This document shows, piece after piece, positions 1-64,000 of a DNA stretch of 64,000 nucleotides. Made by a program: the position numbers and the translations under genes. The stretch's first letter is position 1. Every line of letters begins with the position of its first letter. The DNA comes from Thermoproteus sp. (lineage in GTDB: Archaea; Thermoproteota; Thermoprotei; Thermoproteales; Thermoproteaceae). The DNA is taken from contig JAWARJ010000001.1 of assembly GCA_038893495.1 (NCBI GenBank), positions 248,001 through 312,000 on the forward strand, written 5' to 3'. The notes under the pieces were generated by a model, which saw only the letters and a list, made by a program, of their open reading frames with translations, made no database searches and was not told where the DNA came from.

Positions 1-863
1 TCTACGATGGGACGAATGCGGTGGCAGGCTCTATAGCCCTCATGGGCTACTATGTGGCGTTCGACGAGACGACGGGGACGCAGAGGCTCTACGTGGGTAC
101 ACCCATAGTGTTGAGCTATAGGGGCAAAACATACACATTGGTCACCGGGGGCATAATAGCGGCGGGGACCCCCAACCCCGCCCTCAACACCATGACGGCC
201 GTAGTGGTGGACATAAACGAATTTAGGGCTATCACCGGCATCACGACATACCGCACAATTGTCGTGACGTTAAAAAACCAGAACTACGTAACTCAGGTAC
301 AGAACGTCCTCAAGGCGATCTTCCCAAACGCCGAGGTCTTCTCGCCGCAGTCCATCGCCCAGACAATAACTGCGTTCTTCACTGGCCTTGAGTTGTTTTT
401 GGGTCTTGTTTCTGGTGTTTCTACTGTCATTACGGCGCTTTGGCTTTATGACACTATGACTATATCTGTCATACAGAGGACGAGAGAGTTTGGCATATTG
501 AGGGCTATAGGCTTCAAGAAGAGACAAATAACGGCTATGATGCTATATGAAGCCCTCATAATAGCCGCCATAGGCATAGCCGCAGGAGCCGCCATAATGG
601 CCCCACTAAGCCTAGTAAAGATAAACTTCTTCTCTCTCGCCGGGCAGAACACGGCCGCTACCGCCATAACCGCCGCTCCGAGAGGCCCGCGGGGCGGCCC
701 GTTTGGAGGGGCCAGCCAGCTTGGCACTGTGTCACTTTCGCCGGATCCCAGAATAGCCGCTATAGCGGCCTTGATAGTACTTGCCGTAAATCTAGTAGGC
801 GCGTTGGTCCCAGCGGTGAGGGCAGGGAGGCTCAACCTAGTGGACGCCTTGAGGTACGAGTAG
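1..863 (+). CDS. ABC transporter permease, MacB/FtsX type (C-terminal part, cut by window edge)
   Basis: The reading frame is open through the left edge, so this is the last ~287 residues of a larger protein. The GTG at 21 is only the first possible start inside the window. The visible part has a periplasmic-type beta-rich segment, then a transmembrane helix (around FFTGLELFLGLV), the typical FtsX/MacB cytoplasmic loop TREFGILRAIGFKKRQI, a second helix, a Gly/Pro-rich extracellular insert and a last helix ending near LVGALVPAVRAGR. Such permeases work with a LolD/MacB-type ATPase; a matching orphan ATPase lies at 11092-11760, but pairing is inference. Its stop abuts, tail to tail, the stop of cca. 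Confidence 0.85.
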   Translation, partial: YDGTNAVAGSIALMGYYVAFDETTGTQRLYVGTPIVLSYRGKTYTLVTGGIIAAGTPNPALNTMTAVVVDINEFRAITGITTYRTIVVTLKNQNYVTQVQNVLKAIFPNAEVFSPQSIAQTITAFFTGLELFLGLVSGVSTVITALWLYDTMTISVIQRTREFGILRAIGFKKRQITAMMLYEALIIAAIGIAAGAAIMAPLSLVKINFFSLAGQNTAATAITAAPRGPRGGPFGGASQLGTVSLSPDPRIAAIAALIVLAVNLVGALVPAVRAGRLNLVDALRYE

Positions 864-2156
864 CTAAGTGATCCACGTGTTTTTCGACGAGAGGTCGGGA
901 TAGACGCCTCTCCTCACCTCAAGGGGGGAGAGCCCCAGTTCCTTCAAGGCCCGGCCGACACAGTCCTCTACCTCCCTAATTTTCCTCCGCCTTATCACAT
1001 AGACTCTAGACCCCACGACGAAGGGCCCCACGACGTCGGCCCCCGCATATTTCTCCACGAATTTATCCACTGCGTCTTTATAGACAGGAGGCCCCTCGTG
1101 GAGCTCGTATTCGGGCAACGTCGGAGATTCGACTAAGAAAACCAAATCCACATAGGTCTTCTCGTCGCTTTCCACGCCGACCCTTAAGACCTTAAAGCCG
1201 CATTCCCTCAACTTGTTCCCTAGGGCTCTAGCGTACCTCTTATACATCCCCCAGACCACATCGGGAGGCCTTTGGGGATAGGAGAACTTCACGACCACTG
1301 CAGGCACGGAGAGGGCCCCCTCGACTCTAGGCGGAGAGAAGTAGGAGATAGAAGGCCGCTGGAGGAAACGCCTGGCGGCAAGGACGAAAGTGGACATAGA
1401 GGTTAGAGACACGGCGGCCGCCACGTTCCTATTGGGGTCCACCGGGTCTATTACCACCAGCGGGCTTTTGAACTTCCGCGCGGCCGCTTTGAGGTCTTTG
1501 TAGTGCCCTTCGGGATCTATGACAGTCCTGTAGGGCCTCCATCGAGCCGCCGCCTTTAAGACCTCGACGAAAGAGCCGTAGTGGACAGCCAGGAGCTCCG
1601 CCAGATATCCCGAAAAGCCCTCTACCTTCACCTCGGCCCCGTAGACGCCTATGCTCTTCATGAATTTCTTCAACAGGCGCACCTCAAGTCTCAACTGGTC
1701 GTTGAGCCTCGTCGTTAGGTATCTGTGATGTAGAGGTGACCTGTCCGCCGCGGTCAACACGGGCTCGCCCGGCCTCATCTCGAAACAGGGCACCACGTCG
1801 ACCTCTACGCCGTCTTCATACACCACCAGATAGGGATGTTCGGCGTATCTAGTCTCGACATTCAGACCGTCTCTCTCCATCTCCGACTTGATGGCGCCGA
1901 TCAGCCGATCTAGATAGCTCTTTTCGTGCCCCCTAGGCAGTATTACGAATACGTCCACGTCGACCCCCTCGGGGAGCCACGTCCCTCTGGCCGAAGAGCC
2001 CAATAGCTCCACAGAGCCCTCGACGCCGAGGCGCGACAATACGGCAGAGACGTAGTCCCTATATTTCGCCGAGATCCTTCTCACTCTCTCTACGAGCTCC
2101 TGCGGCGGCTCCACTAGAGCGGAGGCGGCCTTAATTACCTCCTCCAGCGACATCAA
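864..2156 (-). CDS. cca: CCA-adding enzyme (tRNA nucleotidyltransferase, archaeal class I)
   Basis: Adds CCA to tRNA 3' ends using CTP and ATP. The 430-residue length fits archaeal class I enzymes. The nucleotidyltransferase signature is clear: GSSARGT at about residues 53-59, followed by the metal-binding DVD at 66-68, with a third carboxylate in the EVDVVPCF segment near 118. The start overlaps the end of thpR by 4 nt (ATGA), so it is the distal gene of a tfeB-thpR-cca operon. The tRNA-Met gene in this window does not encode CCA, which agrees with a need for this enzyme. Confidence 0.95.
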   Translation of the reverse strand: MMSLEEVIKAASALVEPPQELVERVRRISAKYRDYVSAVLSRLGVEGSVELLGSSARGTWLPEGVDVDVFVILPRGHEKSYLDRLIGAIKSEMERDGLNVETRYAEHPYLVVYEDGVEVDVVPCFEMRPGEPVLTAADRSPLHHRYLTTRLNDQLRLEVRLLKKFMKSIGVYGAEVKVEGFSGYLAELLAVHYGSFVEVLKAAARWRPYRTVIDPEGHYKDLKAAARKFKSPLVVIDPVDPNRNVAAAVSLTSMSTFVLAARRFLQRPSISYFSPPRVEGALSVPAVVVKFSYPQRPPDVVWGMYKRYARALGNKLRECGFKVLRVGVESDEKTYVDLVFLVESPTLPEYELHEGPPVYKDAVDKFVEKYAGADVVGPFVVGSRVYVIRRRKIREVEDCVGRALKELGLSPLEVRRGVYPDLSSKNTWIT

Positions 2157-2713
2157 GCGAGCCTCTTCACGTAGAGGTCTTCGTAGATGGGGCCTCTTGG
2201 AGTTAAGGTGGACTTCTTCAACTTCACCTCGGCTACCTCCACCTCGCCGAAATAGTCGCCCCTATGGGCCTCTAAAAATGCGACGAGCTTGTCCTTATTC
2301 CTAGGCCCCTTGACTCTAGCCACTGTGAGGTGGGGCGTAAACTCCTCTTCCTCCTCGGCGAACTCTCTGGCGAGAGCCCTCACGTCTCGAGCCAACGCAA
2401 TTAGCTCCTCCCTGCCCCTGCCCACGTCGACCCAGACCACTCTGGGGTTCGAGGGGGTCGGAAAGGCCCCCACGCCCCTCAGCTCCAACACGAACCGCCG
2501 GTGGGCAAGCCCCTCCAGCCTCCTCGATATCTCGTCCAGCGTCCGCCTGGGCTGCTCGCCGAGGAAGATGAGCGTTATGTGGAGGTTGTGGGGCTCCACG
2601 GGCTTTAAGTCGGCCCCAGTCCCCAACAGGCCCCTCTGCAACCTCTCAACGGCCTCCACAACTCCCTTCGCCGATATGTCTACCGCTATGAAGGACCTAA
2701 TCCTTTCGCTCAT
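2153..2713 (-). CDS. thpR: RNA 2',3'-cyclic phosphodiesterase (2'-5' RNA ligase family, ThpR)
   Basis: 186 residues, the usual size for the 2H phosphoesterase family. The two HxTx motifs are present as HITLIF (about residue 45) and HLTVAR (about residue 128), which form the active site that opens 2',3'-cyclic phosphates or makes 2'-5' bonds in RNA. The ATG overlaps the 3' end of the TFE-beta gene by 17 nt, and the stop overlaps cca by 4 nt, so the three are translationally coupled. The natural substrate in archaea is not settled; a role in tRNA splicing or RNA end processing is inferred from the cca neighbour. Confidence 0.93.
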   Translation of the reverse strand: MSERIRSFIAVDISAKGVVEAVERLQRGLLGTGADLKPVEPHNLHITLIFLGEQPRRTLDEISRRLEGLAHRRFVLELRGVGAFPTPSNPRVVWVDVGRGREELIALARDVRALAREFAEEEEEFTPHLTVARVKGPRNKDKLVAFLEAHRGDYFGEVEVAEVKLKKSTLTPRGPIYEDLYVKRLA

Positions 2714-3152
2714 GGATCAGCGACATGGACCACCTCGTTATGAGCTCGCAGTGTAGGGGATCTACGAAGCCGAATCCGCACCTCTCGGCATATGGGCATA
2801 CAGTACAGGGGATCGATAGTAGGAGTTGAAGCTCTTCGCTCAACTTGCCCACATCGAACCTAGAGGCCTCTTCGGTCTTCTCGCGCAGTTCAGACAGCAC
2901 CTTATAGGCCTTTTCGGTAAGCCTCACGATGTATACCCCCCTCCTCTCGCCGCCTATCCTCTCCTTCTTTATTAGCCCCCTCTTCTCGAGGCGGCCCAAG
3001 ATGGGGAGGCCTGTCTTGCTGTCGATCCCTATGTACTTCCAGAGGTTCCTCTGCTGGTAGCTACCGCCCAGCCTCTCCAAGCCCTGGAGGATCTGTATTT
3101 CTATCTCGGTGAGGGTCTCCTCCCCCTCGACGCTCTGAGGCTCGCTGGCCAC
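2697..3152 (-). CDS. tfeB: Transcription factor E beta subunit (TFE-beta, RPC39/RPC34 homologue)
   Basis: I read this as a 151-residue protein starting at GTG 3152. A winged-helix domain fills the N-terminal half (the EIEIQILQGLERLGG to GLIKKERIGGERRG stretch). The C-terminus has the cubane Fe-S signature of TFE-beta/RPC39: PC-x2-CP-x4-C-x2-G-x3-P-x2-C followed by a conserved Trp. TFE-beta pairs with TFE-alpha to help promoter opening by archaeal RNA polymerase. The frame stays open upstream to an ATG at 3392, but that extension encodes transmembrane helices of the neighbouring broken DUF996 gene. A TATA-like element at 3170-3182 lies about 24 nt upstream of the GTG, which supports the short start and a leaderless mRNA. 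Confidence 0.85.
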   Translation of the reverse strand: MASEPQSVEGEETLTEIEIQILQGLERLGGSYQQRNLWKYIGIDSKTGLPILGRLEKRGLIKKERIGGERRGVYIVRLTEKAYKVLSELREKTEEASRFDVGKLSEELQLLLSIPCTVCPYAERCGFGFVDPLHCELITRWSMSLIHERKD

Positions 3153-3169
3153 ATACCGACATATGGAAA

Positions 3170-3182
3170 GCTTAATAAGCTT
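3170..3182 (-). promoter_or_regulatory. TATA box for tfeB
   Basis: Minus-strand element around CTTATTAAG, about 24 nt upstream of the GTG at 3152. It decides in favour of the short start of tfeB and lies inside the frame that continues from the DUF996 remnant. Confidence 0.6.
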
Positions 3183-3206
3183 TGAGATTTGTCGCGAAGG
3201 AGGAGG

Positions 3207-3718
3207 CCGGCAAAAACTTAGGACGTCCTTAAACTTGTTGAACCCCAATATCGCATAGATGCTTCCGACCAGCCCGAAGATGGCGCCAATGAGCACCACG
3301 AAGGTCAAGGCGCCTATCCAGTACCATTTGGCGGCCGGCTCAAAGTCGGAGACACCACTGGACCTGGCCAGCTCCAAATAGGCCTTTCTCAATGAAATAA
3401 GTCCCTACCACTATGAAGACCCATAGGACTATCCAAAACGCGACTATGACCGCAATAGGGCTGGAAAGCGAATTGTAGGTGTCCCAATATGCACCGTAGG
3501 GGGTTCAAGGAGAGTATGCCTAGGAATAACGCTATAATGGCTATAATGCCGCCTATGAAGTCGACTATCACAGCGATTAAGGCGTTTTTGAATATGGACC
3601 CGTTGTTGTAGACGTCGGCGAGCTTCTTGAAGGCTATCAGCACAATCACGAGACCCGCCAGCGCCAATACGGGCCCATCGCGAATGAACACTAGTAACGA
3701 AAATATTACGCCTAACAT
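3207..3718 (-). pseudogene. DUF996-family membrane protein, frameshifted
   Basis: The first ~75 residues from ATG 3718 (helices around LALAGLVIVLIAFKKLADVYN and ALIAVIVDFIGGIIAI) match the DUF996 pattern, then the frame is lost. Reading resumes in a second frame (SSPIAVIVAFWIVLWVF..TYFIEK) after one extra C in a run of five at about 3499-3503, and in a third frame (AYLELARSSG..WYWIGAL) after one extra base at about 3383-3387. The C-terminal helix then runs without a stop into tfeB, so a third lesion near 3222 is likely. A TATA-like element (TTTAAAT, about 3796-3806) lies upstream. Two or three indels in ~330 bp indicate a decaying gene; sequencing error is the alternative. Confidence 0.75.
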
Positions 3719-3821
3719 GCCGAGCGGGCCGGCAGATTTTATGTCTTCTTTAGGCGGCGCTACTGGTTGGCCTATGTGGGAGATAGTATATCGCCTATTT
3801 AAATTTAACTGGATATATCGA

Positions 3822-4724
3822 TTATACGTAAAGTTCTATATTCAATGTTTTACCTAGTTCATTTAGTAAATCTCTTATGGGGGTTTCAGTGGACTCCGCG
3901 GCCTTGGCTATATCCTTTTGGGTTACCTCAAGGCCTACTATGAAACAGGCGAAGTACACCGACACGGCGGCGAGGACTTGCGGCTTCCTGCCGTTACGTA
4001 TACGGGGCGAGCGCGTTATGTGCTCCAAGAGGTGGGCCGCTACCCTCTGTACCTGCGCCCCGGTTTCCTCCTGGAGGCCCAAGGCGGAGACTATACGGGG
4101 TATGTAGACCTTGGGGTCCACCCTCGGCATCTTCTCGCCGGCTTGCGACATATATCTCAGAAACTCCATATAGGCTGACATGAAGTCGCCCCTATTGAGG
4201 CCTGCCTTCTCCACCAGCGAGCGGTAGGTGACGGCCCCTATGCCGTGTCGCTTTATGGCGAAATACAGCGCTGCGGCGTAGCCCTCACGCCTAGGCGCTC
4301 TGAAACCCATCTCGTAGGCCTTCTTGTATAGATGTACGGCCTCGTCCACGATGGCTTTGGGCACACCTAACAGCTCCCGCACCGCGTCGTAGAACTCCCT
4401 CATGTCCACCTCAAGCCTCTCGGAGGCTGACGTGATGGGCTTGGCTGCGTGTTTGAGCCTTATTGCCCTCAACTTGTCTGATATCTTTATGGTGCCGCGC
4501 TCTATATCGCCCAGCTCGGTGCCCGAAGTCCCTATGAAGGCCCTCGACGACTCGGGCTTCCTCCACTCGGGGCCTAGGTCCACTATGCCCTCCTTAATGA
4601 TCGTCCCGCACTCCGTACAGATTATAGAGCCCCGTTCGTAATCTATATGGACTTTATTTACCGCCCCACAGTGGGGACATACGAGGTCTTGATCTGCTAT
4701 CCCCGCCAAAATCCGCCTTGTCAT
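3822..4724 (-). CDS. tfb: Transcription initiation factor IIB (TFB)
   Basis: 300 residues, the normal archaeal TFB length. The N-terminal zinc ribbon has Cys at 16, 19, 36 and 39 (CPHC..CTEC), followed by the B-reader/linker segment with GPEWRKPE and two cyclin folds (about 100-195 and 200-300). TFB binds TBP-TATA-BRE and recruits RNA polymerase. The start overlaps the stop of gar1 by 4 nt (ATGA), and the gar1-tfb pair is a common archaeal arrangement. The frame ends 18 nt before the AT-rich promoter stretch used by the DUF996 gene. Confidence 0.97.
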   Translation of the reverse strand: MTRRILAGIADQDLVCPHCGAVNKVHIDYERGSIICTECGTIIKEGIVDLGPEWRKPESSRAFIGTSGTELGDIERGTIKISDKLRAIRLKHAAKPITSASERLEVDMREFYDAVRELLGVPKAIVDEAVHLYKKAYEMGFRAPRREGYAAALYFAIKRHGIGAVTYRSLVEKAGLNRGDFMSAYMEFLRYMSQAGEKMPRVDPKVYIPRIVSALGLQEETGAQVQRVAAHLLEHITRSPRIRNGRKPQVLAAVSVYFACFIVGLEVTQKDIAKAAESTETPIRDLLNELGKTLNIELYV

Positions 4725-4972
4725 ACTCCTTTCTTCCTCTTGAGGTCTACCTCCCTCACGTAGAGGGCCTGCCCCAGAGTTGAATTGTCCAGAGAGACAG
4801 GCTTCACAAGTCCATATGGGCTGTTGACGTTGCCTATTACGTCATAGAGGACTCCCACCTTTTTCATTGTATAGGTATAAACCGTAATATATAGTGGGGG
4901 CACTTGAGAGAGCTTTACTACAAGATTCTTTAATTTAGTATAGTGAAGAGCATAACCAATACGCCTAAGCAT
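4721..4972 (-). CDS. gar1: H/ACA RNP protein Gar1
   Basis: 83 residues from ATG 4972 (MLRRIGYAL..). The six-stranded barrel signature VGVLYDVIGNVNSPYGLVK, with the IGNV and SPY elements, is typical of Gar1. Gar1 works with Cbf5, Nop10 and L7Ae in pseudouridylation guided by H/ACA RNAs. The frame is open further upstream (to 5020), but a TATA box at 4989-5000 places the transcript start at about 4972, which selects the shorter start. Translationally coupled to tfb. Confidence 0.9.
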   Translation of the reverse strand: MLRRIGYALHYTKLKNLVVKLSQVPPLYITVYTYTMKKVGVLYDVIGNVNSPYGLVKPVSLDNSTLGQALYVREVDLKRKKGV

Positions 4973-4988
4973 ATGTAGTAGAGGCCCC

Positions 4989-5000
4989 ATATTATTAAAG
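4989..5000 (-). promoter_or_regulatory. TATA box for gar1-tfb
   Basis: Minus-strand CTTTAATAAT element centred about 23-25 nt before ATG 4972; implies a leaderless gar1 transcript and rules out the longer in-frame start. Confidence 0.65.
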
Positions 5001-5068
5001 GTAACCCCCCTGCGGGGCATATTCTTTGCGTCTTACCTCCACGTCTGGGCGCCGACCCCAATCGGTGT

Positions 5069-5080
5069 TAAAATTTATAA
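5069..5080 (+). promoter_or_regulatory. TATA box for the S8e-SRP19-GPN operon
   Basis: AAATTTATAA element. About 25 nt downstream lies an in-frame GTG at 5101, three codons before the ATG at 5110; either could be the S8e start. It excludes the longer open frame from 5026, which overlaps the promoter. Confidence 0.6.
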
Positions 5081-5109
5081 TTGGCGCCAATGTGGAGGCC
5101 GTGAAGTCC

Positions 5110-5493
5110 ATGGCCTTTTACCAAGGGAACGACTTGAGGAAGCCCACTGGCGGCATGAAGAGGAGAGTAGCTAAAGTGAAGCGGAAGGCCCTCTGCGGCG
5201 GCCCCGCCAGAGTGCCCAAGCTGGGCCCCCAGGAGGTGGAGGTGGAGAGGGTGACTGGCGGCAACATAAAGGTGAGGCTTAAGTCGGTCCAATACGCCAA
5301 CGTCTATATACCCAAAGAGAAGAAAGTCGTAAAGGCTAAGATAATCTCTATAATTTCCACCCCCTCCAATCCCGACTTCGCCAAGAAGGGCCAGATCGTC
5401 AAGGGGGCGGTAATACAGACCGAGGCGGGCAGGGCGGTGGTCACATCCCGTCCGGGACAGGACGGGGTAGTAAACGCTGTGCTTGTTGGATGA
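5110..5493 (+). CDS. rps8e: 30S ribosomal protein S8e
   Basis: 127 residues from ATG 5110. The N-terminus FYQGNDLRKPTGG is the S8e signature, followed by the basic MKRRVAKVKRK stretch and a beta-rich C-terminal half (TPSNPDFAKKGQIVKGAVI). It binds 16S rRNA in the small subunit. A start at GTG 5101 (three residues longer) is possible because it fits the TATA spacing. The stop overlaps the SRP19 start (ATGA). Confidence 0.95.
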   Translation: MAFYQGNDLRKPTGGMKRRVAKVKRKALCGGPARVPKLGPQEVEVERVTGGNIKVRLKSVQYANVYIPKEKKVVKAKIISIISTPSNPDFAKKGQIVKGAVIQTEAGRAVVTSRPGQDGVVNAVLVG

Positions 5494-5777
5494 AAAAGAA
5501 GGGGGGCAGAATCCTCTGGCTCCTCTACATAGACGCGACAGTTCCTAGATCGCGAGGCAGGATACTGTCCAAGAAGATCGCCGTTCCCCGCCCCACAGTG
5601 GAGGAGGTGGCTAAGGCTCTAGACAGCCTCGGCGTTAAGTACGAGGTTTATAGAGATAAGAAGCACCCCGCGTTGTGGTTCGACGAGAGGGGAGCTGGCT
5701 ACGTTCTAGTATATACAGACAACTTGAAGGAAGTCGCGAGGAAGGTCGCCGAGGAGATAGCAAAATCTCGGAGGTAA
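5490..5777 (+). CDS. srp19: Signal recognition particle 19 kDa protein (SRP19)
   Basis: 95 residues, within the archaeal range. The YIDATVPRSRGRILSKK motif and the following AVPRPTVEEVAKALDSLG segment are the SRP19 RNA-binding core. SRP19 binds helices 6 and 8 of SRP RNA and promotes SRP54 binding. Start overlaps S8e by 4 nt; stop TAA overlaps the GPN GTPase ATG by one base (TAATG). Confidence 0.95.
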   Translation: MKKKGGRILWLLYIDATVPRSRGRILSKKIAVPRPTVEEVAKALDSLGVKYEVYRDKKHPALWFDERGAGYVLVYTDNLKEVARKVAEEIAKSRR

Positions 5778-6526
5778 TGCTGGTCGTATTCTTTATAGGC
5801 ACTGCGGGCAGCGGGAAGTCCACTTTAGTCTCGGCGTTGTACAACTGGATGGATGAACAGGGATATGACGTGGCTGTAGTCAACTTGGACCCCGCCGCCG
5901 AGTACCTCCCCTATGTCCCCGACGTCGACATTAGGGAGAAGATAAACGCGAGGAAGATAATGAGGCAGTTCAAGCTGGGGCCTAACGCCTCCATAATAGC
6001 CTCTGTCGATATGGCGGTGGCCGATGCGGATAGGATAAAAGAAGAGATAGGCGCCATCGGGGCCCCCGTGGTGCTGGTCGACACGCCAGGCCAGATGGAG
6101 CTTTTCGCCTTTAGGGAAAGCGGGTCCTATCTCGTGAGGCGGCTCTCCGACACCCACAACGTGGTGGTCTATGTCGGCGACGCTACCTACATGCAGACGC
6201 CAGAGGGCTTCGCAACCACCGCCCTATTGGCCCTATCGGCCAGAATAAGATTTAAACTCCCAGAGATCATAGCCGTCAACAAGATAGATCTGCTGAACGA
6301 AGAGCAGCTGGAGAGGATATCCACTTGGGCCAGCGACTCGGAGGCTCTGGCGGACCTGCTGGAGACCTCGCAGTTGGAGCGGGAGCTACTCAGAGCCGCG
6401 TCGAGCCTCGGCGGGGTGGGCGATCTGGTCTTCGTCTCGGCCCTAAACGGCACGGGTCTCGACAAGCTCTACTACGCGATCCAGCTACACTACACGGGGG
6501 GAGAGGACCAGCAGATGCCGCCGTGA
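5777..6526 (+). CDS. GPN-loop GTPase
   Basis: 249 residues from ATG 5777. Walker A GTAGSGKST at 8-16, the family-defining GPN tripeptide at 68-70, the G3-type DTPGQ segment and the G4 motif NKID are all present. GPN GTPases form dimers; eukaryotic relatives help assemble or import RNA polymerase II, and the archaeal role is less clear. Third gene of the S8e-SRP19 operon, overlapping SRP19 by one base. An earlier in-frame start (5675) lies inside SRP19 and is unlikely. One base separates its stop from the convergent L21e stop. Confidence 0.95.
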   Translation: MLVVFFIGTAGSGKSTLVSALYNWMDEQGYDVAVVNLDPAAEYLPYVPDVDIREKINARKIMRQFKLGPNASIIASVDMAVADADRIKEEIGAIGAPVVLVDTPGQMELFAFRESGSYLVRRLSDTHNVVVYVGDATYMQTPEGFATTALLALSARIRFKLPEIIAVNKIDLLNEEQLERISTWASDSEALADLLETSQLERELLRAASSLGGVGDLVFVSALNGTGLDKLYYAIQLHYTGGEDQQMPP

Positions 6527-6527
6527 A

Positions 6528-6824
6528 TTAGCCCCTAAAGGGCACTAGGTGTTCGGGCGTTACTACGAGCTTCTTGGTCTTAGAGCCCACCTCCACCAGC
6601 ACTATATATGCGTCGCCCTGCCTCCCAGCCACAAGCCCCACCTTGCCTTGGTACCTCCTATGGGGCGCCGACTTGATGAACGTGGGGTCTATATCTATGA
6701 CGACCCTATCGCCCTCCTTGTATTCGTACATGAGCCTCGAAAGTCCGCCCAGCCCCCGCTCTCTGGGCTTTTTGGACAGCAACTTACGGCTCTTATATCT
6801 ATATCCGTGAGTCCTCTTGGGCAT
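6528..6824 (-). CDS. rpl21e: 50S ribosomal protein L21e
   Basis: 98 residues; starts PKRTHGYRYKSRKLL, with the SH3-like core KEGDRVVIDIDPTFIKSAPHRRYQGKVG, both typical of L21e. Divergently transcribed from rpoF; a TATA-like element TTTATAAA around 6843-6850 sits between the two genes. Confidence 0.96.
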   Translation of the reverse strand: MPKRTHGYRYKSRKLLSKKPRERGLGGLSRLMYEYKEGDRVVIDIDPTFIKSAPHRRYQGKVGLVAGRQGDAYIVLVEVGSKTKKLVVTPEHLVPFRG

Positions 6825-6886
6825 AGACGCTGATTTGACCGCGTTTATAAAACTTGTGCCTATAGAGACTTTAAAACCCCCACGTA

Positions 6887-7228
6887 GTGCTGTTTGTGAG
6901 CGTGAAGAGGATTAGGAAGTCGACAGATGTGACGAACGCCAAGGCACTCCAAGTGCTCAAAGAGTTCAGCCAGAGCTTCGAGCTCAACGAAATGCGGAGG
7001 AAGACCATAGACTTCCTCGAGAAGGTCACCCCCACGCCGGCCGACGCCGCCGAGGCGAAAGTAGAGGAATTGATATCTAGATTCGGCTTCGCGAGGGTGA
7101 CGGCCATACAGCTGGTCAACATAATGCCTGAAGACGTCGACGAGCTCAAAGCCCTTCTTCAAATGTTGGAACGCCGCGACTTCTCAGACGACGAGATCAA
7201 AGAGATGTTGAAGGTATTGCGGTCATGA
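6887..7228 (+). CDS. rpoF: RNA polymerase subunit F (Rpb4 homologue)
   Basis: 113 residues from GTG 6887. Helical Rpb4/RpoF protein with a C-terminal HRDC-like domain (RFGFARVTAIQLVNIMPED). It pairs with RpoE (Rpb7) to form the RNA polymerase stalk. A TATA element CTTTAAAAC at about 6869-6877 would put the transcript start near the second in-frame GTG at 6896 (MSVKRIRKS, 110 residues), so that start is a real alternative. Overlaps the DUF655 gene by 4 nt. Confidence 0.92.
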   Translation: MLFVSVKRIRKSTDVTNAKALQVLKEFSQSFELNEMRRKTIDFLEKVTPTPADAAEAKVEELISRFGFARVTAIQLVNIMPEDVDELKALLQMLERRDFSDDEIKEMLKVLRS

Positions 7229-7803
7229 GGCGTAGAGAGGAGTACGGCTACGTCATAGACGTCATCCCGCCTGAACTGGCCGCATATAAGCTTCCGGCAA
7301 AAATCAGGAGGGAGTTCCCCCGCGACTCGTCCTACGCCCACATACTCGGCGAGGACCATTTCACGTTGTTGGAGGTGACCCTTAAGCCGGGGGCCAAGGT
7401 CGAAATAGGCGAGAGGGTCTACATAGGCCCCGGGCAGAGGGACAAGGTGGATAAAATTGTTAGGAGAATACGGTACGAAGACCTCCAGCCCCCCGCCAGA
7501 GAGGCCCTGGCCCAGATAGTCCGCCAGATCGTAGCCTCTCAAGAGCAGCGGTTCGTCGATTGGTTCAATAAGGCGGGGCCCTTGACGATAAAAATGCATT
7601 CCCTCGAATTGCTACAAGGCATAGGCAAGAAGAAAGTCCAAGAGATTCTCGCAGAGAGGAGAAAGAAGCCCTTCGAAAATTATGAAGACATCAAAAAGAG
7701 GGTAGGTATAGACCTAGTAGAGCTCCTGACCGACAGAATACTCACAGAGCTACAGGGGAAGGACCCCTACTATATGTTCGCAAGCCCTCCACCCCAAGAA
7801 TAG
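7225..7803 (+). CDS. DUF655 family protein, putative RNA-binding
   Basis: 192 residues. N-terminal OB-like region (FTLLEVTLKPGAKVEIGERVYIG) followed by a C-terminal helix-hairpin-helix segment (LLQGIGKKKVQEILAER), the DUF655 architecture. The rpoF-DUF655 pair, joined here by an ATGA overlap, is conserved in archaea. The molecular function is unknown; nucleic-acid binding is inferred from the domains. Convergent with aIF5A, with no spacer. Confidence 0.93.
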   Translation: MRRREEYGYVIDVIPPELAAYKLPAKIRREFPRDSSYAHILGEDHFTLLEVTLKPGAKVEIGERVYIGPGQRDKVDKIVRRIRYEDLQPPAREALAQIVRQIVASQEQRFVDWFNKAGPLTIKMHSLELLQGIGKKKVQEILAERRKKPFENYEDIKKRVGIDLVELLTDRILTELQGKDPYYMFASPPPQE

Positions 7804-8202
7804 CTATTTCACTCTCGTAATTTTGTACCGATCCAGTATCTGCCAGACCTCCACCTCGACGCCGTTGGCCAGCTTGCCCTTGGCCTCGTCCTCTACATAC
7901 TTCATGGGGACCTCTATGGTCTTGTAGTCCCTCATGTCCATGAGCTGTACGGTGTCGCCAGAAATAGCGAGGACCTGCGCTGTGAACTTCTCGATTATGG
8001 GCACCTCGACCTGCGTGTCGACGGGGACACTGAGGGTCCTCTTGACGTTATCGAAAAGCCCCACGGCGACGACTCTGGCTTTGGCCGAGCCGTGTTTGCC
8101 CGTCTTCGACTTCTCTATCTCGACGACTCGACAGGGCTCTCCATCTATCACTATGTAGGAGCCCTCCTTCAACTCGCCGACTTCTACATATTTAGTGCTC
8201 AT
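7804..8202 (-). CDS. eif5a: Translation initiation factor 5A (aIF5A)
   Basis: 132 residues with an N-terminal SH3-like domain and a C-terminal OB domain. The hypusine/deoxyhypusine loop [10 protein letters not shown] is intact, with the modified lysine at 36. It helps ribosomes through difficult peptide bonds. ATG 8202 lies about 23 nt downstream of a minus-strand TATA (TAATTATAA, near 8225), so the mRNA is probably leaderless. Confidence 0.97.
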
Positions 8203-8228
8203 ATGGCGTTGAACTTGAGGGGTTATAA

Positions 8229-8966
8229 TTATTTAACGCTGGAGTCTTGGCGTGTGGGCGTCCCCCGCCTCTTGAGGACTACCAGCTCTAACTTCTTCCC
8301 GTCGCAGGTCTGGAGCACTAGAGTGCTCTTTATTTCATACCTCTTGGCCAGCTCTTCGAGCTCACTCTCGCTCCCGACAGCCTTTATCCTAAAGGCGCCG
8401 TAGTCCACATCAACGAGGCCGCAGGCCAGGCAGGAACCCAGCGCCTTGTCTAGGGCGTTGGAGGCACAGACGTAGCGGGCCTCCTGGACTACGCTCTTGA
8501 GTATATCTATGTCGTCTAGGACCGGGTTGAAGGCCACGGCCACCAGCTTGGCCTTGGGTACCTCGCCTTTAAACGGCTGTATTTTCTTCGCGTATCCCTC
8601 CAAACGCCTCGGGTCGACCGACGGCGTGTAGAGCACCACGTCCGCATTGGAGAGGATCTTTATGGCGTCTGGCGTCAAGTCGCCGCTCACATCGATGAGG
8701 TAGAGCCCCTCCAGCTCAGGGGACGGGCATATCCTGTCTAGCAACACCCTATGGAGCAACTTCCTGCCCCTCGCCGGGTCTATCACGCTGACTATATAGC
8801 CGAGCTCCCTCAACTTCACTAAGGCGCCTCTAAGGGCCCTCGTGGAGAGGCCAGTCCCCCTCTTTATGTCCTCGAAGGTCAGCCACGTCCTTGAGTTGTA
8901 TAACGCCTCGAAGGCCATGTAGTACAACACGAGACGTTGTGCTGGCGTCAACTCACCTCTTGCCAT
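8229..8966 (-). CDS. Winged-helix protein with unknown C-terminal domain
   Basis: 245 residues. The first ~75 look like a winged helix ([28 protein letters not shown]). The C-terminal ~165 residues ([37 protein letters not shown], with a CLACG segment) are alpha/beta and faintly resemble SAM-binding tetrapyrrole/diphthine methylase folds, but I would not assign an enzyme. It overlaps the upstream E1-like gene by 14 nt, so the two are co-transcribed. A regulator sensing a small ligand is one guess. Confidence 0.7.
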
Positions 8967-9690
8967 AGCCGCACACGGGGCAGTTCTCGTCTCTGGCGAG
9001 CTCTATTTCGTCGAAGGCCATATGCTTTAAGTCCACCACTAACAGCTTCCCCGCAAGGGACGGGCGGCCCAATACGACCTTGACGGCCTCTAGGGCCATT
9101 AGGGAGGCCACCACCCCAACCACGGGGCCCAACACGGGGCAGACCCCCTGGGCGCAGGAGGGCAACGACTTGAACCTGCCGAACAGCTCCTCCAGACAGG
9201 GCGTCCTCCCGGGGATTATGGTGGTGACGTGGCCGTACCACTCCTGCACAGCCCCGTGCACAAGAGGCCGCGCCGCCGCCACTGCCGCCCTATTTACCAC
9301 ATGCCTCGCCGCCCAGTTGTCCAGAGCGTCTACGGCCAGGTCGGCCTTCTTCACCAACTCGGCCGCCAGTGAGGGGCTGATCTCTTCGGGCACGGCCTCT
9401 ACCTCCACCTCCGGGTTTATGTCCCTCAGCCTCCTCGCCGCAACCTCGACTTTACTCTGCCCCAGATCCCTCATGGAGTACAGAACCTGTCTATGCAAGT
9501 CGGATAGAGAGACCCTATCCGAGTCGACTAGGTAAAGCCTCCCCAGCCCCCCAGCGGCGAGGTAGTAGGCCACGTGGGTGCCGAGACCCCCCACGCCAAA
9601 TACGACCGCGGAGGCCCCCCTCAGCCTCTTCTGGCCCTCCTCACCTATGACGGCTATCTGTCTGCTATATCTATCTAGGACCTTCAACAC
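8953..9690 (-). CDS. E1-like adenylyltransferase (MoeB/ThiF/UbaA family)
   Basis: 245 residues. Rossmann glycine motif FGVGGLGTHVAYYLAAGG, the acidic DSDRVSLSDLHRQ strand and an adenylation-site Asp in VDALDNWAARHVVN. Such enzymes adenylate the C-terminal Gly of ubiquitin-like sulfur carriers (MoaD, ThiS, SAMP). Zinc site: the C-terminal CPVCG pair is present, but the partner CxxC is reduced to TPCLEE with one Cys. The candidate catalytic Cys lies in LPSCAQGVCPVLG. GTG start 9690 is about 25 nt from a TATA (TTATATATTAAAA) that overlaps the end of the upstream NRAMP gene. Confidence 0.9.
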   Translation of the reverse strand: MLKVLDRYSRQIAVIGEEGQKRLRGASAVVFGVGGLGTHVAYYLAAGGLGRLYLVDSDRVSLSDLHRQVLYSMRDLGQSKVEVAARRLRDINPEVEVEAVPEEISPSLAAELVKKADLAVDALDNWAARHVVNRAAVAAARPLVHGAVQEWYGHVTTIIPGRTPCLEELFGRFKSLPSCAQGVCPVLGPVVGVVASLMALEAVKVVLGRPSLAGKLLVVDLKHMAFDEIELARDENCPVCGYGKR

Positions 9691-9705
9691 GTGGTTGAGC
9701 TGATT

Positions 9706-10881
9706 TTAATATATAAGCGCTACTGCGCCTGCGGCGGCCAGAAGCCCCAAGACGGCCCAATAGGCCAGACAGTACCGACGGCCGCAAGTCAAGTCGCCCA
9801 TGAGGGTCTTGTTGCGGGCCAACAGGCCCAGGAGCGCCCCAGGGATTAGGAGTACTAGAGGCGACACAGCCATCAGCTCCAACGCCAAATTCGTCACCGC
9901 GCCCCCGGGGACTAACAACAACGCGGCCAAGGCGGGGAGGGGCTCCAACGCGTAGACTAAATCCCGCACCACCCTGCTCTTGACCCCAAACGCCTCCACG
10001 GCGCCCCACGAGCTGGCCAGTGCTATGGCCACATAGGCCAGTAGAGAGGCGGCGATGAGGCCGAAGCCGAAGAGGTAGGGCGAGTAGGGCCCAGCCACGT
10101 GGACTAAAGCCTTTGATAGGGAGCTGGGGCTTAGAGGGTCGGCCCCGTCCATCCCCGTAGAGGCCACAACTATGGCGACCATTATGGCTTGAGACGCGAA
10201 GGCGCCGAGGAGGGTCTCTCTGGCGACCCAAGACGCCTTGGCCTTGACGTCGCCGCTGGAGTCTGCATATTTGGCCGAAGTGGCTGAGGCTTGGTAGAAG
10301 ACCATAAACGGCATGACCACAGCGCCGATGTTGGCGGCCAGGAAGAAGAGGAACTCCCTATCCGTAGAGATGTAGAAGAGCGGCGAGGGGTCGTAGCCCC
10401 TAACTATCGCCTCGGCGATAAAAGCCAAAGGGGCTAGGAGGGTGGCGGGTAGTATGTACCTCTCGGCCTCCTTATAGTGCCTACCCACCACTGCGAAGAG
10501 GGCGAAGAGGTATACCGCCAGCAGGACTGGCGTCCGGGGGAGGCCCATTAACAAGGCGCCGACTGAAATGCCTGTGAACTCCACCGCGTAGGAGAACATA
10601 TCCACAAGGAACATGGGGAGCGCCGCGGCGAGAGCCCACCTAGGGCCGAAGTGCTCCCTAATGAGCTCGCCGAGGCCCCTCCCCCTCCCCGCAATCCCGA
10701 CGCGCCCAGCCACATTTTGAATCAAAAAGAGGGGGACTGTCAAGAGCAGAAGGAACCATATCAAGCCGTAGCCGTATTTCTCGCCCGTCGCGACGGCCGT
10801 AATCACGCTCGCCGCGTCCACATCGGCTATCATGGCGATCCACGCAGGCCCGAAGAGCTCTAGAGCCCTTTTGAGGTCCAC
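9706..10881 (-). CDS. NRAMP-family metal-ion transporter, divergent
   Basis: 391 residues with about 10-11 hydrophobic helices. The GPAWIAMIADVDAAS segment corresponds to NRAMP TM1, and GAVVMPFMVFYQAS to TM6. Classical NRAMP has DPGN in TM1 and MPHN in TM6; here the Asp and Met are kept but the Asn (TM1) and His/Asn (TM6) are replaced. The ion preference may therefore differ from Mn/Fe. Start GTG 10881; TATA-like stretch around 10897-10910 upstream. Confidence 0.85.
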   Translation of the reverse strand: MDLKRALELFGPAWIAMIADVDAASVITAVATGEKYGYGLIWFLLLLTVPLFLIQNVAGRVGIAGRGRGLGELIREHFGPRWALAAALPMFLVDMFSYAVEFTGISVGALLMGLPRTPVLLAVYLFALFAVVGRHYKEAERYILPATLLAPLAFIAEAIVRGYDPSPLFYISTDREFLFFLAANIGAVVMPFMVFYQASATSAKYADSSGDVKAKASWVARETLLGAFASQAIMVAIVVASTGMDGADPLSPSSLSKALVHVAGPYSPYLFGFGLIAASLLAYVAIALASSWGAVEAFGVKSRVVRDLVYALEPLPALAALLLVPGGAVTNLALELMAVSPLVLLIPGALLGLLARNKTLMGDLTCGRRYCLAYWAVLGLLAAAGAVALIY

Positions 10882-10999
10882 GGAATTAACAACGTTTAAG
10901 ATTTTTAAGCGTATAGTCTTGCGTAAAGTCGGCAGAAATCGCCGGTTGATTTACTTCGTTAATAGTTCTATATCAAAAACGGTTTCGATAACGGAAATA

Positions 11000-11008
11000 T
11001 ACTTAAAG
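11000..11008 (+). promoter_or_regulatory. TATA box for C/D sRNA
   Basis: TACTTAAAG element centred ~25 nt before the predicted 5' end of the C/D box RNA at 11028. Confidence 0.55.
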
Positions 11009-11027
11009 GACACACAAAAGTTAGGGA

Positions 11028-11084
11028 CGGTGATGACTGGGCGACCTCGCCGTATTCGTGAAGAATTTGCCGAGTGCTGACGGC
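11028..11084 (+). ncRNA. C/D box sRNA (2'-O-methylation guide)
   Basis: Box C GTGATGA at 11030-11036, box C' TGAAGA at 11059-11064 and box D CTGA at 11077-11080. The spacer between C' and D is exactly 12 nt (the D guide), the standard archaeal geometry. The D' box is degenerate. It has its own TATA at 11000-11008 and sits in the gap between the NRAMP and ABC ATPase genes. The target cannot be named without matching the guides to rRNA and tRNA. Confidence 0.75.
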
Positions 11085-11091
11085 CATCGCC

Positions 11092-11760
11092 TCACTCCAC
11101 TATCCTTCCGTCTCTCAGCCGGACGACCCTATCGCAGAATTTTAAGAGCTCCAGGTTGTGGGTGACCATAATTATGGTTATGCCAAGTTCCTTCCTCAGC
11201 GTGAGGAAGGTCTCCATGACTCTGTTGGCTGTCACGCTGTCGAGGTTTCCCGTGGGCTCGTCTGCGAGGAGTAGCCGGGGCTTTGTGACTATAGCGCGGG
11301 CAATCGCGACGCGTTGTTGTTCGCCGCCGGAGAGTTGCGTCGGCTTTTTTCTCGGGTCCACGCCCTCTAGGCCTGCTAGCTTTAACGCCTCCAGCGCCAT
11401 TTCGCGCCTTTTGGCTTTAGGCACTCCGCGGAGGATTAGGGGAAGCTCCACATTTTCCAATATCGTCATCCTCGGGATTAAGTAGAACATCTGGAAGACG
11501 AAGCCTATGTTTTTATTCCTGAAGTCGGCCAGCTGGTCGTCGTTGAGGTCGTTCAGCTTGACGCCGGCCACCCAGACGTCGCCTTTAGTGGGCCTGTCGA
11601 TGCCCCCCACTATGTGGAGGAAGGTGGTCTTCCCGCTGCCGGAGGGTCCCACTACGCATTGGAATATACCTCTAGGCACCGAGTAGGTTATGCCTCTGAG
11701 GGCTTCGTAATTCCCATATCTCTTGTATACTTCGACGAGCCTTACTTCCTCCTCCGCCAT
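11092..11760 (-). CDS. ABC transporter ATP-binding protein (MacB/LolD type)
   Basis: 222 residues. Walker A GPSGSGKTT (about 38-46), signature LSGGEQQR, Walker B LLLADEPTG and the switch His in MVTHN are intact. The sequence resembles LolD/MacB ATPases that power FtsX-like permeases. Start overlaps the 3' end of the anchored surface protein gene by 19 nt, so they form one operon. No permease is adjacent; the permease fragment at 1-863 is the right class and might be the partner. Confidence 0.93.
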   Translation of the reverse strand: MAEEEVRLVEVYKRYGNYEALRGITYSVPRGIFQCVVGPSGSGKTTFLHIVGGIDRPTKGDVWVAGVKLNDLNDDQLADFRNKNIGFVFQMFYLIPRMTILENVELPLILRGVPKAKRREMALEALKLAGLEGVDPRKKPTQLSGGEQQRVAIARAIVTKPRLLLADEPTGNLDSVTANRVMETFLTLRKELGITIIMVTHNLELLKFCDRVVRLRDGRIVE

Positions 11761-13877
11761 ATCCCTATAGCTACGAGCACTGCCGCGACGACCACAATAG
11801 CAGCGATCACCGCCGTGGTCGTGAAATCGCTTGTCGTCGCCGCCGTAGCGGTCGAGGTCCTAAATCTAGTGAAGTTGCCGAACCTCCCCGTGAAGTTTCC
11901 TCCGACGGTCACGAAGAGCTGGGCGGTCTGGTTGTAGGTGTTGCCGTATTGGTCTTGGTAGGTGACTACGAGGACTAGGTCGTACCTGCCAGGCCTGGTG
12001 GCGTTAAGCGAGAACGTGGCGGTCTGGGACTGCTGTTGGGAGAGGCTACCTATGTAGTTGAGGGTGGGGGTTATCGGCGCGAGTCCCTGTGGGGCCTTTA
12101 GCGAGATCTCTAGGTTGTTCACGGCGACGAAGCCGTTGTTGACTACAGTTATGGAGACGAAGAAGGGCGAGCCCAATTGGGGCACTTGCGGCGACGTCGA
12201 CAGCGATGTGATCAATATTGAGGGCGGCTGGAACGCCTGCACGTAGAAGGTGCCCTGCGCCGTCCCGGAGCCCAGCGGCGTCATGTAGTAGACCGTGTAT
12301 TGGAACGGAAGTGAGCCCGTCTGGCCGGCCGGCACGATGAAGCTTATGGGTACTTCGACCACTCCGAGTGGCGGCAGGGAGGAGAAGTTATAGACTACAG
12401 TACCCATGAGGACTGAGGAGCTGGAGGCCGGCGTTATCACTAAGACGCCCTTCTCCACGGGTATGTTGCCTTGGTTTACTAGTTTGACCACTACGCTCCT
12501 ATTGCCGCCTGCCGTCACGGAGGTGGGCTGGGGCACGGCCAGGAAGATGTTGGAGGAGGTGGCCGGCAGATTGACGGTGTACTGCTGGGTGCCGGAGCTC
12601 GTCTGTATTGTCGCCGATATGGAGACCTGCTGGGAGGAGGGGTACAACACTAGGGAGTATACCGCCGTGTTGGTTCCCGATATGTAGATAGGCATGGGGA
12701 CTCCCGTAGAGGCGCCTGAGATCGTAATTATCGCGTTGAAGGGCCCGGGCGCGTTTATGGTCAACGTCAAGTTGTTGGCGGCGTTGGCTATGAGTATTTG
12801 GGGCGAGACGGATAGAGAGGCTAAGGCGGTCGGCGCCTGTAGCGCCGCGACTGTGGCGGAGACTTGGGAGGTCTGCTGGTAGCCAGAGACTGAATAGGCG
12901 ATAGAGGCTTGGAAGGCCACGGAGGACTGAAGCGGAGTTATCTGGACTGTGGCCGTCCCGAGGCCGTTGCGTATCGGGACGACTATGGGCGAATAGGGCG
13001 TCGAGGCGCCGGAGACTACTACGTAGGCAGTGCCGTTGGCGCTAAAGGGCACGGACACGTTGATTGTCACGTTGTTGGTCTGGTCTAAATACAACGTGGA
13101 GGGGGTTATGGATATGGTGGGCGATGGGGGTTGCGAGGCGGGGATATATAGGACGTAGGTGTAGGAGACGGGGTTGCCCATGTAGTCTTGGCTCTTTATA
13201 GTCACGGTGAGCGCCGCCGAGGTCGAATAGGGGACTACGACCACGGGTATTTCGGCGTTGCCGCCTATGGAGATGGGGGACGTGGGCGAGAGCACCGCGG
13301 CGGACTGGCCCGAGATGGATATCTGCGCGGAGAAGGAGTAGGGGTCGGAGATGTAGAGGGCTATCTTGCTGGGTAGGCCCACGTAGGCCGTGCCGTTTAT
13401 GGAGGCGGAGAACGTGGGGTATGGGGGCACGTAGAGCGTCAAGAAGTAGGCGCCAGTGGCGTCGAGGACATTGCTGAAATCGGCGCCGTATTGCGCCGTG
13501 GCGACTACCTCTAGAGGGCAGGTGACGTTTAGCTGGTTAGCGTAGAGCGGGAGCGTCACCGTGAACGTGGAGCTCGCGGTTATGGTCTCCACGAATGCCG
13601 GCTGTCCGGCCGACACGTAGGGGCACTGGGGCGCCAGCTGGAAGGTCACGGCGTGGTAGGTGCAAGAGGAGTAGAACGTCAAGGTGACCTCCGCCGAACT
13701 TCCGTTATACTGCGGTAGCGAGGCCCACTGGGCGTTCAGCAGGGTGAGCTGAAGTGAAGTACAGCTACCGCCTGAAGAGCCCGCCGTATTGATCTGGATG
13801 GGCGCCTTAGCGGGAGGCGCTGCGAGGACGCCGTAGGCCAGTAGCAAGATCAGGGGGATTATTAGTACTTTCCTCAT
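11742..13877 (-). CDS. Cell-surface protein with beta-sandwich repeats and C-terminal membrane anchor
   Basis: 711 residues. Signal peptide at 1-~22 (KVLIIPLILLLAYGVLAAPP). The body is Ser/Thr/Pro-rich beta sequence with repeated sandwich-like units (e.g. PSPTISITPSTLYLDQTNNVTINVSVP, shown in part), and a NEW3/CARDB-like unit near the end (LVNQGNIPVEKGVLVITP and VVNNGFVAVNNLEISLKAP). It ends with a Thr-rich stalk, one transmembrane helix (TTAVIAAIVVVAAVLVAIGIW) and an RRRK tail. Archaeal MacB-like systems often carry such a protein; it may present or sense an exported substrate. ATG 13877 follows a TATA (CTTAATAAG, ~13905). Confidence 0.85.
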   Translation of the reverse strand: MRKVLIIPLILLLAYGVLAAPPAKAPIQINTAGSSGGSCTSLQLTLLNAQWASLPQYNGSSAEVTLTFYSSCTYHAVTFQLAPQCPYVSAGQPAFVETITASSTFTVTLPLYANQLNVTCPLEVVATAQYGADFSNVLDATGAYFLTLYVPPYPTFSASINGTAYVGLPSKIALYISDPYSFSAQISISGQSAAVLSPTSPISIGGNAEIPVVVVPYSTSAALTVTIKSQDYMGNPVSYTYVLYIPASQPPSPTISITPSTLYLDQTNNVTINVSVPFSANGTAYVVVSGASTPYSPIVVPIRNGLGTATVQITPLQSSVAFQASIAYSVSGYQQTSQVSATVAALQAPTALASLSVSPQILIANAANNLTLTINAPGPFNAIITISGASTGVPMPIYISGTNTAVYSLVLYPSSQQVSISATIQTSSGTQQYTVNLPATSSNIFLAVPQPTSVTAGGNRSVVVKLVNQGNIPVEKGVLVITPASSSSVLMGTVVYNFSSLPPLGVVEVPISFIVPAGQTGSLPFQYTVYYMTPLGSGTAQGTFYVQAFQPPSILITSLSTSPQVPQLGSPFFVSITVVNNGFVAVNNLEISLKAPQGLAPITPTLNYIGSLSQQQSQTATFSLNATRPGRYDLVLVVTYQDQYGNTYNQTAQLFVTVGGNFTGRFGNFTRFRTSTATAATTSDFTTTAVIAAIVVVAAVLVAIGIWRRRK

Positions 13878-13996
13878 GGCGGCCCCTCTACATATCTCTT
13901 ATTAAGGCTTACTCACCACAAGTGAGGTGGTCCGTCGCGCAGTATATTCGCGGAAAGCTGACAGATGAATTTATATTTTCCAAAATCCCAACCTCC

Positions 13997-14410
13997 ATGG
14001 ACGTCTATACTTTAAAGTTCTATAAGAGGGCCGCCGACTTTCTGTCGGACTTAGACAGACAGATAGGAGAGTTGGAGGAGTCGGTCAAGGCCTTGGGCGC
14101 GGAGGTCGAACAGCTGAAGGCCGCGGCCGAGAAGTACGCCAAATTGCAGTCACTCCTCAGGAAGTTCAGGCCGTCGGAGGCCGGCCAGGCGGCTATTGAG
14201 ATAACGGGTCTCGGGGTCTACATAGATCCGAGCCCCCTGACTAAATACGAGATTTACAACCAGTCATATTCCCACATGTTGGATGTGCTGTCCGTATTGA
14301 AGAAGGTAAGGGAGGTTGCCTCTTCGGTCATAAAGGAGGGCGGGCTTGAGGGCGCCGCCATCGCTGTGCAGTACAAACAGGGAGTACCGGTCAAACTAGT
14401 CGTCCTATAG
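13997..14410 (+). CDS. Coiled-coil protein of unknown function
   Basis: 137 residues from ATG 13997, chosen because TATA (AATTTATATTTT, about 13968-13979) lies ~25 nt upstream; a longer frame from 13922 contains that promoter. Residues ~10-55 form a coiled coil (LDRQIGELEESVKALGAEVEQ, shown to 20) and the C-terminal part is mixed alpha/beta. I do not recognise a family. Convergent with the DUF89 gene, overlapping by 6 nt. Confidence 0.75.
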   Translation: MDVYTLKFYKRAADFLSDLDRQIGELEESVKALGAEVEQLKAAAEKYAKLQSLLRKFRPSEAGQAAIEITGLGVYIDPSPLTKYEIYNQSYSHMLDVLSVLKKVREVASSVIKEGGLEGAAIAVQYKQGVPVKLVVL

Positions 14411-15190
14411 GCGGCTTCCCAATATCCTCCTGAAGGAGTCCCCCGTTATTATTATTGAGGCGTTCTTCTCCACGCCGAGCCTTCTGGCGAGGACGTCGCA
14501 TTTAGCCCTAAAGAGGAGGAGGGCGGGCTTCCCGGCGCCCCACTCCAAATAGGCCTCGGCGTTGGCTATGCCTTTAGCTAAGATGAATCCCTCTTTTATC
14601 CATCTGACTGGCGATATATTGCCCGGCGTCGAGACGAAATTGGAGTCAGCCACTACGTCTATCTCGTAGGGCTCGGAGCGGGCGACGGGCACTGGCGTTA
14701 TGCCGTTCCTTCTGAGGGCCTCCATTACCACGTAGTCTATCTGCGCCTCGCCTTCGTTGTCTATGACGTAGTAGAGCCTCTCTGGCAGATCTACGTGCTC
14801 CTCTATGGCGGGCTCGTCCCAGACGGCGACCTCCAGCCTCCTGGGCCTGTAGCCCAGCACGTTGGAGTCTATTATGTTAGCCGCGGCGGCGACCCTCAAG
14901 GCCAGTCTCAAGTCCCACTTGGCCTCTTCCAACTTCCTCTCGACTACGGCGGCCACCTCCCTCCCTATTTCGGCCAGCCTCTTCTTGTAGTCGGCATAGG
15001 GGTCGTTGGACTCCAGCAGGGCCGCCACGACCTTGAAGCTTTCGGCGAAGGCCTCACTCCTGCTGTCTCTGCCCACCGCCTGCGACAGATAGGAGAGCAG
15101 TTTGGGCAACTGCGGCACGCCTCCGAGCTTAACCAGGTCGGACGTCCTCGAGTGTATTAGGCAGAGTTTACACTCATTTTCGAGCCACAT
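14405..15190 (-). CDS. DUF89 family (damage-control phosphatase/ARMT1-like) protein
   Basis: 261 residues. The N-terminal CKLC motif and the central VIDNEGEAQIDYVVMEALRR segment match the DUF89 metal-site pattern DNxGE..xD. Characterised members are Co/Ni/Mn-dependent phosphatases acting on sugar phosphates and damaged cofactors. It is the third gene of an operon with serA and a class V aminotransferase, overlapping the latter by 17 nt. Context makes O-phosphoserine a candidate substrate (inference); housekeeping repair of phosphometabolites is the alternative. Confidence 0.85.
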   Translation of the reverse strand: MWLENECKLCLIHSRTSDLVKLGGVPQLPKLLSYLSQAVGRDSRSEAFAESFKVVAALLESNDPYADYKKRLAEIGREVAAVVERKLEEAKWDLRLALRVAAAANIIDSNVLGYRPRRLEVAVWDEPAIEEHVDLPERLYYVIDNEGEAQIDYVVMEALRRNGITPVPVARSEPYEIDVVADSNFVSTPGNISPVRWIKEGFILAKGIANAEAYLEWGAGKPALLLFRAKCDVLARRLGVEKNASIIITGDSFRRILGSRL

Positions 15191-16193
15191 TGTTGAGGAC
15201 CTCGGCGACCTTCATGATATCGTCTTTAGTCACGTCCCCCATGACGCCGATCCTTATGGATCGGTCCTTCAAGTGGCCCATGCCGGCACTCGCCACATAG
15301 CCGGCCGCCCTCAAGGCCTTGAGGGCGGCCTTCGGGTCGTTGCAGTAGAACGCAGCGACCGTGTTGCTCCTATATTGCGGCTTGGGGATCGGGTCCAGCT
15401 TCACGTTGCCGTAAAGCAGATCCATACGTTCTCTGTGGATCTCCACATATCTGTCGAGCCCGAGGCCCAATATGTACTCTAGAGATGCCTCGAGACTATA
15501 TATCACCGGGATTGGGGGCGTATACGGCGTCTCTAAAGTCGAGGGGACTTTGAGGTAGCCCCTTAGGTCCATGGCTGGCGGCACTCCCGATTTGGCTCTA
15601 GGCTCGACGTTGAGGTACAATATGGCGGCTCCTGGGGGGGCCATAAACGCCTTATGCGACGCGGTGGCCACTACGTCTACGCCAGGAGGCAGAGGCTCGG
15701 CCGGCATGCCGGAGACGCTGTCCACCAACAACAAGGCTCCATGCGATTTAACCACATCTACGAGCCTGGCCAGATCCTTATAGGCGATCCCCATACTTGT
15801 CTCGTTGTGGACTACCGCTACGGCCGCGACGGGGCCTATCTTTCTCATCCTGTCGTCGACTTCGTCGGGCCTGGGGGGCGCCTCGACCTCCCATTCGACC
15901 ACGTCGGCGCCTCTGCTCCTCAACGAGGCGGCGAGCCTCCTGCCGAACTCGCCGAAGATTATCGCGAGGACCTTCTCGCCAGGATTCACGTAGTTGTAGA
16001 CCATCGTGTCGACAGCAAGGGTACCGGTGCCCGGCATTATCACGGGGGTCCCCCCGTATACCTTAGACATCTTCTCGAGGACAGACTTCAGAGTCTGTTT
16101 GAACTCCTCAGACCTGTGGAAGGCGGGTTGCCTATACGCCGCCTTCAAGACGAAGTCGGGCAACTGTATGGGGCCCGGCGTTAGGTATTTCAT
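15174..16193 (-). CDS. Class V aminotransferase (serine-pyruvate/alanine-glyoxylate type)
   Basis: 339 residues. N-terminus MKYLTPGPIQLP is typical of AGXT-type class V enzymes; the PLP lysine is K181 in ATASHKAF, preceded by the DSVSGMPAE strand with its PLP-ring Asp. It overlaps serA by 4 nt, so it most likely aminates 3-phosphohydroxypyruvate, replacing SerC, or else interconverts serine/glyoxylate or alanine. A longer paralogue lies at 49952. Confidence 0.92.
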   Translation of the reverse strand: MKYLTPGPIQLPDFVLKAAYRQPAFHRSEEFKQTLKSVLEKMSKVYGGTPVIMPGTGTLAVDTMVYNYVNPGEKVLAIIFGEFGRRLAASLRSRGADVVEWEVEAPPRPDEVDDRMRKIGPVAAVAVVHNETSMGIAYKDLARLVDVVKSHGALLLVDSVSGMPAEPLPPGVDVVATASHKAFMAPPGAAILYLNVEPRAKSGVPPAMDLRGYLKVPSTLETPYTPPIPVIYSLEASLEYILGLGLDRYVEIHRERMDLLYGNVKLDPIPKPQYRSNTVAAFYCNDPKAALKALRAAGYVASAGMGHLKDRSIRIGVMGDVTKDDIMKVAEVLNNVARK

Positions 16194-17107
16194 ATCCTCT
16201 TCACCGCCTCCAGTATGTTTAAAGCCAACTCTTCGGCAAGTCTGTCATACGCCTCCTGCGTCTCCGAGCCCACGTGAGGCGTCACGATCACCTTCTCGTG
16301 GGCCAGGAGCCTCAGTAGTTTTTCGCCCTTGGGCGGCTCTTCCGGCAACACATCGAGCGCGACGCCCCACAGCCTGTCTATATGTTTGAGGAGAGCATCT
16401 ACGTCTATCACCTCGCCCCTGCTGGTGTTCACCAACATGGCGCCGTCTTTAAGCAACGAGAGCCTATCGTCGTCTAGCAACTTGTAGGTGCTTGGAGTTA
16501 ACGGCACGTGCAGGCTCACCACGTCGCTCTCGGCGAGTAGCCTCTCGAGTGGGACCTGCGCCGCCCCTATCTTGGCGGCCTCGGCGGATACGTCAATAAC
16601 ATCGCTGGCTATGACCCTCATGCCGAGCGCAACTGCGTACTGGGCGACGGTCCTGCCTATCCTGCCGAAGCCCACGACGCCCAAGGTCTTGCCGTAGAGC
16701 TCCCTGCCTATATACTTGCCCTTGGGCCACCCGCCCGCCTTGACCTCACCCACTAATAATGGTATTCGCCTAGCGAGCGCCAACATCAAGCCGAGGGTGA
16801 GCTCTGCTGCGCTTCGAGTAGGGGCGTTCGGGGCGTTTATCACGGCTATTCCGTGCTTGATGGCGTAGTCGACCGCTATGTTGTCCAGACCGACTCCATA
16901 TCTAGCCACAATTTTCAGCCGGGTTCCCCTATCTATCACCTCTTTGTCAACCTTGGTCCTGCTCCTAACTACAAGTATCTCGTAGCCCTCTACGACCTTT
17001 AACAGTTCTTCTCTCGGAATTCCCGGCCTGTAGTCCACTTCGAGCCCGCCTCCCCTAAGCTTTTCTATTAGTTTCTCACTGGTCTGGTCGGCCACCAAGA
17101 CCCGCAT
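16190..17107 (-). CDS. serA: D-3-phosphoglycerate dehydrogenase (short form)
   Basis: 305 residues. NAD-binding motif VGFGRIGRTVAQYA, the D-2-hydroxyacid signature, and catalytic Arg, Glu and His (the His in VTPHVGSET) are visible. It lacks the C-terminal ACT domain of larger SerA proteins, so serine feedback through ACT is not expected. First gene of serA-aminotransferase-DUF89. ATG 17107 lies ~22 nt from TATA (ATATTTATAAAT) in a leaderless arrangement. Glyoxylate/hydroxypyruvate reductase is the alternative. Confidence 0.92.
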   Translation of the reverse strand: MRVLVADQTSEKLIEKLRGGGLEVDYRPGIPREELLKVVEGYEILVVRSRTKVDKEVIDRGTRLKIVARYGVGLDNIAVDYAIKHGIAVINAPNAPTRSAAELTLGLMLALARRIPLLVGEVKAGGWPKGKYIGRELYGKTLGVVGFGRIGRTVAQYAVALGMRVIASDVIDVSAEAAKIGAAQVPLERLLAESDVVSLHVPLTPSTYKLLDDDRLSLLKDGAMLVNTSRGEVIDVDALLKHIDRLWGVALDVLPEEPPKGEKLLRLLAHEKVIVTPHVGSETQEAYDRLAEELALNILEAVKRI

Positions 17108-17160
17108 TGTGCGGCACGTGCTTAGGATTTATAAATATGCGCCGGTCTGTTGTCTAGCTA

Positions 17161-17169
17161 CCTTTAATA
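17161..17169 (+). promoter_or_regulatory. TATA box for second C/D sRNA
   Basis: CCTTTAATA element centred ~25 nt before the predicted RNA 5' end at about 17190. Confidence 0.5.
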
Positions 17170-17189
17170 GATTGAGCGAAGTTTTTCCG

Positions 17190-17247
17190 ATAAGATGATG
17201 ACAAAACGGTCTACGCGACGATGACGACGAGACCGACTTCTGAGTTA
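17190..17247 (+). ncRNA. C/D box sRNA (2'-O-methylation guide)
   Basis: Box C ATGATGA at 17195-17201, box C' ATGACGA at 17221-17227 (one mismatch) and box D CTGA at 17240-17243. The spacer between C' and D is exactly 12 nt. D' is degenerate. A TATA box is at the right distance, and the RNA lies in the 170-nt gap between divergent serA and the HTH-CBS gene, just ahead of the latter's TATA. Confidence 0.75.
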
Positions 17248-17278
17248 AAGATATTAAACTCATTATACCAGCAATATA

Positions 17279-18136
17279 ATGGGTATGTCGGACTCTATAT
17301 ACAACGTGCTTAAGACGTTAGTAGATATATACACTAGGGAGAATACGCCAGTTAAGTCCAAGGAAATCGCCGAGGCCTTGAAGGTCCACGAAGGATATAT
17401 AAGGAACATAATGTCGGTCTTGAAGTCCATGGGGCTCGTTTTAAGCAAGGCGGGCCCCCATGGGGGCTACGTCCCCACCTCTAAGGCCTATGACATAATC
17501 AGCAAGCAGACTCTCTCGGTGCCCATATATTATAACAATGTGGTTATAGGATATGCGTTAGACATCTCGCTCATAGGACTGCTCACAGAGAAGCCGCTGG
17601 CGTCTCTACGCGTGCTGGGCGATTTAGGCCAGTACCTCAACAAGGAGGTGAGGGTGGGGCCTCTACCCAACGGCATAGTGATAATGGGCAAGTTGATAAA
17701 GGCGGACCTTGAGTCGCTAGTGGAGGTCGACTCGGTGGTCTCCATACCCCACGTGCCGGTCAGCGAGATAATGACCAGAAAGCCCGTGGTTGCGAAAGCC
17801 GACGAGCCCCTAGAGAAGTACCTAGAGGTGCTGTCCAAACGGCGCTATAGGGGCATACCCGTAGTCGACGACCAGGGCAGGCCTGTGGGTCTGTTGATGT
17901 CGTCTAGGGTCCTCGAGCTCCTCTCCCGTTGCGGCACCAACGTGAAGGTCGGCGACGTCATGATAACAAACCCGCCTGTAGTCAACGCCTCCGACGACAT
18001 CTACGACGTAATAAGCGCCATGCTGTCCAACAACATCGGCCGCCTGTTAGTTGTAGACGACGAAGGCAAGCTCGTAGGCATAGTGACCAGGACCGACATA
18101 CTTAGCAGAATAGCCTCTCTAGAGTCCATCTCATAG
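17279..18136 (+). CDS. HTH transcriptional regulator with CBS domain pair
   Basis: 285 residues. N-terminal winged helix (KSKEIAEALKVHEGYIRNIM..LVLSKAGPHGGYVPT, Rrf2/HrcA-like), a ~75-residue middle domain, then two CBS motifs (VSEIMTRKPVVAKADEP and VGDVMITNPPVVNASDD). CBS pairs bind adenosyl ligands such as AMP or SAM, so this is probably an energy- or SAM-sensing regulator. ATG 17279 is ~25 nt from TATA (ATATTAAAC). Convergent with the PfkB-like gene (6-nt overlap). Confidence 0.9.
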   Translation: MGMSDSIYNVLKTLVDIYTRENTPVKSKEIAEALKVHEGYIRNIMSVLKSMGLVLSKAGPHGGYVPTSKAYDIISKQTLSVPIYYNNVVIGYALDISLIGLLTEKPLASLRVLGDLGQYLNKEVRVGPLPNGIVIMGKLIKADLESLVEVDSVVSIPHVPVSEIMTRKPVVAKADEPLEKYLEVLSKRRYRGIPVVDDQGRPVGLLMSSRVLELLSRCGTNVKVGDVMITNPPVVNASDDIYDVISAMLSNNIGRLLVVDDEGKLVGIVTRTDILSRIASLESIS

Positions 18137-18901
18137 CCTCACGACGGAGACCTCGCAGCCGTAGGGCATCCTTTCGACCCTCCTGGTGGCTAAATACCCG
18201 GCCACATACATGGAGGCCTCACACAACGCCCTCTCGGGGTCCGCCGTCTTCAACATATAGGCGGCAAAGACCGCCAGAAACACGTCGCCACTCCCCGTGG
18301 CATCCTCCACTTCTATCTGCGCACTGGGCGCGTAGTACAGCCTCCCCTCCACCGCCATGTAGGCTCCCCCGGCGCCGAGCGTATATACGGCGATCCTCCA
18401 TCGGGAGTTGTACCCAGCTAGCCGCCGGGGGTCTATGTATATGTCGTCGTCTGAGAAGTGGACTATATCGGCCTCCGGCGCCTCCCCGCCGGACCTAATA
18501 AAGCCCTGGAGATCCACGGCGGACACATCGGCGTAGAACTTAACATCGCCAATTTCGTCGTAGACGGGGTTCAAGACCACGAGGGGGCCTTCGACCGTAC
18601 CCGATATCTTTACAGACGGCCTCCTCAAGGCTCTGCTCCTACGGGGCCTCTGCCTATAATCCAGCTCAAAGACCGTCGTGGCGTCGCCTACAATCAGGCG
18701 GGGCTCTACGCCTACCTTCCTCAATTCGCCCTCTATGAACTCCTTCTCCTCTGGCCCCACGACGCCTATGGCGCCTGCCGTAATTCCGAGGGCCGAGAAG
18801 GCCAGCCCCATATAGTAAGGGGGGCCTCCAATCCTCCTCTCAGTCTTCTCGTTAGTTATCACGTAGTCTATAGTAGGGTTTGCCACAACCACCGCGCGCA
18901 C
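18131..18901 (-). CDS. PfkB-family kinase, short
   Basis: 256 residues, shorter than most ribokinase-like enzymes (~300). The glycine motif RRIGGPPYYMGLAFSALG and the catalytic/anion-hole motif DATGSGDVF are present. Substrate unknown. Its start at 18901 is only 37 bp from the divergent start at 18939, so the promoters overlap. Confidence 0.85.
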   Translation of the reverse strand: MRAVVVANPTIDYVITNEKTERRIGGPPYYMGLAFSALGITAGAIGVVGPEEKEFIEGELRKVGVEPRLIVGDATTVFELDYRQRPRRSRALRRPSVKISGTVEGPLVVLNPVYDEIGDVKFYADVSAVDLQGFIRSGGEAPEADIVHFSDDDIYIDPRRLAGYNSRWRIAVYTLGAGGAYMAVEGRLYYAPSAQIEVEDATGSGDVFLAVFAAYMLKTADPERALCEASMYVAGYLATRRVERMPYGCEVSVVRL

Positions 18902-18938
18902 GGGGACAAAGCATAATTACTCCAATATAAGTACTGAT

Positions 18939-20090
18939 ATGCGCCGCCGCACAGCGGCCGTGCGGGGACATAGGTGGGAGGACCCGCTGGGCTCCCCCAT
19001 ACCTCCAGTCTACCTCACCGCAGTTTTCGAACAGATAGGCGAGGCCAGGAGGAGCGATAGGGGGGTCGACCTCAAATATAGTAGAGAGGAGAACCCCACA
19101 GTCAGAGCCTTCGAGAGGGTAATGGCGGCACTCGAATCGGGGGCGGACGCCCTGGCCTTCAACAGCGGAATGGCCGCCATATCGACGCTGGCCATATATC
19201 TATTAAGCCGCGGCGAAGTCTTATTGACGACTAAGGAGGCTTACGGGGCCACCTTGAGGTTTTTCTCAGCCCTAGAGGATAAATTCGACGTGAAGCTCGT
19301 GAAGACGTATCCCAGCACCGAGGCGGTGGTCGAGGGGATAAAGGCCGCGAGACCCAAAGTGGTCTTTCTGGAAACCATCACGAACCCGACCCTCAAGGTC
19401 TTAGATCTGCCCGAGGTGGTGAAGACCGCCAAAGATCTAGGCGCCGTGGTCGTCGTGGACAACACCTTCGCGACGCCCGTGTTGTTGAACCCATTAGCGC
19501 TAGGCGCCGACTATGTGGTGCATTCCGCCACAAAGTACATAGCGGGCCACAACGACGTCGTGGGAGGAGTTGTGGTTACTAGAGATGTAAATAGGGACTT
19601 GTGGACCTATAGGGCCATGTTGGGCGGCATAATGCAACCCCTCGAGGCGTTTTTGTGTATGCGCGGCGCCAAGACGCTCTATCCTAGATTCGAGACACAG
19701 AGCAAAAACGCCAAGGCCATAGCCGAATTTCTATCAGAACACAACAAAATCAAAGAGGTGATATATCCCGGCCTCCCCACCCACAGGGACCACGAAGTGG
19801 CCAGGAGGCTCTTCGGCGACATGTACGGAGGGGTGGTCTCCTTTAGGATTAAAGGAGGCCGCCGCGAGGTCGAGCGCCTCTTCTCATCATTTAAGCTCAT
19901 AACGCCCAGCCCCAGTCTCGGCGGCACTGAGACCATAGCGACATATCCAGTCTTGAGCGCGGCTTCGCCCATACCGCCAGAGGACAGAGAGGAGCTCGGC
20001 ATAACTGAAGACTTAATACGGCTCTCGGTGGGGCTGGAGGACGTGGAGGACCTAATAGAGGATCTGGACCAAGCCCTAAATTCGATCTGA
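18939..20090 (+). CDS. Cys/Met-metabolism PLP enzyme (cystathionine gamma-synthase/lyase type)
   Basis: 383 residues. PLP lysine K199 in SATKYIAGHND, ring-stacking Tyr in TTKEAYGATLRFF, and the VVDNTFATP strand identify the trans-sulfuration family. Members interconvert homoserine esters, cystathionine and methionine/cysteine; the exact reaction cannot be told from sequence alone. ATG 18939 lies 25 nt from TATA (CATAATTAC). Confidence 0.92.
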   Translation: MRRRTAAVRGHRWEDPLGSPIPPVYLTAVFEQIGEARRSDRGVDLKYSREENPTVRAFERVMAALESGADALAFNSGMAAISTLAIYLLSRGEVLLTTKEAYGATLRFFSALEDKFDVKLVKTYPSTEAVVEGIKAARPKVVFLETITNPTLKVLDLPEVVKTAKDLGAVVVVDNTFATPVLLNPLALGADYVVHSATKYIAGHNDVVGGVVVTRDVNRDLWTYRAMLGGIMQPLEAFLCMRGAKTLYPRFETQSKNAKAIAEFLSEHNKIKEVIYPGLPTHRDHEVARRLFGDMYGGVVSFRIKGGRREVERLFSSFKLITPSPSLGGTETIATYPVLSAASPIPPEDREELGITEDLIRLSVGLEDVEDLIEDLDQALNSI

Positions 20091-20153
20091 GACGCCGTCG
20101 GCTCCGTCGAGGTCGACGGTCCGATACATAAATACACGAGATATCTTCCCTCT

Positions 20154-20570
20154 ATGAAGGTGGTACGGACTGGCCTGCCCGTGACCGAACTCCTTAACGA
20201 ATTGAGGAAGGACCTACAGGACGAGAGCCTCGAATATATGCAGAGGATCCCTGCGCCCAAGCCTGGCGAGAGGTACCGCGACCTAATCGCAGAGCTCTTC
20301 ACCAAATACGGGGCGGCGGCAGTCTATATCTACTTGAAGACGTCTAGAGGCGAGAAGAGGTACACAATACTCGCGCGGTACGACTGGTCTTTCGGCGGCT
20401 TCGCCGAGGGCTGGGTCGTAGAGAAGGACGAGGTGAAGCTCTACGAGCCCATCGGCGTCAGTCTAAACCAATTCTCGACCACACTGGAGGAGTTCGGCGA
20501 TTTGTTCTGGAAGGCCGAGAACCTACTGGCGGGCAGGAAGGTAGAACGGGCAAGGGAACAGCCCTATTAA
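20154..20570 (+). CDS. Hypothetical protein
   Basis: 138 residues, mixed alpha/beta, no recognised family. A central LIAELFTKYGAAAVYIYLK helix-strand and a WSFGGFAEGWVVEKDEV turn are the most distinctive parts. ATG 20154 is ~24 nt from TATA (CATAAATA), supporting expression as a leaderless message. Overlaps S4e tail to tail by 4 nt. Confidence 0.7.
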   Translation: MKVVRTGLPVTELLNELRKDLQDESLEYMQRIPAPKPGERYRDLIAELFTKYGAAAVYIYLKTSRGEKRYTILARYDWSFGGFAEGWVVEKDEVKLYEPIGVSLNQFSTTLEEFGDLFWKAENLLAGRKVERAREQPY

Positions 20571-21280
20571 GACAGCTTGATCGCCGGCGCAGTCTCGCCG
20601 ATCGGCATCACGTAGTCGAGAATCGTCCTTTTTATCTCCTCGCCGCTCTTCAACGCGACAGTCGAAAGCCGCCTCTTCAACGTCCAGTTTATCTCCACCA
20701 CGTTGCCAGAAAAGCCCACGTTGCTTCCATCGAAGACCACTGCGTTCACGCCGAGCCTAAACGGTATGTGTTGTTTGACGGATTTGGACGAAAGGGAGTA
20801 GACGACGGAGTCAAAGGTCTTGTATTTCAGCCCGACGTCTACGGGCACTATTAAGTTCCTCCCGTCGTGGAAGTGCAGCTGTATCCTACTGCCCGACACG
20901 TAGTTCTTGCCTTCGACCCTCAAGAGCTTCAAGTCCGCCTCGTCGCTGGGTATCGACACGGGCTTTATATAGCTGACGGGGTCCGGCACGAGCCTATAGA
21001 CCTCGCCCGTCGGAACTATCTCAACGACGTCCATCACGCCGATGGGGAACTTGTACTCCCTCCTGACCCTACCGTCGACTTTTATATAGCCTCTCGATAT
21101 TATGTATCGGGCCTCCTTCAATGTCTTTGCGTAACGCAATACATCTCTGACGAAAAGCGCCAGGGGCATGGAGCGGTAGAGGCTGTGGGGGCCGGAGACA
21201 GGCCTGACAGCCCAGACGCCTCCTACCTTTCTGGGAATTGGCCACCACGCTGGCGATACAGCCCGTCGAAGGTGAGGCAT
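20567..21280 (-). CDS. rps4e: 30S ribosomal protein S4e
   Basis: 237 residues from ATG 21280 (MPHLRRAVSPAWWPIPRK). It has the S4-type RNA-binding motif (AKTLKEARYIISRGYIKVDGR) and the KOW-like C-terminal half. The ATG four codons upstream (21292) is less likely because the TATA at 21297-21310 is about 24 nt from 21280. Confidence 0.95.
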   Translation of the reverse strand: MPHLRRAVSPAWWPIPRKVGGVWAVRPVSGPHSLYRSMPLALFVRDVLRYAKTLKEARYIISRGYIKVDGRVRREYKFPIGVMDVVEIVPTGEVYRLVPDPVSYIKPVSIPSDEADLKLLRVEGKNYVSGSRIQLHFHDGRNLIVPVDVGLKYKTFDSVVYSLSSKSVKQHIPFRLGVNAVVFDGSNVGFSGNVVEINWTLKRRLSTVALKSGEEIKRTILDYVMPIGETAPAIKLS

Positions 21281-21296
21281 AGCCGTCCTCAAGTGA

Positions 21297-21310
21297 GGCT
21301 TTATAAAGTT
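21297..21310 (-). promoter_or_regulatory. TATA box for rps4e
   Basis: Minus-strand ACTTTATAAAG element; spacing of ~24 nt to ATG 21280 decides that start over 21292. Confidence 0.6.
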
Positions 21311-21312
21311 AA

Positions 21313-21507
21313 TCAGCTTGAATACTTCCTATAGAGTATGGGAGCGATTATGCCGACGGCGAGGCCGACGGCCGCTAGGGCCATGTCGCGTATCAAGATG
21401 TTGCTCTGTAGGTAGCTCATCAGATATAGGTCGTTGAGGATTATGAGGACCCCCACGAGGATCGAGACGGCACTCAACGCGTAGACTAGAACGCCTTTAG
21501 CCGACAT
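21313..21507 (-). CDS. Small membrane protein with two transmembrane helices
   Basis: 64 residues: two hydrophobic helices (ALSAVSILVGVLIILN and MALAAVGLAVGIIAPIL) joined by a short polar turn, ending in RKYSS. No family recognised. An AT-rich element at 21526-21533 lies ~23 nt upstream, and the same element serves the divergent PLD gene. Confidence 0.65.
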   Translation of the reverse strand: MSAKGVLVYALSAVSILVGVLIILNDLYLMSYLQSNILIRDMALAAVGLAVGIIAPILYRKYSS

Positions 21508-21549
21508 GGGTCTCTGTTAGGTCAATTATTTAATGGTTTTCCTACCTCT

Positions 21550-22290
21550 ATGGAGCTTGGGAGGGGCTCGGCCAAAGTCATAGCCTCGGCCATACAGGCT
21601 GCGAACAAAAAGATATTGGTCTCCTCGCCCTGGATAGGACGTAAGTTCGCCGATATTTTAATCGAAAAGGCGCTCGCCGGCGTTCAGATATACGTGATAA
21701 CTATGGACCTAGAGGACAACGAGGGGAGGATTTTGGCGCGAGCCGCAGACTACTACGGAGAGGAGGAGTTGAGGCGGGCCAGCCTCGAAGTGGCGCATTG
21801 GAGGGAGAAGTGGAGGGCCAACCGCATAGCCCTATTTAGAGACCCTATGCTTTCCTTCTTCCTGTCGGCCCTATTGGTGTTGTTCGCACATGTCCTTCCG
21901 GGATATTCTTCCTTCTTCTATGCGGGCGCCCTGGGCCTTATCGCTGTCGGCATCGTCTTGGCGATATATAGGGCCAGATCGGGCAGATCCATAAAGGCCC
22001 AATTGCTTTCAGCCGAGGCCGAATTGGAGAGGACGGGCAAAAACGTAGCGAGCGCCAGAGAGTCCATTAGGAGGAACTTAAAGGCGTTAGTAGTGCCGCT
22101 CAACGTCGCCTTCGTCCACGCCAAGCTCTACGTAGCCGACGGACGCGCTTGGGCGTCTTCGGCGAACTTAACGGAGAGCGGCGTCAACAACAACATAGAG
22201 GTCGTAGTCGAGGTGGACCCCTCCCAGGCCGAGAGCGCGTTTATGGAGCTGTGGTCCCGCCTGGCGGCTGAGGTCAGTCCTCGATCTTGA
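21550..22290 (+). CDS. Phospholipase D-like protein with internal transmembrane hairpin
   Basis: 246 residues. Residues ~10-60 form a PLD-like half (ILVSSPWIGRKFADIL), residues ~100-140 are two transmembrane helices, ~145-180 a helical linker, and the C-terminus has one HKD motif (H190, K192, N206, E209). One HKD per chain implies dimerisation to build an active site, as in Nuc-type nucleases. DNA, RNA or lipid as substrate cannot be decided. Tail overlaps the VWA gene by 17 nt. Confidence 0.85.
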   Translation: MELGRGSAKVIASAIQAANKKILVSSPWIGRKFADILIEKALAGVQIYVITMDLEDNEGRILARAADYYGEEELRRASLEVAHWREKWRANRIALFRDPMLSFFLSALLVLFAHVLPGYSSFFYAGALGLIAVGIVLAIYRARSGRSIKAQLLSAEAELERTGKNVASARESIRRNLKALVVPLNVAFVHAKLYVADGRAWASSANLTESGVNNNIEVVVEVDPSQAESAFMELWSRLAAEVSPRS

Positions 22291-23521
22291 TGAAGTGGCC
22301 GGGATAGTCGACGGAGCTCCTCCCGGCCGAAACCAAGATCACCTTATGCCTCGACGCCAGCTCAGAGAACAACTTTCTAGTCTCACCCGTCTCCGCCACC
22401 TCGAAGTCGCTGAACACTATCACGACGGCTTTCCTCTTGGCGCTTGTCAATACGTACTTTATGGCCTCGTCGGGGATGGTGCCCCCTCCGCCCTTTAGGC
22501 CCCTCTTTATCTTCTCTATGTCGGAGAGACGTTTGAGCTCCACAGGCTCGTAGGCGCGGGCGTCCCACGGCACGACCACCACTTTGGACACGCCCGCCTT
22601 CAAGACGCCGTATACCTCCGACACAAACCTCCTAAGCCTCTCGTCGTCTATAGAGGCCGAGGTGTCCATCAAGACGTAGACCTCCACGGCGTTGGGGCCC
22701 ATGCCTATTTTGGAGGGATACCACTCCGTCTTCCTGGAGGACCTAGACCAACGCTTCCTGATATCCCTAAGGCTCTCTACCATCTCCTCCAGCTCGGCCC
22801 TCAAGAGCCTCCTCCAGTCGAGGGAGGGCTTTCCGACGTCCGCCACATGTCTCACGTGGCCGAAGGGAGAGGTGCCAGGCTCCTTGAAGGAGCGGACTCT
22901 CCTCAACTTCCTCTCGAGCGCCCTCTTGATCTCGCCGGGGCTTTTCGCCTGGCGTATCTCCTCAGACCCCTGATTTATAGTGACGTAGTTGGACACTTGC
23001 TTCTCGCCCTCCGCGATTCTGGAGGACTGCTTGTACAACCGGAAGAGTTGCCTCCTGGAGAGGCCTGACAGGCGCGCCGCCAGCTCCTCGGCGGACATCT
23101 TCAAGGCGGAGGAGCGCGAAATCCCGACGTGGCTAGCCCTCAACATGTCCCAAGGGACCTCGAAGCCCCCCGCCTCCAACTTCTCGTTAATCACCACGTC
23201 GGCCGCCACGTTGAAGGCCATGGCCTCCTCAGCCTTCCCCATCTTCATGAGGTCCCTAGCCCGGTCCAAATGGCCCAGATAGGCGTGTAGCACCTCGTGC
23301 ATCAAAATAGCTGCCCTGTTCTCGGTGGTGAGGCCTTGCTGGAAAAACCTATCTCCCACTAAGATCATATTGCCTGTAAACATGGCGTAGGCGTTCTTCG
23401 GGACCTCCTTCGAGTAGCCTATGGGGAATGACATGACGAGGAAGTAGTAAGTGGGGTCTCTAAGCATTAAGTACTCTTTGATCTTCTGAAACTCCTCCAT
23501 GACGCGGCCCAGCTCAGTCAC
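22274..23521 (-). CDS. DUF2201-type metallopeptidase/VWA-like protein
   Basis: 415 residues. A zinc-peptidase motif HEVLHAYLGH starts at residue 75, and the C-terminal ~130 residues form a VWA-like domain with DTSASID (MIDAS-like DxSxS) and a later TIPDE/FSDFE pair. Proteins of this design are usually partnered with MoxR-type AAA ATPases, and one is encoded just upstream (24116). GTG 23521 lies ~25 nt from TATA (AAATATT), so it has its own promoter. Confidence 0.9.
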   Translation of the reverse strand: MTELGRVMEEFQKIKEYLMLRDPTYYFLVMSFPIGYSKEVPKNAYAMFTGNMILVGDRFFQQGLTTENRAAILMHEVLHAYLGHLDRARDLMKMGKAEEAMAFNVAADVVINEKLEAGGFEVPWDMLRASHVGISRSSALKMSAEELAARLSGLSRRQLFRLYKQSSRIAEGEKQVSNYVTINQGSEEIRQAKSPGEIKRALERKLRRVRSFKEPGTSPFGHVRHVADVGKPSLDWRRLLRAELEEMVESLRDIRKRWSRSSRKTEWYPSKIGMGPNAVEVYVLMDTSASIDDERLRRFVSEVYGVLKAGVSKVVVVPWDARAYEPVELKRLSDIEKIKRGLKGGGGTIPDEAIKYVLTSAKRKAVVIVFSDFEVAETGETRKLFSELASRHKVILVSAGRSSVDYPGHFIKIED

Positions 23522-23694
23522 TCTATATGACGGGACTTGTCAATATTTACCTTTCTCACATGGGACCTCAACGACCTCCGCGCGCCTCTAAACGAGTCCA
23601 AAGCAACCGCTTGAGTTGCCCCTCGTGCGCACAAGCCCTATACATATAGCCACATCTAAAAATAACTCATTTAAAGCGTCTACCTTGTTTAATT

Positions 23695-23862
23695 GGGGTC
23701 ACAAGCCAGGAGCATTGTGAATAGTGTTCCAGCAAGATAGGTCGCCAAGGCGAGGATGGGACCAACTTTGAGGAGGAGCGGTTGGCAGGAGCGGCTACGT
23801 AGTCTGTAAGTGGCAGAATCGAGCCGTAGGACTCACACCGCCAGGGGCCCGCTGAATGGGCA
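23695..23862 (+). ncRNA. Possible structured non-coding RNA (unassigned)
   Basis: The 341-nt gap 23522-23862 has no convincing ORF. A TATA-like TTTAAAG at 23670-23676 points to a plus-strand transcript starting near 23695. The following ~170 nt is G/C-rich with several short complementary segments (CCAAC with GTTGG; CTACG with CGTAG; a GCCC/GGGC hairpin near 23850). No C/D boxes or tRNA signature are seen. It contains GCAGAATCGAGCC, which only loosely recalls conserved region V of RNase P RNA. I do not assign it. Confidence 0.3.
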
Positions 23863-24216
23863 TTACCTCCAGAGGCTGGCCGCAGCCTTCCTTACCTTCA
23901 ACGGGAGCCTGCTGGCGAAGTCCTCTATCAGCTCCCGCTTCATGCCAACTCTCTCCTTGAAGAGGCGGATAGCCGTGGATAAGATATAGGCGTAGAACTC
24001 CCTCTCTTCGTCCGCTAAATATTCGAGGAGGCTCATGTCGATGGAGCCGCCCGAGATGTACCTATCCACCAGCGCCTTAGCGTAAATGGATGACGCTATC
24101 AGCTTCTGCTCTAGGTCAAACTTTTTCCACAGCTCTAGGGGCCTTTCGAAAAAACTCTCTAGGCACTCTAGAGAGGTAGAAGTTGAGAAACTTCGACCCC
24201 GTCGACCTGCCCACAT
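23863..24216 (-). CDS. Small helical protein of the AAA/VWA locus
   Basis: 117 residues from ATG 24216, all helical from about residue 35 on (FDLEQKLIASSIYAKALVDR). With this start it overlaps the AAA gene by 101 nt; the only later in-frame start (GTG ~24054) would cut the conserved-looking helices, so a non-standard start near 24120 is possible. No family recognised. Position between AAA and VWA genes suggests an adaptor or substrate (inference). Confidence 0.6.
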   Translation of the reverse strand: MWAGRRGRSFSTSTSLECLESFFERPLELWKKFDLEQKLIASSIYAKALVDRYISGGSIDMSLLEYLADEEREFYAYILSTAIRLFKERVGMKRELIEDFASRLPLKVRKAAASLWR

Positions 24217-25000
24217 TGCCGTAGGTAACTTCGGCTATTAGGTCCTCGTCGGCCTTGACGCCGCCCAGTATGTGTAGCTGCACGGCGAGCCTGGTCCAAG
24301 ACCTGGGTGTGGGATAGGGCTCGAGGCCTTCGGGCTCTTTGGGCGGCTCGAAGAGGAAGGAAGGCCCCTCCCTTAAGAACTCGCAGACAGCCCTCTCCCA
24401 GGAGTTCCCGAACCTCCGCTCCATATAGGCGCACCACTCGTCCACTGTGGGCGGCTCTACGTTCAAAACGGTCAGCCTGTTGAGGAGGGGCGCCGGCAGG
24501 GGCTCGGCGTCGACGCTCATGGAGGGCGGGTTGCCCGCCAGCACCACGATGACCTCCGGCGAGAGGCGCCAGCTCCAACCGGCCTTGCCCTCTTGGACCA
24601 AGCTGTAGAAGAAGACCCTCTGGTCGGCCCTCTTGACATTAGTCATTTCGTCTATGAAAAACAGGCCGCGGCATTTCGACAAGATCTTGAGCCTCACGGG
24701 AGTCAAGAAGTCGATCACGTCGCCAGACGCCAAAGGCCTCGGTATGGATACATCTTCGGGAAAGATATGAGGCGCAGCGACTCTTAGGTATACGAAATAG
24801 TCCTTACAGTCTTCCACCAGCTTGTGGGCGGTCGACTCGTCTATTAGGTCGAGATCTATGAAGATACGCCCCTCCTTCTTGGCCAGCTCCCTGGCGTACT
24901 GTTCGGTCACTTCTGTCTTCCCGATGCCGGGCCCTCCCAACAACAACGTCTTGTTCAACGTCTCCGGCGGCAGGTTCAATATCTGCGTTATACGCACCAC
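24116..25000 (-). CDS. MoxR-type AAA+ ATPase
   Basis: 294 residues. Walker A GGPGIGKT at 22-29, Walker B LFFIDEM near 115, sensor-1 Asn in VLAGNPPS, and an arginine-finger-like LLNRL. MoxR ATPases act with VWA proteins in protein-complex or metal-site maturation. Tandem GTG codons at 25000/24997; TATA (TTATTTATA) near 25020. Confidence 0.9.
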   Translation of the reverse strand: MVRITQILNLPPETLNKTLLLGGPGIGKTEVTEQYARELAKKEGRIFIDLDLIDESTAHKLVEDCKDYFVYLRVAAPHIFPEDVSIPRPLASGDVIDFLTPVRLKILSKCRGLFFIDEMTNVKRADQRVFFYSLVQEGKAGWSWRLSPEVIVVLAGNPPSMSVDAEPLPAPLLNRLTVLNVEPPTVDEWCAYMERRFGNSWERAVCEFLREGPSFLFEPPKEPEGLEPYPTPRSWTRLAVQLHILGGVKADEDLIAEVTYGNVGRSTGSKFLNFYLSRVPREFFRKAPRAVEKV

Positions 25001-25036
25001 GGACCTATTGCGTCTCGTATAAATAAGCTAAACGCC

Positions 25037-25738
25037 CTAAGAGAACAGGAGCTTGTAGAGCGAGAGACACTCCTTGGCGGTAAGCCCCTCGCAGGCCTTG
25101 CCGGGCCTGCAGAAGTCGGCGAGGCCGTTTATGAACTTTACGGCGTCCTCTACGTGTTTGAAGAAGGCCGAGGCGAAGATGGCCCCGCTGTAGCTCCGCT
25201 TTATGATAGTGGCGCCTAGGTCCTCCAGAATTTTGGGGGCTGCCACTATGACGGGACATCCGCCTCTCAGCGATAGACCTATATCTATACCGCCTTCACA
25301 TATATATAGGTCCATATCCTTATTGTTGCCTACAAGGAATGCATAGATGCAAGCGCCTCTGAGATCTACATCGATAAATTTGGGCTCTATAAATTTATAT
25401 ATTGCATCTATAATCGCCGGGGCCTTCCTCGAGGCGCATTCAAATGCCGCCAGGACGTTCTCGTAGCCCTTCACTGAAAACACCGCATTGCCGTATCTAA
25501 GCGAGATGGAGTTGCCCCTAACGCTGATGTGCGTCAGCCGCTGGCCCTCTATGCTACAATAGACTGACTTTATCGCTGTGGCGCGCCAAGTCAAAACTAG
25601 AGAGGCCGCGAAGCCTAGAGTTACAGCCAGAGAGATGAGGTGTAGCCCGCGGACCCAGGCGAGGGCGGCCAACGACAAAAATACCAAAAAGCCGCCCCGC
25701 TCCAAGAAAAAACGATAGAAGCCGAGGGCCAGCTTCAC
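25037..25738 (-). CDS. Hypothetical protein with N-terminal transmembrane helices
   Basis: 233 residues. Two hydrophobic helices at ~17-50, followed by a ~180-residue soluble domain with strands (KSVYCSIEGQRLTHISVRG) and scattered Cys, including a C-terminal CRPGKACEGLTAKEC cluster that may form disulfides. No family recognised. Lies upstream of the AAA gene, 36 nt apart. Confidence 0.65.
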   Translation of the reverse strand: MKLALGFYRFFLERGGFLVFLSLAALAWVRGLHLISLAVTLGFAASLVLTWRATAIKSVYCSIEGQRLTHISVRGNSISLRYGNAVFSVKGYENVLAAFECASRKAPAIIDAIYKFIEPKFIDVDLRGACIYAFLVGNNKDMDLYICEGGIDIGLSLRGGCPVIVAAPKILEDLGATIIKRSYSGAIFASAFFKHVEDAVKFINGLADFCRPGKACEGLTAKECLSLYKLLFS

Positions 25739-25756
25739 GAAAATTCCGATTTGGAT

Positions 25757-26656
25757 CTATATAATTCTTGTGGCGACCATCTTCTCCACTTCCTCCCGTG
25801 TGGGCGAAGACCTAGCGCCCTTCCTGGTCGCCTTCAGCGCTCCTGCCGCATTGGCGAACCGCAAGGCGTATCGTATGTCCTTCCCCTCCAGCACTGCGGT
25901 CAAAAACGCCGCATCGAAGGCGTCTCCAGCGCCTGTAGTATCGACAACATCTACCTTAAATGCGGGCTCTTCGAAGGCTCCTCCCCCCTTCATGAAGGCT
26001 GAGGCGCCCCTTGCGCCTTTCTTAACCACTACGAGCTTCACGCCCAGCCCAAAGGCTCTCTCCACATCGCCGCCCAATAGGTTAAAGAACTCGGTCTCGT
26101 TTAGGAAGAGGTAATCCACATTAGCTAACAAGGGCTTTAGATATTCGAGACCCCTTTTAGACCACACCCGACCTGGATCTAGGCTTACGCCCAGCCCCAG
26201 CTCCTTCGCGCGCCTTGCCGCTTCGATTGCAGTCTCTAGGCGGTACATAGTGATATGTAGGAGGTCGAAGCCCCTAAAGAGGTCGTCGGATATGTCTCTG
26301 GGCTCTATGGCCTCCGATGCGCCGATGTACTCGAAGACTTTTACCTCGCCGCCCGGATGGACCAACAAGAAAGATGTGCCGGTCTGTTGCCCTATGACTA
26401 TCTTGACTTTAGATATATCGACGCCTTCTCTGAGGAGCTCCTCCAGTAGGATCCTGCCGAAATTGTCGAAACCCACAGAGGTGATAATTGCGGACTTCAC
26501 GCCGAGCCTCCGCGCGGCCACCGCGAAGTTAGAGGCAGAGCCCCCTCCGCCGTAGCGTAGTTCTGCGACTAACGTGGCCTCTCCTCCCTCCGGCCTCTCC
26601 GAGAGGTATAGCTGTATGTCCATCAACAAATGGCCCAACGCGACGACTGATGGCAT
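25757..26656 (-). CDS. PfkB-family sugar kinase (ribokinase-like)
   Basis: 299 residues, normal for the family. N-terminal substrate motif RYGGGGSASNFAVAARRLG and C-terminal DTTGAGDAFDAAF with the catalytic Asp. Candidates are ribokinase, 2-keto-3-deoxygluconate kinase or a nucleoside kinase. ATG 26656 lies inside the TATA box of the divergent M24 gene. Confidence 0.92.
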   Translation of the reverse strand: MPSVVALGHLLMDIQLYLSERPEGGEATLVAELRYGGGGSASNFAVAARRLGVKSAIITSVGFDNFGRILLEELLREGVDISKVKIVIGQQTGTSFLLVHPGGEVKVFEYIGASEAIEPRDISDDLFRGFDLLHITMYRLETAIEAARRAKELGLGVSLDPGRVWSKRGLEYLKPLLANVDYLFLNETEFFNLLGGDVERAFGLGVKLVVVKKGARGASAFMKGGGAFEEPAFKVDVVDTTGAGDAFDAAFLTAVLEGKDIRYALRFANAAGALKATRKGARSSPTREEVEKMVATRII

Positions 26657-26685
26657 ATATTGTAGTTGTTTCGTCGTATTTAATG
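26654..26685. promoter_or_regulatory. Interlocked divergent promoters: each TATA box contains the other gene's start codon
   Basis: Plus-strand TATA CATATATT (26654-26661) serves ATG 26683 of the M24 gene and includes the reverse-strand ATG (26654-26656) of the kinase. Minus-strand TATA (forward TATTTAAT, 26677-26684) serves the kinase ATG 26656 and overlaps ATG 26683. Both spacings are ~24-25 nt, so both messages would be leaderless and the two pre-initiation complexes could not assemble at once. Confidence 0.65.
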
Positions 26686-27876
26686 CACAAAATAAGTGTG
26701 GAGACCCTAAGGAGGAGGATAGACGCCTTGGGGCGGAGACTGGCCGAGTTGGGCCACGACGCTTATTACCTCACAAACCCGGAGAACATCTTCTACCTCA
26801 CCAACTACTATTTCCTACAGACCGAAAGGCCCCTATCCCTATTGGTTTCGACAAACGGCGAGCTCGCCCTATTCGCCCCCATGGTCGAATACGAACATTT
26901 CGACTTTAAGTCGCCGCTTAAAGCCAAGGAGTTCTACTACTTCGACTATCCCGGCGAGGTACATCTCATAAAGTTCATAGCAGAGAAAATAAAGGAGCTG
27001 TCTAGAGAGTGGGGCATAAAGTCGATCGCCCTCGAGAGCCCGGCGGGGGCGACTGGCGGCTGGGGCTATAAGGGGCCCGAACTGGCCGAGCTGTTGAGCC
27101 CCATCAAGACGGCAGTGTTGCCGGACCTCGTGGAAGACATGCGGCTCGTCAAAGACGAAGAGGAGGTGGAGCTGATAGAGGAGAGCGCCAAATGGGCCGC
27201 GAGGGGGCTGGACATAGCCAGATCGCTCATGGCCGAGGGCAAGTACGACTGGGAGGTGGCCCTAGAGGCCAGCCTCCAGCTCAGTAGGGAGATGGCGAGG
27301 GCCTACGGCGTCGGCTATATGCCTCTGAGGGAGTCCATACCGGGGTTCGTGGGGTTTAGGGGCCAGATCGGCGAGTACAGCTACTACCCCCACTCCATCT
27401 CGGCGCCCCGTCCCCTCAAGAGAGGCGACGTAATAGGCATTGGCGCCGGGCCAGAGGCCGGCGGCTACTACAGCGAGTTAGAGAGGACGTTGGTTTTAGG
27501 GAGCCCTACCGATGAGCAGAAGAAGTACTTCGAGTCCATGTTGGAGCTCAGAAGCGCCGCGTTTGAGGCGTTGGGGCCTGGCGTCGAAATAGCTGAGGTG
27601 GACAGGGCGGTTAGGAGGAGGGCCGAGGGGCTCGGGGTGGCCGACAAGTTGAGGCACCACACGGGACATGGAATCGGCATAGGCTTCCACGAGAGGCCCT
27701 ATATAGACGTCGGATATAGGGGCGCCTTGCAGCCGGGCATGGTGGTCACAATAGAGCCCGGTCTCTACGTGAGGGGCCTCGGCGGCTTTAGGCATTCCGA
27801 CACGGTCCTAATAACTAGAGGGGGCTATAGGCTGTTGACCAAATACCCCGAGGAGCTAGACGAGCTGACGGTATAA
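26683..27876 (+). CDS. M24-family (Xaa-Pro aminopeptidase/creatinase-like) protein with altered metal site
   Basis: 397 residues from ATG 26683. N-terminal creatinase-like domain and C-terminal pita-bread fold with HHTGHGIGIGFHERP and TIEPGLY. Of the five classical metal ligands, His329 and Glu358 are kept, but the first Asp is replaced by G252, the second by E265, and the last Glu by S372. It may be a metal-independent hydrolase (as creatinase is) or a binding protein rather than a standard prolidase. Followed after 3 nt by the CPBP gene. Confidence 0.88.
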   Translation: MHKISVETLRRRIDALGRRLAELGHDAYYLTNPENIFYLTNYYFLQTERPLSLLVSTNGELALFAPMVEYEHFDFKSPLKAKEFYYFDYPGEVHLIKFIAEKIKELSREWGIKSIALESPAGATGGWGYKGPELAELLSPIKTAVLPDLVEDMRLVKDEEEVELIEESAKWAARGLDIARSLMAEGKYDWEVALEASLQLSREMARAYGVGYMPLRESIPGFVGFRGQIGEYSYYPHSISAPRPLKRGDVIGIGAGPEAGGYYSELERTLVLGSPTDEQKKYFESMLELRSAAFEALGPGVEIAEVDRAVRRRAEGLGVADKLRHHTGHGIGIGFHERPYIDVGYRGALQPGMVVTIEPGLYVRGLGGFRHSDTVLITRGGYRLLTKYPEELDELTV

Positions 27877-27879
27877 GCT

Positions 27880-28479
27880 ATGGCCGACTATAGGCTCTAC
27901 GCCGCTCTGGCCTACGTGGTGTTGCTGGCGGCATATGACGTGGCGGCCGACTTCATGTCGCCGGCCGTCGCCGTGTATGTATTCGCGGTGCTTGAGACAG
28001 CCTTCCTGGCGTCGTTTAGGTGGATCAAATTGAGGTATTCAAGTCGCGGCTTCTACAACTCGCTCTTCCTCTTCTTTATGTGGTACATGGGTCTCGTCCT
28101 CATATCGCCGCTCTTAAGCTCTAGGGGAGCCGCTGCTGAGATCCAGTCGTTGTACGCGCAGGGCTTGTTCCCCGTGCTGATAGTCGTCTATATGCTCGAA
28201 GAGCCTCTGGTCTCAGAGTCCATATTTAGGGGCATCTTGTTCCAGCAGATATCGACGAGGAATAGAGCCGCGGCGTATTTAGTCTCCTCGTTGGCCTATG
28301 CCCTCCTCATGGTCTCGCCCGAAACCCCGACTGACTTGATAGCCGCAGTCCTCTACTTCCTACTGGGTCTGATATTCGCCTACGCCTACGAGAGGGGCGG
28401 CTTCACGTCGGCCCTTATGGTACACGCCGTATATTCGGCGCTCTACGCGCTGTCTTTAGTGCTCTCGCTGTACCTCTAG
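27880..28479 (+). CDS. CPBP-family intramembrane protease-like protein (degenerate motif)
   Basis: 199 residues, about six helices. Motif 1 reads SESIFRG where active CAAX/CPBP proteases have EExxFRG, so the first Glu is Ser; motif 2 HAVYSAL has the His but not the usual Asn. It may be inactive or use a variant site. Three nt after the M24 gene, so co-transcribed. Overlaps the next gene tail to tail by 4 nt. Confidence 0.8.
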   Translation: MADYRLYAALAYVVLLAAYDVAADFMSPAVAVYVFAVLETAFLASFRWIKLRYSSRGFYNSLFLFFMWYMGLVLISPLLSSRGAAAEIQSLYAQGLFPVLIVVYMLEEPLVSESIFRGILFQQISTRNRAAAYLVSSLAYALLMVSPETPTDLIAAVLYFLLGLIFAYAYERGGFTSALMVHAVYSALYALSLVLSLYL

Positions 28480-29006
28480 CCCACCTCCACGATCCGCCCG
28501 GTCCCCCTATCCGCGCAGACGGCTCTGGCCATCTCTCTAGCGTCGTTGAAATATTTGATCGTAGACGTCATCCTCTCGTCTATATATTCCGAAAATGCGG
28601 CCTTCAGCCTGTCGGACGCCAGCCCCGTGTCGGTCAGAACGTAGACGGGCTTGCCCATGGCGTAGGCCATGAATATCTCTATCATAGTGCCAGCGGCCCC
28701 GCCGAACGCCACAACGACGTCAGCAGAGCGGATCAACATGACGCTACGGCATCGGTACTCGCAACCTGTCTTGATGGCTATAAGGCCCTCTGGAACCTCT
28801 ACGTCTTCCCTCTCTATCGGCAATATGACGACGGCGGTGAGGCCCCTCCTTAAGGACTCGTCGACCACCCTCTTCATCAAGCCCCAATAGCCCCCCACGA
28901 GGACTACAGGCCTCGCGCACTTGGCCAGCTCCTCGAAGAAGGCAGATATTTTGGGCGCGACGTGCTCTGAGTCCGCGCTGTGGGCCGCAACAGCCAGCTT
29001 CATCAT
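28476..29006 (-). CDS. LOG/TIGR00725-like nucleotide-binding Rossmann protein
   Basis: 176 residues. The motifs GGYWGLM and GGAAGTMIEIFMAYAMGKPV match the SLOG fold that binds nucleotides or phosphoribosyl groups; related proteins cleave nucleotide N-glycosidic bonds. Substrate unknown. Start overlaps moaB by 4 nt. Confidence 0.85.
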   Translation of the reverse strand: MMKLAVAAHSADSEHVAPKISAFFEELAKCARPVVLVGGYWGLMKRVVDESLRRGLTAVVILPIEREDVEVPEGLIAIKTGCEYRCRSVMLIRSADVVVAFGGAAGTMIEIFMAYAMGKPVYVLTDTGLASDRLKAAFSEYIDERMTSTIKYFNDAREMARAVCADRGTGRIVEVG

Positions 29007-29527
29007 GATCTGGCCAGATATATTATGTGGGGCGCCTCGGGCAGGATGATGGACAGCCCCACCTCCACGGCGTTGGGGGAGCCAGGCAACACGACCACTA
29101 GCTTGCCGCCAGCGACTCCGGCCAGAGCCCTCGACATAATTGCAGCCGTGCCGACCTCTTGAAAGCTCCTATACCTAAATATCTCGCCGAACCCCTCAAG
29201 CTCTTTCTCCAACAGAGGCCTCACGGCCTCGACAGTCACATCGCTCTTGGCGATGCCAGTGCCCCCAGTGAATACCACCACGTCGACATCGCCCCTCCTC
29301 AACAGATCCATGAGGACCCCCCTTATCATGACCATATCGTCTTTAATTAGAGTCCTTCCGACGACCTTATGGCCGGCCTTGGCGATCATCTCCGCCGCCT
29401 TGTCGCCCGACTCGTCGCTATAGCTCCTGCCAGACGACATGGCCTCATAGCGCGAAGTGCTGACTGTCACGACCCAGAAGGCCAGCTCCTTGGGGCCGCG
29501 CGAACGGTGTTGCTCATGCGGCCGCAT
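29003..29527 (-). CDS. moaB: Molybdenum/tungsten cofactor protein MoaB/Mog (molybdopterin adenylyltransferase)
   Basis: 174 residues. Signature TGGTGIAKSDVTVEAVRPLLE and the C-terminal VVLPGSPNAVEVGLS are diagnostic. It adenylates molybdopterin before metal insertion; in hyperthermophiles this often serves tungsten enzymes. TATA near 29550 upstream of ATG 29527. Confidence 0.93.
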   Translation of the reverse strand: MRPHEQHRSRGPKELAFWVVTVSTSRYEAMSSGRSYSDESGDKAAEMIAKAGHKVVGRTLIKDDMVMIRGVLMDLLRRGDVDVVVFTGGTGIAKSDVTVEAVRPLLEKELEGFGEIFRYRSFQEVGTAAIMSRALAGVAGGKLVVVLPGSPNAVEVGLSIILPEAPHIIYLARS

Positions 29528-29578
29528 ACGTCAGATATATAAGAGGTATAAATATGAACGGCCGGTCGGAGACGGCCC

Positions 29579-30436
29579 CTATATCTGCACCTCGCGGCTC
29601 TTTCTGGCTATCATATCTAGATATATCTCCGCCGCGTTAGCCAGATAGTCCACGACCCTATCTGCATGTAGCATCGATATCTCGTCTCTGGCGGACTGCC
29701 GCAGTAGGAACCTAGCCTTCTTTATGGCCTCCATGAACGAGAAAATCGACTGCACGTCGACCGCCGACGACATTTTTACGAACTGAGATACCGCCTCCCT
29801 CAACGTCTCTACGAGCTCTCTAGGCGGCTCCAGCCTTGCGAGCTCCACTATGTGGTCGGCGGCCCTCTCAACGTATCTAGCCAACTGCACGTGGCTCACG
29901 CAGGAGCCTGTGGGGTACTTATAGCAGAGCCTTTCTATCATGTGCCTATACCTATCAACCTCGTCGTCTACGCTCTCGAGGAGAGACGGATCGGCCTTGG
30001 GCGCTGTGATCAAATGGTCTATCATGAAGGCGAGCGTCGATATCATCCTAGCTATGAGTTTCTCCCTGTCGAACTTCACGTCTTCCACCTTGAACAGTAT
30101 GTAGTCAGGTCCCTCCTCTAGCGGCAACATGTAGAGCCCTCTGGCCACCGACATGACCTTGTGCCTAAACCCCAAGTCCATCCCCTTAACTTCAAGTCTC
30201 ACCTCATCGTAGCCAGACACCAGGGCAGCCATCAACAGTTTGACCACGAGGTCTAGGTCTTGCGTCGATATCTTTATGGAGAAGCCGTTCTGGCGGGCCG
30301 GCTTTATAGTCACTACGTCTTCTTCCCAGATGACGTAGACCTCCCCCTTATCGCCTATGGCGTTCTTTTCGCACCAAGCCTTCGGGAGGAAGACGGCGTA
30401 GGACTCCCTTATCTTAAAGACCCTTCTAGTCTCCAC
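29579..30436 (-). CDS. AbrB/SpoVT-PhoU-like regulatory protein
   Basis: 285 residues. Residues 1-48 resemble a swapped-hairpin AbrB domain (YAVFLPKAWCEKNAIGDKG); the rest is PhoU-like helix bundle with DEVDRYRHMIERL. Archaeal proteins of this type are linked to phosphate signalling. No Pst transporter lies nearby in the window. Confidence 0.85.
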   Translation of the reverse strand: METRRVFKIRESYAVFLPKAWCEKNAIGDKGEVYVIWEEDVVTIKPARQNGFSIKISTQDLDLVVKLLMAALVSGYDEVRLEVKGMDLGFRHKVMSVARGLYMLPLEEGPDYILFKVEDVKFDREKLIARMISTLAFMIDHLITAPKADPSLLESVDDEVDRYRHMIERLCYKYPTGSCVSHVQLARYVERAADHIVELARLEPPRELVETLREAVSQFVKMSSAVDVQSIFSFMEAIKKARFLLRQSARDEISMLHADRVVDYLANAAEIYLDMIARKSREVQI

Positions 30437-30463
30437 GAACCTGTTTAAGCTATATTAATTTAA

Positions 30464-30865
30464 TCAAGCCGGCTTGGCGAGCTCGCTGAGTGCGTTTATC
30501 AGCATCCGTAGAGATAGGTGGGTCCTCTCTACGCTCTTCTCTATAGACGCGATTACTTCGAGCTCTAGCGGCGTCTTGGCGGAAGCCCTGAGGGATTTTA
30601 TGAGGCCTAGATGGGCCTCGTAGTGGCGGCACATCTCGTCGAGCCGCTGGACTACATCCTTTACGTCAAGCTCGCCGTTGGTCGCCGCCAGCTCGGGCGC
30701 GCGTAGCGCATCTAGAAGCCGCGCCCTTAGTTGTGTCTCTTTGATTATCCCGTCTAGAAATGCAGCTATGTATTCGTCCTTGATGGAGCCTCTAAGCCTT
30801 AAGAGCTCGGCCAGGTGGTCTATTTCGTCCGCAATTAGGCGCTCCACATCGTTCCCGATTGCCAC
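30464..30865 (-). CDS. Small helical-bundle protein of unknown function
   Basis: 133 residues, almost fully helical (VERLIADEIDHLAELLRLRG..). It may be a degenerate PhoU- or ferritin-like bundle; no metal-ligand set is complete. Upstream of and co-directional with the PhoU-like gene, 27 nt apart. Confidence 0.65.
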   Translation of the reverse strand: MAIGNDVERLIADEIDHLAELLRLRGSIKDEYIAAFLDGIIKETQLRARLLDALRAPELAATNGELDVKDVVQRLDEMCRHYEAHLGLIKSLRASAKTPLELEVIASIEKSVERTHLSLRMLINALSELAKPA

Positions 30866-30946
30866 ACATAAATACGTTCTGCGGCTTCAAATCTAATTTA
30901 CTATAATTATAGAAAGACATAAATAAACTTATATTGGTAGTTTAAC

Positions 30947-31375
30947 ATGTCGGCCGGCCAGTTCGCAAATACCGATGTGGTTAAGGCCAGCCCGAAGACC
31001 ACCATAAGGGAGGCCGCAAGGATGTTGAGAGAGAAAAATATAGGCCTCTTGGTTTTGGTAGACGACTTGGATCCCTTAAGGGTAGTCGGCGTCGTCTCTG
31101 AGAGGGATCTAGTCAGGGCGGTAGCCGAGGGGTTCGACCTCGATAAGCCCGTCTGGGACATAGCGACTAAGTCGGTCATATCTGTAGATGTGGATGACCC
31201 TCTAAGCAAGGTGGCAGACCTGATGAGGAGACATAACATCCGCCATATAGTGGTGACCAAAGAGGGGAAGCTCTACGGCGTGCTCTCGATAAGGGATTTG
31301 ATATATGAAGACCACGCCTTGAAGACTATAGCTGGCTACGACGAGTGGACTTTTGAGCGCGGCATGAGCGCATAG
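30947..31375 (+). CDS. CBS-domain pair protein
   Basis: 142 residues made of two CBS motifs (DVVKASPKTTIREAARML and VISVDVDDPLSKVADLM), no other domain. Likely binds AMP/ATP or SAM. ATG 30947 is ~26 nt from TATA (CATAAATAAAC). Confidence 0.92.
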   Translation: MSAGQFANTDVVKASPKTTIREAARMLREKNIGLLVLVDDLDPLRVVGVVSERDLVRAVAEGFDLDKPVWDIATKSVISVDVDDPLSKVADLMRRHNIRHIVVTKEGKLYGVLSIRDLIYEDHALKTIAGYDEWTFERGMSA

Positions 31376-31415
31376 CCTCGATGAGCGCCCTCCGGCGGAT
31401 CTCCGGCGTTGATTA

Positions 31416-32066
31416 TCATATACCGCGGGCGTTGCCCCACGCGAGGATGTGTAGCCGGGGGGTCACCCTAAGCCCGTGCCTCACCGCGGCGCTCCATATC
31501 CGCCGCAAGACCTCCGCCTGCTCCTCGGCGCTTTTGGACATAGGCATCAGAAATGTCTTTTCTTTGGGCAGACCGGCCCTCTTTATATACTCCACGACCT
31601 CCTCTACGTCCTCCTCGTTGCCCACTACGAACTTAAACCAGGCCTTTGGGCTCTTGGCGTAAAATGAACTTAGAGACACTCTGACGCCCGCATTGGAGAG
31701 CTTAGGCGAGACGTCGTAGTAGTCCACACAGGAGTCCAGCTCCCCCGTGGGAGCGTAGACGCCGCTGGTCTCTATCTCCACAGCCCCGAGGGCCTTGAGG
31801 CCGCACGCCAGCTCCTCGAGGCCTCTCTTTTGCCAGATCAGAGGCTCGCCGCCCGTAATGACCACATGGCCCGTGGCGCCAAGGGAGCGCGCCTTCGCTA
31901 TCACTTCGGCCGGGCTCATGTCGGTCCCTCCATTTAGGTCCCAAGAGTACTCGGTGTCGCAATATACGCACCTAATGGGGCACCCAGCAAGTCTTACGAA
32001 TACCGCAGGCTTGCCTAGATTGATGCCTTCGCCTTGTAGCGACGCGAAGATTTCGAGCACCCTCAC
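31416..32066 (-). CDS. queE: 7-carboxy-7-deazaguanine synthase (QueE), radical SAM
   Basis: 216 residues. Fe-S motif CxxxCxxC at C29, C33, C36 and the GGEPLIW motif; QGEG at the N-terminus is typical. It makes the 7-deazaguanine ring for archaeosine in tRNA. GTG 32066 follows TATA (CATATAAG, ~32092). Confidence 0.94.
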   Translation of the reverse strand: MRVLEIFASLQGEGINLGKPAVFVRLAGCPIRCVYCDTEYSWDLNGGTDMSPAEVIAKARSLGATGHVVITGGEPLIWQKRGLEELACGLKALGAVEIETSGVYAPTGELDSCVDYYDVSPKLSNAGVRVSLSSFYAKSPKAWFKFVVGNEEDVEEVVEYIKRAGLPKEKTFLMPMSKSAEEQAEVLRRIWSAAVRHGLRVTPRLHILAWGNARGI

Positions 32067-32134
32067 AACACGGACGACAGAGGGGTCTTATATGTATGGA
32101 CGACAACGATTTATAGGACGGATGGGGACGTCAT

Positions 32135-33088
32135 GTGGTCAAAATAATAGGGCTCGGGCCCTCTGGGGCGGCGCTCGGGGCGACGTTGGGCAGGGCGATG
32201 GCCGTAGAGAGAGTCAAGCGGTACTACAAGGCCTGCGGTGAGGCAGTCCCCGTGGAGACGCCTCTAGTCTCTAGGGAGCACGTAGTGGATAAGGTGAGGA
32301 GGTATAGGTTCTTCTCGGGGGAAAGACTGATAGGAGAGATCTCCTACGCCAAGCCGAGGTGGTACATAATAGACAAGGAGGCTTGGGTCGAATCGCTTAG
32401 GTCCGCCTTCAAATCCGACGAGGAGGACGACGGCGTGGTCGTAGACGCCAGGGGGCCCTACTCCAGCGCTGGGATCAAGGTGACAGTTGTCATGACATAC
32501 GTGGAGGGGATCAAGGGGGAGGACGAGACTGCGGACTTCATATACCCGCCAGGCCGCGCGGGGTTCTTTTGGGTCTTTCCCCACGGGGATCTCTACAATG
32601 TGGGCGGGGGCTTCCTCGGAGTCGGCGACCCAACGCCTATGGTCAAAGAATTCGTCGCGAGGCTGGGCGGTAGGATCAAGGCGCTGCGGGGCGCCCCGCT
32701 CACTGTCATGCCGGAGATAAATCTGGGCGTGGAGAACGCCTACAGGATCGGCGAGGCCGCAGGGCTGGTATATCCCCTTACCGGCGAGGGAATTAGGCCT
32801 GGAGTGCTCTCGGCGTTGGCCCTCGCCGAGGCCTTGAGGACCAAAAAGCCGCTTGAAGAATATAGGAGGAGGATGGAGCCCATCGTGAAGCAAATAGAAT
32901 TCCAGAAGAGGCTGTTGACGTTGGCATCTAGGACCGTAGCGAGGGGCGGCGCGATATCGGTCTTGGCGGACGACGACGTCCTTAGGAGCTACATAGAGGA
33001 GAACCTATCCGCGCGCGTCCTCCTGGCGGCGCTCGCCAAGAGGCCCCTGGCGGCGGTCAAGCTCTTGAGCTCTCTATTGAGGAGGTAG
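32135..33088 (+). CDS. Geranylgeranyl-reductase-like flavoprotein, short divergent form
   Basis: 317 residues, versus ~450 for the full enzyme at 62146. FAD motif GLGPSGAALGATLG at the N-terminus, a FFWVFPHGDLYNVGGGF segment corresponding to the YxWxFP motif, and PLTGEGIRPG near residue 210. It lacks much of the substrate-binding insert and the cysteine motif of GGR. GTG 32135 is ~24 nt from TATA (GATTTATAG). Could reduce another prenyl compound. Confidence 0.8.
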   Translation: MVKIIGLGPSGAALGATLGRAMAVERVKRYYKACGEAVPVETPLVSREHVVDKVRRYRFFSGERLIGEISYAKPRWYIIDKEAWVESLRSAFKSDEEDDGVVVDARGPYSSAGIKVTVVMTYVEGIKGEDETADFIYPPGRAGFFWVFPHGDLYNVGGGFLGVGDPTPMVKEFVARLGGRIKALRGAPLTVMPEINLGVENAYRIGEAAGLVYPLTGEGIRPGVLSALALAEALRTKKPLEEYRRRMEPIVKQIEFQKRLLTLASRTVARGGAISVLADDDVLRSYIEENLSARVLLAALAKRPLAAVKLLSSLLRR

Positions 33089-33117
33089 TATTTATTAACT
33101 TGGGCGTTCTTATACAT

Positions 33118-33543
33118 ATGTTTAAACGCATTTTGGTGGCCTATGACGGCTCACAGCACGCCAAGAGGGCGTTAGAGGTGGCGATAGATATGGCCAAGAG
33201 GTACGGCGCGAAGATATATGTAGTTGAGGTTGTGGACACCGCCACGATACTCGGCCTCTCCATGGGGCCCGTGCCCCCGGACGTCCTCGACTCGATAAGG
33301 GAGAAGGCCAAGGCGGACCTCGCAGAGGCGAAGGCCAAGGTACAATCCGAAGGCGTCGAGGTGGAGACTGTCATGCTTGAAGGCGATCCGGCTGGCGCCA
33401 TAGTGGACTACTCCGAGAGGATTGGGGCCGACATTATCGTGACTGGAAGCCGCGGGCTCTCTACAATAAAGAGGGTTTTCCTCGGGAGCGTCTCCACGGG
33501 TGTGGTGACCCACGCCAAAAAGCCCGTCTTGGTGGTTAAGTGA
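33118..33543 (+). CDS. Universal stress protein (UspA family)
   Basis: 141 residues from ATG 33118 (MFKRILVAYDGS). ATP-binding motif GSRGLSTIKRVFLGSVS is intact. The start is fixed by TATA (GTATTTATTAAC, ~33088-33099) 25 nt upstream. Its stop codon lies inside box C of a C/D sRNA. Confidence 0.93.
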   Translation: MFKRILVAYDGSQHAKRALEVAIDMAKRYGAKIYVVEVVDTATILGLSMGPVPPDVLDSIREKAKADLAEAKAKVQSEGVEVETVMLEGDPAGAIVDYSERIGADIIVTGSRGLSTIKRVFLGSVSTGVVTHAKKPVLVVK

Positions 33544-33590
33544 TGAGGAACCGGGCCCCAATCGGTGAGGAGTTGATAGGCCGCTGAACC
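33538..33590 (+). ncRNA. C/D box sRNA overlapping the 3' end of the USP gene
   Basis: Box C GTGATGA at 33540-33546 includes the USP stop codon; box C' GTGAGGA at 33565-33571 (one mismatch); box D CTGA at 33584-33587. The spacer between C' and D is exactly 12 nt, and C to C' is 18 nt, leaving a 12-nt guide, a degenerate D' and 2 nt. Probably processed from the USP message. The TATA for the next gene follows directly. Confidence 0.7.
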
Positions 33591-33618
33591 CATTTAAACT
33601 GCTTTTTTCCACAACGAA

Positions 33619-34206
33619 GTGTACGTATTCGACCTAGACGGCACCCTCGTCGATTCGGTGGACGCCCACGTGAAGGCGTGGCTCGACGCCTTGTCGCTGA
33701 TGGGCATCGAGGCGCGGGAGGAGGAAGTAAGGCCGCTTATGGGCCTCCCTGCGACCGAAATAGCCAGGAGGCTGGCCCCCGGAAGGGCCAAGGAGCTGGC
33801 AGACCTAAAGGTCAGATTGTTCCTAGAGAGACATATAGACGAGGTGCGCGCATATCCGGACGTAGACGTGATTGCAAGCCTCCCGAGGCCCATCGCTGTG
33901 GTGACGTCGTCAAGCGGCGTGCTCGCCAGAGCGGTCTTGAAGAGGATAGGACTGCCCGTCGACTACGTCTTGGGGGGCGACGAAGTGCCTAGAGGCAAGC
34001 CCAACCCCGATCCCCTTTACATCGTCTCGAAGGCGCTCGGCGTGTCTACTAGCTCCATGGTGGTGGTCGGCGACAGCATATACGACATGGAGATGGCCGT
34101 AGCCGCCGGCGCCGTCCCCATCTGCATCGCCAGAGCTGGCCCTCCCTGTAGGGAAGGCGTGCGCGTCATTAGAAGCTTAAGAGAGCTTATTTACGTAAGT
34201 CGGTAG
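33619..34206 (+). CDS. HAD-superfamily phosphatase (phosphoglycolate/beta-phosphoglucomutase-like)
   Basis: 195 residues. Motif I DLDGTLVDSVDAH, motif II VVTSSS, motif III Lys in RGKPNPDPL and motif IV VVGDSIYD. GTG 33619 is ~24 nt from TATA (CATTTAAAC). Four nt separate it from the MBL hydrolase. Substrate unknown; a phosphoserine phosphatase role cannot be excluded. Confidence 0.92.
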   Translation: MYVFDLDGTLVDSVDAHVKAWLDALSLMGIEAREEEVRPLMGLPATEIARRLAPGRAKELADLKVRLFLERHIDEVRAYPDVDVIASLPRPIAVVTSSSGVLARAVLKRIGLPVDYVLGGDEVPRGKPNPDPLYIVSKALGVSTSSMVVVGDSIYDMEMAVAAGAVPICIARAGPPCREGVRVIRSLRELIYVSR

Positions 34207-34210
34207 GGAC

Positions 34211-34999
34211 ATGAAGTCCATACATAGATATATAGAGGGCAACCACATAATCACCACCTACGTCTTAGAGATAGGCGGCGTGAAGGTGGCCGTAGATCCG
34301 GGCCCCCCGAATGCCCTCACCCCCACCGACGCCGACTATGTGATCTGTACCCATATACATAACGACCACTGCGGCGCCTCGGGCCAGATGGGGAAGCCCG
34401 TTTACGTCCACGAGAGGTACGTGAGGCATTTGCTGGACCCCACGAAGCTCTGGCAGTCCACAAGGGAGGTATTGGGCCCCATAGCGGACCTCTTCGGCCA
34501 GCCTGTGGGGGCTAAGGACGTGAGGCCTTTGAGGGATGGAGATAGGCTATTCGACGCGATAGATGTGTACTTCACGCCGGGCCACGCGCCCCACCACGTC
34601 ATGTTCTACTATAGGGACGAAGGCGTGTTGTTTGTAGGCGACGGGGCTGGGGTCTACGTCCCCGAGCTGAAGGCCATATTCCCAACGACGCCCCCGCCCT
34701 TTAAATATGACGAATATATCCAATCGCTCAGGAGGGTCTCCGCGTTAGGCGCCAGACAGATATGTTTCCCCCACTTCGCCTGCACCGAGGAGGTAGAGCT
34801 CTTGAAGGCACACGCAGAACAGATAAAGGCTTGGCGCGAGGCGGCCAGAAGCGTCAAGGAGAGAGGAGGCGGCGTCGAGGACCTACTGGTCGAGTTGCAG
34901 AGAGTCGACGAAAATGCGGCTAAAATAGCGGGGAGGAGGGGCTTGCTCCACGACTTCTTTTTGATGCAGACATTAATAGGCCTATTGCAGAGCGCCTAG
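34211..34999 (+). CDS. Metallo-beta-lactamase fold hydrolase
   Basis: 262 residues. Zinc motif HIHNDHCG (residues ~48-55), a second His in TPGHAPHHV and Asp in FVGDGAG. Similar to glyoxalase II-like hydrolases; substrate unknown. In an operon with the HAD gene. Tail overlaps the amidase by 4 nt. Confidence 0.9.
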   Translation: MKSIHRYIEGNHIITTYVLEIGGVKVAVDPGPPNALTPTDADYVICTHIHNDHCGASGQMGKPVYVHERYVRHLLDPTKLWQSTREVLGPIADLFGQPVGAKDVRPLRDGDRLFDAIDVYFTPGHAPHHVMFYYRDEGVLFVGDGAGVYVPELKAIFPTTPPPFKYDEYIQSLRRVSALGARQICFPHFACTEEVELLKAHAEQIKAWREAARSVKERGGGVEDLLVELQRVDENAAKIAGRRGLLHDFFLMQTLIGLLQSA

Positions 35000-36234
35000 G
35001 GGGATTCGTACGCAAGCGCTACCGACAACAACTTCTCCTCGTCTACAGAGACTATTTGTAGCCCTACTGGAAGCCCCGAGGCGGGAGCCGGCACTGACAT
35101 GGCCGGGAGCCCCGTCAAGTTGAAGAGCTCGGTGAACGCCAGGAGCTTAGGCCTCACCGCTATGGAGTCCGCCTCTTCCAGCTTCGGGGCGGCTATGGCG
35201 GTAGTCGGCATGACCAATACGTCGTATTTCTTCAACAAGCCGGAGAAGAATGCTGTGGCCTCCTCCTTGACTTCAAGCGCCTTGATGTAGGCTACTGCCG
35301 GCAAAGATGTGCCGACTTTGAGCAGAGACGCCACGTCGCGGCCCATGATGCCTCCGAACTCCTTTAGGTATTTCCAATTCACAGCGGCGGCTTCCGACAG
35401 GAGCAGGGCGGCTCTCGCATAGGAGTACCTCCTCGCGTCTATCTGCACTTCGAACTTCTCGCCGCCGGCCCTCTCTAAGATCGAGACGGCACTCCAGAAG
35501 GCCTTGTCGACATACGGATCCACTTCGGCTATTCCCCTCAATACGGCGAAGCGGAACCTACGGAGTGGCTCGGCCTTGATCCCGCCTATTGTCTCCATCA
35601 AATAGGCCATATCGGACACGGTCTTCGTGAAGAAGCCCACGTGGTCGAGCGTAGGGGCCAGAGGCCTTATGCCCTCCATCGGGAAGGCCCCATAGCGCGG
35701 CTTATAGCCAACAACACCGCATAGAGCTGCTGGAATCCTGACGGAGCCGCCTGTGTCTGTGCCTAACGCCACGTCGGCTATCCCCGCCGCCACGGCGCCC
35801 GCAGAGCCGCCGGAGGAGCCGCCTGTAATCCTAGAGGGGTCCGCCGGATTTCTCGTAGGGCCGAAGTGAGGATTTAGGTTTGTGGCCCCTAGCGCCAGTT
35901 CGTGCATGTTGGTCTTGCCCAGCACCAAGGCGCCTTCTGCCTCGAGGCGTTGGACTACGGGTGCCGTGCGGTCCGGCAGGGCCTTCGCGTAGGGGGCTCC
36001 GTTGGTCGTCGGGAGGCCCGCGACGTCTATGTTGTCTTTTACTGCTAGAATCAAGCCGAACAGCCTCCCCCTACGGCCAGATTTGATCAATAACTCGGCC
36101 TTATCCGGCAGAGACCTGTCGAGAGACAGGAAGTAGTTGTTGGGGTTCCTCTCGGCCTCCCTCAACGCCCTCTCGACGGCCTCCCTCAAGGAGGCGGGGT
36201 CCGCCAGATTCCTCTCGACGGCCTCTCTTATCAT
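34996..36234 (-). CDS. Amidase-signature enzyme, GatA-like
   Basis: 412 residues, ~60 shorter than typical GatA. The catalytic triad region is intact: Lys in LAVKDNID, the GGSSGGSAGAVAAG signature and SVRIPAALCG with the nucleophilic Ser context. It may be the amidotransferase A subunit for Glu/Asp-tRNA or another amidase; no gatB or recognisable gatC is adjacent, though a 34-codon ORF overlaps its start. Confidence 0.85.
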   Translation of the reverse strand: MIREAVERNLADPASLREAVERALREAERNPNNYFLSLDRSLPDKAELLIKSGRRGRLFGLILAVKDNIDVAGLPTTNGAPYAKALPDRTAPVVQRLEAEGALVLGKTNMHELALGATNLNPHFGPTRNPADPSRITGGSSGGSAGAVAAGIADVALGTDTGGSVRIPAALCGVVGYKPRYGAFPMEGIRPLAPTLDHVGFFTKTVSDMAYLMETIGGIKAEPLRRFRFAVLRGIAEVDPYVDKAFWSAVSILERAGGEKFEVQIDARRYSYARAALLLSEAAAVNWKYLKEFGGIMGRDVASLLKVGTSLPAVAYIKALEVKEEATAFFSGLLKKYDVLVMPTTAIAAPKLEEADSIAVRPKLLAFTELFNLTGLPAMSVPAPASGLPVGLQIVSVDEEKLLSVALAYESP

Positions 36235-36335
36235 ATCAAGCCCAGACCTCTAAGTATGGACTCCACCTGCCTCTCTACCTCCTCGCCAGCCTCGCCGAGG
36301 CCCAGCTCCCTAATCAGCTCTTTGACGTACTTCAT
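36231..36335 (-). CDS. Possible 34-residue protein overlapping the amidase start
   Basis: ATG 36335 to TGA 36231, sharing ATGA with the amidase start. The product (MKYVKELIRELGLGEAGEEV to GLGLI) is an amphipathic helix pair with coding-like composition. TATA (CTTTTAAACG, 36391-36402) is ~60 nt from the ATG, and the frame is open upstream to the promoter without a standard start. It may be a short leader peptide or a GatC-like remnant. Confidence 0.35.
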   Translation of the reverse strand: MKYVKELIRELGLGEAGEEVERQVESILRGLGLI

Positions 36336-36406
36336 GAAGTCGATAGAGGCCAGCCGTAAAAAGATTTCTCCCGACGGAAGGACCGCAAGCGCGTTTAAAA
36401 GTACGA

Positions 36407-37006
36407 TTACGCCTTTTCGTTATTGCTCCCGCCTGCCTCGTGGACTTGGCGGCATGTAGCGGCGTAGAACAGCTTTTCGGATATCCAATTGGCTTGGTTC
36501 GAGATGTAATCAACTTTCTTCCTCAACTCGAAGTCCCTCGGCTCTAGGCTCAACATGTCCAGATAGAGCCTCTCAACCGCGGCCTTGAGCTCTTCGGCTA
36601 CCTCCACGTTCTTCTTGACGAGCTCCTCGTTTATCTTCCTGCCGAGCTCGCCGGCTATGTCAGCTATTCCCATCAGGTAGGTCATAACGTCTACGCCGAC
36701 CTCTTCGAGCGTGGGGAGCCGCCTCTCCTTGAGGAAGATCCAGAGGGAGTAGGCCTCCACATATTCCTGCAGTCCCTGCGCGCCGTTGTTGTAGAACATG
36801 GGGTATTTCACTATGAGCTCTTTGAGCTCAGCCGCCACTGCCTCCATGTCCTTCAAGTGCCTTTGAGCCGCCTCCACGTCGCCTCTAATCAGGGAGTATA
36901 TCACCGATTTGCTCAGCCTAGTCACCCTAATGGAAGTCTGTATCACCTTCTCGCGCGTCTCTTCGTAGTTCCGCAACTCCCTATATAGCCTATTGACATC
37001 TAGCAT
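36407..37006 (-). CDS. Translin-family protein
   Basis: 199 residues, all helical. The pattern RLSKSVIYSLIRGDVEAAQ, EYVEAYSL, YLMGIADIAGELGR and LRKKVDYI matches translin. Translins bind single-stranded nucleic acid and, with TRAX-like partners, cleave RNA. ATG 37006 is ~24 nt from TATA (CTTATATAG). Confidence 0.9.
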   Translation of the reverse strand: MLDVNRLYRELRNYEETREKVIQTSIRVTRLSKSVIYSLIRGDVEAAQRHLKDMEAVAAELKELIVKYPMFYNNGAQGLQEYVEAYSLWIFLKERRLPTLEEVGVDVMTYLMGIADIAGELGRKINEELVKKNVEVAEELKAAVERLYLDMLSLEPRDFELRKKVDYISNQANWISEKLFYAATCRQVHEAGGSNNEKA

Positions 37007-37036
37007 ATCGCGGCCTTATTGGACCTATATAAGCTA

Positions 37037-37399
37037 TTACCAATACTGCGGGTACCGCAGTAGGACTAGAAGCGGCAGGGGGACATATTGGAATTGATAC
37101 TTCTTTGCGAGTTCGTCAAGCCCCTTTATCTGTATTTTGGCGGCTGCCTCCGAGCCCAATTTAGTCAGGGCGTATTTCACCGTATCTGAGCCCAGCTCTT
37201 GATAGATGGCCACATAGCCCTTAGACACCAACGAGTCCAGTACGGGCGGTAGTTGGGGCATAGACAGCCTCCTTCCAGGGGCTGGGACGTCGGAGAGCTT
37301 TGCCTCTTCTCTTAACAACACGAAGACCGCCGCAATAGATCGTATGTCCAATACGCCGAATTTAGAGAGGACGGCGAGGACCAGCTCCTCGAGCGTCAT
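37037..37399 (-). CDS. Winged-helix protein co-transcribed with presenilin homologue
   Basis: 120 residues. Helix-turn-helix-like segment LPPVLDSLVSKGYVAIYQEL followed by a wing and a C-terminal hydrophobic patch (VPLPLLVLLRYP). Start overlaps the presenilin-like gene by 4 nt, so they are translated together; it may regulate that operon. Confidence 0.75.
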   Translation of the reverse strand: MTLEELVLAVLSKFGVLDIRSIAAVFVLLREEAKLSDVPAPGRRLSMPQLPPVLDSLVSKGYVAIYQELGSDTVKYALTKLGSEAAAKIQIKGLDELAKKYQFQYVPLPLLVLLRYPQYW

Positions 37400-38259
37400 A
37401 ATACCAACAGCGGCATTATTAGAGCCAACGGTATGGGGAGCGCCGGGGCGTAGCCGAAGCGGCGCAACAACAGCCTTACGGTGAGGACGAAGCCCACATA
37501 TATCAACGCTAGCCCGACCGCCATGACTAATATCGAGGCGATAGGCCCCAGCTGGGAGTACTTAATGCCCATATAGGTCAGAGCCGCCGTGTAGGCGAAG
37601 AAGTCGCCCGTGCCCACCGACACCTCGCCGACTCTAGCCATAAGCCCTAAAAGGGGCGGCTCCCTCGGGGCCTCGGCTTGCGGATGGCGCGGCAGTTCCT
37701 CCTTGGCCTTTTTGACTATCCTGCCCAATAGGCCCCAATACACCATCAACAGATCGTATAGGGGCAGTACGGCCAGTAGGACCAAGACGGTGAGGGGCGG
37801 CAACATCCATACGACCATGGCGCCGGCCAGAGCGCTTAAGACGGCCACGGAGGTGTCCCACTTCCATTTAAACATGCCGTATATCAATAGGGGCGCGACG
37901 ACAAATGGCGCGTAGAACAAGACCTCCGCCGCGAGGTCTGGCAGAAGCCCGCAGGTGTAGTACTTAATCGCATAGGCCCAAAAGACGCCTAGGATGACCA
38001 GAAACCAGATTGCCGCCACGAATAGCTTGAAGAGCTTTTTGAACCTCATTATGAGGTATATGAAGACTGTGGCCGCAGCCGCAAGCGCCACGAAGAGGCC
38101 CACGTTATATACGGCAGCCTGTGTCGTGTTGGAGGAGGAATAGGGAGCGGCGGGCAACACTTGTTGAGACGCTTGAGACGGCGCGGCCAGGTAGGGCAAC
38201 ACGCCGAGGAGGGCCGCCGAGAGCAATAAAGCGAACGAGACGTAGGTCTTCACGAACAA
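37396..38259 (-). CDS. Presenilin/signal-peptide-peptidase-like intramembrane aspartyl protease
   Basis: 287 residues, about nine helices. All three family motifs are present: YD at 168-169, GTGD (GxGD) at 216-219 and PALP at 272-275. It cleaves substrates within the membrane; archaeal relatives include PSH and MCMJR1. The N-terminal ~30 residues look like a signal anchor. Substrate unknown. Confidence 0.9.
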   Translation of the reverse strand: MFVKTYVSFALLLSAALLGVLPYLAAPSQASQQVLPAAPYSSSNTTQAAVYNVGLFVALAAAATVFIYLIMRFKKLFKLFVAAIWFLVILGVFWAYAIKYYTCGLLPDLAAEVLFYAPFVVAPLLIYGMFKWKWDTSVAVLSALAGAMVVWMLPPLTVLVLLAVLPLYDLLMVYWGLLGRIVKKAKEELPRHPQAEAPREPPLLGLMARVGEVSVGTGDFFAYTAALTYMGIKYSQLGPIASILVMAVGLALIYVGFVLTVRLLLRRFGYAPALPIPLALIMPLLVL

Positions 38260-38276
38260 AGGTGAAAGTCCAATAT

Positions 38277-39347
38277 TTAAGGTATGACCTCAGTAGAGTC
38301 CAAAATGGGCTCGTAATCCAGATCTTCCTTCTTGACGATCCCTACTTCCAGAAGTCTCTTGAGGACGTCTTTCTTTTCTTCAAGTGCTTTGATGGTCCTT
38401 TTGGTGACCTCGCAGACCGCGTCGAACCCCCTCTCACCCCAATACTTCTCGAAGTGGGTATATAGGCACCTCCCGCCGCATATATGTCTATATTCGCATT
38501 TGCTACACCTATCGTCGAGCCTAAAGGACAACTTGAGGATCCCCTTCTTCACATCGCCCGCCTCAGCCCAGCCTTCTGACACCGCTATGGGGCACGCCAA
38601 GATCCTGCCGTCGCTATTGACGGCAAAGGCGCGCCGCCCCGCGCCGCAGGGGACCCAATCGAAGGGGCGGACCAACATGGCCCTGTATATCCCCAAGAAG
38701 GGGACTATCCCCAACAGCCGCCCCCGCTCGGCCTCCGCCAAGAACCAATCTCGCAACTTGACTATGCCCGGGAGGTAGCTCTCCTCGGCCCACTTCAAGA
38801 ACTCGTCGGGCCCCCACTCGTCTGTCCACACGGCGTTAAGTTGCCAATGGACCTTGTCAAAGCCCAAGGAGAACAAATGGCGCACATCCCTATAGATGTC
38901 GCCCATACGGCTTACGGCCATCCTGGCTATTACCTCACAGCCGCACTTCACCTCCTCTTTCAGCCACCTCAAAGTCCTCACAACCGCCCTATATACGCCA
39001 GGTCCCCTATAGTGGTCAGTCACCTCCTCTACGCCGTCTATAGAGAGCAGGACTACGTCGAATTTCCGCCAGTAGTCGGCGGGGAGTCTCCTAGCCAAAA
39101 GGCCGTTGGTCTGTATGCCCCACCTCTTGGCCTTTATTGAATCCATTACGGCCATTATGTAGTCGGGGTTCAATAGGGGCTCGCCGCCGTAGAAAAAGAC
39201 CACAGGCTCCTCGTCTTTAGATAGGAGGCGCCTCAGATCGTCGAGGTCGTACCTTACGGCCCAAGGCGAATATTTAGGGTCGAAGGAGCCGCCGCAGTAC
39301 TTACACTTGAGGTTGCACGCGCCTGTAGTTATGAGGAACCAAAGCAC
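38277..39347 (-). CDS. Radical SAM/SPASM enzyme, putative peptide-modifying (AF1577-like)
   Basis: 356 residues. Radical SAM motif CxxxCxxC at C11, C15, C18; FYGGEPLL; C-terminal SPASM-type Cys cluster (CSKCEYRHICGGRC) and further Cys at VPCGAGR and LACP. The N-terminal MLWFLITTGACNLKC style resembles the AF1577 group, believed to modify peptides. GTG 39347 shares a palindromic TATA with the divergent MFS gene. No precursor peptide was recognised nearby. Confidence 0.85.
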   Translation of the reverse strand: MLWFLITTGACNLKCKYCGGSFDPKYSPWAVRYDLDDLRRLLSKDEEPVVFFYGGEPLLNPDYIMAVMDSIKAKRWGIQTNGLLARRLPADYWRKFDVVLLSIDGVEEVTDHYRGPGVYRAVVRTLRWLKEEVKCGCEVIARMAVSRMGDIYRDVRHLFSLGFDKVHWQLNAVWTDEWGPDEFLKWAEESYLPGIVKLRDWFLAEAERGRLLGIVPFLGIYRAMLVRPFDWVPCGAGRRAFAVNSDGRILACPIAVSEGWAEAGDVKKGILKLSFRLDDRCSKCEYRHICGGRCLYTHFEKYWGERGFDAVCEVTKRTIKALEEKKDVLKRLLEVGIVKKEDLDYEPILDSTEVIP

Positions 39348-39363
39348 GCCACCATCGATATTA

Positions 39364-39375
39364 CTTTAATAAAGA
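39364..39375. promoter_or_regulatory. Palindromic bidirectional TATA element
   Basis: CTTTAATAAAG reads the same type of TATA on both strands. It is ~22 nt from ATG 39392 (MFS, plus) and ~23 nt from GTG 39347 (radical SAM, minus), so one site can serve both leaderless genes. Confidence 0.6.
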
Positions 39376-39391
39376 AATCTTGAAGGGTCCT

Positions 39392-40498
39392 ATGAATAAA
39401 GAAGCTTGGAAGATATCCTTTTCGGCCTTCTTCGCGGATCTGGGCTATCAAGGCGCCATAGCGCTCCTCCCTCTGCTCCTCGTAATCGCGTTGAAACTGC
39501 CGGTTTATATCTACGGCATAATCGAGGCGTTGAACTACGGCGGCGGGGCCCTCATGGGGCTTCTGGGGGGCTACGCGGCCGATAGGTTCGGGAGGAAGAA
39601 AGTGGCCGTCACGGGCAACGCCCTTATTTCCCTTATGTCCTTCACCGCACTTGCCAACTCGCCTTTGTTGTCGCCCCTCCTATTTCTAGCGGGCTGGTGG
39701 TCACGTAACTTCAGGACTCCCGCCAGGAGGGCCATGTTGGTCGAAGCCACTGAGGAGGGGGAGAGGAAGAAGGCCTTCGGGATACTCCACGCCCTAGATA
39801 TAGGAGGGGGAGTGGGCTCTATCGCCATAATGGCCGCCTTGCTCCTACTGGGCTATAACTACGTCGTCGCCTATCTGGCGACATTGCCGTTTTTCATAAC
39901 GTCCACGTTGCTCCTCGCCGCGGTTCGTGTAGGCGAGAAGAAGTGCGTGGCCAAGCCCAGGGCGCCCGGCTTGAAGGTGGCCGCGCTGGCCCTGTCGTCC
40001 TCCTTATTCGGCTTCACCTATTATAGCTTTGGCTTCCCCATATTGAGCATATTCCTACACACCGGCTCCAACGTGGCGTCTATAGGCGCCTATGGGCTCT
40101 ACCTCTTAATCTCCGCCATCACGGGGCTCGCCGTGGGTTCCCTCAAGTCGACCGGCTATAAGACGTTGGCGTTCGCGGGCTATCTAATCGCGTCGGTAGG
40201 CAGTCTCCTCTTCGGTCTCACAAACCTACTGCCCATATACCTATTGGCGTCGGCCCTAATGGGCCTTTCGATCGGCGTAGTGGAGACTCTAGAGCCCTAT
40301 ATAGTCTCCCGCCTCTCTAGAGAAGAAGAGATGGCGGCGTCCATGGGCGTTCTGACTGCCGGCAGGAGTCTCGGCCTCTTTATATCTAACATAGTAATGG
40401 GCTTCTTGTTCTCGATAGGGGAGATATACGCCTATATCTACGCCTTCGCGGCGGCCCTAACGGCCGCGATAATAGTCCTGACGGTAGTAGCCCGTTAA
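39392..40498 (+). CDS. MFS transporter
   Basis: 368 residues from ATG 39392; the TTG 12 nt upstream is less likely given the TATA spacing. About 12 helices, with the MFS loop GGYAADRFGRKKVAVTG between TM2 and TM3. Divergent from the radical SAM gene through a shared promoter; export of a modified product is conceivable. Tail overlaps S10 by 4 nt. Confidence 0.9.
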   Translation: MNKEAWKISFSAFFADLGYQGAIALLPLLLVIALKLPVYIYGIIEALNYGGGALMGLLGGYAADRFGRKKVAVTGNALISLMSFTALANSPLLSPLLFLAGWWSRNFRTPARRAMLVEATEEGERKKAFGILHALDIGGGVGSIAIMAALLLLGYNYVVAYLATLPFFITSTLLLAAVRVGEKKCVAKPRAPGLKVAALALSSSLFGFTYYSFGFPILSIFLHTGSNVASIGAYGLYLLISAITGLAVGSLKSTGYKTLAFAGYLIASVGSLLFGLTNLLPIYLLASALMGLSIGVVETLEPYIVSRLSREEEMAASMGVLTAGRSLGLFISNIVMGFLFSIGEIYAYIYAFAAALTAAIIVLTVVAR

Positions 40499-40809
40499 AT
40501 TAACTGCAACTCTATTTTTACTGTATCCGGAACTTTTATGGTCATAAGCCGCCTTATCACCTTGTCGTTGGCCTCTATATCTATAAGCCTCTTGTGTATC
40601 CTCAACTCCCAGTGCTCGTAAGTGTGGTAGCCCTCGCCCGAGGGGGCCTTACGGGTGACCACCATAAGTCGTTTAGTGGGCAACGGCACAGGGCCGCTGA
40701 CCTCTACGCCCATCTTCTTCGCTATGTCTACAATTTCCCTCGCGACGTTTTCAAGGTCAGCGTAGTTGGTCCCATAGAGCCTTATTCTTACCTTTCTCCT
40801 CGCGATCAT
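40495..40809 (-). CDS. rps10: 30S ribosomal protein S10
   Basis: 104 residues; KVRIRLYGTNYADLENVAR at the start and the conserved HWELRIHKRLIDI are diagnostic. Follows EF-1A in the same direction, 77 nt downstream, as in many archaea. Confidence 0.97.
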   Translation of the reverse strand: MIARRKVRIRLYGTNYADLENVAREIVDIAKKMGVEVSGPVPLPTKRLMVVTRKAPSGEGYHTYEHWELRIHKRLIDIEANDKVIRRLMTIKVPDTVKIELQLI

Positions 40810-40886
40810 CGCCCCCCTACGTAGTTCGGTTTATAAGTTTTCCGCGTAGCACAAAAAGGCGAAGATATGTCGGACAGGGAAAAACG

Positions 40887-42221
40887 TTACTTCGACTGTA
40901 CTTGAGCAGGCTTGACTTCAATTACCTGTCCAGCAGCAATCGTGCGGCCCATATCGCGTAGAGCGAAGCGACCCAGCGCTGGGAACTCGCTGAACTTCTC
41001 CACTACAACGGGCTTCAGAGGCTTCAGCCTCACCATAGCTACGTCGCCTTGTTTGATGAATTGAGGCTTCTGCTCTATGGTCTGGCCAGTGCGCGGGTCC
41101 AGCTTGGATATGAGCTCCGTTATCTGGACGGGCACTGTGGCCGTGTGTACGTGCATCACGGGCGCGTAGCCGGGGCCTATTGCGGTGGGGTGCCACAATA
41201 CTATGACGCGCGCCACTATCTCCTCCGCCACGGTCGGCGGGTTTTCGACCTTGCCCAACACGTCGCCGCGCTTCACGTCCTCCTTCTCTATACCTCTAAG
41301 GTTCACGCCTATGTTGTCGCCAGGCTTCGCCTCGTCTAGCTTCATGTGGTGAGTCTCGAGGGAGCGGACGTCGCCGACTTTAGCCGGCGGCATTATTATC
41401 ACTCTGTCGCCAGGCTTGATCACGCCGGTCTCGACTCTGCCCACGACGACGGTGCCCGCGCCAGTGATCGAGAAGACGTCTTGTATCGGCAGCCTAAGCG
41501 GCTTCTCTATGGGCCTCTGCGGCGGCTCGAGGAGGTCGAACGCCTCGAGGAGCGTCGGCCCGTTGTACCACGGCATGTTTTGAGACTTGCTCCTGATGTT
41601 GTCGCCCTTGACCGCGCTCACGGGGATTATGGGGACCTTGTTGGGGTCGTAGCCCAACAGCTTGAGCATCTTGACCACCTCGCCCTTTATCTGTTCGAAC
41701 CTCTTCTGGTCGTAATTGACTACGTCCATCTTGTTGACCGCTACTATGAGCTGGTTGACTCCCAACGTCTTAGCTAAGAACAAGTGCTCCCTCCCCTGTC
41801 CCTGCGGGCCTATAGCGGTCTCGAACTCGCCTGGCCTCGCTGATATGACCAACATGGCGGCGTCGGCTTGGCTTGTGCCAACGATCATGTTCTTGATGAA
41901 GTCGCGGTGTCCCGGCAGGTCTATAATGGTCAGGAAGTACTTATTGGTCTCGAAGCCCACGTGTGTGGCCTCTATGGTCACGCCCCTCTCGCGCTCCTCT
42001 TTAAATCGGTCTAGAATCCAGGCGAAGGCGAAGTCCTCTTTGCCCATCTTCTTGGCCATCTCCTCGATCTCCTTGAAGGCCTTCTCGTCGACGTAGCCGG
42101 TCTCGTAGAGGAGCCTGCCCGTCAGCGTCGACTTGCCGTTGTCGACGTGGCCTATGACCGCTAGGTTCAGGTGGGGCTTCTGTAGCGCCGACGGCTTAGG
42201 GTTTAGTATTATCGACGGCAT
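40887..42221 (-). CDS. tuf: Translation elongation factor 1-alpha (EF-1A)
   Basis: 444 residues. G1 [10 protein letters not shown]3 DLPGHRDF, G4 NKMD and three-domain length are all standard. It delivers aminoacyl-tRNA to the ribosome. ATG 42221 is ~24 nt from TATA (TTTTAAATAC, 42239-42250). Confidence 0.98.
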
Positions 42222-42302
42222 GGCGAGACTAAAGTGTCAGTATTTAAAACTTTATACCAAGGAGGTGCAGTAAAGCATAAAAGGGGCTGTCTCGGGCTCG
42301 TC

Positions 42303-42680
42303 ATGAAGGAGGTTGTATACACGAGATCGGCGCCGGAGCCCATAGGCCCCTACAGCCAGGCGATAAAGACAGGGGGGCTGTTGTTCGTGTCGGGGCAGAT
42401 ACCCATAGACCCCAAGACCGGCGAGGTCGTAAAGGGCGGCATAAAAGAACAGGCAAGACAGGTCCTAGAAAACATAAAGGCTATATTACAGGCCGCGGGG
42501 TACGAGCTGTCTGATGTTGCTATGGCTTTTGTCTTCCTGTCGGACCTATCTCTCTTCGGCCAGTTCAACGAGGTATATGCAGAATACTTTAAGGACAAGC
42601 CGCCGGCTAGAGTTACAGTACAAGCGGCGAGGCTACCGAGAGACGTATTGGTGGAAATTGCGGTGATAGCAGTAAAATAA
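42303..42680 (+). CDS. ridA: RidA/YjgF family enamine/imine deaminase
   Basis: 125 residues from ATG 42303. Motifs [20 protein letters not shown] and the Arg in [14 protein letters not shown] are intact. It removes reactive 2-aminoacrylate-type intermediates formed by PLP enzymes, several of which are in this window. TATA (CATAAAAG, 42276-42283) fixes this start; the frame is open upstream to 42234 but covers the promoter. Confidence 0.95.
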
Positions 42681-42698
42681 ATAATGGGAATATAGCCA

Positions 42699-43079
42699 GT
42701 GTGGAGAGGACCCGCAACGCAGATCGGTGAAGAGGAACTGGGCGCCGACTCCCTCCACGACTCTTCTCAGGGGAAGAGGTCCTTCAGGAAGTTGGTAGTG
42801 GGGCCTCCGCGCGAGGCTCTGGAGGTCGCCAGAAGGATCGGCGGCGTGGCGGTATCCGACTTCTCTGATGTGGACCCCCGCGAATATGAGGACGTCTATG
42901 TGGTGCACGCCAGAGACGCAGCGCTATTGGAGCCGCTATTAGCTGGGGCTGAAGTTGTGTTGTACATAAAGTGGTCCGTGCCGCCGCCTAGAGGCGTCCG
43001 CGTCGTAGTCCTTACGTGTGCTAAGGACGAATTGTGCGAAGAGGCTGACTGTCTATGCGGAGGGGCCTTGAGGATCTAG
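42699..43079 (+). CDS. Hypothetical protein
   Basis: 126 residues from GTG 42699, which lies ~21 nt from an AT-rich TATA (AAAATAAATAAT) at the end of ridA. Alpha/beta pattern with alternating strands (EDVYVVHARDAALLEPLLAG, VVLYIKW, RVVVLTC) and a C-terminal Cys cluster (CAKDELCEEADCLC). No family recognised. Overlaps the next gene by 25 nt. Confidence 0.65.
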   Translation: MWRGPATQIGEEELGADSLHDSSQGKRSFRKLVVGPPREALEVARRIGGVAVSDFSDVDPREYEDVYVVHARDAALLEPLLAGAEVVLYIKWSVPPPRGVRVVVLTCAKDELCEEADCLCGGALRI

Positions 43080-43678
43080 TCCTGACTACAGCCGCCGTCA
43101 GGGCTGGCGTCGAGGCTTGCGTTGACCTAATAGAGGCCATATCGGACAAAATCGGCGCTTTCTACCTCCCCATACCCCTCGAGGTCTGTAGGGGCTCTCC
43201 GGCCGACTTGGGGGCACTTGAATGGTTGCTAGAGCCCCTCCTCTACCTATACCACAACGTCCCGGGCCGTTGGCTCTGTTACGGCTCTCTTGAGGACTTG
43301 AGGAGGAGGGCCTTCGCGACGGCTAGACTGGCCGGCCTCGTGGTTAGGGCGAAAGTCTTCGGGACGGTCGACTTACGACAGTGGGATTCCATCTTCGCAA
43401 TACCGCCCCCAGAGCCGCCCCGCCCCTCGTTGGCCATAGGCTATATAGGGAGGGATGTAGTCATATGCGGAGCCCCTGTCCCCACACCCCTAGAGCTCGC
43501 AACCAGCCTTTGGAGCCGCTTGAGAGACGAAGAGAAGAGGCGCCTTGTTAGATATATAGTGGAATATATAGACCTCCTCCTGTCAAGTATAAACATAGAC
43601 GAGGCCTATTGGCGGCTTTTAGCAGACGAAAGCTATAGGGACTTCGCTCGCGCCGTTGTTCACCATATGGGAAATTGA
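43055..43678 (+). CDS. Hypothetical protein
   Basis: 207 residues, mostly helical with a Pro-rich linker (IPPPEPPRPS) and a short strand pair (AIGYIGRDVVICGAPVP). No family recognised. Overlap with the preceding Cys-rich gene suggests that the two products act together. Confidence 0.65.
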   Translation: MRRGLEDLVLTTAAVRAGVEACVDLIEAISDKIGAFYLPIPLEVCRGSPADLGALEWLLEPLLYLYHNVPGRWLCYGSLEDLRRRAFATARLAGLVVRAKVFGTVDLRQWDSIFAIPPPEPPRPSLAIGYIGRDVVICGAPVPTPLELATSLWSRLRDEEKRRLVRYIVEYIDLLLSSINIDEAYWRLLADESYRDFARAVVHHMGN

Positions 43679-43745
43679 AAGCGAAATTTCATTCCCACGA
43701 GATTTCCATAAAATTCGACTTAAACACCCCCGCAAACTTCGGCAC

Positions 43746-45221
43746 ATGGACAAAACAAAACTAATCTCAATAGTAATACTGATAGCAATAACATTAGCTG
43801 TAGCGGTTTCAGCACAAGGGACAACACAACGGACCTGCCCGCCCGACATAGCCATAAAGTGGTACGCCTTCGTGAACTATCTAGCATACGCCACGGGCCA
43901 AAACGCGTCTCAGCTGATAGCTCAAGCTCAGACCCGCGGCAACTTCACGGTCACGGTCTCCGGCGTGGAGGTGACAGTCCCCTACTGCTCCCTCAACGCC
44001 ACGGCAACCAACGGGAGCCGGATGGCCGTAATGCCGGCAGTCGGGGTAGGCGAGTTGAAAAAATTAGGCCTAAATATAACTCAAGCAAAGGTCCTCTTCC
44101 AGAAGCTAAAAGAAGCCAGAGACGAAGCCATGAGGAACTTGACGAAATACATAAGGCCCCTCGAGAGCGTTGGACTCGACGCGGCGGCTAAAGCGCTGGC
44201 CGAAGACAAGGGCTACGAGAGGGCCATAGCGATAAACGCCAACATGTCGGCCGTACTCAAGGCCGTGGCCCAGCTACTAGCCAGAGTCGGGGCCAACGAG
44301 ACCGCGGTGAGGGAGGTCCTAAGGGCCGCCGAAATACACAACGAGACCGCCAGCCTGCTGTCGTACATACGGGAGATGGGCGGGGTCGGGGGAATCAGGA
44401 GGGGCTTTGCGTCTAACTTAACCGCCGTCGTGACGTCGGATAGAGGCTATTCAGCCCTTGCGACTAAGGCCTTAGAGCTCGCTGTAGTCTTCAAGTCGCT
44501 CGCCTCAAATATGGCAAAAGTCAACTCTACATTGTCGCAGAGGCTGTTAGGCTACTCGGAAGTCTTCAACAAGACCGCCGTGGCGCTTATGTACATAAGG
44601 ACGCAAGGCGGAATGGAGGGCATGACTCGCGGCGCTCTAGCCAACGCGACAGCTGCCCTAAACGGCACCTACGGCATCCAGAACGCCATAATACACGTAG
44701 AGGAGTCCATAAAGAGGCTTAACGAGACCCTAGAGGTGCTCAAGAGCGTAAACGCCAGCTCTACCGCCATAGAGAAGGTACAAAAGGCTATGGAGCTACA
44801 CGAGAAGGCGCTGGAGGTCTTAACTGCGCTTGAGGGGGTCGGAGGGGCCGTCGGGCTGGAGCAAAACGTATATGGGGCCTTGGAGTCGGGACAAGAGCTG
44901 GACCCCAACGTGGTGGCGTTGTGCCTACAGCTGAACGTGACGGACCTCCTGGCTAAATACGGGACGTCCGCGCTCCAAATTAAATACGCCACGATATGCG
45001 AAGTGGCCAAGCTATTGGAGTACTACAGGAGGGGCGTCTTCAGCCCTATGTACCTAACCGAGTTGAGAGGCATCATATCGGGGTCTGGCGGACTCAAGGT
45101 CTTCGAGAACCCATATTTGGCTCAAACGATTCTAAGCCAAATAGTTGAGTTAGAGCAAATGGCCGGCATAAAGCCCAGTTCGATTGTGGCTAATATGACC
45201 AGACCAGGTAGGGGAAGATGA
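43746..45221 (+). CDS. Secreted helical-repeat glycoprotein-like protein
   Basis: 491 residues from ATG 43746, ~24 nt from TATA (GACTTAAAC). Signal peptide 1-24 (LISIVILIAITLAVAVSAQG). The mature part is helical with at least two diverged repeats marked by SYIREMGGVGGIRRGFASNL and MYIRTQGGMEGMTRGALANA, and it carries about 18 N-x-S/T sequons, suggesting heavy N-glycosylation. The stop overlaps the next gene by 4 nt. Confidence 0.8.
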   Translation: MDKTKLISIVILIAITLAVAVSAQGTTQRTCPPDIAIKWYAFVNYLAYATGQNASQLIAQAQTRGNFTVTVSGVEVTVPYCSLNATATNGSRMAVMPAVGVGELKKLGLNITQAKVLFQKLKEARDEAMRNLTKYIRPLESVGLDAAAKALAEDKGYERAIAINANMSAVLKAVAQLLARVGANETAVREVLRAAEIHNETASLLSYIREMGGVGGIRRGFASNLTAVVTSDRGYSALATKALELAVVFKSLASNMAKVNSTLSQRLLGYSEVFNKTAVALMYIRTQGGMEGMTRGALANATAALNGTYGIQNAIIHVEESIKRLNETLEVLKSVNASSTAIEKVQKAMELHEKALEVLTALEGVGGAVGLEQNVYGALESGQELDPNVVALCLQLNVTDLLAKYGTSALQIKYATICEVAKLLEYYRRGVFSPMYLTELRGIISGSGGLKVFENPYLAQTILSQIVELEQMAGIKPSSIVANMTRPGRGR

Positions 45222-45766
45222 TAATCTTAAACCTCACAATACCGCCCCTTTTGATATTGCTGTTGGCCCCGGCGCAACTGTCGAATATATCTATGCCGGC
45301 TCCCAACGCCTCCGCCGTCGCCGCATTTACGACAAACGGGACGCCTCTGCCCGCTGTGGCCTATGGAGGCCGGATATATGTAATACAAGACGGCGCGCCG
45401 GCCTACGTGGAGTACGTCCCGGCCTATATTAACTCCAGCGGGGTCTACGAGGTGAGGCTGAGCCTAGACCAGCCGGCCGTGGTGGTGATGCCGCCCGGCA
45501 TCATGCCGCAGAACGTGCCCCAGTACGAGCTAGTTGCCGTGAACAAAACCGGCACCTATATCCAAGTGGGGCCCGGCGATGTGGAGATATCGTACTACGC
45601 GGCGAGTCTCTCCCTAGCTCCCGCGACCCAAACTGCGCCTACGGCGCCGCCTACATCTACACAGACGACGGCGTCCACGTTTACGTTGTCGCCGACGATA
45701 ATAGCGGCCATAGCGGCTGCAATAATCATAATAGTCGTTGTTGCACTCATAGCGAGGAGGAAATAA
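45218..45766 (+). CDS. Membrane-anchored surface protein
   Basis: 182 residues: N-terminal signal (LTIPPLLILLLAPAQL), a ~100-residue beta domain with several sequons, a Thr/Pro-rich stalk (PTAPPTSTQTTASTFT), a transmembrane helix (IIAAIAAAIIIIVVVALIA) and an RRK tail. The same stalk-helix-Arg design ends the protein at 11742. Coupled to the helical secreted protein, which it may tether to the membrane. Confidence 0.8.
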   Translation: MIILNLTIPPLLILLLAPAQLSNISMPAPNASAVAAFTTNGTPLPAVAYGGRIYVIQDGAPAYVEYVPAYINSSGVYEVRLSLDQPAVVVMPPGIMPQNVPQYELVAVNKTGTYIQVGPGDVEISYYAASLSLAPATQTAPTAPPTSTQTTASTFTLSPTIIAAIAAAIIIIVVVALIARRK

Positions 45767-45807
45767 TCTCTTTTCTCCTTTATATTCCCAAACCACGGCC
45801 CATAATT

Positions 45808-45972
45808 AGCTTTGGTCAGCCGTCACCGAAAGGCCGCATAGGGGAGGGCAATTGCCGGCTGACGGCGGTTAAGCTCGACCCCCACTACGGTTTTGGACTT
45901 CGCGGAAGAGCCGCTATGAGCCGATAGAGAAGCCAGAGTGATCGTCCAGTCGCGACTCGGCTATTGCGGCCA
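45808..45972. ncRNA. Possible structured RNA in the 45767-46049 gap (strand uncertain)
   Basis: The 283-nt gap has no ORF. It contains GTCAGCCG (45815-45822) paired with CGGCTGAC (45856-45863), flanked by AGCTT/AAGCT, and a second long stem GCCGC..AGCCGA (from ~45910) with TCGGCT..GCGGC (to ~45969). TATA-like elements lie ~25 nt outside both ends (TTTATATT near 45782, plus; TAATAAA near 45991, minus), each placing a transcript 5' end at the stem boundary. No known family was recognised. Confidence 0.35.
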
Positions 45973-46049
45973 CCGTGTTACACGAGTTTATTAATGAAAT
46001 TACATTTGTATAACTATCGATATTTATAAATAGGCCAATTGCCCGTATT

Positions 46050-46844
46050 ATGGACAAAAGATATGTACTACTAACGGCAATGATGGCGGTTGTCTTAGCC
46101 GCATATGTCGCCTACGGCCTGTCTTATATACACGTGGTATCGCGCCCCGCCGTAGTCGTTAAGCACATCAAGGGGGCCGCGTATTCGCTCAACTGGGCTG
46201 GCTATGTGGTCTCCGGCCAGGCTGGCGCTGTGACGAGCGTCGCTGGGTCGTTTGTGGTGCCCAGCCTAACTTGTACGAAACAGACTACCTATGTGGCGCT
46301 GTGGGCTGGGCTCGACGGCTATAACGACAACACTGTGGAACAAGCCGGAATTCTCGGCGAATGTAGCGGCGGGAAGCCGATATACGAGGCTTGGTACGAG
46401 TTCTACCCCTCGCCGTCGGTGCCCATAAGCGGTCTGACCGTCCAGCCGGGAGATAGGGTCTACGTCAACGTGACCTATCTAGGCAACGGACAGTTCGCAA
46501 TAACCATGGTGATATACGAAACCAACGGCAAGGTGGAAAGCTACAGCGTGACGGGCACCGAGCCTAGTGCCCAGCTCTCGTCGGCCGAATGCATCCTCGA
46601 AAGGCCTACTGTCAACGGACAGCTGACGGCGCTGGCCAATTTCGGCACGGCGTACTTCGGGCAGGACTACACCTCGATAGGCGGGACTTGCTACGCCAGA
46701 GTAAACGGCGTCGTGGCCCCCTTCGGCTCCCTCTCGGCTATACAGCTAGTCATGGTCAGCAGTAGCGGCAAGATCCTCGCACAGCCGAGTAGCCTAACCG
46801 GAGACGGGTCGAGCTTCACCGTGACCTTCGTGAACTCGAGATAG
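46050..46844 (+). CDS. Glutamic peptidase, family G1 (eqolisin-like), membrane-anchored
   Basis: 264 residues. N-terminal signal/anchor helix (residues 7-27), then the G1 beta-sandwich: NWAGYV at 48-53, Gln98 in NTVEQAG, WYEFYP at 115-120, and AECILERP (179-186) carrying the catalytic Glu. G1 peptidases use a Gln/Glu pair and work at acid pH. ATG 46050 is ~25 nt from TATA (ATATTTATAAATA). Confidence 0.88.
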   Translation: MDKRYVLLTAMMAVVLAAYVAYGLSYIHVVSRPAVVVKHIKGAAYSLNWAGYVVSGQAGAVTSVAGSFVVPSLTCTKQTTYVALWAGLDGYNDNTVEQAGILGECSGGKPIYEAWYEFYPSPSVPISGLTVQPGDRVYVNVTYLGNGQFAITMVIYETNGKVESYSVTGTEPSAQLSSAECILERPTVNGQLTALANFGTAYFGQDYTSIGGTCYARVNGVVAPFGSLSAIQLVMVSSSGKILAQPSSLTGDGSSFTVTFVNSR

Positions 46845-47175
46845 GCGTAAAACCCCCTTTTCCTACGAAGACGTCCTTTTTATGTCGCTAGCGGCTTGGC
46901 GCATTCGCCAAACTATAGTTGACAACGAGCGTATAGTTATAGCCAAAACGCGCCACATAGGCAAAGGCGCATCATCTACAGCGACCGTATTGCTCCTCGC
47001 ATATCTACAAAGAGCGTAGAGGCCGTAGGCCAAATATAGACGCAAGCCGTGGCGTGGGCAAGGCGTCCGGCTTGTCGGGATTTCCATTATCGTCATACAG
47101 CGCATGTGTATGCAGGGCGATGTGGAAAAACCGCTGGAGGAATTAGCTACCCTAAAGAATCGATAGGGCGCGGGG
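46845..47175. other. 331-nt intergenic region with no recognisable gene
   Basis: A minus-strand frame at 46863-47105 lacks a family match, promoter or clear start context and looks fortuitous. No C/D boxes with correct spacing and no strong inverted repeats were found. Nothing assigned. Confidence 0.5.
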
Positions 47176-47625
47176 TTAGATAAGTATAGCCAGGACTAAG
47201 AACAAAACGCCGAGTAGCGTAAGTGCGAGGTTGGCGAGGGGGTTGTTGTACCTTATGTGGGCCAAGGCGAGCCTCCGCCAATGCCCATTCCTCTTCACAT
47301 ATATGCCGTGCTCTGTAATTACGTCTAGGAGCATGTGGCTCGGCCCTGCGATCGCCCCTGCGGCTAGGGCCAAAGGCAGGGCCTTAGGCACGACCACCGC
47401 GGCTAGAAGCGACGAGGCGAGACCCCAGGCTACGGACCTCGGGACTGTGTGGGTCAGAGGCGTCCTCCTCCCGCCTTTGTGCCCCAACATGTCGATTACG
47501 GAATTCGCTGTGGCCGACACGAGGAGGGCCACGGTCAGCGTCTCGTAGAGCGGGGGGCGGAATAGCGCCGCCAGCGCCAACGCGAGGAGCCCCGCCGAGA
47601 AGGTATAGTGAGTCCTCAACATCAT
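47176..47625 (-). CDS. DUF1286-family membrane protein
   Basis: 149 residues, four hydrophobic helices; MLRTHYTFSAGLLALALAAL and a conserved HMLLDVITEHGIYVKR segment with His/Asp/Glu residues, as in DUF1286 (also found in Sulfolobales plasmids and viruses). The family resembles YdjM-type metal-dependent membrane hydrolases. No TATA sits 25 nt before the ATG; the nearest (47731-47741) is ~110 nt upstream, which would give a long structured leader. Confidence 0.8.
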   Translation of the reverse strand: MMLRTHYTFSAGLLALALAALFRPPLYETLTVALLVSATANSVIDMLGHKGGRRTPLTHTVPRSVAWGLASSLLAAVVVPKALPLALAAGAIAGPSHMLLDVITEHGIYVKRNGHWRRLALAHIRYNNPLANLALTLLGVLFLVLAILI

Positions 47626-47654
47626 AGGCGGTTCGACGCCACGTAGCGAGGCGT

Positions 47655-47735
47655 ATTCCCCACAGCGTAAACTGTACGCTCCAGCCGGTTCTGGGGCGAC
47701 ATAGAGACCGGCACGTCGAAGAGGCTGTGGGGAAT
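47655..47735. repeat. Nested inverted repeats between DUF1286 and tRNA-Met
   Basis: An 11-bp perfect inverted repeat (ATTCCCCACAG at 47655-47665, CTGTGGGGAAT at 47725-47735) encloses two more: AGCGTA/TACGCT around a 5-nt loop, and GCCGGT/ACCGGC. The cloverleaf-like layout could be a structured RNA, a leader of DUF1286 or a miniature element. A TATA-like AATTATAAG overlaps the right arm's edge. Confidence 0.6.
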
Positions 47736-47803
47736 TATAAGTCCTATGGTTCTGGCGGAAAACTGAGTGGGGCCGCCGGGATTTGAACCCGGGGCCTCCC
47801 GGT

Positions 47804-47823
47804 TGCTCGGGCCGGGAGCCCTT
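47804..47823 (-). other. tRNA intron 2 (canonical 37/38 position, 20 nt)
   Basis: Lies one base after the anticodon, between A37 and A38. At 20 nt it is short. Without removing it the 3' half of the anticodon stem (CCGGG) cannot pair. Confidence 0.75.
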
Positions 47824-47831
47824 TATGAGCC

Positions 47832-47874
47832 ATACGCGGGACCGGCCGGGCGTTGCCGGCGGGACTAAGTCCCA
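47832..47874 (-). other. tRNA intron 1 (position 29/30, 43 nt)
   Basis: Non-canonical intron splitting the anticodon stem. It contains a GGGAC/GTCCC hairpin. Boundaries are set by the need to join CCC to GG for a five-pair anticodon stem; a one- or two-base shift is possible. Removal would use the bulge-helix-bulge splicing endonuclease. Confidence 0.75.
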
Positions 47875-47904
47875 GGGCGCTCTACCTAGCTAAGCTACGG
47901 CCCC

Positions 47905-48366
47905 TAAAGGGGAGAACATGCCGGCTTTTAAATTTTTGCCTCAACGTCTGCGACGACATTGAATACTATAGCCTCCTCGACGTTGTGAAGCGCCGTAACC
48001 ATCTAGACTGCGTGATTAGACCTTGGAGTCCGTCGAAGTGGCGATATTACGACGCCATAGTGGTCATCTAGGGCGTTGGGTTCCTTCACAACATGCTGTG
48101 GGCCTTAAAGGTAGGGCCCGTAGGTGAGTACTATGAGTAGTGGGTAGATTGCGCCTACCCCTTACGAGGCCTAGCGCCGCCTTAGCCCTCAAGCCGGCAG
48201 ATTAAATAGACGCAATGGCTTTTTGAGTCGTCTGGTCGTCGTATTTGAACGCCTCTCTTGATAGCTGGCTAAGACGCGGCGGGCTTCTGCCGACACACAG
48301 ATAGACTCAGCCCGCCCGGGCCGCTCTAAATGCGTCTTAGTTTTTAACTCGGGCGTATTCCTTCCT
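47905..48366. other. 462-nt gene-poor region
   Basis: Holds the tRNA promoter at the left end and the SRPBCC promoter (TTTTTAAC, ~48338-48345) at the right. A plus-strand open stretch (47938-48071) has coding-like codons but no start after the tRNA gene. On the minus strand at 48190-48330 a stretch reading SICVSAEARRVLASYQER recalls VapB-type antitoxins, with its continuation in another frame. Both look like remnants. A GGGTAG/CTACCC hairpin lies near 48142. Confidence 0.4.
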
Positions 48367-48783
48367 ATGTCGGTTAGGTTTAGGGTTGAGCGTAGAGTGG
48401 ACGATGTTGAGGGGGTCTGGCGCCGTCTGTCGAAACTTGAGGACATGCCTAAGTACTGGAGCGGCCATAGGCAGGTGGAGGTGTTGGGCCGGAGTGGGGG
48501 CGTGGTTTCTCTGAGGGTCAAATTTGCCTTTCCGGGGCCCCTCAACGAGGGTTACGCCGAGGCCTCTATTGATGAGATCAAGAGGGAAGTCTTGATCAAC
48601 TACGTGAGGGGACCCTTTACGGGCGTCGTGAAGAACTACGTGAGGGACGGCTTGTTGGCCAGCGAGTGGGACATATCGCTGAGCCCCCTCTTCGTCTTGT
48701 TCAAGCCTTGGATCTCCTCCCACTTCAAGAAGGGGGCCCAACACGCATTGGACCGACTGGCTCAGGCCCAGACCGAGGCGTAG
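48367..48783 (+). CDS. SRPBCC (START-like) superfamily protein
   Basis: 138 residues; pattern RVERRVDDVEGVWRRLSKLE then YWSGHRQVEVLG and a long C-terminal helix (FKKGAQHALDRLAQ) fits the helix-grip fold that binds lipids or hydrophobic ligands. Ligand unknown. ATG 48367 is ~25 nt from TATA. Confidence 0.8.
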   Translation: MSVRFRVERRVDDVEGVWRRLSKLEDMPKYWSGHRQVEVLGRSGGVVSLRVKFAFPGPLNEGYAEASIDEIKREVLINYVRGPFTGVVKNYVRDGLLASEWDISLSPLFVLFKPWISSHFKKGAQHALDRLAQAQTEA

Positions 48784-49691
48784 AAGGGTATTTCCCTCAA
48801 GAGCAATCTCCTCCTTTTGAGCCCCGCCGCTTGGAGTAGCCCCTCGACGTCTTCTCGCGAGAAGACATGATAGGCGCCTGATGCGGTGTTTATGGCCAAA
48901 AAGCCCGGCATTGTCTCGACTACGGGCTGGCCCACATAGAACAGAGCGCCGGGCGCAGCCCTCTTTATGCATAGGAGCTCCTTGAGGGGATCTTCCATCC
49001 AGTGTAGGACGTTGAAGAGGAGTACCTCCTCTATCTTGAGCCCCTCCAAGACCTCCTCCAGGCCGCAGGCGGAGGCCGCCGGGAATACACAGACGCCGGA
49101 GCCTGGACAAGAGCCCACGTTGACGTTAGGCACCACTTGTAGCAATAGTTCTACCGCCTCGTCGCTCTCCTCGTAGCCTGCGTAAAGCTCGGGCGTATAT
49201 TCGGCATATATGTCGGCCGCGTTGTGTCCACCCCTCATTCTGGGCTCGAAGACTCTCTTCCCCCTAAAGCCCGCCGCCTTCAAGAAGTCGTCGCGCCACA
49301 ACTTATACCAGCCCTGCGCCTGCATGGCGTAGAGCAACATTTTCGCCAGATCGCCGCCGGCGCCGCTCAACAGTTTGGGCAACAATTCGTCGAACGACTC
49401 ATGTAGGTTCAGCCATTCCTGAGCATATGCACCTTTAGGTCTCTCCGGCCGTTCTATTTTCTTCACTACTTCACCCTTCTCGTCTATATAGCCATGGTGA
49501 AGCAACGACCTATATAGGGCCCGAGCGAGCGGCGTGTCGGTCCTCCCAGAAGACTTTACATCGGCCCACCACTTGAGGGCATACCAGACACTCCACTTCA
49601 GTGCGTTCATCATGTCTCCGACGCCGCCAGCCCCAGCTAGATATCCCCTAAACCTCCTCAACATCGACAGGGCGTCCAACATCGAGATCAT
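48762..49691 (-). CDS. SAM-dependent methyltransferase-like protein, degenerate
   Basis: 309 residues from ATG 49691 (MISMLDALSML), chosen because it shares ATGA with the preceding small gene; the frame is open further upstream. The C-terminal third (VLLFNVLHWMEDPLKELLCI, FSREDVEGLLQAAGLKRR) resembles class I methyltransferases, but motif I is only weakly visible (NVGSCPGSG) and misplaced. N-terminal helical domain unknown. Tail overlaps the SRPBCC gene by 22 nt. Confidence 0.7.
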   Translation of the reverse strand: MISMLDALSMLRRFRGYLAGAGGVGDMMNALKWSVWYALKWWADVKSSGRTDTPLARALYRSLLHHGYIDEKGEVVKKIERPERPKGAYAQEWLNLHESFDELLPKLLSGAGGDLAKMLLYAMQAQGWYKLWRDDFLKAAGFRGKRVFEPRMRGGHNAADIYAEYTPELYAGYEESDEAVELLLQVVPNVNVGSCPGSGVCVFPAASACGLEEVLEGLKIEEVLLFNVLHWMEDPLKELLCIKRAAPGALFYVGQPVVETMPGFLAINTASGAYHVFSREDVEGLLQAAGLKRRRLLLREIPFYASVWA

Positions 49692-49873
49692 AGACACTTC
49701 AAGATGCCCATCCTTTCCAGTTGCAATAACAGGAGTCGAGTCGATGCGTCGAGACAGGGACACCTCAGGGCTTCAAGTACCTTCTGTTGTACGTCTTCTG
49801 GCAATGCGGCGAACTTGTCAAAGTCGACTATATCGCAGTCTAAAAGCTCCCTCTGCCTCTCCCTCGTGAGCAC
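49688..49873 (-). CDS. Small hypothetical protein (61 aa)
   Basis: GTG 49873 is ~24 nt from TATA (CATATATTG, ~49893-49901). Helical and acidic (LLDCDIVDFDKFAALPEDVQ), with a CPCLDAS segment. Overlaps the methyltransferase-like gene by 4 nt, suggesting a functional pair. No family recognised. Confidence 0.65.
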   Translation of the reverse strand: MLTRERQRELLDCDIVDFDKFAALPEDVQQKVLEALRCPCLDASTRLLLLQLERMGILKCL

Positions 49874-49951
49874 GAAACAGCGCCTCCCCCTGCAATATAT
49901 GGCTTATTACATGAAGCAATGTAATTTATAACCGCTTCAGGATGATTATGT

Positions 49952-51109
49952 ATGCGGCACTATACGGATCGGTTCATATTGACGCCCGGCCCCACAGAGA
50001 TCCCACATAGGGTCAGAGCCGCGTTGATCAAAAAGACCACTAACCCCGACCTAGACCCCGAATTCCTCAAGCTCTATAATTCAGTCAGGGCCAAATTAAA
50101 GCGTTTAATTGGCGCCGATAGGGCCGACCTCTACGTCTGGGTTGGAGAGGCCATGTTGGGCCTCGACGCCGCTGTGGCCAATACCGTGAGGGAGGGGACT
50201 AAGGTCTTGGTGGTGGACAACGGCGTGTATGGCGAGGGCTTTGCGGATTTAGTGAGGCTCTACGGCGGGAGGCCCATAACTCTAGGTCTTGACTGGCGGA
50301 GGCCGGTTGACCTCCACGCAGTCGAGAGGGCGCTTGAGGTGAACAAGGACATAGAGGTCGTGACGTTAGTCCATTGCGATACCCCGTCGGCTATATTTAA
50401 CGACTTGAGGGAGGCGGGCAAGATAGTGAGGAGCTTCGGGCCTTTGTTGATAGTCGACGCGGTGTCGAGCGTAGGGGCCGCCGAGATCAAATTCGACGAT
50501 TGGGGCGTCGATATCTTGATTGGAGGTAGCCAGAAGGCCTTGAACGCGCCGGCTGGTTTGACCATATTCGCAGTGAGCGAGAGGGCTTGGGAGCGCTTCA
50601 AGTCTGTGGGACGTCCGTCTTTCTATATGAACCCCATGTTGTGGAGAGACATGTTGGACGGGCGCGGGGTCTTCCCGTACACCTTCTCCGATGTGCTCCT
50701 CTACGCCTTAGACGAGAGCCTCAATCTCCTCTTCGAGGAGGGGCTGGACTCGGTCTTCTCCCGACATGAGGCAGCAAGGAGGGCCGCCCGGGCGGCCCTA
50801 GAGGCCATGAGGCTGGAGCCCTACCCCTTGGACGTCGCTTGTACCTGTCCCTCGGTCTCCGCCTTCTTGGCGCCAGCGGGCATAAATCCGGCCGATATCA
50901 GACGCCTAGCCTGGGAGAAATACGGGGTTATGATCGCCGGCAGTTGGGGCAAACTCGAAAATTCTGTGTTGAGGATAGGGCATATGGGGGTCCAAGCCTC
51001 CTACGCCTATCTATCTCTTGCATTTACCGCTTTGGGGAAGGCGCTGGCTGATCTGGGATATAAGGCCGATATAGGAGCCGCCGTTGAGGCTCTCTCCTCT
51101 AAATTTTAA
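49952..51109 (+). CDS. Class V aminotransferase (AGXT/serine-glyoxylate type)
   Basis: 385 residues. FILTPGPTEIPHRV start, PLP Asp in IVDAVSSVGA and PLP lysine K195 in GGSQKALNAPAG. Paralogue of the enzyme at 15174 but longer and outside the serine operon; serine-pyruvate or alanine-glyoxylate transamination is likely. Divergent from the small gene at 49873. Confidence 0.92.
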   Translation: MRHYTDRFILTPGPTEIPHRVRAALIKKTTNPDLDPEFLKLYNSVRAKLKRLIGADRADLYVWVGEAMLGLDAAVANTVREGTKVLVVDNGVYGEGFADLVRLYGGRPITLGLDWRRPVDLHAVERALEVNKDIEVVTLVHCDTPSAIFNDLREAGKIVRSFGPLLIVDAVSSVGAAEIKFDDWGVDILIGGSQKALNAPAGLTIFAVSERAWERFKSVGRPSFYMNPMLWRDMLDGRGVFPYTFSDVLLYALDESLNLLFEEGLDSVFSRHEAARRAARAALEAMRLEPYPLDVACTCPSVSAFLAPAGINPADIRRLAWEKYGVMIAGSWGKLENSVLRIGHMGVQASYAYLSLAFTALGKALADLGYKADIGAAVEALSSKF

Positions 51110-51138
51110 GTTTTTTAAATAGGAACGATTTCGGCATA

Positions 51139-52329
51139 ATGAGGCGCCTTTCGGCCACCTACCTGCCTGTATTGATCGCGCGTATTGGGTCGGGCGCGGG
51201 CGCGGCGGTTACATCATTCTTGTTTCCAGGCCAGGAGATCGCCGTAGGCTCGATTCTCGCCGTATATCCCCTCCTGGAGGCTCTAGGCTCCTTTGTGGCT
51301 GGCAGGTTCGCCGATAGGTTCGGCAGGAGGCCCGCCATGATTCTGGGCTATCTCGCCAGGCTTGCGGCTGTGGCGTTGATGTACCCGGCCCTTTTGTTCA
51401 ACTCGGGGCCTTTAGTCGTCGGCGTGTTGAATGCGGCGGCCGGCTTCTTCACGGCGTTTATACTCGTCTCGTCGCTGGCCATGGTGACAGACCTGACCGA
51501 GGTCTCTAATCGGGGCCTGGGCATGGGCGCTTTCGAGTTGAGCAACCTAGGCGGCTATGCGGTGGGCTATATAGTGGGCGCCGGCCTCTTTCAAGCTCTT
51601 GGCGGCGCCCTGTCGTTTGCGGCGCTTGCGGCACTCACAGCGGCGGCCACTCCCCTGGTCCTGATCATGGCCGAGACGGCCCCCATGAAGGGCTTCGAGA
51701 TACCTCTCAACCCCTTTAAGGGCCTTCCCCCCAGGACTTGGCCCGCAATACCGCTCTGGTTCGCTCTGACCACATTTATAGGGATGGGGATATACTCGGG
51801 GCGCGCCATAGCCAACGCCCTCTCGGCTACCTCCAAACTCGCGCACCTCCAGTCGGGGCTCTTGCTGGCCGGCGCGCTGGTAGTGGTGGGACTGGGCGCC
51901 ATCATCTTCGGGAGACTTTCAGACAAGTGGGGCAGGGAGAGGACCCTGAATTTAGGCATAGCTGGCGTCATGTCGGCCCTCGTGATGCTCGCCTTGTTGC
52001 TTTCACTTAACGTGGACCCCCTAAAGGCGGTAGCCGCGGCGTCGCCTTTAGTCTTCTTGGCGTCGGCCATAGCGCCGTCTGTGTTGGCCATCGTCGGCGA
52101 CGAGGCCCTTATGTCCATGAGGGGGACCGCCATGGGCCTATACAGCGTGGTCCTAGGTGTCGGGATGGCCATAGGCGCGATGCTCGGCGCCGTCTCGGCG
52201 GTGAGGTCTGGACTCGTCGGCATAGTGCTGGCCGCGCTCCTGGTCTTCTCGACGGCGACGATCCTCTACGGCGCCCTGCGCGTAGCCGTCAAGAGGTCTT
52301 CACGTAGAGAACCCGCCGATAGACAATAA
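51139..52329 (+). CDS. MFS transporter
   Basis: 396 residues, about 12 helices; MFS loops GRFADRFGRRPAMILG (TM2-3) and GRLSDKWGRERTLNLG (TM8-9) are both intact. Substrate unknown. Tail overlaps the thermopsin-like gene by 41 nt, which is unusually long for this window. Confidence 0.9.
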   Translation: MRRLSATYLPVLIARIGSGAGAAVTSFLFPGQEIAVGSILAVYPLLEALGSFVAGRFADRFGRRPAMILGYLARLAAVALMYPALLFNSGPLVVGVLNAAAGFFTAFILVSSLAMVTDLTEVSNRGLGMGAFELSNLGGYAVGYIVGAGLFQALGGALSFAALAALTAAATPLVLIMAETAPMKGFEIPLNPFKGLPPRTWPAIPLWFALTTFIGMGIYSGRAIANALSATSKLAHLQSGLLLAGALVVVGLGAIIFGRLSDKWGRERTLNLGIAGVMSALVMLALLLSLNVDPLKAVAAASPLVFLASAIAPSVLAIVGDEALMSMRGTAMGLYSVVLGVGMAIGAMLGAVSAVRSGLVGIVLAALLVFSTATILYGALRVAVKRSSRREPADRQ

Positions 52330-53335
52330 AATCGCCGGCATACAGCACTGCAGTTATGTTGTACATCCCCGGCCTCAACTGTAAGGTCTGCCCCGCTACA
52401 CTGGCGCCATTCACAAAAAGCTCCCAACGGCCGTCTGGAGGCGTGAGCAGAATCGCGACTCCGCCCGGGACGGGCTCGACTAGAGCCGAAGGAGTCCACA
52501 GGGGACCCAAATCCGAGCGCCCTGCGGTCTGGACTACGGCAGAGCCGTCGTAATATTCAGACACGCCCTCGACGAAGCTCGTCCTTTCGGCCGTCACGGC
52601 GTTACGGGAGCCCGAATAGGCGCAGGGTGGCGCGTACCAGCCCCCATCGGCGTGATAATAGAGCTCCATCTTCCCTTCCCATTTGAGCACATGCGCCGTA
52701 TATCCCTCGCGGGGGCCCGCCAACACGAACTCTAACTCCCGACCGGGCCCCACGTAGAGCTTCAGAGCTCTATCTCCTACAGTAACTACGTCGTAGAGGA
52801 CCCAATGGGCGCCGTCATAGTAGTAGAAATAGAGAGACGAGCCGTTTGCGACTACCATCAAGCCGAGCCTTAAGGGCAGGGTGACCCCCCCTAGAGTTGT
52901 GGAGCTTTGGTAATACGAAACTTTATGCCCGGCCGTGACGTATTCTACTACGTTTCCGCTACCTCGAACCTCCAGAACTCCGTAGTTGCTTATATTGAAT
53001 AGGTAGTCGGCCACGGCGATGCGGTAGGTCCCGTTCTCTTCAGTCAACAGCAGGACGTTTTGGGCCCAATAGGCTGTCCTGTCCGACTCGGCGAAGACGT
53101 TGAGCTGTATCGATATGGCGTTTATGGTGGAATTGGCGCCGCTGGAGTAGAACTCTGCTTGGTCTATCTCGACGAGGCCCTTGACGGCGTCTGTGGTGTA
53201 GTTATAACTGAAGGGGCCACATGTACCGAGGTCCACGATGCCTACGGCGGCAGGGCTCGGCGAGTCTATACGGAGCGAGGCGAGGACGGAGATAAGCGCT
53301 AGTAGAGCGATCAGCGCCGCCGTCTTTCTGCCCAC
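52289..53335 (-). CDS. Thermopsin-like secreted acid protease (family A5)
   Basis: 348 residues with signal peptide (ALIALLALISVLASL). The SIQLNVFAESDRTAYWAQNV segment matches the thermopsin core pattern QLN..YWxQNV; the rest is beta-rich with several sequons. Thermopsins are pepstatin-sensitive acid proteases. No C-terminal anchor, so probably released. GTG 53335 is ~20 nt from TATA (TTTAAATAAAC). Confidence 0.78.
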   Translation of the reverse strand: MGRKTAALIALLALISVLASLRIDSPSPAAVGIVDLGTCGPFSYNYTTDAVKGLVEIDQAEFYSSGANSTINAISIQLNVFAESDRTAYWAQNVLLLTEENGTYRIAVADYLFNISNYGVLEVRGSGNVVEYVTAGHKVSYYQSSTTLGGVTLPLRLGLMVVANGSSLYFYYYDGAHWVLYDVVTVGDRALKLYVGPGRELEFVLAGPREGYTAHVLKWEGKMELYYHADGGWYAPPCAYSGSRNAVTAERTSFVEGVSEYYDGSAVVQTAGRSDLGPLWTPSALVEPVPGGVAILLTPPDGRWELFVNGASVAGQTLQLRPGMYNITAVLYAGDFIVYRRVLYVKTS

Positions 53336-53399
53336 GAGCGGCCATCGGCGTGTTTATTTAAATGTTCAATTGTTATATGGGCCTCGTTTCGAGGGACTT

Positions 53400-53729
53400 G
53401 TGGAGCTTTTGACGGTCTCTAGCGATTCGGAGCTGGAGTCTGTAATCTCTAAGTGTAGAGTCGTCGTGGTGTTTTTCAGCGGCCGTCAATGTAGTGTATG
53501 TGTAAACTTCGAGAGGATGTTGAGGGCCCTATGCCGCAACTATCGTGGAATATGTTGCGTCAAGGCATATTCCGATGTAGCTCTCAGCCACGTGAAGGAG
53601 CTCGGCGTCATGTGTGTGCCGAGCCTCGTGGGGTATGTGGACGGCAGGCCTGTAGCCAAGACAGCAGGTATCCTCTACGCCCCCACTGTTAATATGTTCC
53701 TAGCCTCCCTTCAGGTCGCGTATGGATAG
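53400..53729 (+). CDS. Thioredoxin-like protein with CSVC active site
   Basis: 109 residues from GTG 53400; an in-frame TTG at 53370 is an alternative. Thioredoxin fold with C31-S-V-C34, further Cys (CRNYRGICC) and cis-Pro in MCVPSLVGY. No signal peptide, so cytoplasmic. Overlaps the next Cys-rich gene by 8 nt. Confidence 0.82.
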   Translation: MELLTVSSDSELESVISKCRVVVVFFSGRQCSVCVNFERMLRALCRNYRGICCVKAYSDVALSHVKELGVMCVPSLVGYVDGRPVAKTAGILYAPTVNMFLASLQVAYG

Positions 53730-54111
53730 GGTATTGTCCGTCTTGAAGTTACTAGCTAGAGCATACCTCATAGGTAGCTGTTGGGAATGCGCCGACATTC
53801 TGGCCAGACTCTCCTCGGGCCCCAATCGCGAAGGAGCCTACGCCTTGCTCCTAGAGGCCTATAGGCTTGCTCGCTCCATATCCGCGCAGAGACGAGAGGT
53901 AGGCGGTCTTTTGTGTTGCGCCGCGGCGCCCCTCAGGCGAGGCCTAGAGCCCGAGGTCTGTGAGGCCTATGGAGGCGTCGTGGTTCAATCTTTATGTTGC
54001 CTCAAGTGTTTTGATCTGCCCGGCGAGGAGGAATACCTAGACGCGGTCAGGGAAGTAATCGAGATGGAGACTTACGGCAGGGCCGCCGCCTTGGCGCAAT
54101 CGCCATTATAA
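53722..54111 (+). CDS. Cys-rich hypothetical protein, partner of thioredoxin-like protein
   Basis: 129 residues, helical, with about eight Cys (SCWECADI, GGLLCCAAAP, EVCEAYGG, SLCCLKCF). The Cys spacing suggests disulfide or metal binding. Translational overlap with the thioredoxin-like gene makes it a candidate redox substrate. No family recognised. Confidence 0.65.
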   Translation: MDRVLSVLKLLARAYLIGSCWECADILARLSSGPNREGAYALLLEAYRLARSISAQRREVGGLLCCAAAPLRRGLEPEVCEAYGGVVVQSLCCLKCFDLPGEEEYLDAVREVIEMETYGRAAALAQSPL

Positions 54112-55218
54112 AAGGAACAAGAAGGAAGTCCCCAGCCTCGCCACGGCAGTGCCCACCATCATCCTCCTTATGAACTCCTCGTTGTAGCTACCAACGTAGG
54201 CCACAATGGCGCTAGAGAGCTCCGAGCCGGTAACAGCGCCGAGGGCGTTCACCAAGTTGTAATAACCAAGCGCTTTTCTTTTATCTTCTGCGTTGTCCAC
54301 CACATATGCGAAATAGGCTATGTTAGATATAGAGCCCCCGAAGCCGTAGAACAAATAGGCCAGATATATCTGATAGACGTTGGTGGCCACGCCGTAAATC
54401 AAAGGCCATAACATAAAGGTCGCCCTCCCTAGGAATAGAGAAAGGCGCATATGTCTATCCACAAAGCGACCCATGGCTCTCTGAAACGCCAAATTTGAGG
54501 CGACCGTTATTATCTGCACCACGGCCACCTGTAGGCCGGTCATATGGAAGACGTAGACTTGCGCGAGGGGGAAGAGGGGCCAGGCGAAGGACCACGTCAC
54601 CATGAAGGCAAAATTGTCTAGATAGAACTTCAAGAGTCTTTTACTTATCCTGCCGAGAGATGCTCTAGGCCCCTCTTCATATTCTATGCCGAGCCTATAG
54701 AGCTGTAGTGTATTTATGATAGTCAACGTAGCGGCGGCCTCTAGAGACAACTTGATGGCCAGGGGGTTTCCGCTTATCAGCAACCCGGTGATCAACGTGG
54801 CTATTAGCCCTCCCAACGTTGAATAGAACGAGAACTCAGCCAGCGAAATCCCCCTATTCTTCCGGCTGTACTGCTCCACTATTAGGGACCACCCGTAGCC
54901 GGATGCGCCGAGGGAGGCCGTGACTATTACGTACATGGCCGTATAGGCCGCGTGAACCTCGGCGAAGAGCGCCATTAACGCCAATGCCACCGCCGAAGAC
55001 AAATTGGCGGCCAATATGAGCCTCAGAGGACGCCACCTCCTAAACGACGCCAGGAAGGCAGATATGTTGTTGAAGACTGTGCCCGCTGATGAGACCACGC
55101 CGAGCATCAACGGCGGAACTCCCGTCGATGCGGCGACGAAGCTGACAAAGGGGCTGTAGAGCGAATTTGCGAAATTCTGTAGGGCCGAGTAGAGGTACAG
55201 CCTCCTTAAAACGCGCAT
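54106..55218 (-). CDS. MFS-like membrane transporter
   Basis: 370 residues, 11-12 helices; weak MFS character (AMGRFVDRHMRLSLFLGR loop). Substrate unknown. Tail overlaps the Cys-rich gene by 6 nt. Confidence 0.82.
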   Translation of the reverse strand: MRVLRRLYLYSALQNFANSLYSPFVSFVAASTGVPPLMLGVVSSAGTVFNNISAFLASFRRWRPLRLILAANLSSAVALALMALFAEVHAAYTAMYVIVTASLGASGYGWSLIVEQYSRKNRGISLAEFSFYSTLGGLIATLITGLLISGNPLAIKLSLEAAATLTIINTLQLYRLGIEYEEGPRASLGRISKRLLKFYLDNFAFMVTWSFAWPLFPLAQVYVFHMTGLQVAVVQIITVASNLAFQRAMGRFVDRHMRLSLFLGRATFMLWPLIYGVATNVYQIYLAYLFYGFGGSISNIAYFAYVVDNAEDKRKALGYYNLVNALGAVTGSELSSAIVAYVGSYNEEFIRRMMVGTAVARLGTSFLFLL

Positions 55219-55248
55219 ATCTGGATTACAACATCCAATTGTTAACTG

Positions 55249-56058
55249 TTAACTTCTATATATAATAAAGAGGGGGGTCCCCAACATGTTGCTGGGTATG
55301 CCGAGGGCGTTGGCGACCGCCGCGACGTCGTTTTGGGCCCCTTGCGCTACCGCCACCAGCTGGGCGCTAGTGGCGTTGACTCTACACTGGGGGTATTGAG
55401 AGGCCATGTATTCCAATTGGACGTAGGGGTATACGTTGAGGGCCGACGCGTTGCCAGTCTGTAGGTAGGACAAGATATAGCTCGTGGCTATTCTATATAT
55501 CGAGTCCAGAGCCATATAGAACTCGGCGCTCCCCGTCTTGTTGTAGACGCATGTGAGGGCCAGCCAAGTCTCGACGCCAGCGGCGAAGAGTTGTGGCTGG
55601 TTTTCCTGTAGGAATCCGGCGGTGTGCGTCGGGAAGTACCTAACGGCGTACAGCACGGTCCCGTTTTGGATGTATTGACTCAATAGGGCTCCGTACTGAT
55701 AGTCGAAAAGCGCACAGTAGGGACAGGTGGCGTCTAGATATTCAAGTACTATCACCTTGGCGTTTTTCGAACCCACTAGATATGAAGTGGCAGTTATATT
55801 CTTTAGGTACTGCAACTGGCTTTGGGTCAACTTGACGCCAATACAAAGAGTCTGCCCTTGGTAAGTGATCGAGCCTTGGAGTTGCCCCTCCTTTACCAAT
55901 TGCAACGCCTGGATGGGGGCAGGCGAGTAGCCGGCGCAGAAGTACGCTATGCCGGAGCCTCCCTGTGTAGACTTATTGCCCGATAGGAGGAAATACGCGG
56001 CGACGCCGCCCACAACGGCCACCGCGACCACCACGACGATAAGCGCTAATAACCTCAT
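55249..56058 (-). CDS. DsbA-like thioredoxin-fold protein, membrane-anchored and extracytoplasmic
   Basis: 269 residues. N-terminal signal anchor (3-25), DsbA-type active site C112-P-Y-C115 and cis-Pro in LGTPLFII at the C-terminus; extra Cys pairs (C41/C72, CVYN, QCRV) may form structural disulfides. Probably oxidises or isomerises exported proteins such as the secreted proteases. ATG 56058 is ~24 nt from TATA (CTTATATAAG). Confidence 0.88.
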   Translation of the reverse strand: MRLLALIVVVVAVAVVGGVAAYFLLSGNKSTQGGSGIAYFCAGYSPAPIQALQLVKEGQLQGSITYQGQTLCIGVKLTQSQLQYLKNITATSYLVGSKNAKVIVLEYLDATCPYCALFDYQYGALLSQYIQNGTVLYAVRYFPTHTAGFLQENQPQLFAAGVETWLALTCVYNKTGSAEFYMALDSIYRIATSYILSYLQTGNASALNVYPYVQLEYMASQYPQCRVNATSAQLVAVAQGAQNDVAAVANALGIPSNMLGTPLFIIYRS

Positions 56059-56127
56059 GGAGGCCTAGACGGTTCTCTTATATAAGGGTTTCTCTAAGGT
56101 TAAATATGGAAATGGGATAAGCGACTT

Positions 56128-57156
56128 ATGAAGCTAGGCAAAATCACTAGGGACGTCTTCGACTCGGTTATATATCCGAGGCTCGGCGCGAAGAGGGTCG
56201 ACGTGTTGGTGCCTCCCCAACACGGCGTGGACGTCGGGGCTATCGATCTGGGCGACGGCAGGGTGTTAGTGGTCAAAACAGACCCTGTTTTCATAGTGCC
56301 GCAGTTTGGGCTCAAAAAGGCGGCGTGGTTCGCAGTACATATACTCGCAAGCGATGTGATGACCTCTGGCATACCTCCTCAATACGCCGCGATAGATCTA
56401 AACCTTCCCGTCTCCATGACGGACGAACAGTTCGCAGAGATGTGGTCCGGCCTCCACGAGGCCATGGCCGAAATAGGCGTCTCGGTGGTAGCCGGCCACA
56501 CGGGCCGCTACGAGGGCGTGGACTACCCCATGTTGGGCGGATTTACCATGTTCGGGGTGGGGCCTAAGGAGAGGCTTGTGACAACCCGCGGCGCCAAGCC
56601 GGGCGACCAGATAGTGATGACGAAGGGCCCCGCCGTAGAGGCCACGGCCCTACTTGTCAACTTCTATCCTGACTTTTTCAAGGCCAAATTGCCGGCTGAC
56701 ATCTTCCAAGAGGCCTACGACCTCTATTGGAGTATGTCCTGCTGGAAGGACGGACTCGTGGCCTCTAGGGTCGGCGTCCACGCCATGCACGACGCGACCG
56801 AGGGGGGAGTTTGGGGCGCCTTGGTCGAAATAGCGGAGGCCAGCGGGGTCAAGATAGAGGTCGATGAGAGCAAGCTGTTCATGAAGAGGGCGGTGGCCGA
56901 AGTGACTAGACTGGTCGGGATAGACCCCTGGAGTTCTATCTCCGAGGGCACGTTAATAATCGCCACGGATAGAGGCGAGGAGGTTGTGGAGGCTCTCGCT
57001 CGGGAGGGCATCGAGGCCGCCGTAATCGGCGAGGTGAAGGCGGGCGGCCCCGGCGTGGCCCTACGGAGGAGGGGAGGCGGCGTGGAGCCCATAGAGCACC
57101 CCAGAGAGGACCCGTTTTGGCTTGCCTTCAGCAAGTTGGGGCAAATGGTGCACTAA
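56128..57156 (+). CDS. AIR synthase-related (PurM/SelD/ThiL fold) protein
   Basis: 342 residues. The [21 protein letters not shown] and [16 protein letters not shown] segments match the ATP-binding N-terminal half, and [19 protein letters not shown] the C-terminal half. It lacks the C-terminal Cys motif of HypE and the Cys/Sec of SelD. Position before DsrE and TusA genes suggests ATP-dependent activation in sulfur or cofactor metabolism (inference). Confidence 0.85.
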
Positions 57157-57192
57157 CCGAATCTAATATTTCCACAGTTATGGGAGCCCTCT

Positions 57193-57528
57193 ATGTATGG
57201 AGTCATTGTAGAGTCCGATGAATACGAGCGGCTTTACGCATTCGCGACATACGTAGCTACGTTAGTGGCCAGAGGCGACCGCGTCGCCGTGTTCGTCACG
57301 GGTCGCGCAGTCAAGGCCTTCTCTAAGGAGTACAGGCCGAAGCCCGGAGTCCCCAAGGAGATGGACTGGCGTAAAATATTGGCCGACGCTAAGGAGCTGG
57401 GCGACGTGAAGATCTACATATGTGAGACTGTCGCTAAGGCCTATGGCCTTTCGGAGTTCTGGCTGGCTGACGGCGTGGGGTCTATGTTCAGCTTCCTTGA
57501 AAACGTAAATAGCGTAGTCGTGTTTTAA
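57193..57528 (+). CDS. DsrE/DsrF-like sulfur-relay protein
   Basis: 111 residues; Rossmann-like DsrE fold (YGVIVESDEYERLYAFATYV, VAVFVTGRAVKAF). One Cys lies in IYICETVAKAYGL at the position typical for sulfur-carrying members. TATA (CTAATATTT) is ~25 nt upstream. Three nt before tusA. Confidence 0.85.
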   Translation: MYGVIVESDEYERLYAFATYVATLVARGDRVAVFVTGRAVKAFSKEYRPKPGVPKEMDWRKILADAKELGDVKIYICETVAKAYGLSEFWLADGVGSMFSFLENVNSVVVF

Positions 57529-57531
57529 GCC

Positions 57532-57744
57532 ATGGAGGAGATAGACGTTAGGGGTAAGGCGTGCCCCGACCCGCTTAAAGAAGTCGCGGCGAGGCTGGCC
57601 GCGGCCCCTCAAGGCGCCCAGTTTAAAGTCCTAACCGACGACTATACCTGTTATTTGATGTTAAGGAGGCTCGCGGCGCTTAACGACGTGAAGATAATAG
57701 GGTCCGAGGAAGGCGAGGTCTTCGTATTGTTGCTCCAGAGATGA
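57532..57744 (+). CDS. TusA-family sulfur carrier protein
   Basis: 70 residues. The hallmark DVRGKACPDPL with C11-P12 is present. It carries persulfide sulfur to tRNA thiolation, molybdopterin or sulfur-oxidation systems. Coupled to the GNAT gene by a 4-nt overlap and to DsrE by a 3-nt gap. Confidence 0.93.
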   Translation: MEEIDVRGKACPDPLKEVAARLAAAPQGAQFKVLTDDYTCYLMLRRLAALNDVKIIGSEEGEVFVLLLQR

Positions 57745-58427
57745 TAGTAAGGAGGGCTGAGAGGAGCGATGTAACGCAGGTGGTTGAGTTTACGAGAAAC
57801 ACTTGGGAGTGGGGCGACTACGTGCCGAGAGAGTTCGAGAAGTGGGTCGTAGAGGGCACGGCGTATGTGGCGGAACTGGACGGCGTGGTCGTAGCTGCGG
57901 CAAGGATCGTCAAGGTAGGCGACTCGGCGTATCTGCAAGGACTGAGGGTCCGTCCAGAATATAGGCGTAGGGGAGTCGGCAGGGCGGTCACCGAGTTCCT
58001 GCTGGGCGAGGCCAAAAGGCTCGGCGCCAAGACGGCCACTTTGCTGGTAGCCGAATGGAACAAGCCCAGCTTGTCGCTTGTGGAGAAGGTCGGCTTTAAG
58101 CCCATCCTCTCCATATATGGAGGGGTCCCCCTGCCCAGGAGACCCGATAGGTGCTTAGAAGGCGACGAGGCCTTAAGGGCATTGGAGGAGGCCTTGAGGC
58201 ATACCGACGGCCATGCCTGCCTTCCAGAAGACCCTTGGATATGTATAGAAGCCACGCCACAACTATTGCTACAAAGGGCGAGGCCATGCGTATCGGAAAG
58301 CCTATATGTAGGCCGTTTTTCTTTCGGCGGCGCCCGTGTGGATACCCAAGGCGACGTGACGGCATTAAGGCCTGAAGGCTTCGCCAAGCTGTATGGTAGA
58401 TATGTACTGTTTAGGTACGACCTATGA
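57741..58427 (+). CDS. GNAT N-acetyltransferase
   Basis: 228 residues. N-terminal ~130 form the GNAT fold with the acetyl-CoA motif LRVRPEYRRRGVGRAV; the C-terminal ~95 residues form an extra domain without recognised family. Substrate unknown. Overlaps tusA by 4 nt and the sulfhydrylase gene tail to tail by 17 nt. Confidence 0.88.
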   Translation: MIVRRAERSDVTQVVEFTRNTWEWGDYVPREFEKWVVEGTAYVAELDGVVVAAARIVKVGDSAYLQGLRVRPEYRRRGVGRAVTEFLLGEAKRLGAKTATLLVAEWNKPSLSLVEKVGFKPILSIYGGVPLPRRPDRCLEGDEALRALEEALRHTDGHACLPEDPWICIEATPQLLLQRARPCVSESLYVGRFSFGGARVDTQGDVTALRPEGFAKLYGRYVLFRYDL

Positions 58428-59406
58428 TGTCGATATACTTATACAAATCGTCTGGAAACACCATGGCGTATATGCCCTCGGCCCTCCGTCTGAGATATTC
58501 ATAATACACTGCGCCCGAGCTCAAGCCGGCCAGCACCCCGTAGCGCCTAGCCAGGGCCTTCACGCCCTCTAGCGCCTCGGCGAAGGAGACCTCGGCCACT
58601 TCGGCCGGGACGTATTTTATCCACTTCATGCCGGTCTCCACCCGCCTCAAGCCCGGTATCCAGTCCTTAGGCTGGACCCCTATCAGCCGAGCGCCGTACT
58701 TCACGCCGAAATAAAAGCCAAGGGCTGCTGAGTGGCCGGATGTGCCCATCCCCGCGATTATGTAGTCGGGCCTCCGCCCGATAGACGAGAGTTGCCAGTC
58801 AAACTCCGCGGCGGTCCTTATATGGACTAGGAAATTCGCGTCGTTTTCGAACTGGTTCGTGTGGACCGCGCCTTTGGCCACGTCGCTCCTTATGTGCTCC
58901 AACGCCTCTATGGTCATAGTCACGTCGAGCACTTCGTGCTCTACTCCCAATACGTCCAGAAGGGGCTCCACATATTTGGCCGCCGAGGGCAGATAGACCT
59001 TGACTTTCTTCCCCAACAAGACGCCCAGAGCGCTCAACGCTATGGCCACATTGCCGCTTGAGACTTCGACCAACTTATCGCCAGCTACAGACCTCACTAG
59101 GGCGTACGTCGTCCTGTCCTTTATGCTCCTACTAAAGGGGTTGTACCACTCCAATTTGGCCCAAGCCTCCTTCGGCTTCTCTCCCACTTTTAAGATTGGC
59201 GTCGGCAGGCCCCTCAACAACAAATCCAACGGGCTCTCGTAGGCCCTATATGGGTCCGGCTTCGGGTACAACTCCTCTAGGCTCAATTCCTCGCCGGGTT
59301 TGACTTCTCTGAGGAATATCTGAGAGAAGCACCAAGCCGAGTCCCCGTCGGCCCTATAGAACCCGCTCCTTATGAGCTCCGCGATATGGGGAAGGCATCG
59401 TGGCAC
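58411..59406 (-). CDS. PLP-dependent cysteine synthase, O-phosphoserine sulfhydrylase-like
   Basis: 331 residues. PLP lysine K96 in NPFSRSIKDRTT, SSGN loop near 115 and glycine loop GMGTSGHS; the N-terminal ~55 residues are an extra segment as in Aeropyrum OPSS. The likely reaction is O-phosphoserine plus sulfide to cysteine. This connects to serA and the aminotransferase at 15174-17107, which would supply O-phosphoserine. O-acetylserine is the alternative substrate. Confidence 0.87.
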   Translation of the reverse strand: MPRCLPHIAELIRSGFYRADGDSAWCFSQIFLREVKPGEELSLEELYPKPDPYRAYESPLDLLLRGLPTPILKVGEKPKEAWAKLEWYNPFSRSIKDRTTYALVRSVAGDKLVEVSSGNVAIALSALGVLLGKKVKVYLPSAAKYVEPLLDVLGVEHEVLDVTMTIEALEHIRSDVAKGAVHTNQFENDANFLVHIRTAAEFDWQLSSIGRRPDYIIAGMGTSGHSAALGFYFGVKYGARLIGVQPKDWIPGLRRVETGMKWIKYVPAEVAEVSFAEALEGVKALARRYGVLAGLSSGAVYYEYLRRRAEGIYAMVFPDDLYKYIDIIGRT

Positions 59407-59473
59407 CCCGACATGGCTCTCACGAGGTCGGTCCCTTTAAAAGTTTTCTATATGCAAAAATAGCACAAAGCAT

Positions 59474-59487
59474 AAAATTTAATATAG
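59474..59487 (+). promoter_or_regulatory. TATA box for 18-codon ORF
   Basis: AAAATTTAATATAG element centred 25 nt before ATG 59506; it has no other gene to serve on this strand. Confidence 0.6.
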
Positions 59488-59505
59488 GGAATCAAAGAAG
59501 CGGCT

Positions 59506-59562
59506 ATGTGCACACCTCCGAGCAAAGTGAAGAAGGAGGAAAAGAAGGAAAAAACTGCCTAA
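59506..59562 (+). CDS. Candidate 18-residue leaderless microprotein
   Basis: ATG 59506 to TAA 59560-59562, encoding MCTPPSKVKKEEKKEKTA: a Cys/Pro start and a Lys/Glu-rich tail. The TATA at exact leaderless spacing and a pyrimidine-rich stretch (TTTCCTCCCTTG) right after the stop, which could end transcription, argue for a discrete transcript. The sequence may instead be a non-coding RNA or a truncated gene start. It lies in the 176-nt gap between OPSS and HerA genes. Confidence 0.45.
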   Translation: MCTPPSKVKKEEKKEKTA

Positions 59563-59582
59563 TTTCCTCCCTTGTCGACAAA

Positions 59583-60944
59583 CTAAACCTCTCTTATTTT
59601 TAGAAGTATCGGCTTCCTCAAGGGGTTCATTAGGCCCGCTACGAAGAACTCTCTAGGCTGAAGTTGAGTCAGAACTCCTTCGTTTACATCCGCGAGGTCC
59701 AAATAGGCCGATATCTCCTTCAGATCGGTGGGCGCGGTAAGCCTACTGAAGAAGACGGTGCCCAAATTGGCCCTTATCGAGGGATCTATATCGCCTGCTA
59801 TGCGCTGGCTCGCCAAGACCACAGAAAGGCCCCACTTGCGCCCCTCTCTGGCGGTGGTCTCTATGGGGTCTTTAGAGATGGCCCAGCCAGTCGGCGCGTA
59901 GTTCTGCGCCTCGTCGACTACGAAGACGGTCGGCCTCGGCTCCCTCGCCTTTCTCACCTCGGCCCACGCCTCCTCTATCACCGAGGCGACTATGGCCTGC
60001 TTGACGGCCAGATCTGTGTCGTAGCTCAAGTCGACGACCACAGGGTACGGCTTGGCGTTCAGGATATCTGCCGGGGATTTGGTCCTCTTGTTGAGCGACG
60101 TGAAGAAGTCTGGCTCGACCAACTGTTTTATGAAGAGTTCTACCCTCTCGGTGGTAGTGTCGCGGGCGTTTAGGCGTTTCATGGTCCTCCTCACGTGGGC
60201 CAAATAGGCGTCTTTGCTCCACTGCCCTTCGAACGTCATGGTTGCTATTTCTATATATTCGCCGTAGCTCTGCCAGGGGAGCTCCGCCAACTTCGCTATC
60301 ACAGACGCCAAGACATTAGGCGGGATTTTTATCTCCGACGACTTTATCACGTTGTCGTAATAGGGCGCGTAGTCCACCCCTGTGTGGTCGAACACCACGA
60401 TCCTCACGTCCCTCTTGGAGAGCTCCCCCAAGAGCGCTCTGATCAGTCTGGACTTGCCCATGCCGGTCGCGCCGAAGACCCCCACGTGGTGGGTTATATA
60501 GGCCAGATCCAACGGGACTTCCCACCCCGAGTACTTATGGACCCCCACGACCGCCGCCCTCTCGGGGGGCACCCTGACAGGAGGCCCACCCCTCATCAAG
60601 AAGACCCGCGAGCCTGGAGTAGGTATGTGTTCCACCTCCTTTAGAGACCCGGAGGGGTCCAGCTCGACATAGGGCTTCACCACGGCGGCGGTATAGGGCA
60701 ACAACACGCCGTAGTCCAACATGTCCGGCCTGTCCACATAGGGCGTCCTCACCCTATCGCGCACTATGGGCTCTAGCTTCGTTATCCTTCTGAGAAATCC
60801 GAGGATCACCACATCGGGATCCCCGGCGTCCCTCACCGCGACCATTTGTTCCTCCTGCGCGTACCGCTCGGCCTGTCTATATATTTGGATCGGTATCGAC
60901 GAAATAGTGGCGCCACTAACGACAAGGCCTATCTCTACAGACAT
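59583..60944 (-). CDS. HerA-like (DUF87) ATPase
   Basis: 453 residues. N-terminal beta (HAS-barrel-like) domain, Walker A GATGMGKS at 158-165, Walker B VFVVDEAQN near 350 and an arginine-finger-like region SQRIAGDIDPSIRANLGTVFF. HerA hexamers translocate DNA and work with NurA in end resection; no nurA is adjacent here, so it could be a stand-alone HerA paralogue. Confidence 0.88.
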   Translation of the reverse strand: MSVEIGLVVSGATISSIPIQIYRQAERYAQEEQMVAVRDAGDPDVVILGFLRRITKLEPIVRDRVRTPYVDRPDMLDYGVLLPYTAAVVKPYVELDPSGSLKEVEHIPTPGSRVFLMRGGPPVRVPPERAAVVGVHKYSGWEVPLDLAYITHHVGVFGATGMGKSRLIRALLGELSKRDVRIVVFDHTGVDYAPYYDNVIKSSEIKIPPNVLASVIAKLAELPWQSYGEYIEIATMTFEGQWSKDAYLAHVRRTMKRLNARDTTTERVELFIKQLVEPDFFTSLNKRTKSPADILNAKPYPVVVDLSYDTDLAVKQAIVASVIEEAWAEVRKAREPRPTVFVVDEAQNYAPTGWAISKDPIETTAREGRKWGLSVVLASQRIAGDIDPSIRANLGTVFFSRLTAPTDLKEISAYLDLADVNEGVLTQLQPREFFVAGLMNPLRKPILLKIREV

Positions 60945-60974
60945 GCGCTAAAGTTGTGACCCCTTAATGTATGT

Positions 60975-61610
60975 TTATAATAGTTGTACCTCTACGTCTA
61001 TGGGGTCGCCGTCATTTAGCTTCAATACGTCTCTAAGTCTCACCGGAGCAATCAACTCAACGACTTCGGGCCCATGGTGGGTCCGCTCGATCACCAAAAG
61101 GGCGCAGTCGACTCCCCTCACCTTACACCTAAAGGCCTTTACGCTCCCATAGGTCCTCAAGCCGTCCGAAAAGCCCTTTAGGACGATGCCGGGGAGGGCC
61201 TCTAGGTACCTCCTATATATGAGACTGTCCGGCGTCAAGACCACGTTGAGGGTGCCGGGATACGGCGTGAAGCCCAGCTTCTCCTCTATTTGTTTCTTGT
61301 AGCCCTCAAGGGAGACGTAAAAGGCCCCCTCGCCCAGCCCTCTGGCCACGTAGCCCTCTAGGCGTATGGACGACATGCCGAAATACCTCATTAAGTCCCT
61401 CAAGGCCCGCCTCAAGACCTCACGGCCGCCCTCGCTGATCTTTAGGTAGGGCCCCTCCTCCACGTAGCCCAGCTCTTTAAGTCTCCTCAACGCCTTGTGG
61501 AGGCCCTGTCTCGATATGCCCAAAACCCTAGCCGCCTCCGACGGCGTCATCCCTTCCACAGAGGCCAGAAGGACTAAATAGCCAAGGACTATAGGCCTCT
61601 GCCCGTCCAT
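60975..61610 (-). CDS. ribK: CTP-dependent riboflavin kinase with N-terminal HTH
   Basis: 211 residues. Winged helix at 1-75 (EAARVLGISRQGLHKALRRL) followed by the RibK domain with GEGAFYVSLEGYKKQ and LGFTPYPGTLNVVL. It makes FMN using CTP. The HTH suggests self-regulation by flavin. Start overlaps the aldolase gene by 22 nt. Confidence 0.93.
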   Translation of the reverse strand: MDGQRPIVLGYLVLLASVEGMTPSEAARVLGISRQGLHKALRRLKELGYVEEGPYLKISEGGREVLRRALRDLMRYFGMSSIRLEGYVARGLGEGAFYVSLEGYKKQIEEKLGFTPYPGTLNVVLTPDSLIYRRYLEALPGIVLKGFSDGLRTYGSVKAFRCKVRGVDCALLVIERTHHGPEVVELIAPVRLRDVLKLNDGDPIDVEVQLL

Positions 61611-62149
61611 ATCCTAACCAACGTGGCCCAAGCCAAGTCGTTTACCACCTCGGCCCTATTTACAGCCTCCGCGAGACTGGAGCCGACGGCCACCACCCCG
61701 TGGCCCTTCATCACCGCCACGTTGGCCTTGGCTAGAGCCTCGGCGACCGCGTGGGCCAGCTCCCAAGTGCCCGGCTTCAATCGATCCACCACCGCTATGC
61801 CGCCCCCCAGATATGACTCGCTCTCCAGCAGGAGGTCGGCCTCTATGGCCTCGGCCAGCACTGTGGGGACCACCGCGTGGGTGTGGACCACCGCTGACAC
61901 GTCGGGCCTCTTCCTATATATGGCCACGTGCATACGCCACTCGGAGGAGGGCGCCCTCTCCCCCTTCACCACACGCCCCTCCAGATCGATGTAAACCAGA
62001 TCGGAAGGCCTCAACAAGGGCTTCGGTATGGAGGTAGGCGTAATGACTATATATTCGCCGACCCTAGCGCTTATATTTCCGCTAAGGAGGGTGGTCTGAC
62101 CTCTAAGGTAGAGGAGCCTGTAGTACTCTACTATCTCCTCCTCTATCAC
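61589..62149 (-). CDS. Class II aldolase/adducin family protein (fuculose-phosphate aldolase-like)
   Basis: 186 residues. Glu in SSEWRMHV, zinc His in VVHTHAVVPT and a third His in MKGHGVVAVG are kept. Archaeal relatives act as L-fuculose-1-phosphate or related aldolases. Lies between ribK and GGR genes with overlaps on both sides (22 and 4 nt). Confidence 0.9.
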   Translation of the reverse strand: MIEEEIVEYYRLLYLRGQTTLLSGNISARVGEYIVITPTSIPKPLLRPSDLVYIDLEGRVVKGERAPSSEWRMHVAIYRKRPDVSAVVHTHAVVPTVLAEAIEADLLLESESYLGGGIAVVDRLKPGTWELAHAVAEALAKANVAVMKGHGVVAVGSSLAEAVNRAEVVNDLAWATLVRIWTGRGL

Positions 62150-63507
62150 GTCGGCATCGGGCCGAGGCCTATTTTACGCCTATATTCGCTATATACCTCC
62201 AACACCTTTTCGTGCCACCTCTCCAGCCCCTCAGGTGACTTGGGATAGTCTAGGTATAAATCGCCGATCCTCTTGGCGTACTGCATGGCGTTATAGAGCT
62301 TCATGAGGAGGCCGGGCCTAGTGGCGAACTGTAGCGCTATCCTCATCTTGTCCACCACCGACAGAGTGACGCCGTGGGACGATATGTCGAGGACGTCCTC
62401 TTCCGTCAATAATTTCCTAGAGAGGCCGAAGTTGAGGTCGTCGTTATCTAGAGTCTGGAGCATGAGCCTTATTACGTCTAACTGGGCCTGCCTATGGCCC
62501 CACTCATTCATATAGTCCACGTTGTATGACCAAAGCGTATTGACGTCGAATCTGCCAGCCGAGAAGGCCCTCTCGATGGTCTTGGCGGCCAGCTCGCCGG
62601 TCAGCAGGGCCTGGCCTATGCCGCCGCCGTGTAGCGGATTGACCGCCGCCGCGGCGTCGCCCACCGCCAATATGCCGTTGCCTACTAGCGACTTTAGGGG
62701 CCTCCTCGTGGGTATGAAGCCGCCGCCCATATGGACCTTTTCCTTTATCTTATAGCGGGGCTCTAGGTACTTCTTGTAGTTGGCGTTGGGGTTTATCTTG
62801 AGCACTCCCCATATCCCTAAACCCACGTTGACGAAACTTGAAGAATATGGGAAGGCCCACCAATATCCCCCTGGAGATATAGTCTGATCTAAATATATCT
62901 TTATGTAGTTGGGATTTTCTATGGAGTCCTCTATGTAGAAGACCTCCCTATATGCATGAGATACGTCCTCGGGGTGGAGTCTCTCTGATATGGGCCACGT
63001 GTCGGGGAGCTTCGTCCTGATCACGCCGACGGAGCCTGACGCATCGACCACCACCTTAGCTCTAAACTCCTTATGGACGCCCTGTCTGTTGTCGGTGGCC
63101 TTCACGCCGACCACATAGCCCCCCTCCAATATGGGAGCGACTGCGGTATGGCCCTCGTAGAAGGTAGCGCCGGCGTTTACGGCCTCCTTAACGAGCCATT
63201 TGCCCCAATTGAAACGGTCCAACATATACCCCTCGCCCGCTATTATGTATTTTGTCTTCATGTCGGGGCTGAAGAGCTCCACCCCCTTTATGTCGTTGAC
63301 AAATATCTTGGGGTTCGGAGTGAGGAATCGGGACATCCTGTCGACGTGGTGTTTGCCCAAGGCGTCGCCGCACGTCTTAACGCCCACCTTCTCGCCGCTC
63401 TTTGAGTCCATGAGGGCCACTTTGAAGCCCCTTTTGGCGAGGTTGTAGGCGGTATACGCGCCGGCCGTGCCGGCGCCTACTACCACCACGTCGTACGATT
63501 CTGACAT
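62146..63507 (-). CDS. Digeranylgeranylglycerophospholipid reductase (GGR)
   Basis: 453 residues, full family length. FAD motif GAGTAGAYTAYNLAKRG, catalytic-Cys motif KTCGDALG near 46, the YWWAFPY (YxWxFP) substrate motif and NPLHGGGIGQAL. It saturates the isoprenoid chains of archaeal lipids. First gene of the GGR-aldolase-ribK operon, so flavin kinase and a flavoenzyme are co-expressed. Confidence 0.92.
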   Translation of the reverse strand: MSESYDVVVVGAGTAGAYTAYNLAKRGFKVALMDSKSGEKVGVKTCGDALGKHHVDRMSRFLTPNPKIFVNDIKGVELFSPDMKTKYIIAGEGYMLDRFNWGKWLVKEAVNAGATFYEGHTAVAPILEGGYVVGVKATDNRQGVHKEFRAKVVVDASGSVGVIRTKLPDTWPISERLHPEDVSHAYREVFYIEDSIENPNYIKIYLDQTISPGGYWWAFPYSSSFVNVGLGIWGVLKINPNANYKKYLEPRYKIKEKVHMGGGFIPTRRPLKSLVGNGILAVGDAAAAVNPLHGGGIGQALLTGELAAKTIERAFSAGRFDVNTLWSYNVDYMNEWGHRQAQLDVIRLMLQTLDNDDLNFGLSRKLLTEEDVLDISSHGVTLSVVDKMRIALQFATRPGLLMKLYNAMQYAKRIGDLYLDYPKSPEGLERWHEKVLEVYSEYRRKIGLGPMPT

Positions 63508-63597
63508 GCCCCCACACCGCCTTCTCCTTTTAAGCCTTTCTACACGGCGTCAAGGGGAATACCTAAATCCAATATTAATAATGGAACTCTACATCTC

Positions 63598-64000
63598 ATG
63601 ACAAGCCCTAAGGTCAAAGGCGCCACTAAAGAGAGAAACTTAGCGAATTTGTTGTGGGAGAAGGGATGTGCAGTGCTGAGGGGTTGTTCTTCAGGCGGCG
63701 GCGCGAGGAAGCGTTTTGTCCCCGACCTGGTGGCCATATGCGCCGGGAGGGTGTTAGTTATGGAGCTGAAATATAGGGCCAAGAGGGCCACCATTAGGGT
63801 GGAGAGGGAAAAAATAGAGGGGCTTCTGGACTTCGCCGTGAGGTCGGGCGGGAGGGCGTATGTCTTGGCCAAATTTGGAAGGGGGCCTTGGAAGGTATTT
63901 GAAGTCGTCGAGCCGAGCGATTTCTCCATAAACGGCGAGCTTTACGACAGGGCACCTGAACTCGACCACCTGCTAGCCTCCATCTTCAACAAACAATTAA
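63598..64000 (+). CDS. hjc: Holliday junction resolvase Hjc (3' end at window edge)
   Basis: 134 codons are visible and the frame is open at the right edge. KGATKERNLANLL with Glu12, SSGGGARKRFVPDLVAI with Asp43, and VMELKYR with Glu56 and Lys58 form the archaeal resolvase active site. It cleaves four-way DNA junctions. ATG 63598 is ~24 nt from TATA (CAATATTAATA, 63570-63580). Confidence 0.93.
   Translation, partial: MTSPKVKGATKERNLANLLWEKGCAVLRGCSSGGGARKRFVPDLVAICAGRVLVMELKYRAKRATIRVEREKIEGLLDFAVRSGGRAYVLAKFGRGPWKVFEVVEPSDFSINGELYDRAPELDHLLASIFNKQL

What the first reader, a model, noticed from the sequence alone, without database searches (positions are those of the whole stretch)
26654..26685. 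Interlocked divergent promoters: each TATA box overlaps the other gene's start codon
Kinase ATG 26656 sits in the M24 TATA, and M24 ATG 26683 sits in the kinase TATA, with 24-25 nt spacing both ways. With leaderless transcripts the two genes cannot start at once, a built-in mutual exclusion in 32 bp. It also ties codon and promoter evolution together.
Basis: partly seen in the sequence, partly recalled or inferred. Interest (0 to 1): 0.6.

Follow-up and report, generated by a model that had tools for sequence, protein, structure and literature searches.

The report
Divergent leaderless promoters packed to limit
In this heat-loving archaeon (a Thermoproteus), two neighbouring genes pointing away from each other sit so close that each gene's start codon is part of the other gene's TATA box; it is real and conserved, but it is the tight end of a common packing of promoters, and nothing here shows that it works as an on/off switch.

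Summary
The geometry is real. The PfkB-kinase ATG (complement of 26654-26656) and the M24-peptidase ATG (26683-26685) lie 27 nt apart, the spacing that puts each TATA box on the other start. Most promoters of this Thermoproteus genome have TATA at about -27..-20 from the start codon. The arrangement is intact in G042 (26 nt). One gene is decayed or lost in G039 and G040, and the surviving gene's box remains. Across the four loci, changes fall in the spacer, not the boxes.

It is not unique. Of 431 divergent pairs from five Thermoproteaceae, 20 lie 25-34 nt apart and almost none closer. A second, unrelated pair (aldose epimerase locus) keeps 26-28 nt in three species. This is the packing floor of divergent leaderless promoters; 'CAT' (ATG read backwards) supplies the first three bases of a TATA box.

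'Built-in mutual exclusion' is not shown. Overlap of initiation complexes should affect every pair closer than about 84 nt (38% of pairs), blocks only simultaneous binding, and either gene survives loss of the other. In this genome the kinase half is weak: its interlocked box scores 0.7 bits, while a non-conserved box 11 nt upstream scores 6.1 and would give a ~13-nt leader.

The parts
25757..26656 (-). PfkB-family sugar kinase gene (299 aa), start codon = complement of 26654-26656
   Evidence: PF00294 E=1.8e-54; best NCBIfam hit ATP-dependent ribose-1-phosphate kinase, below its cut-off; same start in G042 and G040
26683..27876 (+). M24-family peptidase gene (397 aa), start ATG 26683-26685
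   Evidence: PF00557 E=5.1e-42 and PF01321; same start in G042 and G039
26654..26661 (+). TATA box of M24, CATATATT; contains the complement of the kinase start codon
   Evidence: 5.4 bits in the G000 promoter model; ATATATT invariant in four loci
26677..26685 (-). interlocked TATA box of the kinase, CATTAAATA; contains the complement of the M24 start codon
   Evidence: 0.7 bits in G000, 4.9 in G042, 3.6 in G040; TATT(T)AATG conserved in four loci
26689..26696 (-). alternative kinase box CTTATTTT inside M24 codons 3-5, implying a ~13-nt leader; only in this genome
   Evidence: 6.1 bits in G000, no counterpart above 2 bits in G042 or G040
26662..26676 (.). variable spacer between the two boxes
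   Evidence: 10 of 15 columns vary among four loci
25037..25738 (-). flanking 233-aa gene of unknown function, downstream of the kinase; conserved in all six genus members
   Evidence: no Pfam hit
27880..28479 (+). flanking Rce1-like (CAAX protease family) membrane protein, 3 nt after M24
   Evidence: PF02517 E=8.4e-13

Best explanation
Two ordinary archaeal core promoters for divergent leaderless genes, packed to the closest spacing that still leaves each TATA box outside the other gene's coding sequence. Because TATA lies about 26 nt before the start codon, a start-to-start distance of 26-27 puts each box exactly on the other start. This is tolerated because CAT, the complement of ATG, fits the first three positions of the local TATA motif (Y-W-T). 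Each promoter works on its own with TBP/TFB/RNA polymerase; the two complexes take turns on the same DNA. Any interference between the genes is a passive by-product whose size depends on how long a complex stays, not a dedicated switch. Shown: geometry, motif fit, conservation, recurrence at unrelated loci. Inferred: TSS positions, independent firing, alternation of complexes.
For: Sharp TATA peak at -26..-21 from start codons in three genomes and fitted offset mode -34 for the 16-mer. G042 keeps both boxes at d=26; G039 and G040 keep the box of the surviving gene after decay or loss of the partner. In G042, G040 and G039 the interlocked box is the only good hit near the gene. Of 431 divergent pairs, 20 lie at d 25-34 and 2 at d 5-24 against 56 at 26-45 (12 against 55 with starts chosen without TATA, p=1e-7). 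The 5 nt before starts are all A/T in 6 of 12 starts of pairs at d 24-28, a set that excludes this locus and its ortholog, against 6-8% elsewhere (Fisher p=1e-4). Second conserved case: aldose epimerase pair, d=28, 27, 26 in G000, G042, G039. Interlocked pairs encode unrelated functions.
Against: No transcript data for any of these genomes. The kinase box is weak in this genome and a better box lies 11 nt further upstream. Gene starts come from an ad hoc caller, and part of the survey used TATA to choose among starts. The survey counts this locus and its G042 ortholog.
Confidence: 0.8

Rival explanations
1. One reading: the overlap is a selected mutual-exclusion switch, so that only one of the kinase and the peptidase is on at a time.
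For: Both boxes and the spacing are kept in two species, and complexes on the two boxes must clash by geometry.
Against: Clash is expected for all pairs closer than about 84 nt, 38% of those surveyed. Genes at other interlocked loci are unrelated. Either partner is lost without loss of the other. No antagonism between the two enzymes is known. Spacing differs by 1 nt and box strengths differ between species.
Confidence: 0.08
2. In this genome the kinase is not leaderless: it uses the box at 26689-26696 inside M24 codons and has a ~13-nt leader, so only the M24 half of the interlock is functional here.
For: 6.1 bits against 0.7 bits for the interlocked box; 77 of 369 starts in this genome have their best box more than 4 nt upstream of the usual place.
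Against: The upstream box is missing in G042 and G040, where the interlocked box is good. Hits above 5 bits occur about twice per kb of strand, so one such box near a start is not rare.
Confidence: 0.4
3. The A/T runs next to the two start codons serve each gene's own start (initiator, melting or leaderless translation) and only look like TATA boxes for the opposite gene.
For: After loss of one partner both A/T runs remain (G039, G040).
Against: Starts in general show no such enrichment: 49% A/T and 6% all-A/T at -5..-1 in 559 same-strand genes, against 94% and 80% in pairs 24-28 nt apart.
Confidence: 0.07
4. One symmetric TATA box fires both ways, as in Pyrococcus.
For: ATATAT is symmetric; bidirectional firing from one box is shown in P. 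furiosus (PMC6640164).
Against: One shared box needs starts about 45-50 nt apart (49 bp in PMC6640164); here they are 27 apart with two separate boxes.
Confidence: 0.02

Closest known systems
Bidirectional transcription from one TATA box in Pyrococcus furiosus (PMC6640164)
   Same: Archaeal TBP/TFB promoters firing in opposite directions within some 50 bp
   Different: One shared box and TSSs 49-50 bp apart, producing mainly antisense noise; here two separate boxes with starts 27 apart, both for protein genes
Haloarchaeal gvpA/gvpD divergent promoters (PMC4390858)
   Same: Two oppositely oriented archaeal promoters in one short region with overlapping control elements
   Different: TSSs 108 bp apart, TATA-BRE elements 35 bp apart, overlap of the activator GvpE sites; here the core elements themselves overlap start codons and no activator is known
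Tightly spaced divergent promoters of Saccharolobus solfataricus (PMC8448881)
   Same: Divergent promoters noted as often tightly spaced in a Thermoproteota genome
   Different: Described there only as a filtering problem in ChIP-seq; no interlocked class defined
Divergent herpesvirus gene pairs overlapping at their TATA boxes, promoter competition model (PMC3389743)
   Same: Overlap of TATA elements of divergent genes with a proposed competition
   Different: RNA polymerase II promoters of a virus; competition assumed there, not shown

Membership tests
Archaeal TATA/BRE core promoter of leaderless genes | TATA box about 26 nt before the start codon | tested here: met
   M24 5.4 bits at offset -36 (box -29..-22); kinase offset -36 in G000, -35 in G042 and G040; kinase half weak in G000
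Archaeal TATA/BRE core promoter of leaderless genes | BRE (purine/A-rich) just upstream of TATA | tested here: inconclusive
   BRE part -0.5 bits (M24) and -2.8 bits (kinase) in G000
Archaeal TATA/BRE core promoter of leaderless genes | transcript starting at the start codon | not testable with these tools
   no TSS data; no paper found with TSSs for Thermoproteus
Single-box bidirectional promoter (P. furiosus type) | both TSSs served by the same TATA box, about 50 nt apart | tested here: not met
   two boxes, starts 27 apart; shared boxes occur at d 40-50 (24 of 25 pairs at 45-49)
Mutually exclusive promoter switch | transcription from one promoter lowers the other in the cell | not testable with these tools
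   needs transcript or reporter data
Mutually exclusive promoter switch | arrangement peculiar to genes with opposing roles | tested here: not met
   unrelated gene pairs share it and partners are lost singly

The most novel reading that the evidence does not exclude
Interlocked divergent promoters are a distinct class in leaderless archaea in which start codon and TATA box are the same bases, and occupancy of one promoter measurably lowers the other, giving a regulator-free see-saw between two genes.
Probability: 0.12. Interest if true: 0.55.

Novelty: new variant of a known kind. Interest (0 to 1): 0.3.

Why it matters
It shows how far divergent promoters can be compressed when genes are leaderless: start-to-start spacing meets a floor at about 26 nt, the TATA-to-start distance, because beyond it the box would fall inside the neighbour's codons. 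Thermoproteaceae then offer natural sets of interlocked, shared-box and back-to-back promoter pairs in which to measure interference between initiation complexes without any regulator.

Tried and rejected
Search for TSS papers on Thermoproteus found none; searches for divergent overlapping promoters in Pyrobaculum or archaeal head-to-head spacing gave no paper describing this arrangement, in a library that lacks most subscription journals. M24 start at 26650 considered and rejected (no box, frame not conserved). Distant M24 relatives (42-53% identical) in the sister family have their own TATA-like boxes; a recognisable kinase was not found next to them, so they cannot date the pair. A strict regular expression with both start codons inside boxes finds 11 places in the sampled DNA, only 2 of them (this locus and its ortholog) at called divergent starts, so the motif alone is not diagnostic. 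G039 and G040 were hoped to show decay of the useless box; both boxes persist, which is uninformative because each also touches the surviving start and the losses may be recent.

Full report
What is there. The window lies in a 1.995-Mb single-contig genome. The same locus in the public collection belongs to Thermoproteus sp. UBA157, and the nearest genomes share a genus with it. At 26654-26685 the sequence reads CATATATTGTAGTTGTTTCGTCGTATTTAATG. To the left on the minus strand is a PfkB-family kinase, to the right an M24-family peptidase. The two start codons are 27 nt apart, A to A.

Are the boxes real? Genes were called in 864 kb of this genome and in 400 kb each of four relatives with a coding model that ignores promoters. 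Upstream of 440 starts, A+T peaks sharply at -26 to -21 with a smaller peak at -32 to -30. A fitted model gives BRE 'AA' followed by Y-W-T-W-W-A-W-A, present in about two thirds of such starts. This is what leaderless archaeal promoters look like. M24 scores 5.4 bits, a median promoter here. The kinase scores only 0.7 bits in this genome, but 4.9 in G042 and 3.6 in G040. In each box the partner's start codon, read as CAT, fills the first three box positions. BREs are weak on both sides; they fall on the partner's first codons.

A complication in this genome. Scanning 150 nt upstream, the interlocked box is the only good one for M24, and the only good one near the gene in G042, G040 and G039. 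For the kinase in this genome, a box scoring 6.1 bits lies 11 nt further upstream, inside M24 codons, and would give a 13-nt leader. It has no counterpart in the relatives. So the kinase half may have shifted in this species; only TSS mapping can tell.

Relatives. Six genus members were compared at this place. G042 keeps both genes and both boxes at 26 nt. In G039 the kinase is a broken remnant and its start codon has changed (CAT to TAT), while M24 keeps its box. In G040 M24 is gone apart from a few bases, while the kinase keeps its box. G041 and G038 have neither gene between the same neighbours. Across the four sequences, 16 of 17 box-and-start columns are invariant against 5 of 15 in the spacer (Fisher p=0.0005); the alignment is small and the gap was placed by hand. 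In G039 and G040 the box of the lost partner also remains, which does not discriminate because it touches the surviving start and the losses may be recent.

How common is it? Among 431 divergent gene pairs in five Thermoproteaceae genomes, 20 have starts 25-34 nt apart. Spacing has a floor: 2 pairs at 5-24 nt against 56 at 26-45, and 12 against 55 when starts are chosen without any TATA information (p=1e-7). Three classes appear: two interlocked boxes (26-38 nt), one shared box (40-50 nt; 24 of 25 pairs at 45-49 nt use the same box), and two back-to-back boxes (55 nt and more). The strict form, with start codons inside boxes (26-28 nt), is 5 of 431, two of them this locus and its ortholog. The five bases before the start are all A/T in half of the starts of pairs 24-28 nt apart (6 of 12, a set that leaves out this locus and its ortholog) against 6-8% elsewhere, which argues that those bases serve the opposite gene. 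A second interlocked pair, aldose 1-epimerase with a small protein, keeps 28, 27 and 26 nt in G000, G042 and G039. Other interlocked pairs encode unrelated functions.

Mechanism. The best account is passive packing: independent core promoters as close as leaderless genes allow. Simultaneous assembly on both boxes is impossible on known footprint sizes, but that is so for any pair closer than about 84 nt (2 x 42 bp upstream reach, an assumed figure), here 163 of 431. A complex that clears within seconds to minutes lets the other fire, so exclusion in time of assembly is not exclusion of expression. In P. furiosus in vitro, even a single shared box gave both transcripts in almost similar amounts (PMC6640164). 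The loss of either gene alone shows neither depends on the other.

Comparison with the literature. The closest described cases are one-box bidirectional promoters in P. furiosus, the gvpA/gvpD promoters of haloarchaea (PMC4390858), the remark that divergent promoters are often tightly spaced in S. solfataricus (PMC8448881), and divergent herpesvirus genes overlapping at TATA boxes with an assumed competition (PMC3389743). No paper in the searched library describes TATA boxes that contain each other's start codons; the library is open-access only, so absence is weak evidence. I rate this a new variant of a known kind with modest interest.

Noticed in passing
L080:833-861 (G000:C1:1600833-1600861), L196, L195: A second interlocked pair (aldose 1-epimerase and a 132-aa protein) keeps 26-28 nt start spacing in three species with different box sequences.
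   Followed up: partly
sampled stretches of G000, G042, G041, G027, G029: Divergent pairs are in excess at start spacing 45-46 nt (16 against 4.4 expected with TATA-informed starts; 10 against 4.0 with coding-only starts), where both genes use one shared TATA box.
   Followed up: partly
25738-25775: The 233-aa gene downstream of the kinase has its own TATA-like box (TTATATA, minus strand, about 26 nt before its GTG) inside the end of the kinase gene, which may explain why it persists where the kinase is lost.
   Followed up: no
L004:2691-3200: G039 keeps a decayed kinase remnant: both ends of the gene are recognisable, the middle is scrambled and shortened.
   Followed up: partly
L086:2279-2842: In G038 the place of the kinase-M24 pair is held by an unrelated 187-aa membrane-like protein; in G041 by about 350 bp without a called gene.
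   Followed up: no

What the first reader, a model, noticed from the sequence alone, without database searches (positions are those of the whole stretch)
47768..47904. tRNA-Met gene with two introns, one at the non-canonical 29/30 position
The gene is 137 nt, and only removal of 43 nt at 29/30 plus 20 nt at 37/38 gives a perfect 74-nt cloverleaf. Multiple tRNA introns are known from Thermoproteales (established), but each combination is informative for splicing endonuclease specificity, and the first intron must leave before the canonical BHB can form.
Basis: partly seen in the sequence, partly recalled or inferred. Interest (0 to 1): 0.6.

Follow-up and report, generated by a model that had tools for sequence, protein, structure and literature searches.

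The report
Two-intron tRNA gene, likely Ile2
This is an ordinary archaeal tRNA gene interrupted by two short introns, most likely the isoleucine tRNA that reads AUA rather than a methionine tRNA, and following its relatives showed that the methionine tRNA of the same genome appears to be made from two separate gene pieces that must be joined.

Summary
The gene is real: window 47768-47904, minus strand, 137 nt, with a 43-nt insert at 29/30 and a 20-nt insert at 37/38. The 29/30 intron is old: it sits at the same place in 36 of the 54 CAU/GAU tRNA genes I tabulated from relatives, with a fully paired bulge-helix-bulge central helix in 36 of 36. Intronless orthologues show the joined exons directly. 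The 37/38 intron is recent: among the six genomes of the genus I found it only in G000, G004 and G005, whose elongator-Met genes, and in two of them Ile-GAU genes, carry near-identical copies.

The label 'tRNA-Met' is probably wrong. The gene shares its acceptor stem, including a 4:69 base-pair flip, with tRNA-Ile(GAU) and not with the elongator-Met gene; the genome encodes TiaS. Best call: tRNA-Ile2(CAU).

By base pairing alone the two-intron solution is not unique; orthologues decide it. Multi-intron tRNAs, position 29/30 and ordered removal are in print.

Outside the window, the elongator tRNA-Met of this genome looks split at the same 29/30 point (halves 1.27 kb apart). Two further apparent splits, at 30/31, occur in relatives. 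I found no report of these; they are the more interesting result. No RNA data were available.

The parts
47875..47904 (-). exon 1, tRNA positions 1-29 (acceptor 5' strand GGGGCCG, D arm, CCC of the anticodon stem)
   Evidence: same exon in orthologues
47832..47874 (-). intron 1, 43 nt, position 29/30; central helix GCGC/GCGU, bulges CC^U and AU^G, inner helix GGGAC/GUCCC
   Evidence: same position in 36 of 54 tabulated genes
47824..47831 (-). exon 2, GGCTCATA, tRNA positions 30-37 with anticodon CAU
   Evidence: contiguous with exons 1 and 3 in intronless orthologues
47804..47823 (-). intron 2, 20 nt, position 37/38 (cut phase uncertain by one base); relaxed motif: three pairs CUC/GAG plus an A-C mismatch, 3' bulge CA^A
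   Evidence: present in Ile2 of G000, G004, G005, absent from Ile2 of G001-G003
47768..47803 (-). exon 3, tRNA positions 38-73 (anticodon stem 3' strand, variable loop, T arm, acceptor 3' strand CGGCCCC, A73)
47926..47937 (-). TATA-like element AAAAATTTAAAA, 22-33 nt upstream of the mature 5' end
   Evidence: A+T peak at -34 to -23 over 29 tRNA genes of the same genome

Best explanation
A functional tRNA-Ile2 gene (anticodon CAU, read as AUA-specific isoleucine tRNA after TiaS converts C34 to agmatidine) of a Thermoproteus-like archaeon. The precursor is transcribed from its own TATA box. The splicing endonuclease cuts the old 29/30 intron at a bulge-helix-bulge whose exon strand lies in tRNA positions 24-27, so the D stem must be open at that moment; a ligase (RtcB expected) joins the exons. 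This completes the anticodon stem, which then serves as the outer helix for the second, relaxed motif at 37/38, from which 20 nt are removed. The 29/30 intron was inherited from an ancestor shared with a sister family; the 37/38 intron was acquired in the ancestor of three genomes of the genus by copying among tRNAs with near-identical anticodon arms. Shown: gene, exons, conservation, motif pairing, shared intron, TiaS and endonuclease genes. Inferred: transcription, cleavage order, ligation, C34 modification, charging with isoleucine.
For: cmscan hit. 29/30 intron in 36 of 54 tabulated genes; central helix paired in 36 of 36 and inner helix with compensatory changes (first inner pair G-C 34, U-A 2; fourth G-C 27, A-U 7, G-U 2), though the intron side was not used for selection. 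Eighteen of the 54 genes have neither intron and show the exons joined; in 4 the string GAGCGCCC-GGCTCATA-ACCGGG is identical. Identity: acceptor GGGCCCG in the CAU gene and in Ile-GAU of G001, G002, G003; both change to G4-C69 in G000, G004, G005; the eMet-type genes found in this genus read GCGGGGG. The spliced window tRNA matches Ile-GAU of its own genome at 71 of 74 positions, elongator Met at 62 and initiator at 55. TiaS hit 3.4e-27. Endonuclease catalytic subunit matches the solved 2zyz_B at E 7.2e-84. The 20-nt intron is identical in G000 Ile2, G004 eMet, G004 and G005 Ile-GAU.
Against: No RNA reads. The 37/38 motif is weak: the fourth central pair is A-C and the inner helix is displaced. 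If it is cut at 37/38, four of the eight genes with this intron would carry G38 instead of A38. Minimum-energy folds do not show either full motif spontaneously; imposing one costs about 2.6 to 7.1 kcal/mol. In G020 the Ile-GAU acceptor (GCCCCCG) differs from its GGGCCCG CAU gene, so the acceptor rule is not universal. The second endonuclease subunit and RtcB were not searched for.
Confidence: 0.85

Rival explanations
1. It is the elongator tRNA-Met, with the same two introns.
For: Anticodon CAU; anticodon arm and much of the body identical to elongator Met (62 of 74 positions); the genome has three CAU genes and one must be eMet.
Against: The third CAU gene has the acceptor stem GCGGGGG found in the eMet-type genes of relatives; the window gene has the Ile-type stem and co-varies with Ile-GAU at 4:69 across six genomes. 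The assignment of types rests on acceptor stems and recalled archaeal tRNA identities; no isotype model was run.
Confidence: 0.12
2. It is a decayed or duplicate pseudogene.
For: Two insertions; weak second splicing motif.
Against: All stems intact, a compensatory double change at 4:69, a TATA-like box in place, and no other Ile-type CAU gene found in this genome.
Confidence: 0.02
3. Other boundaries: one of the other anticodon arms reachable by two excisions, or a single intron.
For: Nine arms with five Watson-Crick pairs exist.
Against: Only the CAU arm matches orthologues with joined exons and a conserved splicing motif; no single excision works.
Confidence: 0.02

Closest known systems
Multi-intron tRNA genes of Thermoproteales with canonical and non-canonical bulge-helix-bulge introns (Sugahara 2008, cited in PMC4090602; PMC8450103; passages read)
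   Same: Two introns, one canonical and one at 29/30 (29/30 is listed in PMC4090602), relaxed motifs, archaeal splicing endonuclease.
   Different: Nothing in kind; this gene is another member.
tRNA intron transposition in Thermoproteales (Fujishima 2010, as described in PMC4090602 and PMC4033280, passages read; original not held)
   Same: Near-identical intron in different tRNA species of the same genomes.
   Different: Here the copies sit in three tRNAs with nearly the same anticodon arm, so ordinary gene conversion would suffice.
Split tRNAs of Nanoarchaeum, Caldivirga, Staphylothermus, Aeropyrum (PMC3218864, passages and section 6 read; PMC4390854 passages)
   Same: The elongator-Met genes of G000 and G005 and the Ile2 gene of G017: two halves, complementary trailer and leader, junction motif at 29/30 or 30/31.
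   Different: Different tRNA species; close relatives still have the cis intron at the site, and in G005 and G017 that cis intron remains inside the 5' half.

Membership tests
archaeal intron-containing tRNA (bulge-helix-bulge) | removal of inserts restores a standard tRNA seen in orthologues | tested here: met
archaeal intron-containing tRNA (bulge-helix-bulge) | 4-bp central helix with 3-nt bulges at the 29/30 site | tested here: met
   no outer pair next to the bulge (A-G mismatch in 36 of 36)
archaeal intron-containing tRNA (bulge-helix-bulge) | 4-bp central helix with 3-nt bulges at the 37/38 site | tested here: inconclusive
   three pairs plus A-C; 3' bulge fits, 5' side does not
archaeal intron-containing tRNA (bulge-helix-bulge) | splicing endonuclease encoded | tested here: met
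   catalytic subunit; second subunit not tested
archaeal intron-containing tRNA (bulge-helix-bulge) | introns absent from mature RNA | not testable with these tools
   no RNA data
tRNA-Ile2(CAU) | CAU anticodon on an isoleucine-type body | tested here: met
   71 of 74 to Ile-GAU of the same genome against 62 to eMet; shared 4:69 change
tRNA-Ile2(CAU) | TiaS encoded | tested here: met
tRNA-Ile2(CAU) | agmatidine at C34 and charging with Ile | not testable with these tools
   needs RNA
elongator tRNA-Met | body of the eMet type seen in relatives | tested here: not met
   that body belongs to the gene at G000:C1:460297-461657
split tRNA (for the G000 eMet gene outside the window) | halves apart, own promoter-like box for each, complementary trailer and leader, junction motif | tested here: met
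   the promoter test is a TATA-like match only
split tRNA (for the G000 eMet gene outside the window) | two separate transcripts joined in trans | not testable with these tools
   needs RNA

The most novel reading that the evidence does not exclude
In Thermoproteaceae the ancestral 29/30 intron of the CAU tRNAs is a breakpoint from which trans-spliced tRNA genes arise repeatedly. Elongator tRNA-Met of the window's genome was split inside that intron (junction 29/30, an antisense MFS gene between the halves), while the eMet of Thermoproteus sp. CP80 (G005) and the Ile2 of G017 were split separately at 30/31, one base downstream, keeping the old cis intron in the 5' half, so that one tRNA needs both cis- and trans-splicing one nucleotide apart. 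The intact cis gene in the sister genome G004 shows the before state.
Probability: 0.7. Interest if true: 0.6.

Novelty: new member of a known kind. Interest (0 to 1): 0.4.

Why it matters
The window gene mainly corrects an identity (Ile2, not Met) and adds a dated case: an old intron and a recent one in the same tRNA. Its relatives matter more. Whether split tRNA genes are ancient or derived has been debated; a genus in which the same tRNA is cis-spliced in one species and apparently trans-spliced in its sisters, at the site of a shared intron, makes the derived route testable by RNA sequencing of a few strains.

Tried and rejected
Rejected: tRNA-Met identity (acceptor stem and covariation); pseudogene; single-intron fold; the idea that the 43-nt insert is two adjacent introns (no internal 3' site of the GCGY-AN-G type seen by eye, while adjacent introns do exist in G017 eMet); the idea that the tRNA 3' end is duplicated in the window as an integration scar (one match only). 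A whole-genome tRNA search with the Rfam model did not list the window gene itself among its 36 hits, so that list is incomplete and was not used for counts of absence. G003 gave no eMet gene by either half pattern; its assembly is in many contigs and I did not pursue it.

Rows dropped before counts: the table keeps only genes that fit one regular expression; it loses genes with T-arm or other introns (for example L037, L041, L146), the split genes (L085, L087, L045 with L144), G017 eMet (L084) and G009 eMet (L080). The Ile-GAU genes L177, L178 and L200-L202 were fetched after that table was made and are not in it. All of these were read by eye.

Full report
Observation. The window holds one tRNA gene by covariance model, at 47768-47904 on the minus strand (45.1 bits, E 2.3e-06). 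It is G000:C1:295768-295904 of a 1,995,394-base single-contig genome. The sequence divides as 30 + 43 + 8 + 20 + 36 nt; the spliced 74-mer is a standard cloverleaf with anticodon CAU. A TATA-like stretch lies 22-33 nt upstream, where 29 other tRNA genes of this genome have their A+T peak.

Uniqueness. Pairing alone does not single out this solution: nine different five-pair anticodon arms can be made by two excisions, none by one. Comparison settles it. Exon patterns were run over 61 genomes, and 54 CAU or GAU genes that fit one regular expression were tabulated (genes with other introns or split genes fell out and were read by eye). Thirty-six of 54 carry an intron at 29/30 (33 CAU, 3 GAU), 18 carry neither intron, and the exon junctions in those 18 are the ones predicted for the window gene. 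The 29/30 intron occurs in both families f1 and f2, so it predates the genus.

Motif at 29/30. In 36 of 36 genes the exon bases 24-27 pair with intron bases -6 to -3 (GCGC with GCGU, once GCGC), with bulges YC^N and AN^G. The first four inner pairs form in 36 of 36 and the fifth in 34 of 36, with two-sided changes. The outer position 23:31 is an A-G mismatch in 36 of 36, so this is a motif without a proper outer helix. Its formation opens the D stem.

Motif at 37/38. Three pairs (32-34 with GAG) and an A-C mismatch, 3' bulge CA^A, outer helix the anticodon stem. In the full precursor only 30-31 and a U-G form the outer helix. Constrained ensemble energies relative to the unconstrained ensemble, 37 C and 80 C: 29/30 motif in the precursor 2.9 and 2.6 kcal/mol; 37/38 motif with outer helix in the precursor 7.1 and 6.0; the same after removal of the first intron 5.5 and 3.5; 29/30 motif after removal of the second intron 6.7 and 2.8. 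This favours 29/30 first, weakly. PMC8450103 states that some close introns must go in order (passage).

History of the 20-nt intron. Within the genus it is in G000, G004 and G005, not in Ile2 or eMet of G001 and G002 or in Ile2 of G003. It occurs in Ile2 of all three, in eMet of all three, and in Ile-GAU of G004 and G005; four of these eight copies are identical (G000 Ile2, G004 eMet, G004 and G005 Ile-GAU) and the rest differ by one or two bases. In G001 the Ile-GAU gene has a related 18-nt intron, and in G000 the Ile-GAU gene has a different 16-nt one. In G005 the three genes also share 3' flank, which points to copying at DNA level. Elsewhere in G000 the 17-base intron core occurs without mismatch only in the two CAU genes. 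If the cut is at 37/38, four of eight genes would have G38; if at 38/39, all keep A38. For the window gene the product is the same.

Identity. Three CAU genes were found in G000: an initiator at C1:1501644-1501741 (A1 and a GGG/CCC stem; initiator features recalled), the window gene, and a third. CAU genes in relatives fall into two kinds by acceptor stem: GGGCCCG, as in most Ile-GAU genes, and GCGGGGG, GCGGCGG or GCCGCCG. In G001, G002 and G003 Ile-GAU and the first kind both read GGGCCCG; in G000, G004 and G005 both carry G4-C69 instead of C4-G69 (the G004 Ile-GAU gene has C at position 1). The exception found is G020, where Ile-GAU is GCCCCCG. The window tRNA is 71 of 74 identical to Ile-GAU of its genome, 62 to eMet, 55 to initiator. 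TiaS is encoded. I therefore call it tRNA-Ile2(CAU). The tRNAscan-SE authors describe the same three-way problem for CAU genes (PMC8450103, passage).

Machinery. One endonuclease catalytic subunit (182 aa; E 6.1e-26 to PF01974, E 7.2e-84 to 2zyz_B, annotated in the PDB as tRNA-splicing endonuclease). PMC4731332 (passages) reports for T. tenax 48 introns in 46 tRNAs, a heterotetrameric endonuclease with relaxed recognition, and cleavage of a non-tRNA motif by the recombinant enzyme.

Beyond the window: split tRNAs. The third CAU gene of G000 has its 5' half (GCGGGGG ... GAGCGCCC) at C1:460297-460327 and its 3' half at about C1:461594-461657 on the same strand, with a 427-aa MFS_1 gene on the opposite strand between them. 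No other eMet-type 5' half (up to three mismatches) and no other exact eMet 3' end was found in G000. Trailer and leader share an 11-bp perfect complement; duplex energy -44.2 kcal/mol, reached by 0 of 300 mononucleotide shuffles. The junction motif is the ancestral 29/30 one (GCGC/GCGU), the trailer starts with 15 bases that differ by one from the cis intron of G004 eMet, and each half has a TATA-like box. In G005 the anticodon loop lies 766 nt from the start of the 5' half; the old 20-nt intron is intact in the 5' half with its own motif, and the trans junction is at 30/31 with four central pairs; duplex -56.6, 0 of 300. In G017 the Ile2 gene has the same arrangement at 30/31, halves on two contigs; duplex -44.8, 2 of 300. 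G004 eMet is an intact cis gene with both introns. Since junctions and inserts differ, I read G000 and G005 as separate events.

Names. G005 corresponds to Thermoproteus sp. CP80 (the pattern lies at base 1176 of the locus from NZ_LCWM02000032.1, where the same exon lies in G005:C14).

Literature. Position 29/30 introns, multi-intron tRNAs, intron transposition, split tRNAs at 29/30 (Caldivirga tRNA-Ala) and 30/31 (Staphylothermus, Nanoarchaeum tRNA-Lys), and resemblance of split flanks to introns of relatives are in print (PMC4090602, PMC4033280, PMC4390854, PMC3218864; passages, and section 6 of PMC3218864). Searches for split or trans-spliced tRNAs with Thermoproteus, archaea or tRNA-Met showed no title or abstract describing these genes, and the passages read (PMC3218864, PMC8450103, PMC4090602, PMC4033280, PMC4390854, PMC3293823) do not mention them; the other listed papers were seen only in the listing, the library is partial, and GtRNAdb was not available.

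Verdict. The window gene is a new member of a known kind, with a corrected identity. The apparent splits in the same genome and in relatives are the part worth following.

Noticed in passing
L123:1798-3158 (G000:C1:460297-461657), outside the window: Elongator tRNA-Met of the same genome appears split at 29/30, halves 1.27 kb apart with an antisense MFS transporter gene between them.
   Followed up: partly
L124:1448-2276 (G005:C13): Elongator tRNA-Met of Thermoproteus sp. CP80 appears split at 30/31 while its 5' half keeps a complete cis intron at 29/30.
   Followed up: partly
L128 and L144 (G017:C100 and C13): tRNA-Ile2 of the same-family genome G017 appears split at 30/31, with a 29/30 intron in the 5' half and a T-arm insert in the 3' half.
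   Followed up: partly
L084 (G017:C89:48692 onward): eMet gene with two adjacent introns at 29/30 and 30/31, separated by a single exon base.
   Followed up: partly
L201 (G000:C1:884324-884432, minus): tRNA-Ile(GAU) of the same genome has introns at 30/31 (19 nt) and 37/38 (16 nt), the second unlike the copy in its sister genomes.
   Followed up: partly
L047, L124, L200 (G005): Ile2, eMet and Ile-GAU genes of G005 share similar 3' flanking sequence as well as the 37/38 intron.
   Followed up: no
window 46050-46844 (+): 264-aa protein with a Peptidase_A4 domain, E 1.4e-32, close to the tRNA gene.
   Followed up: no
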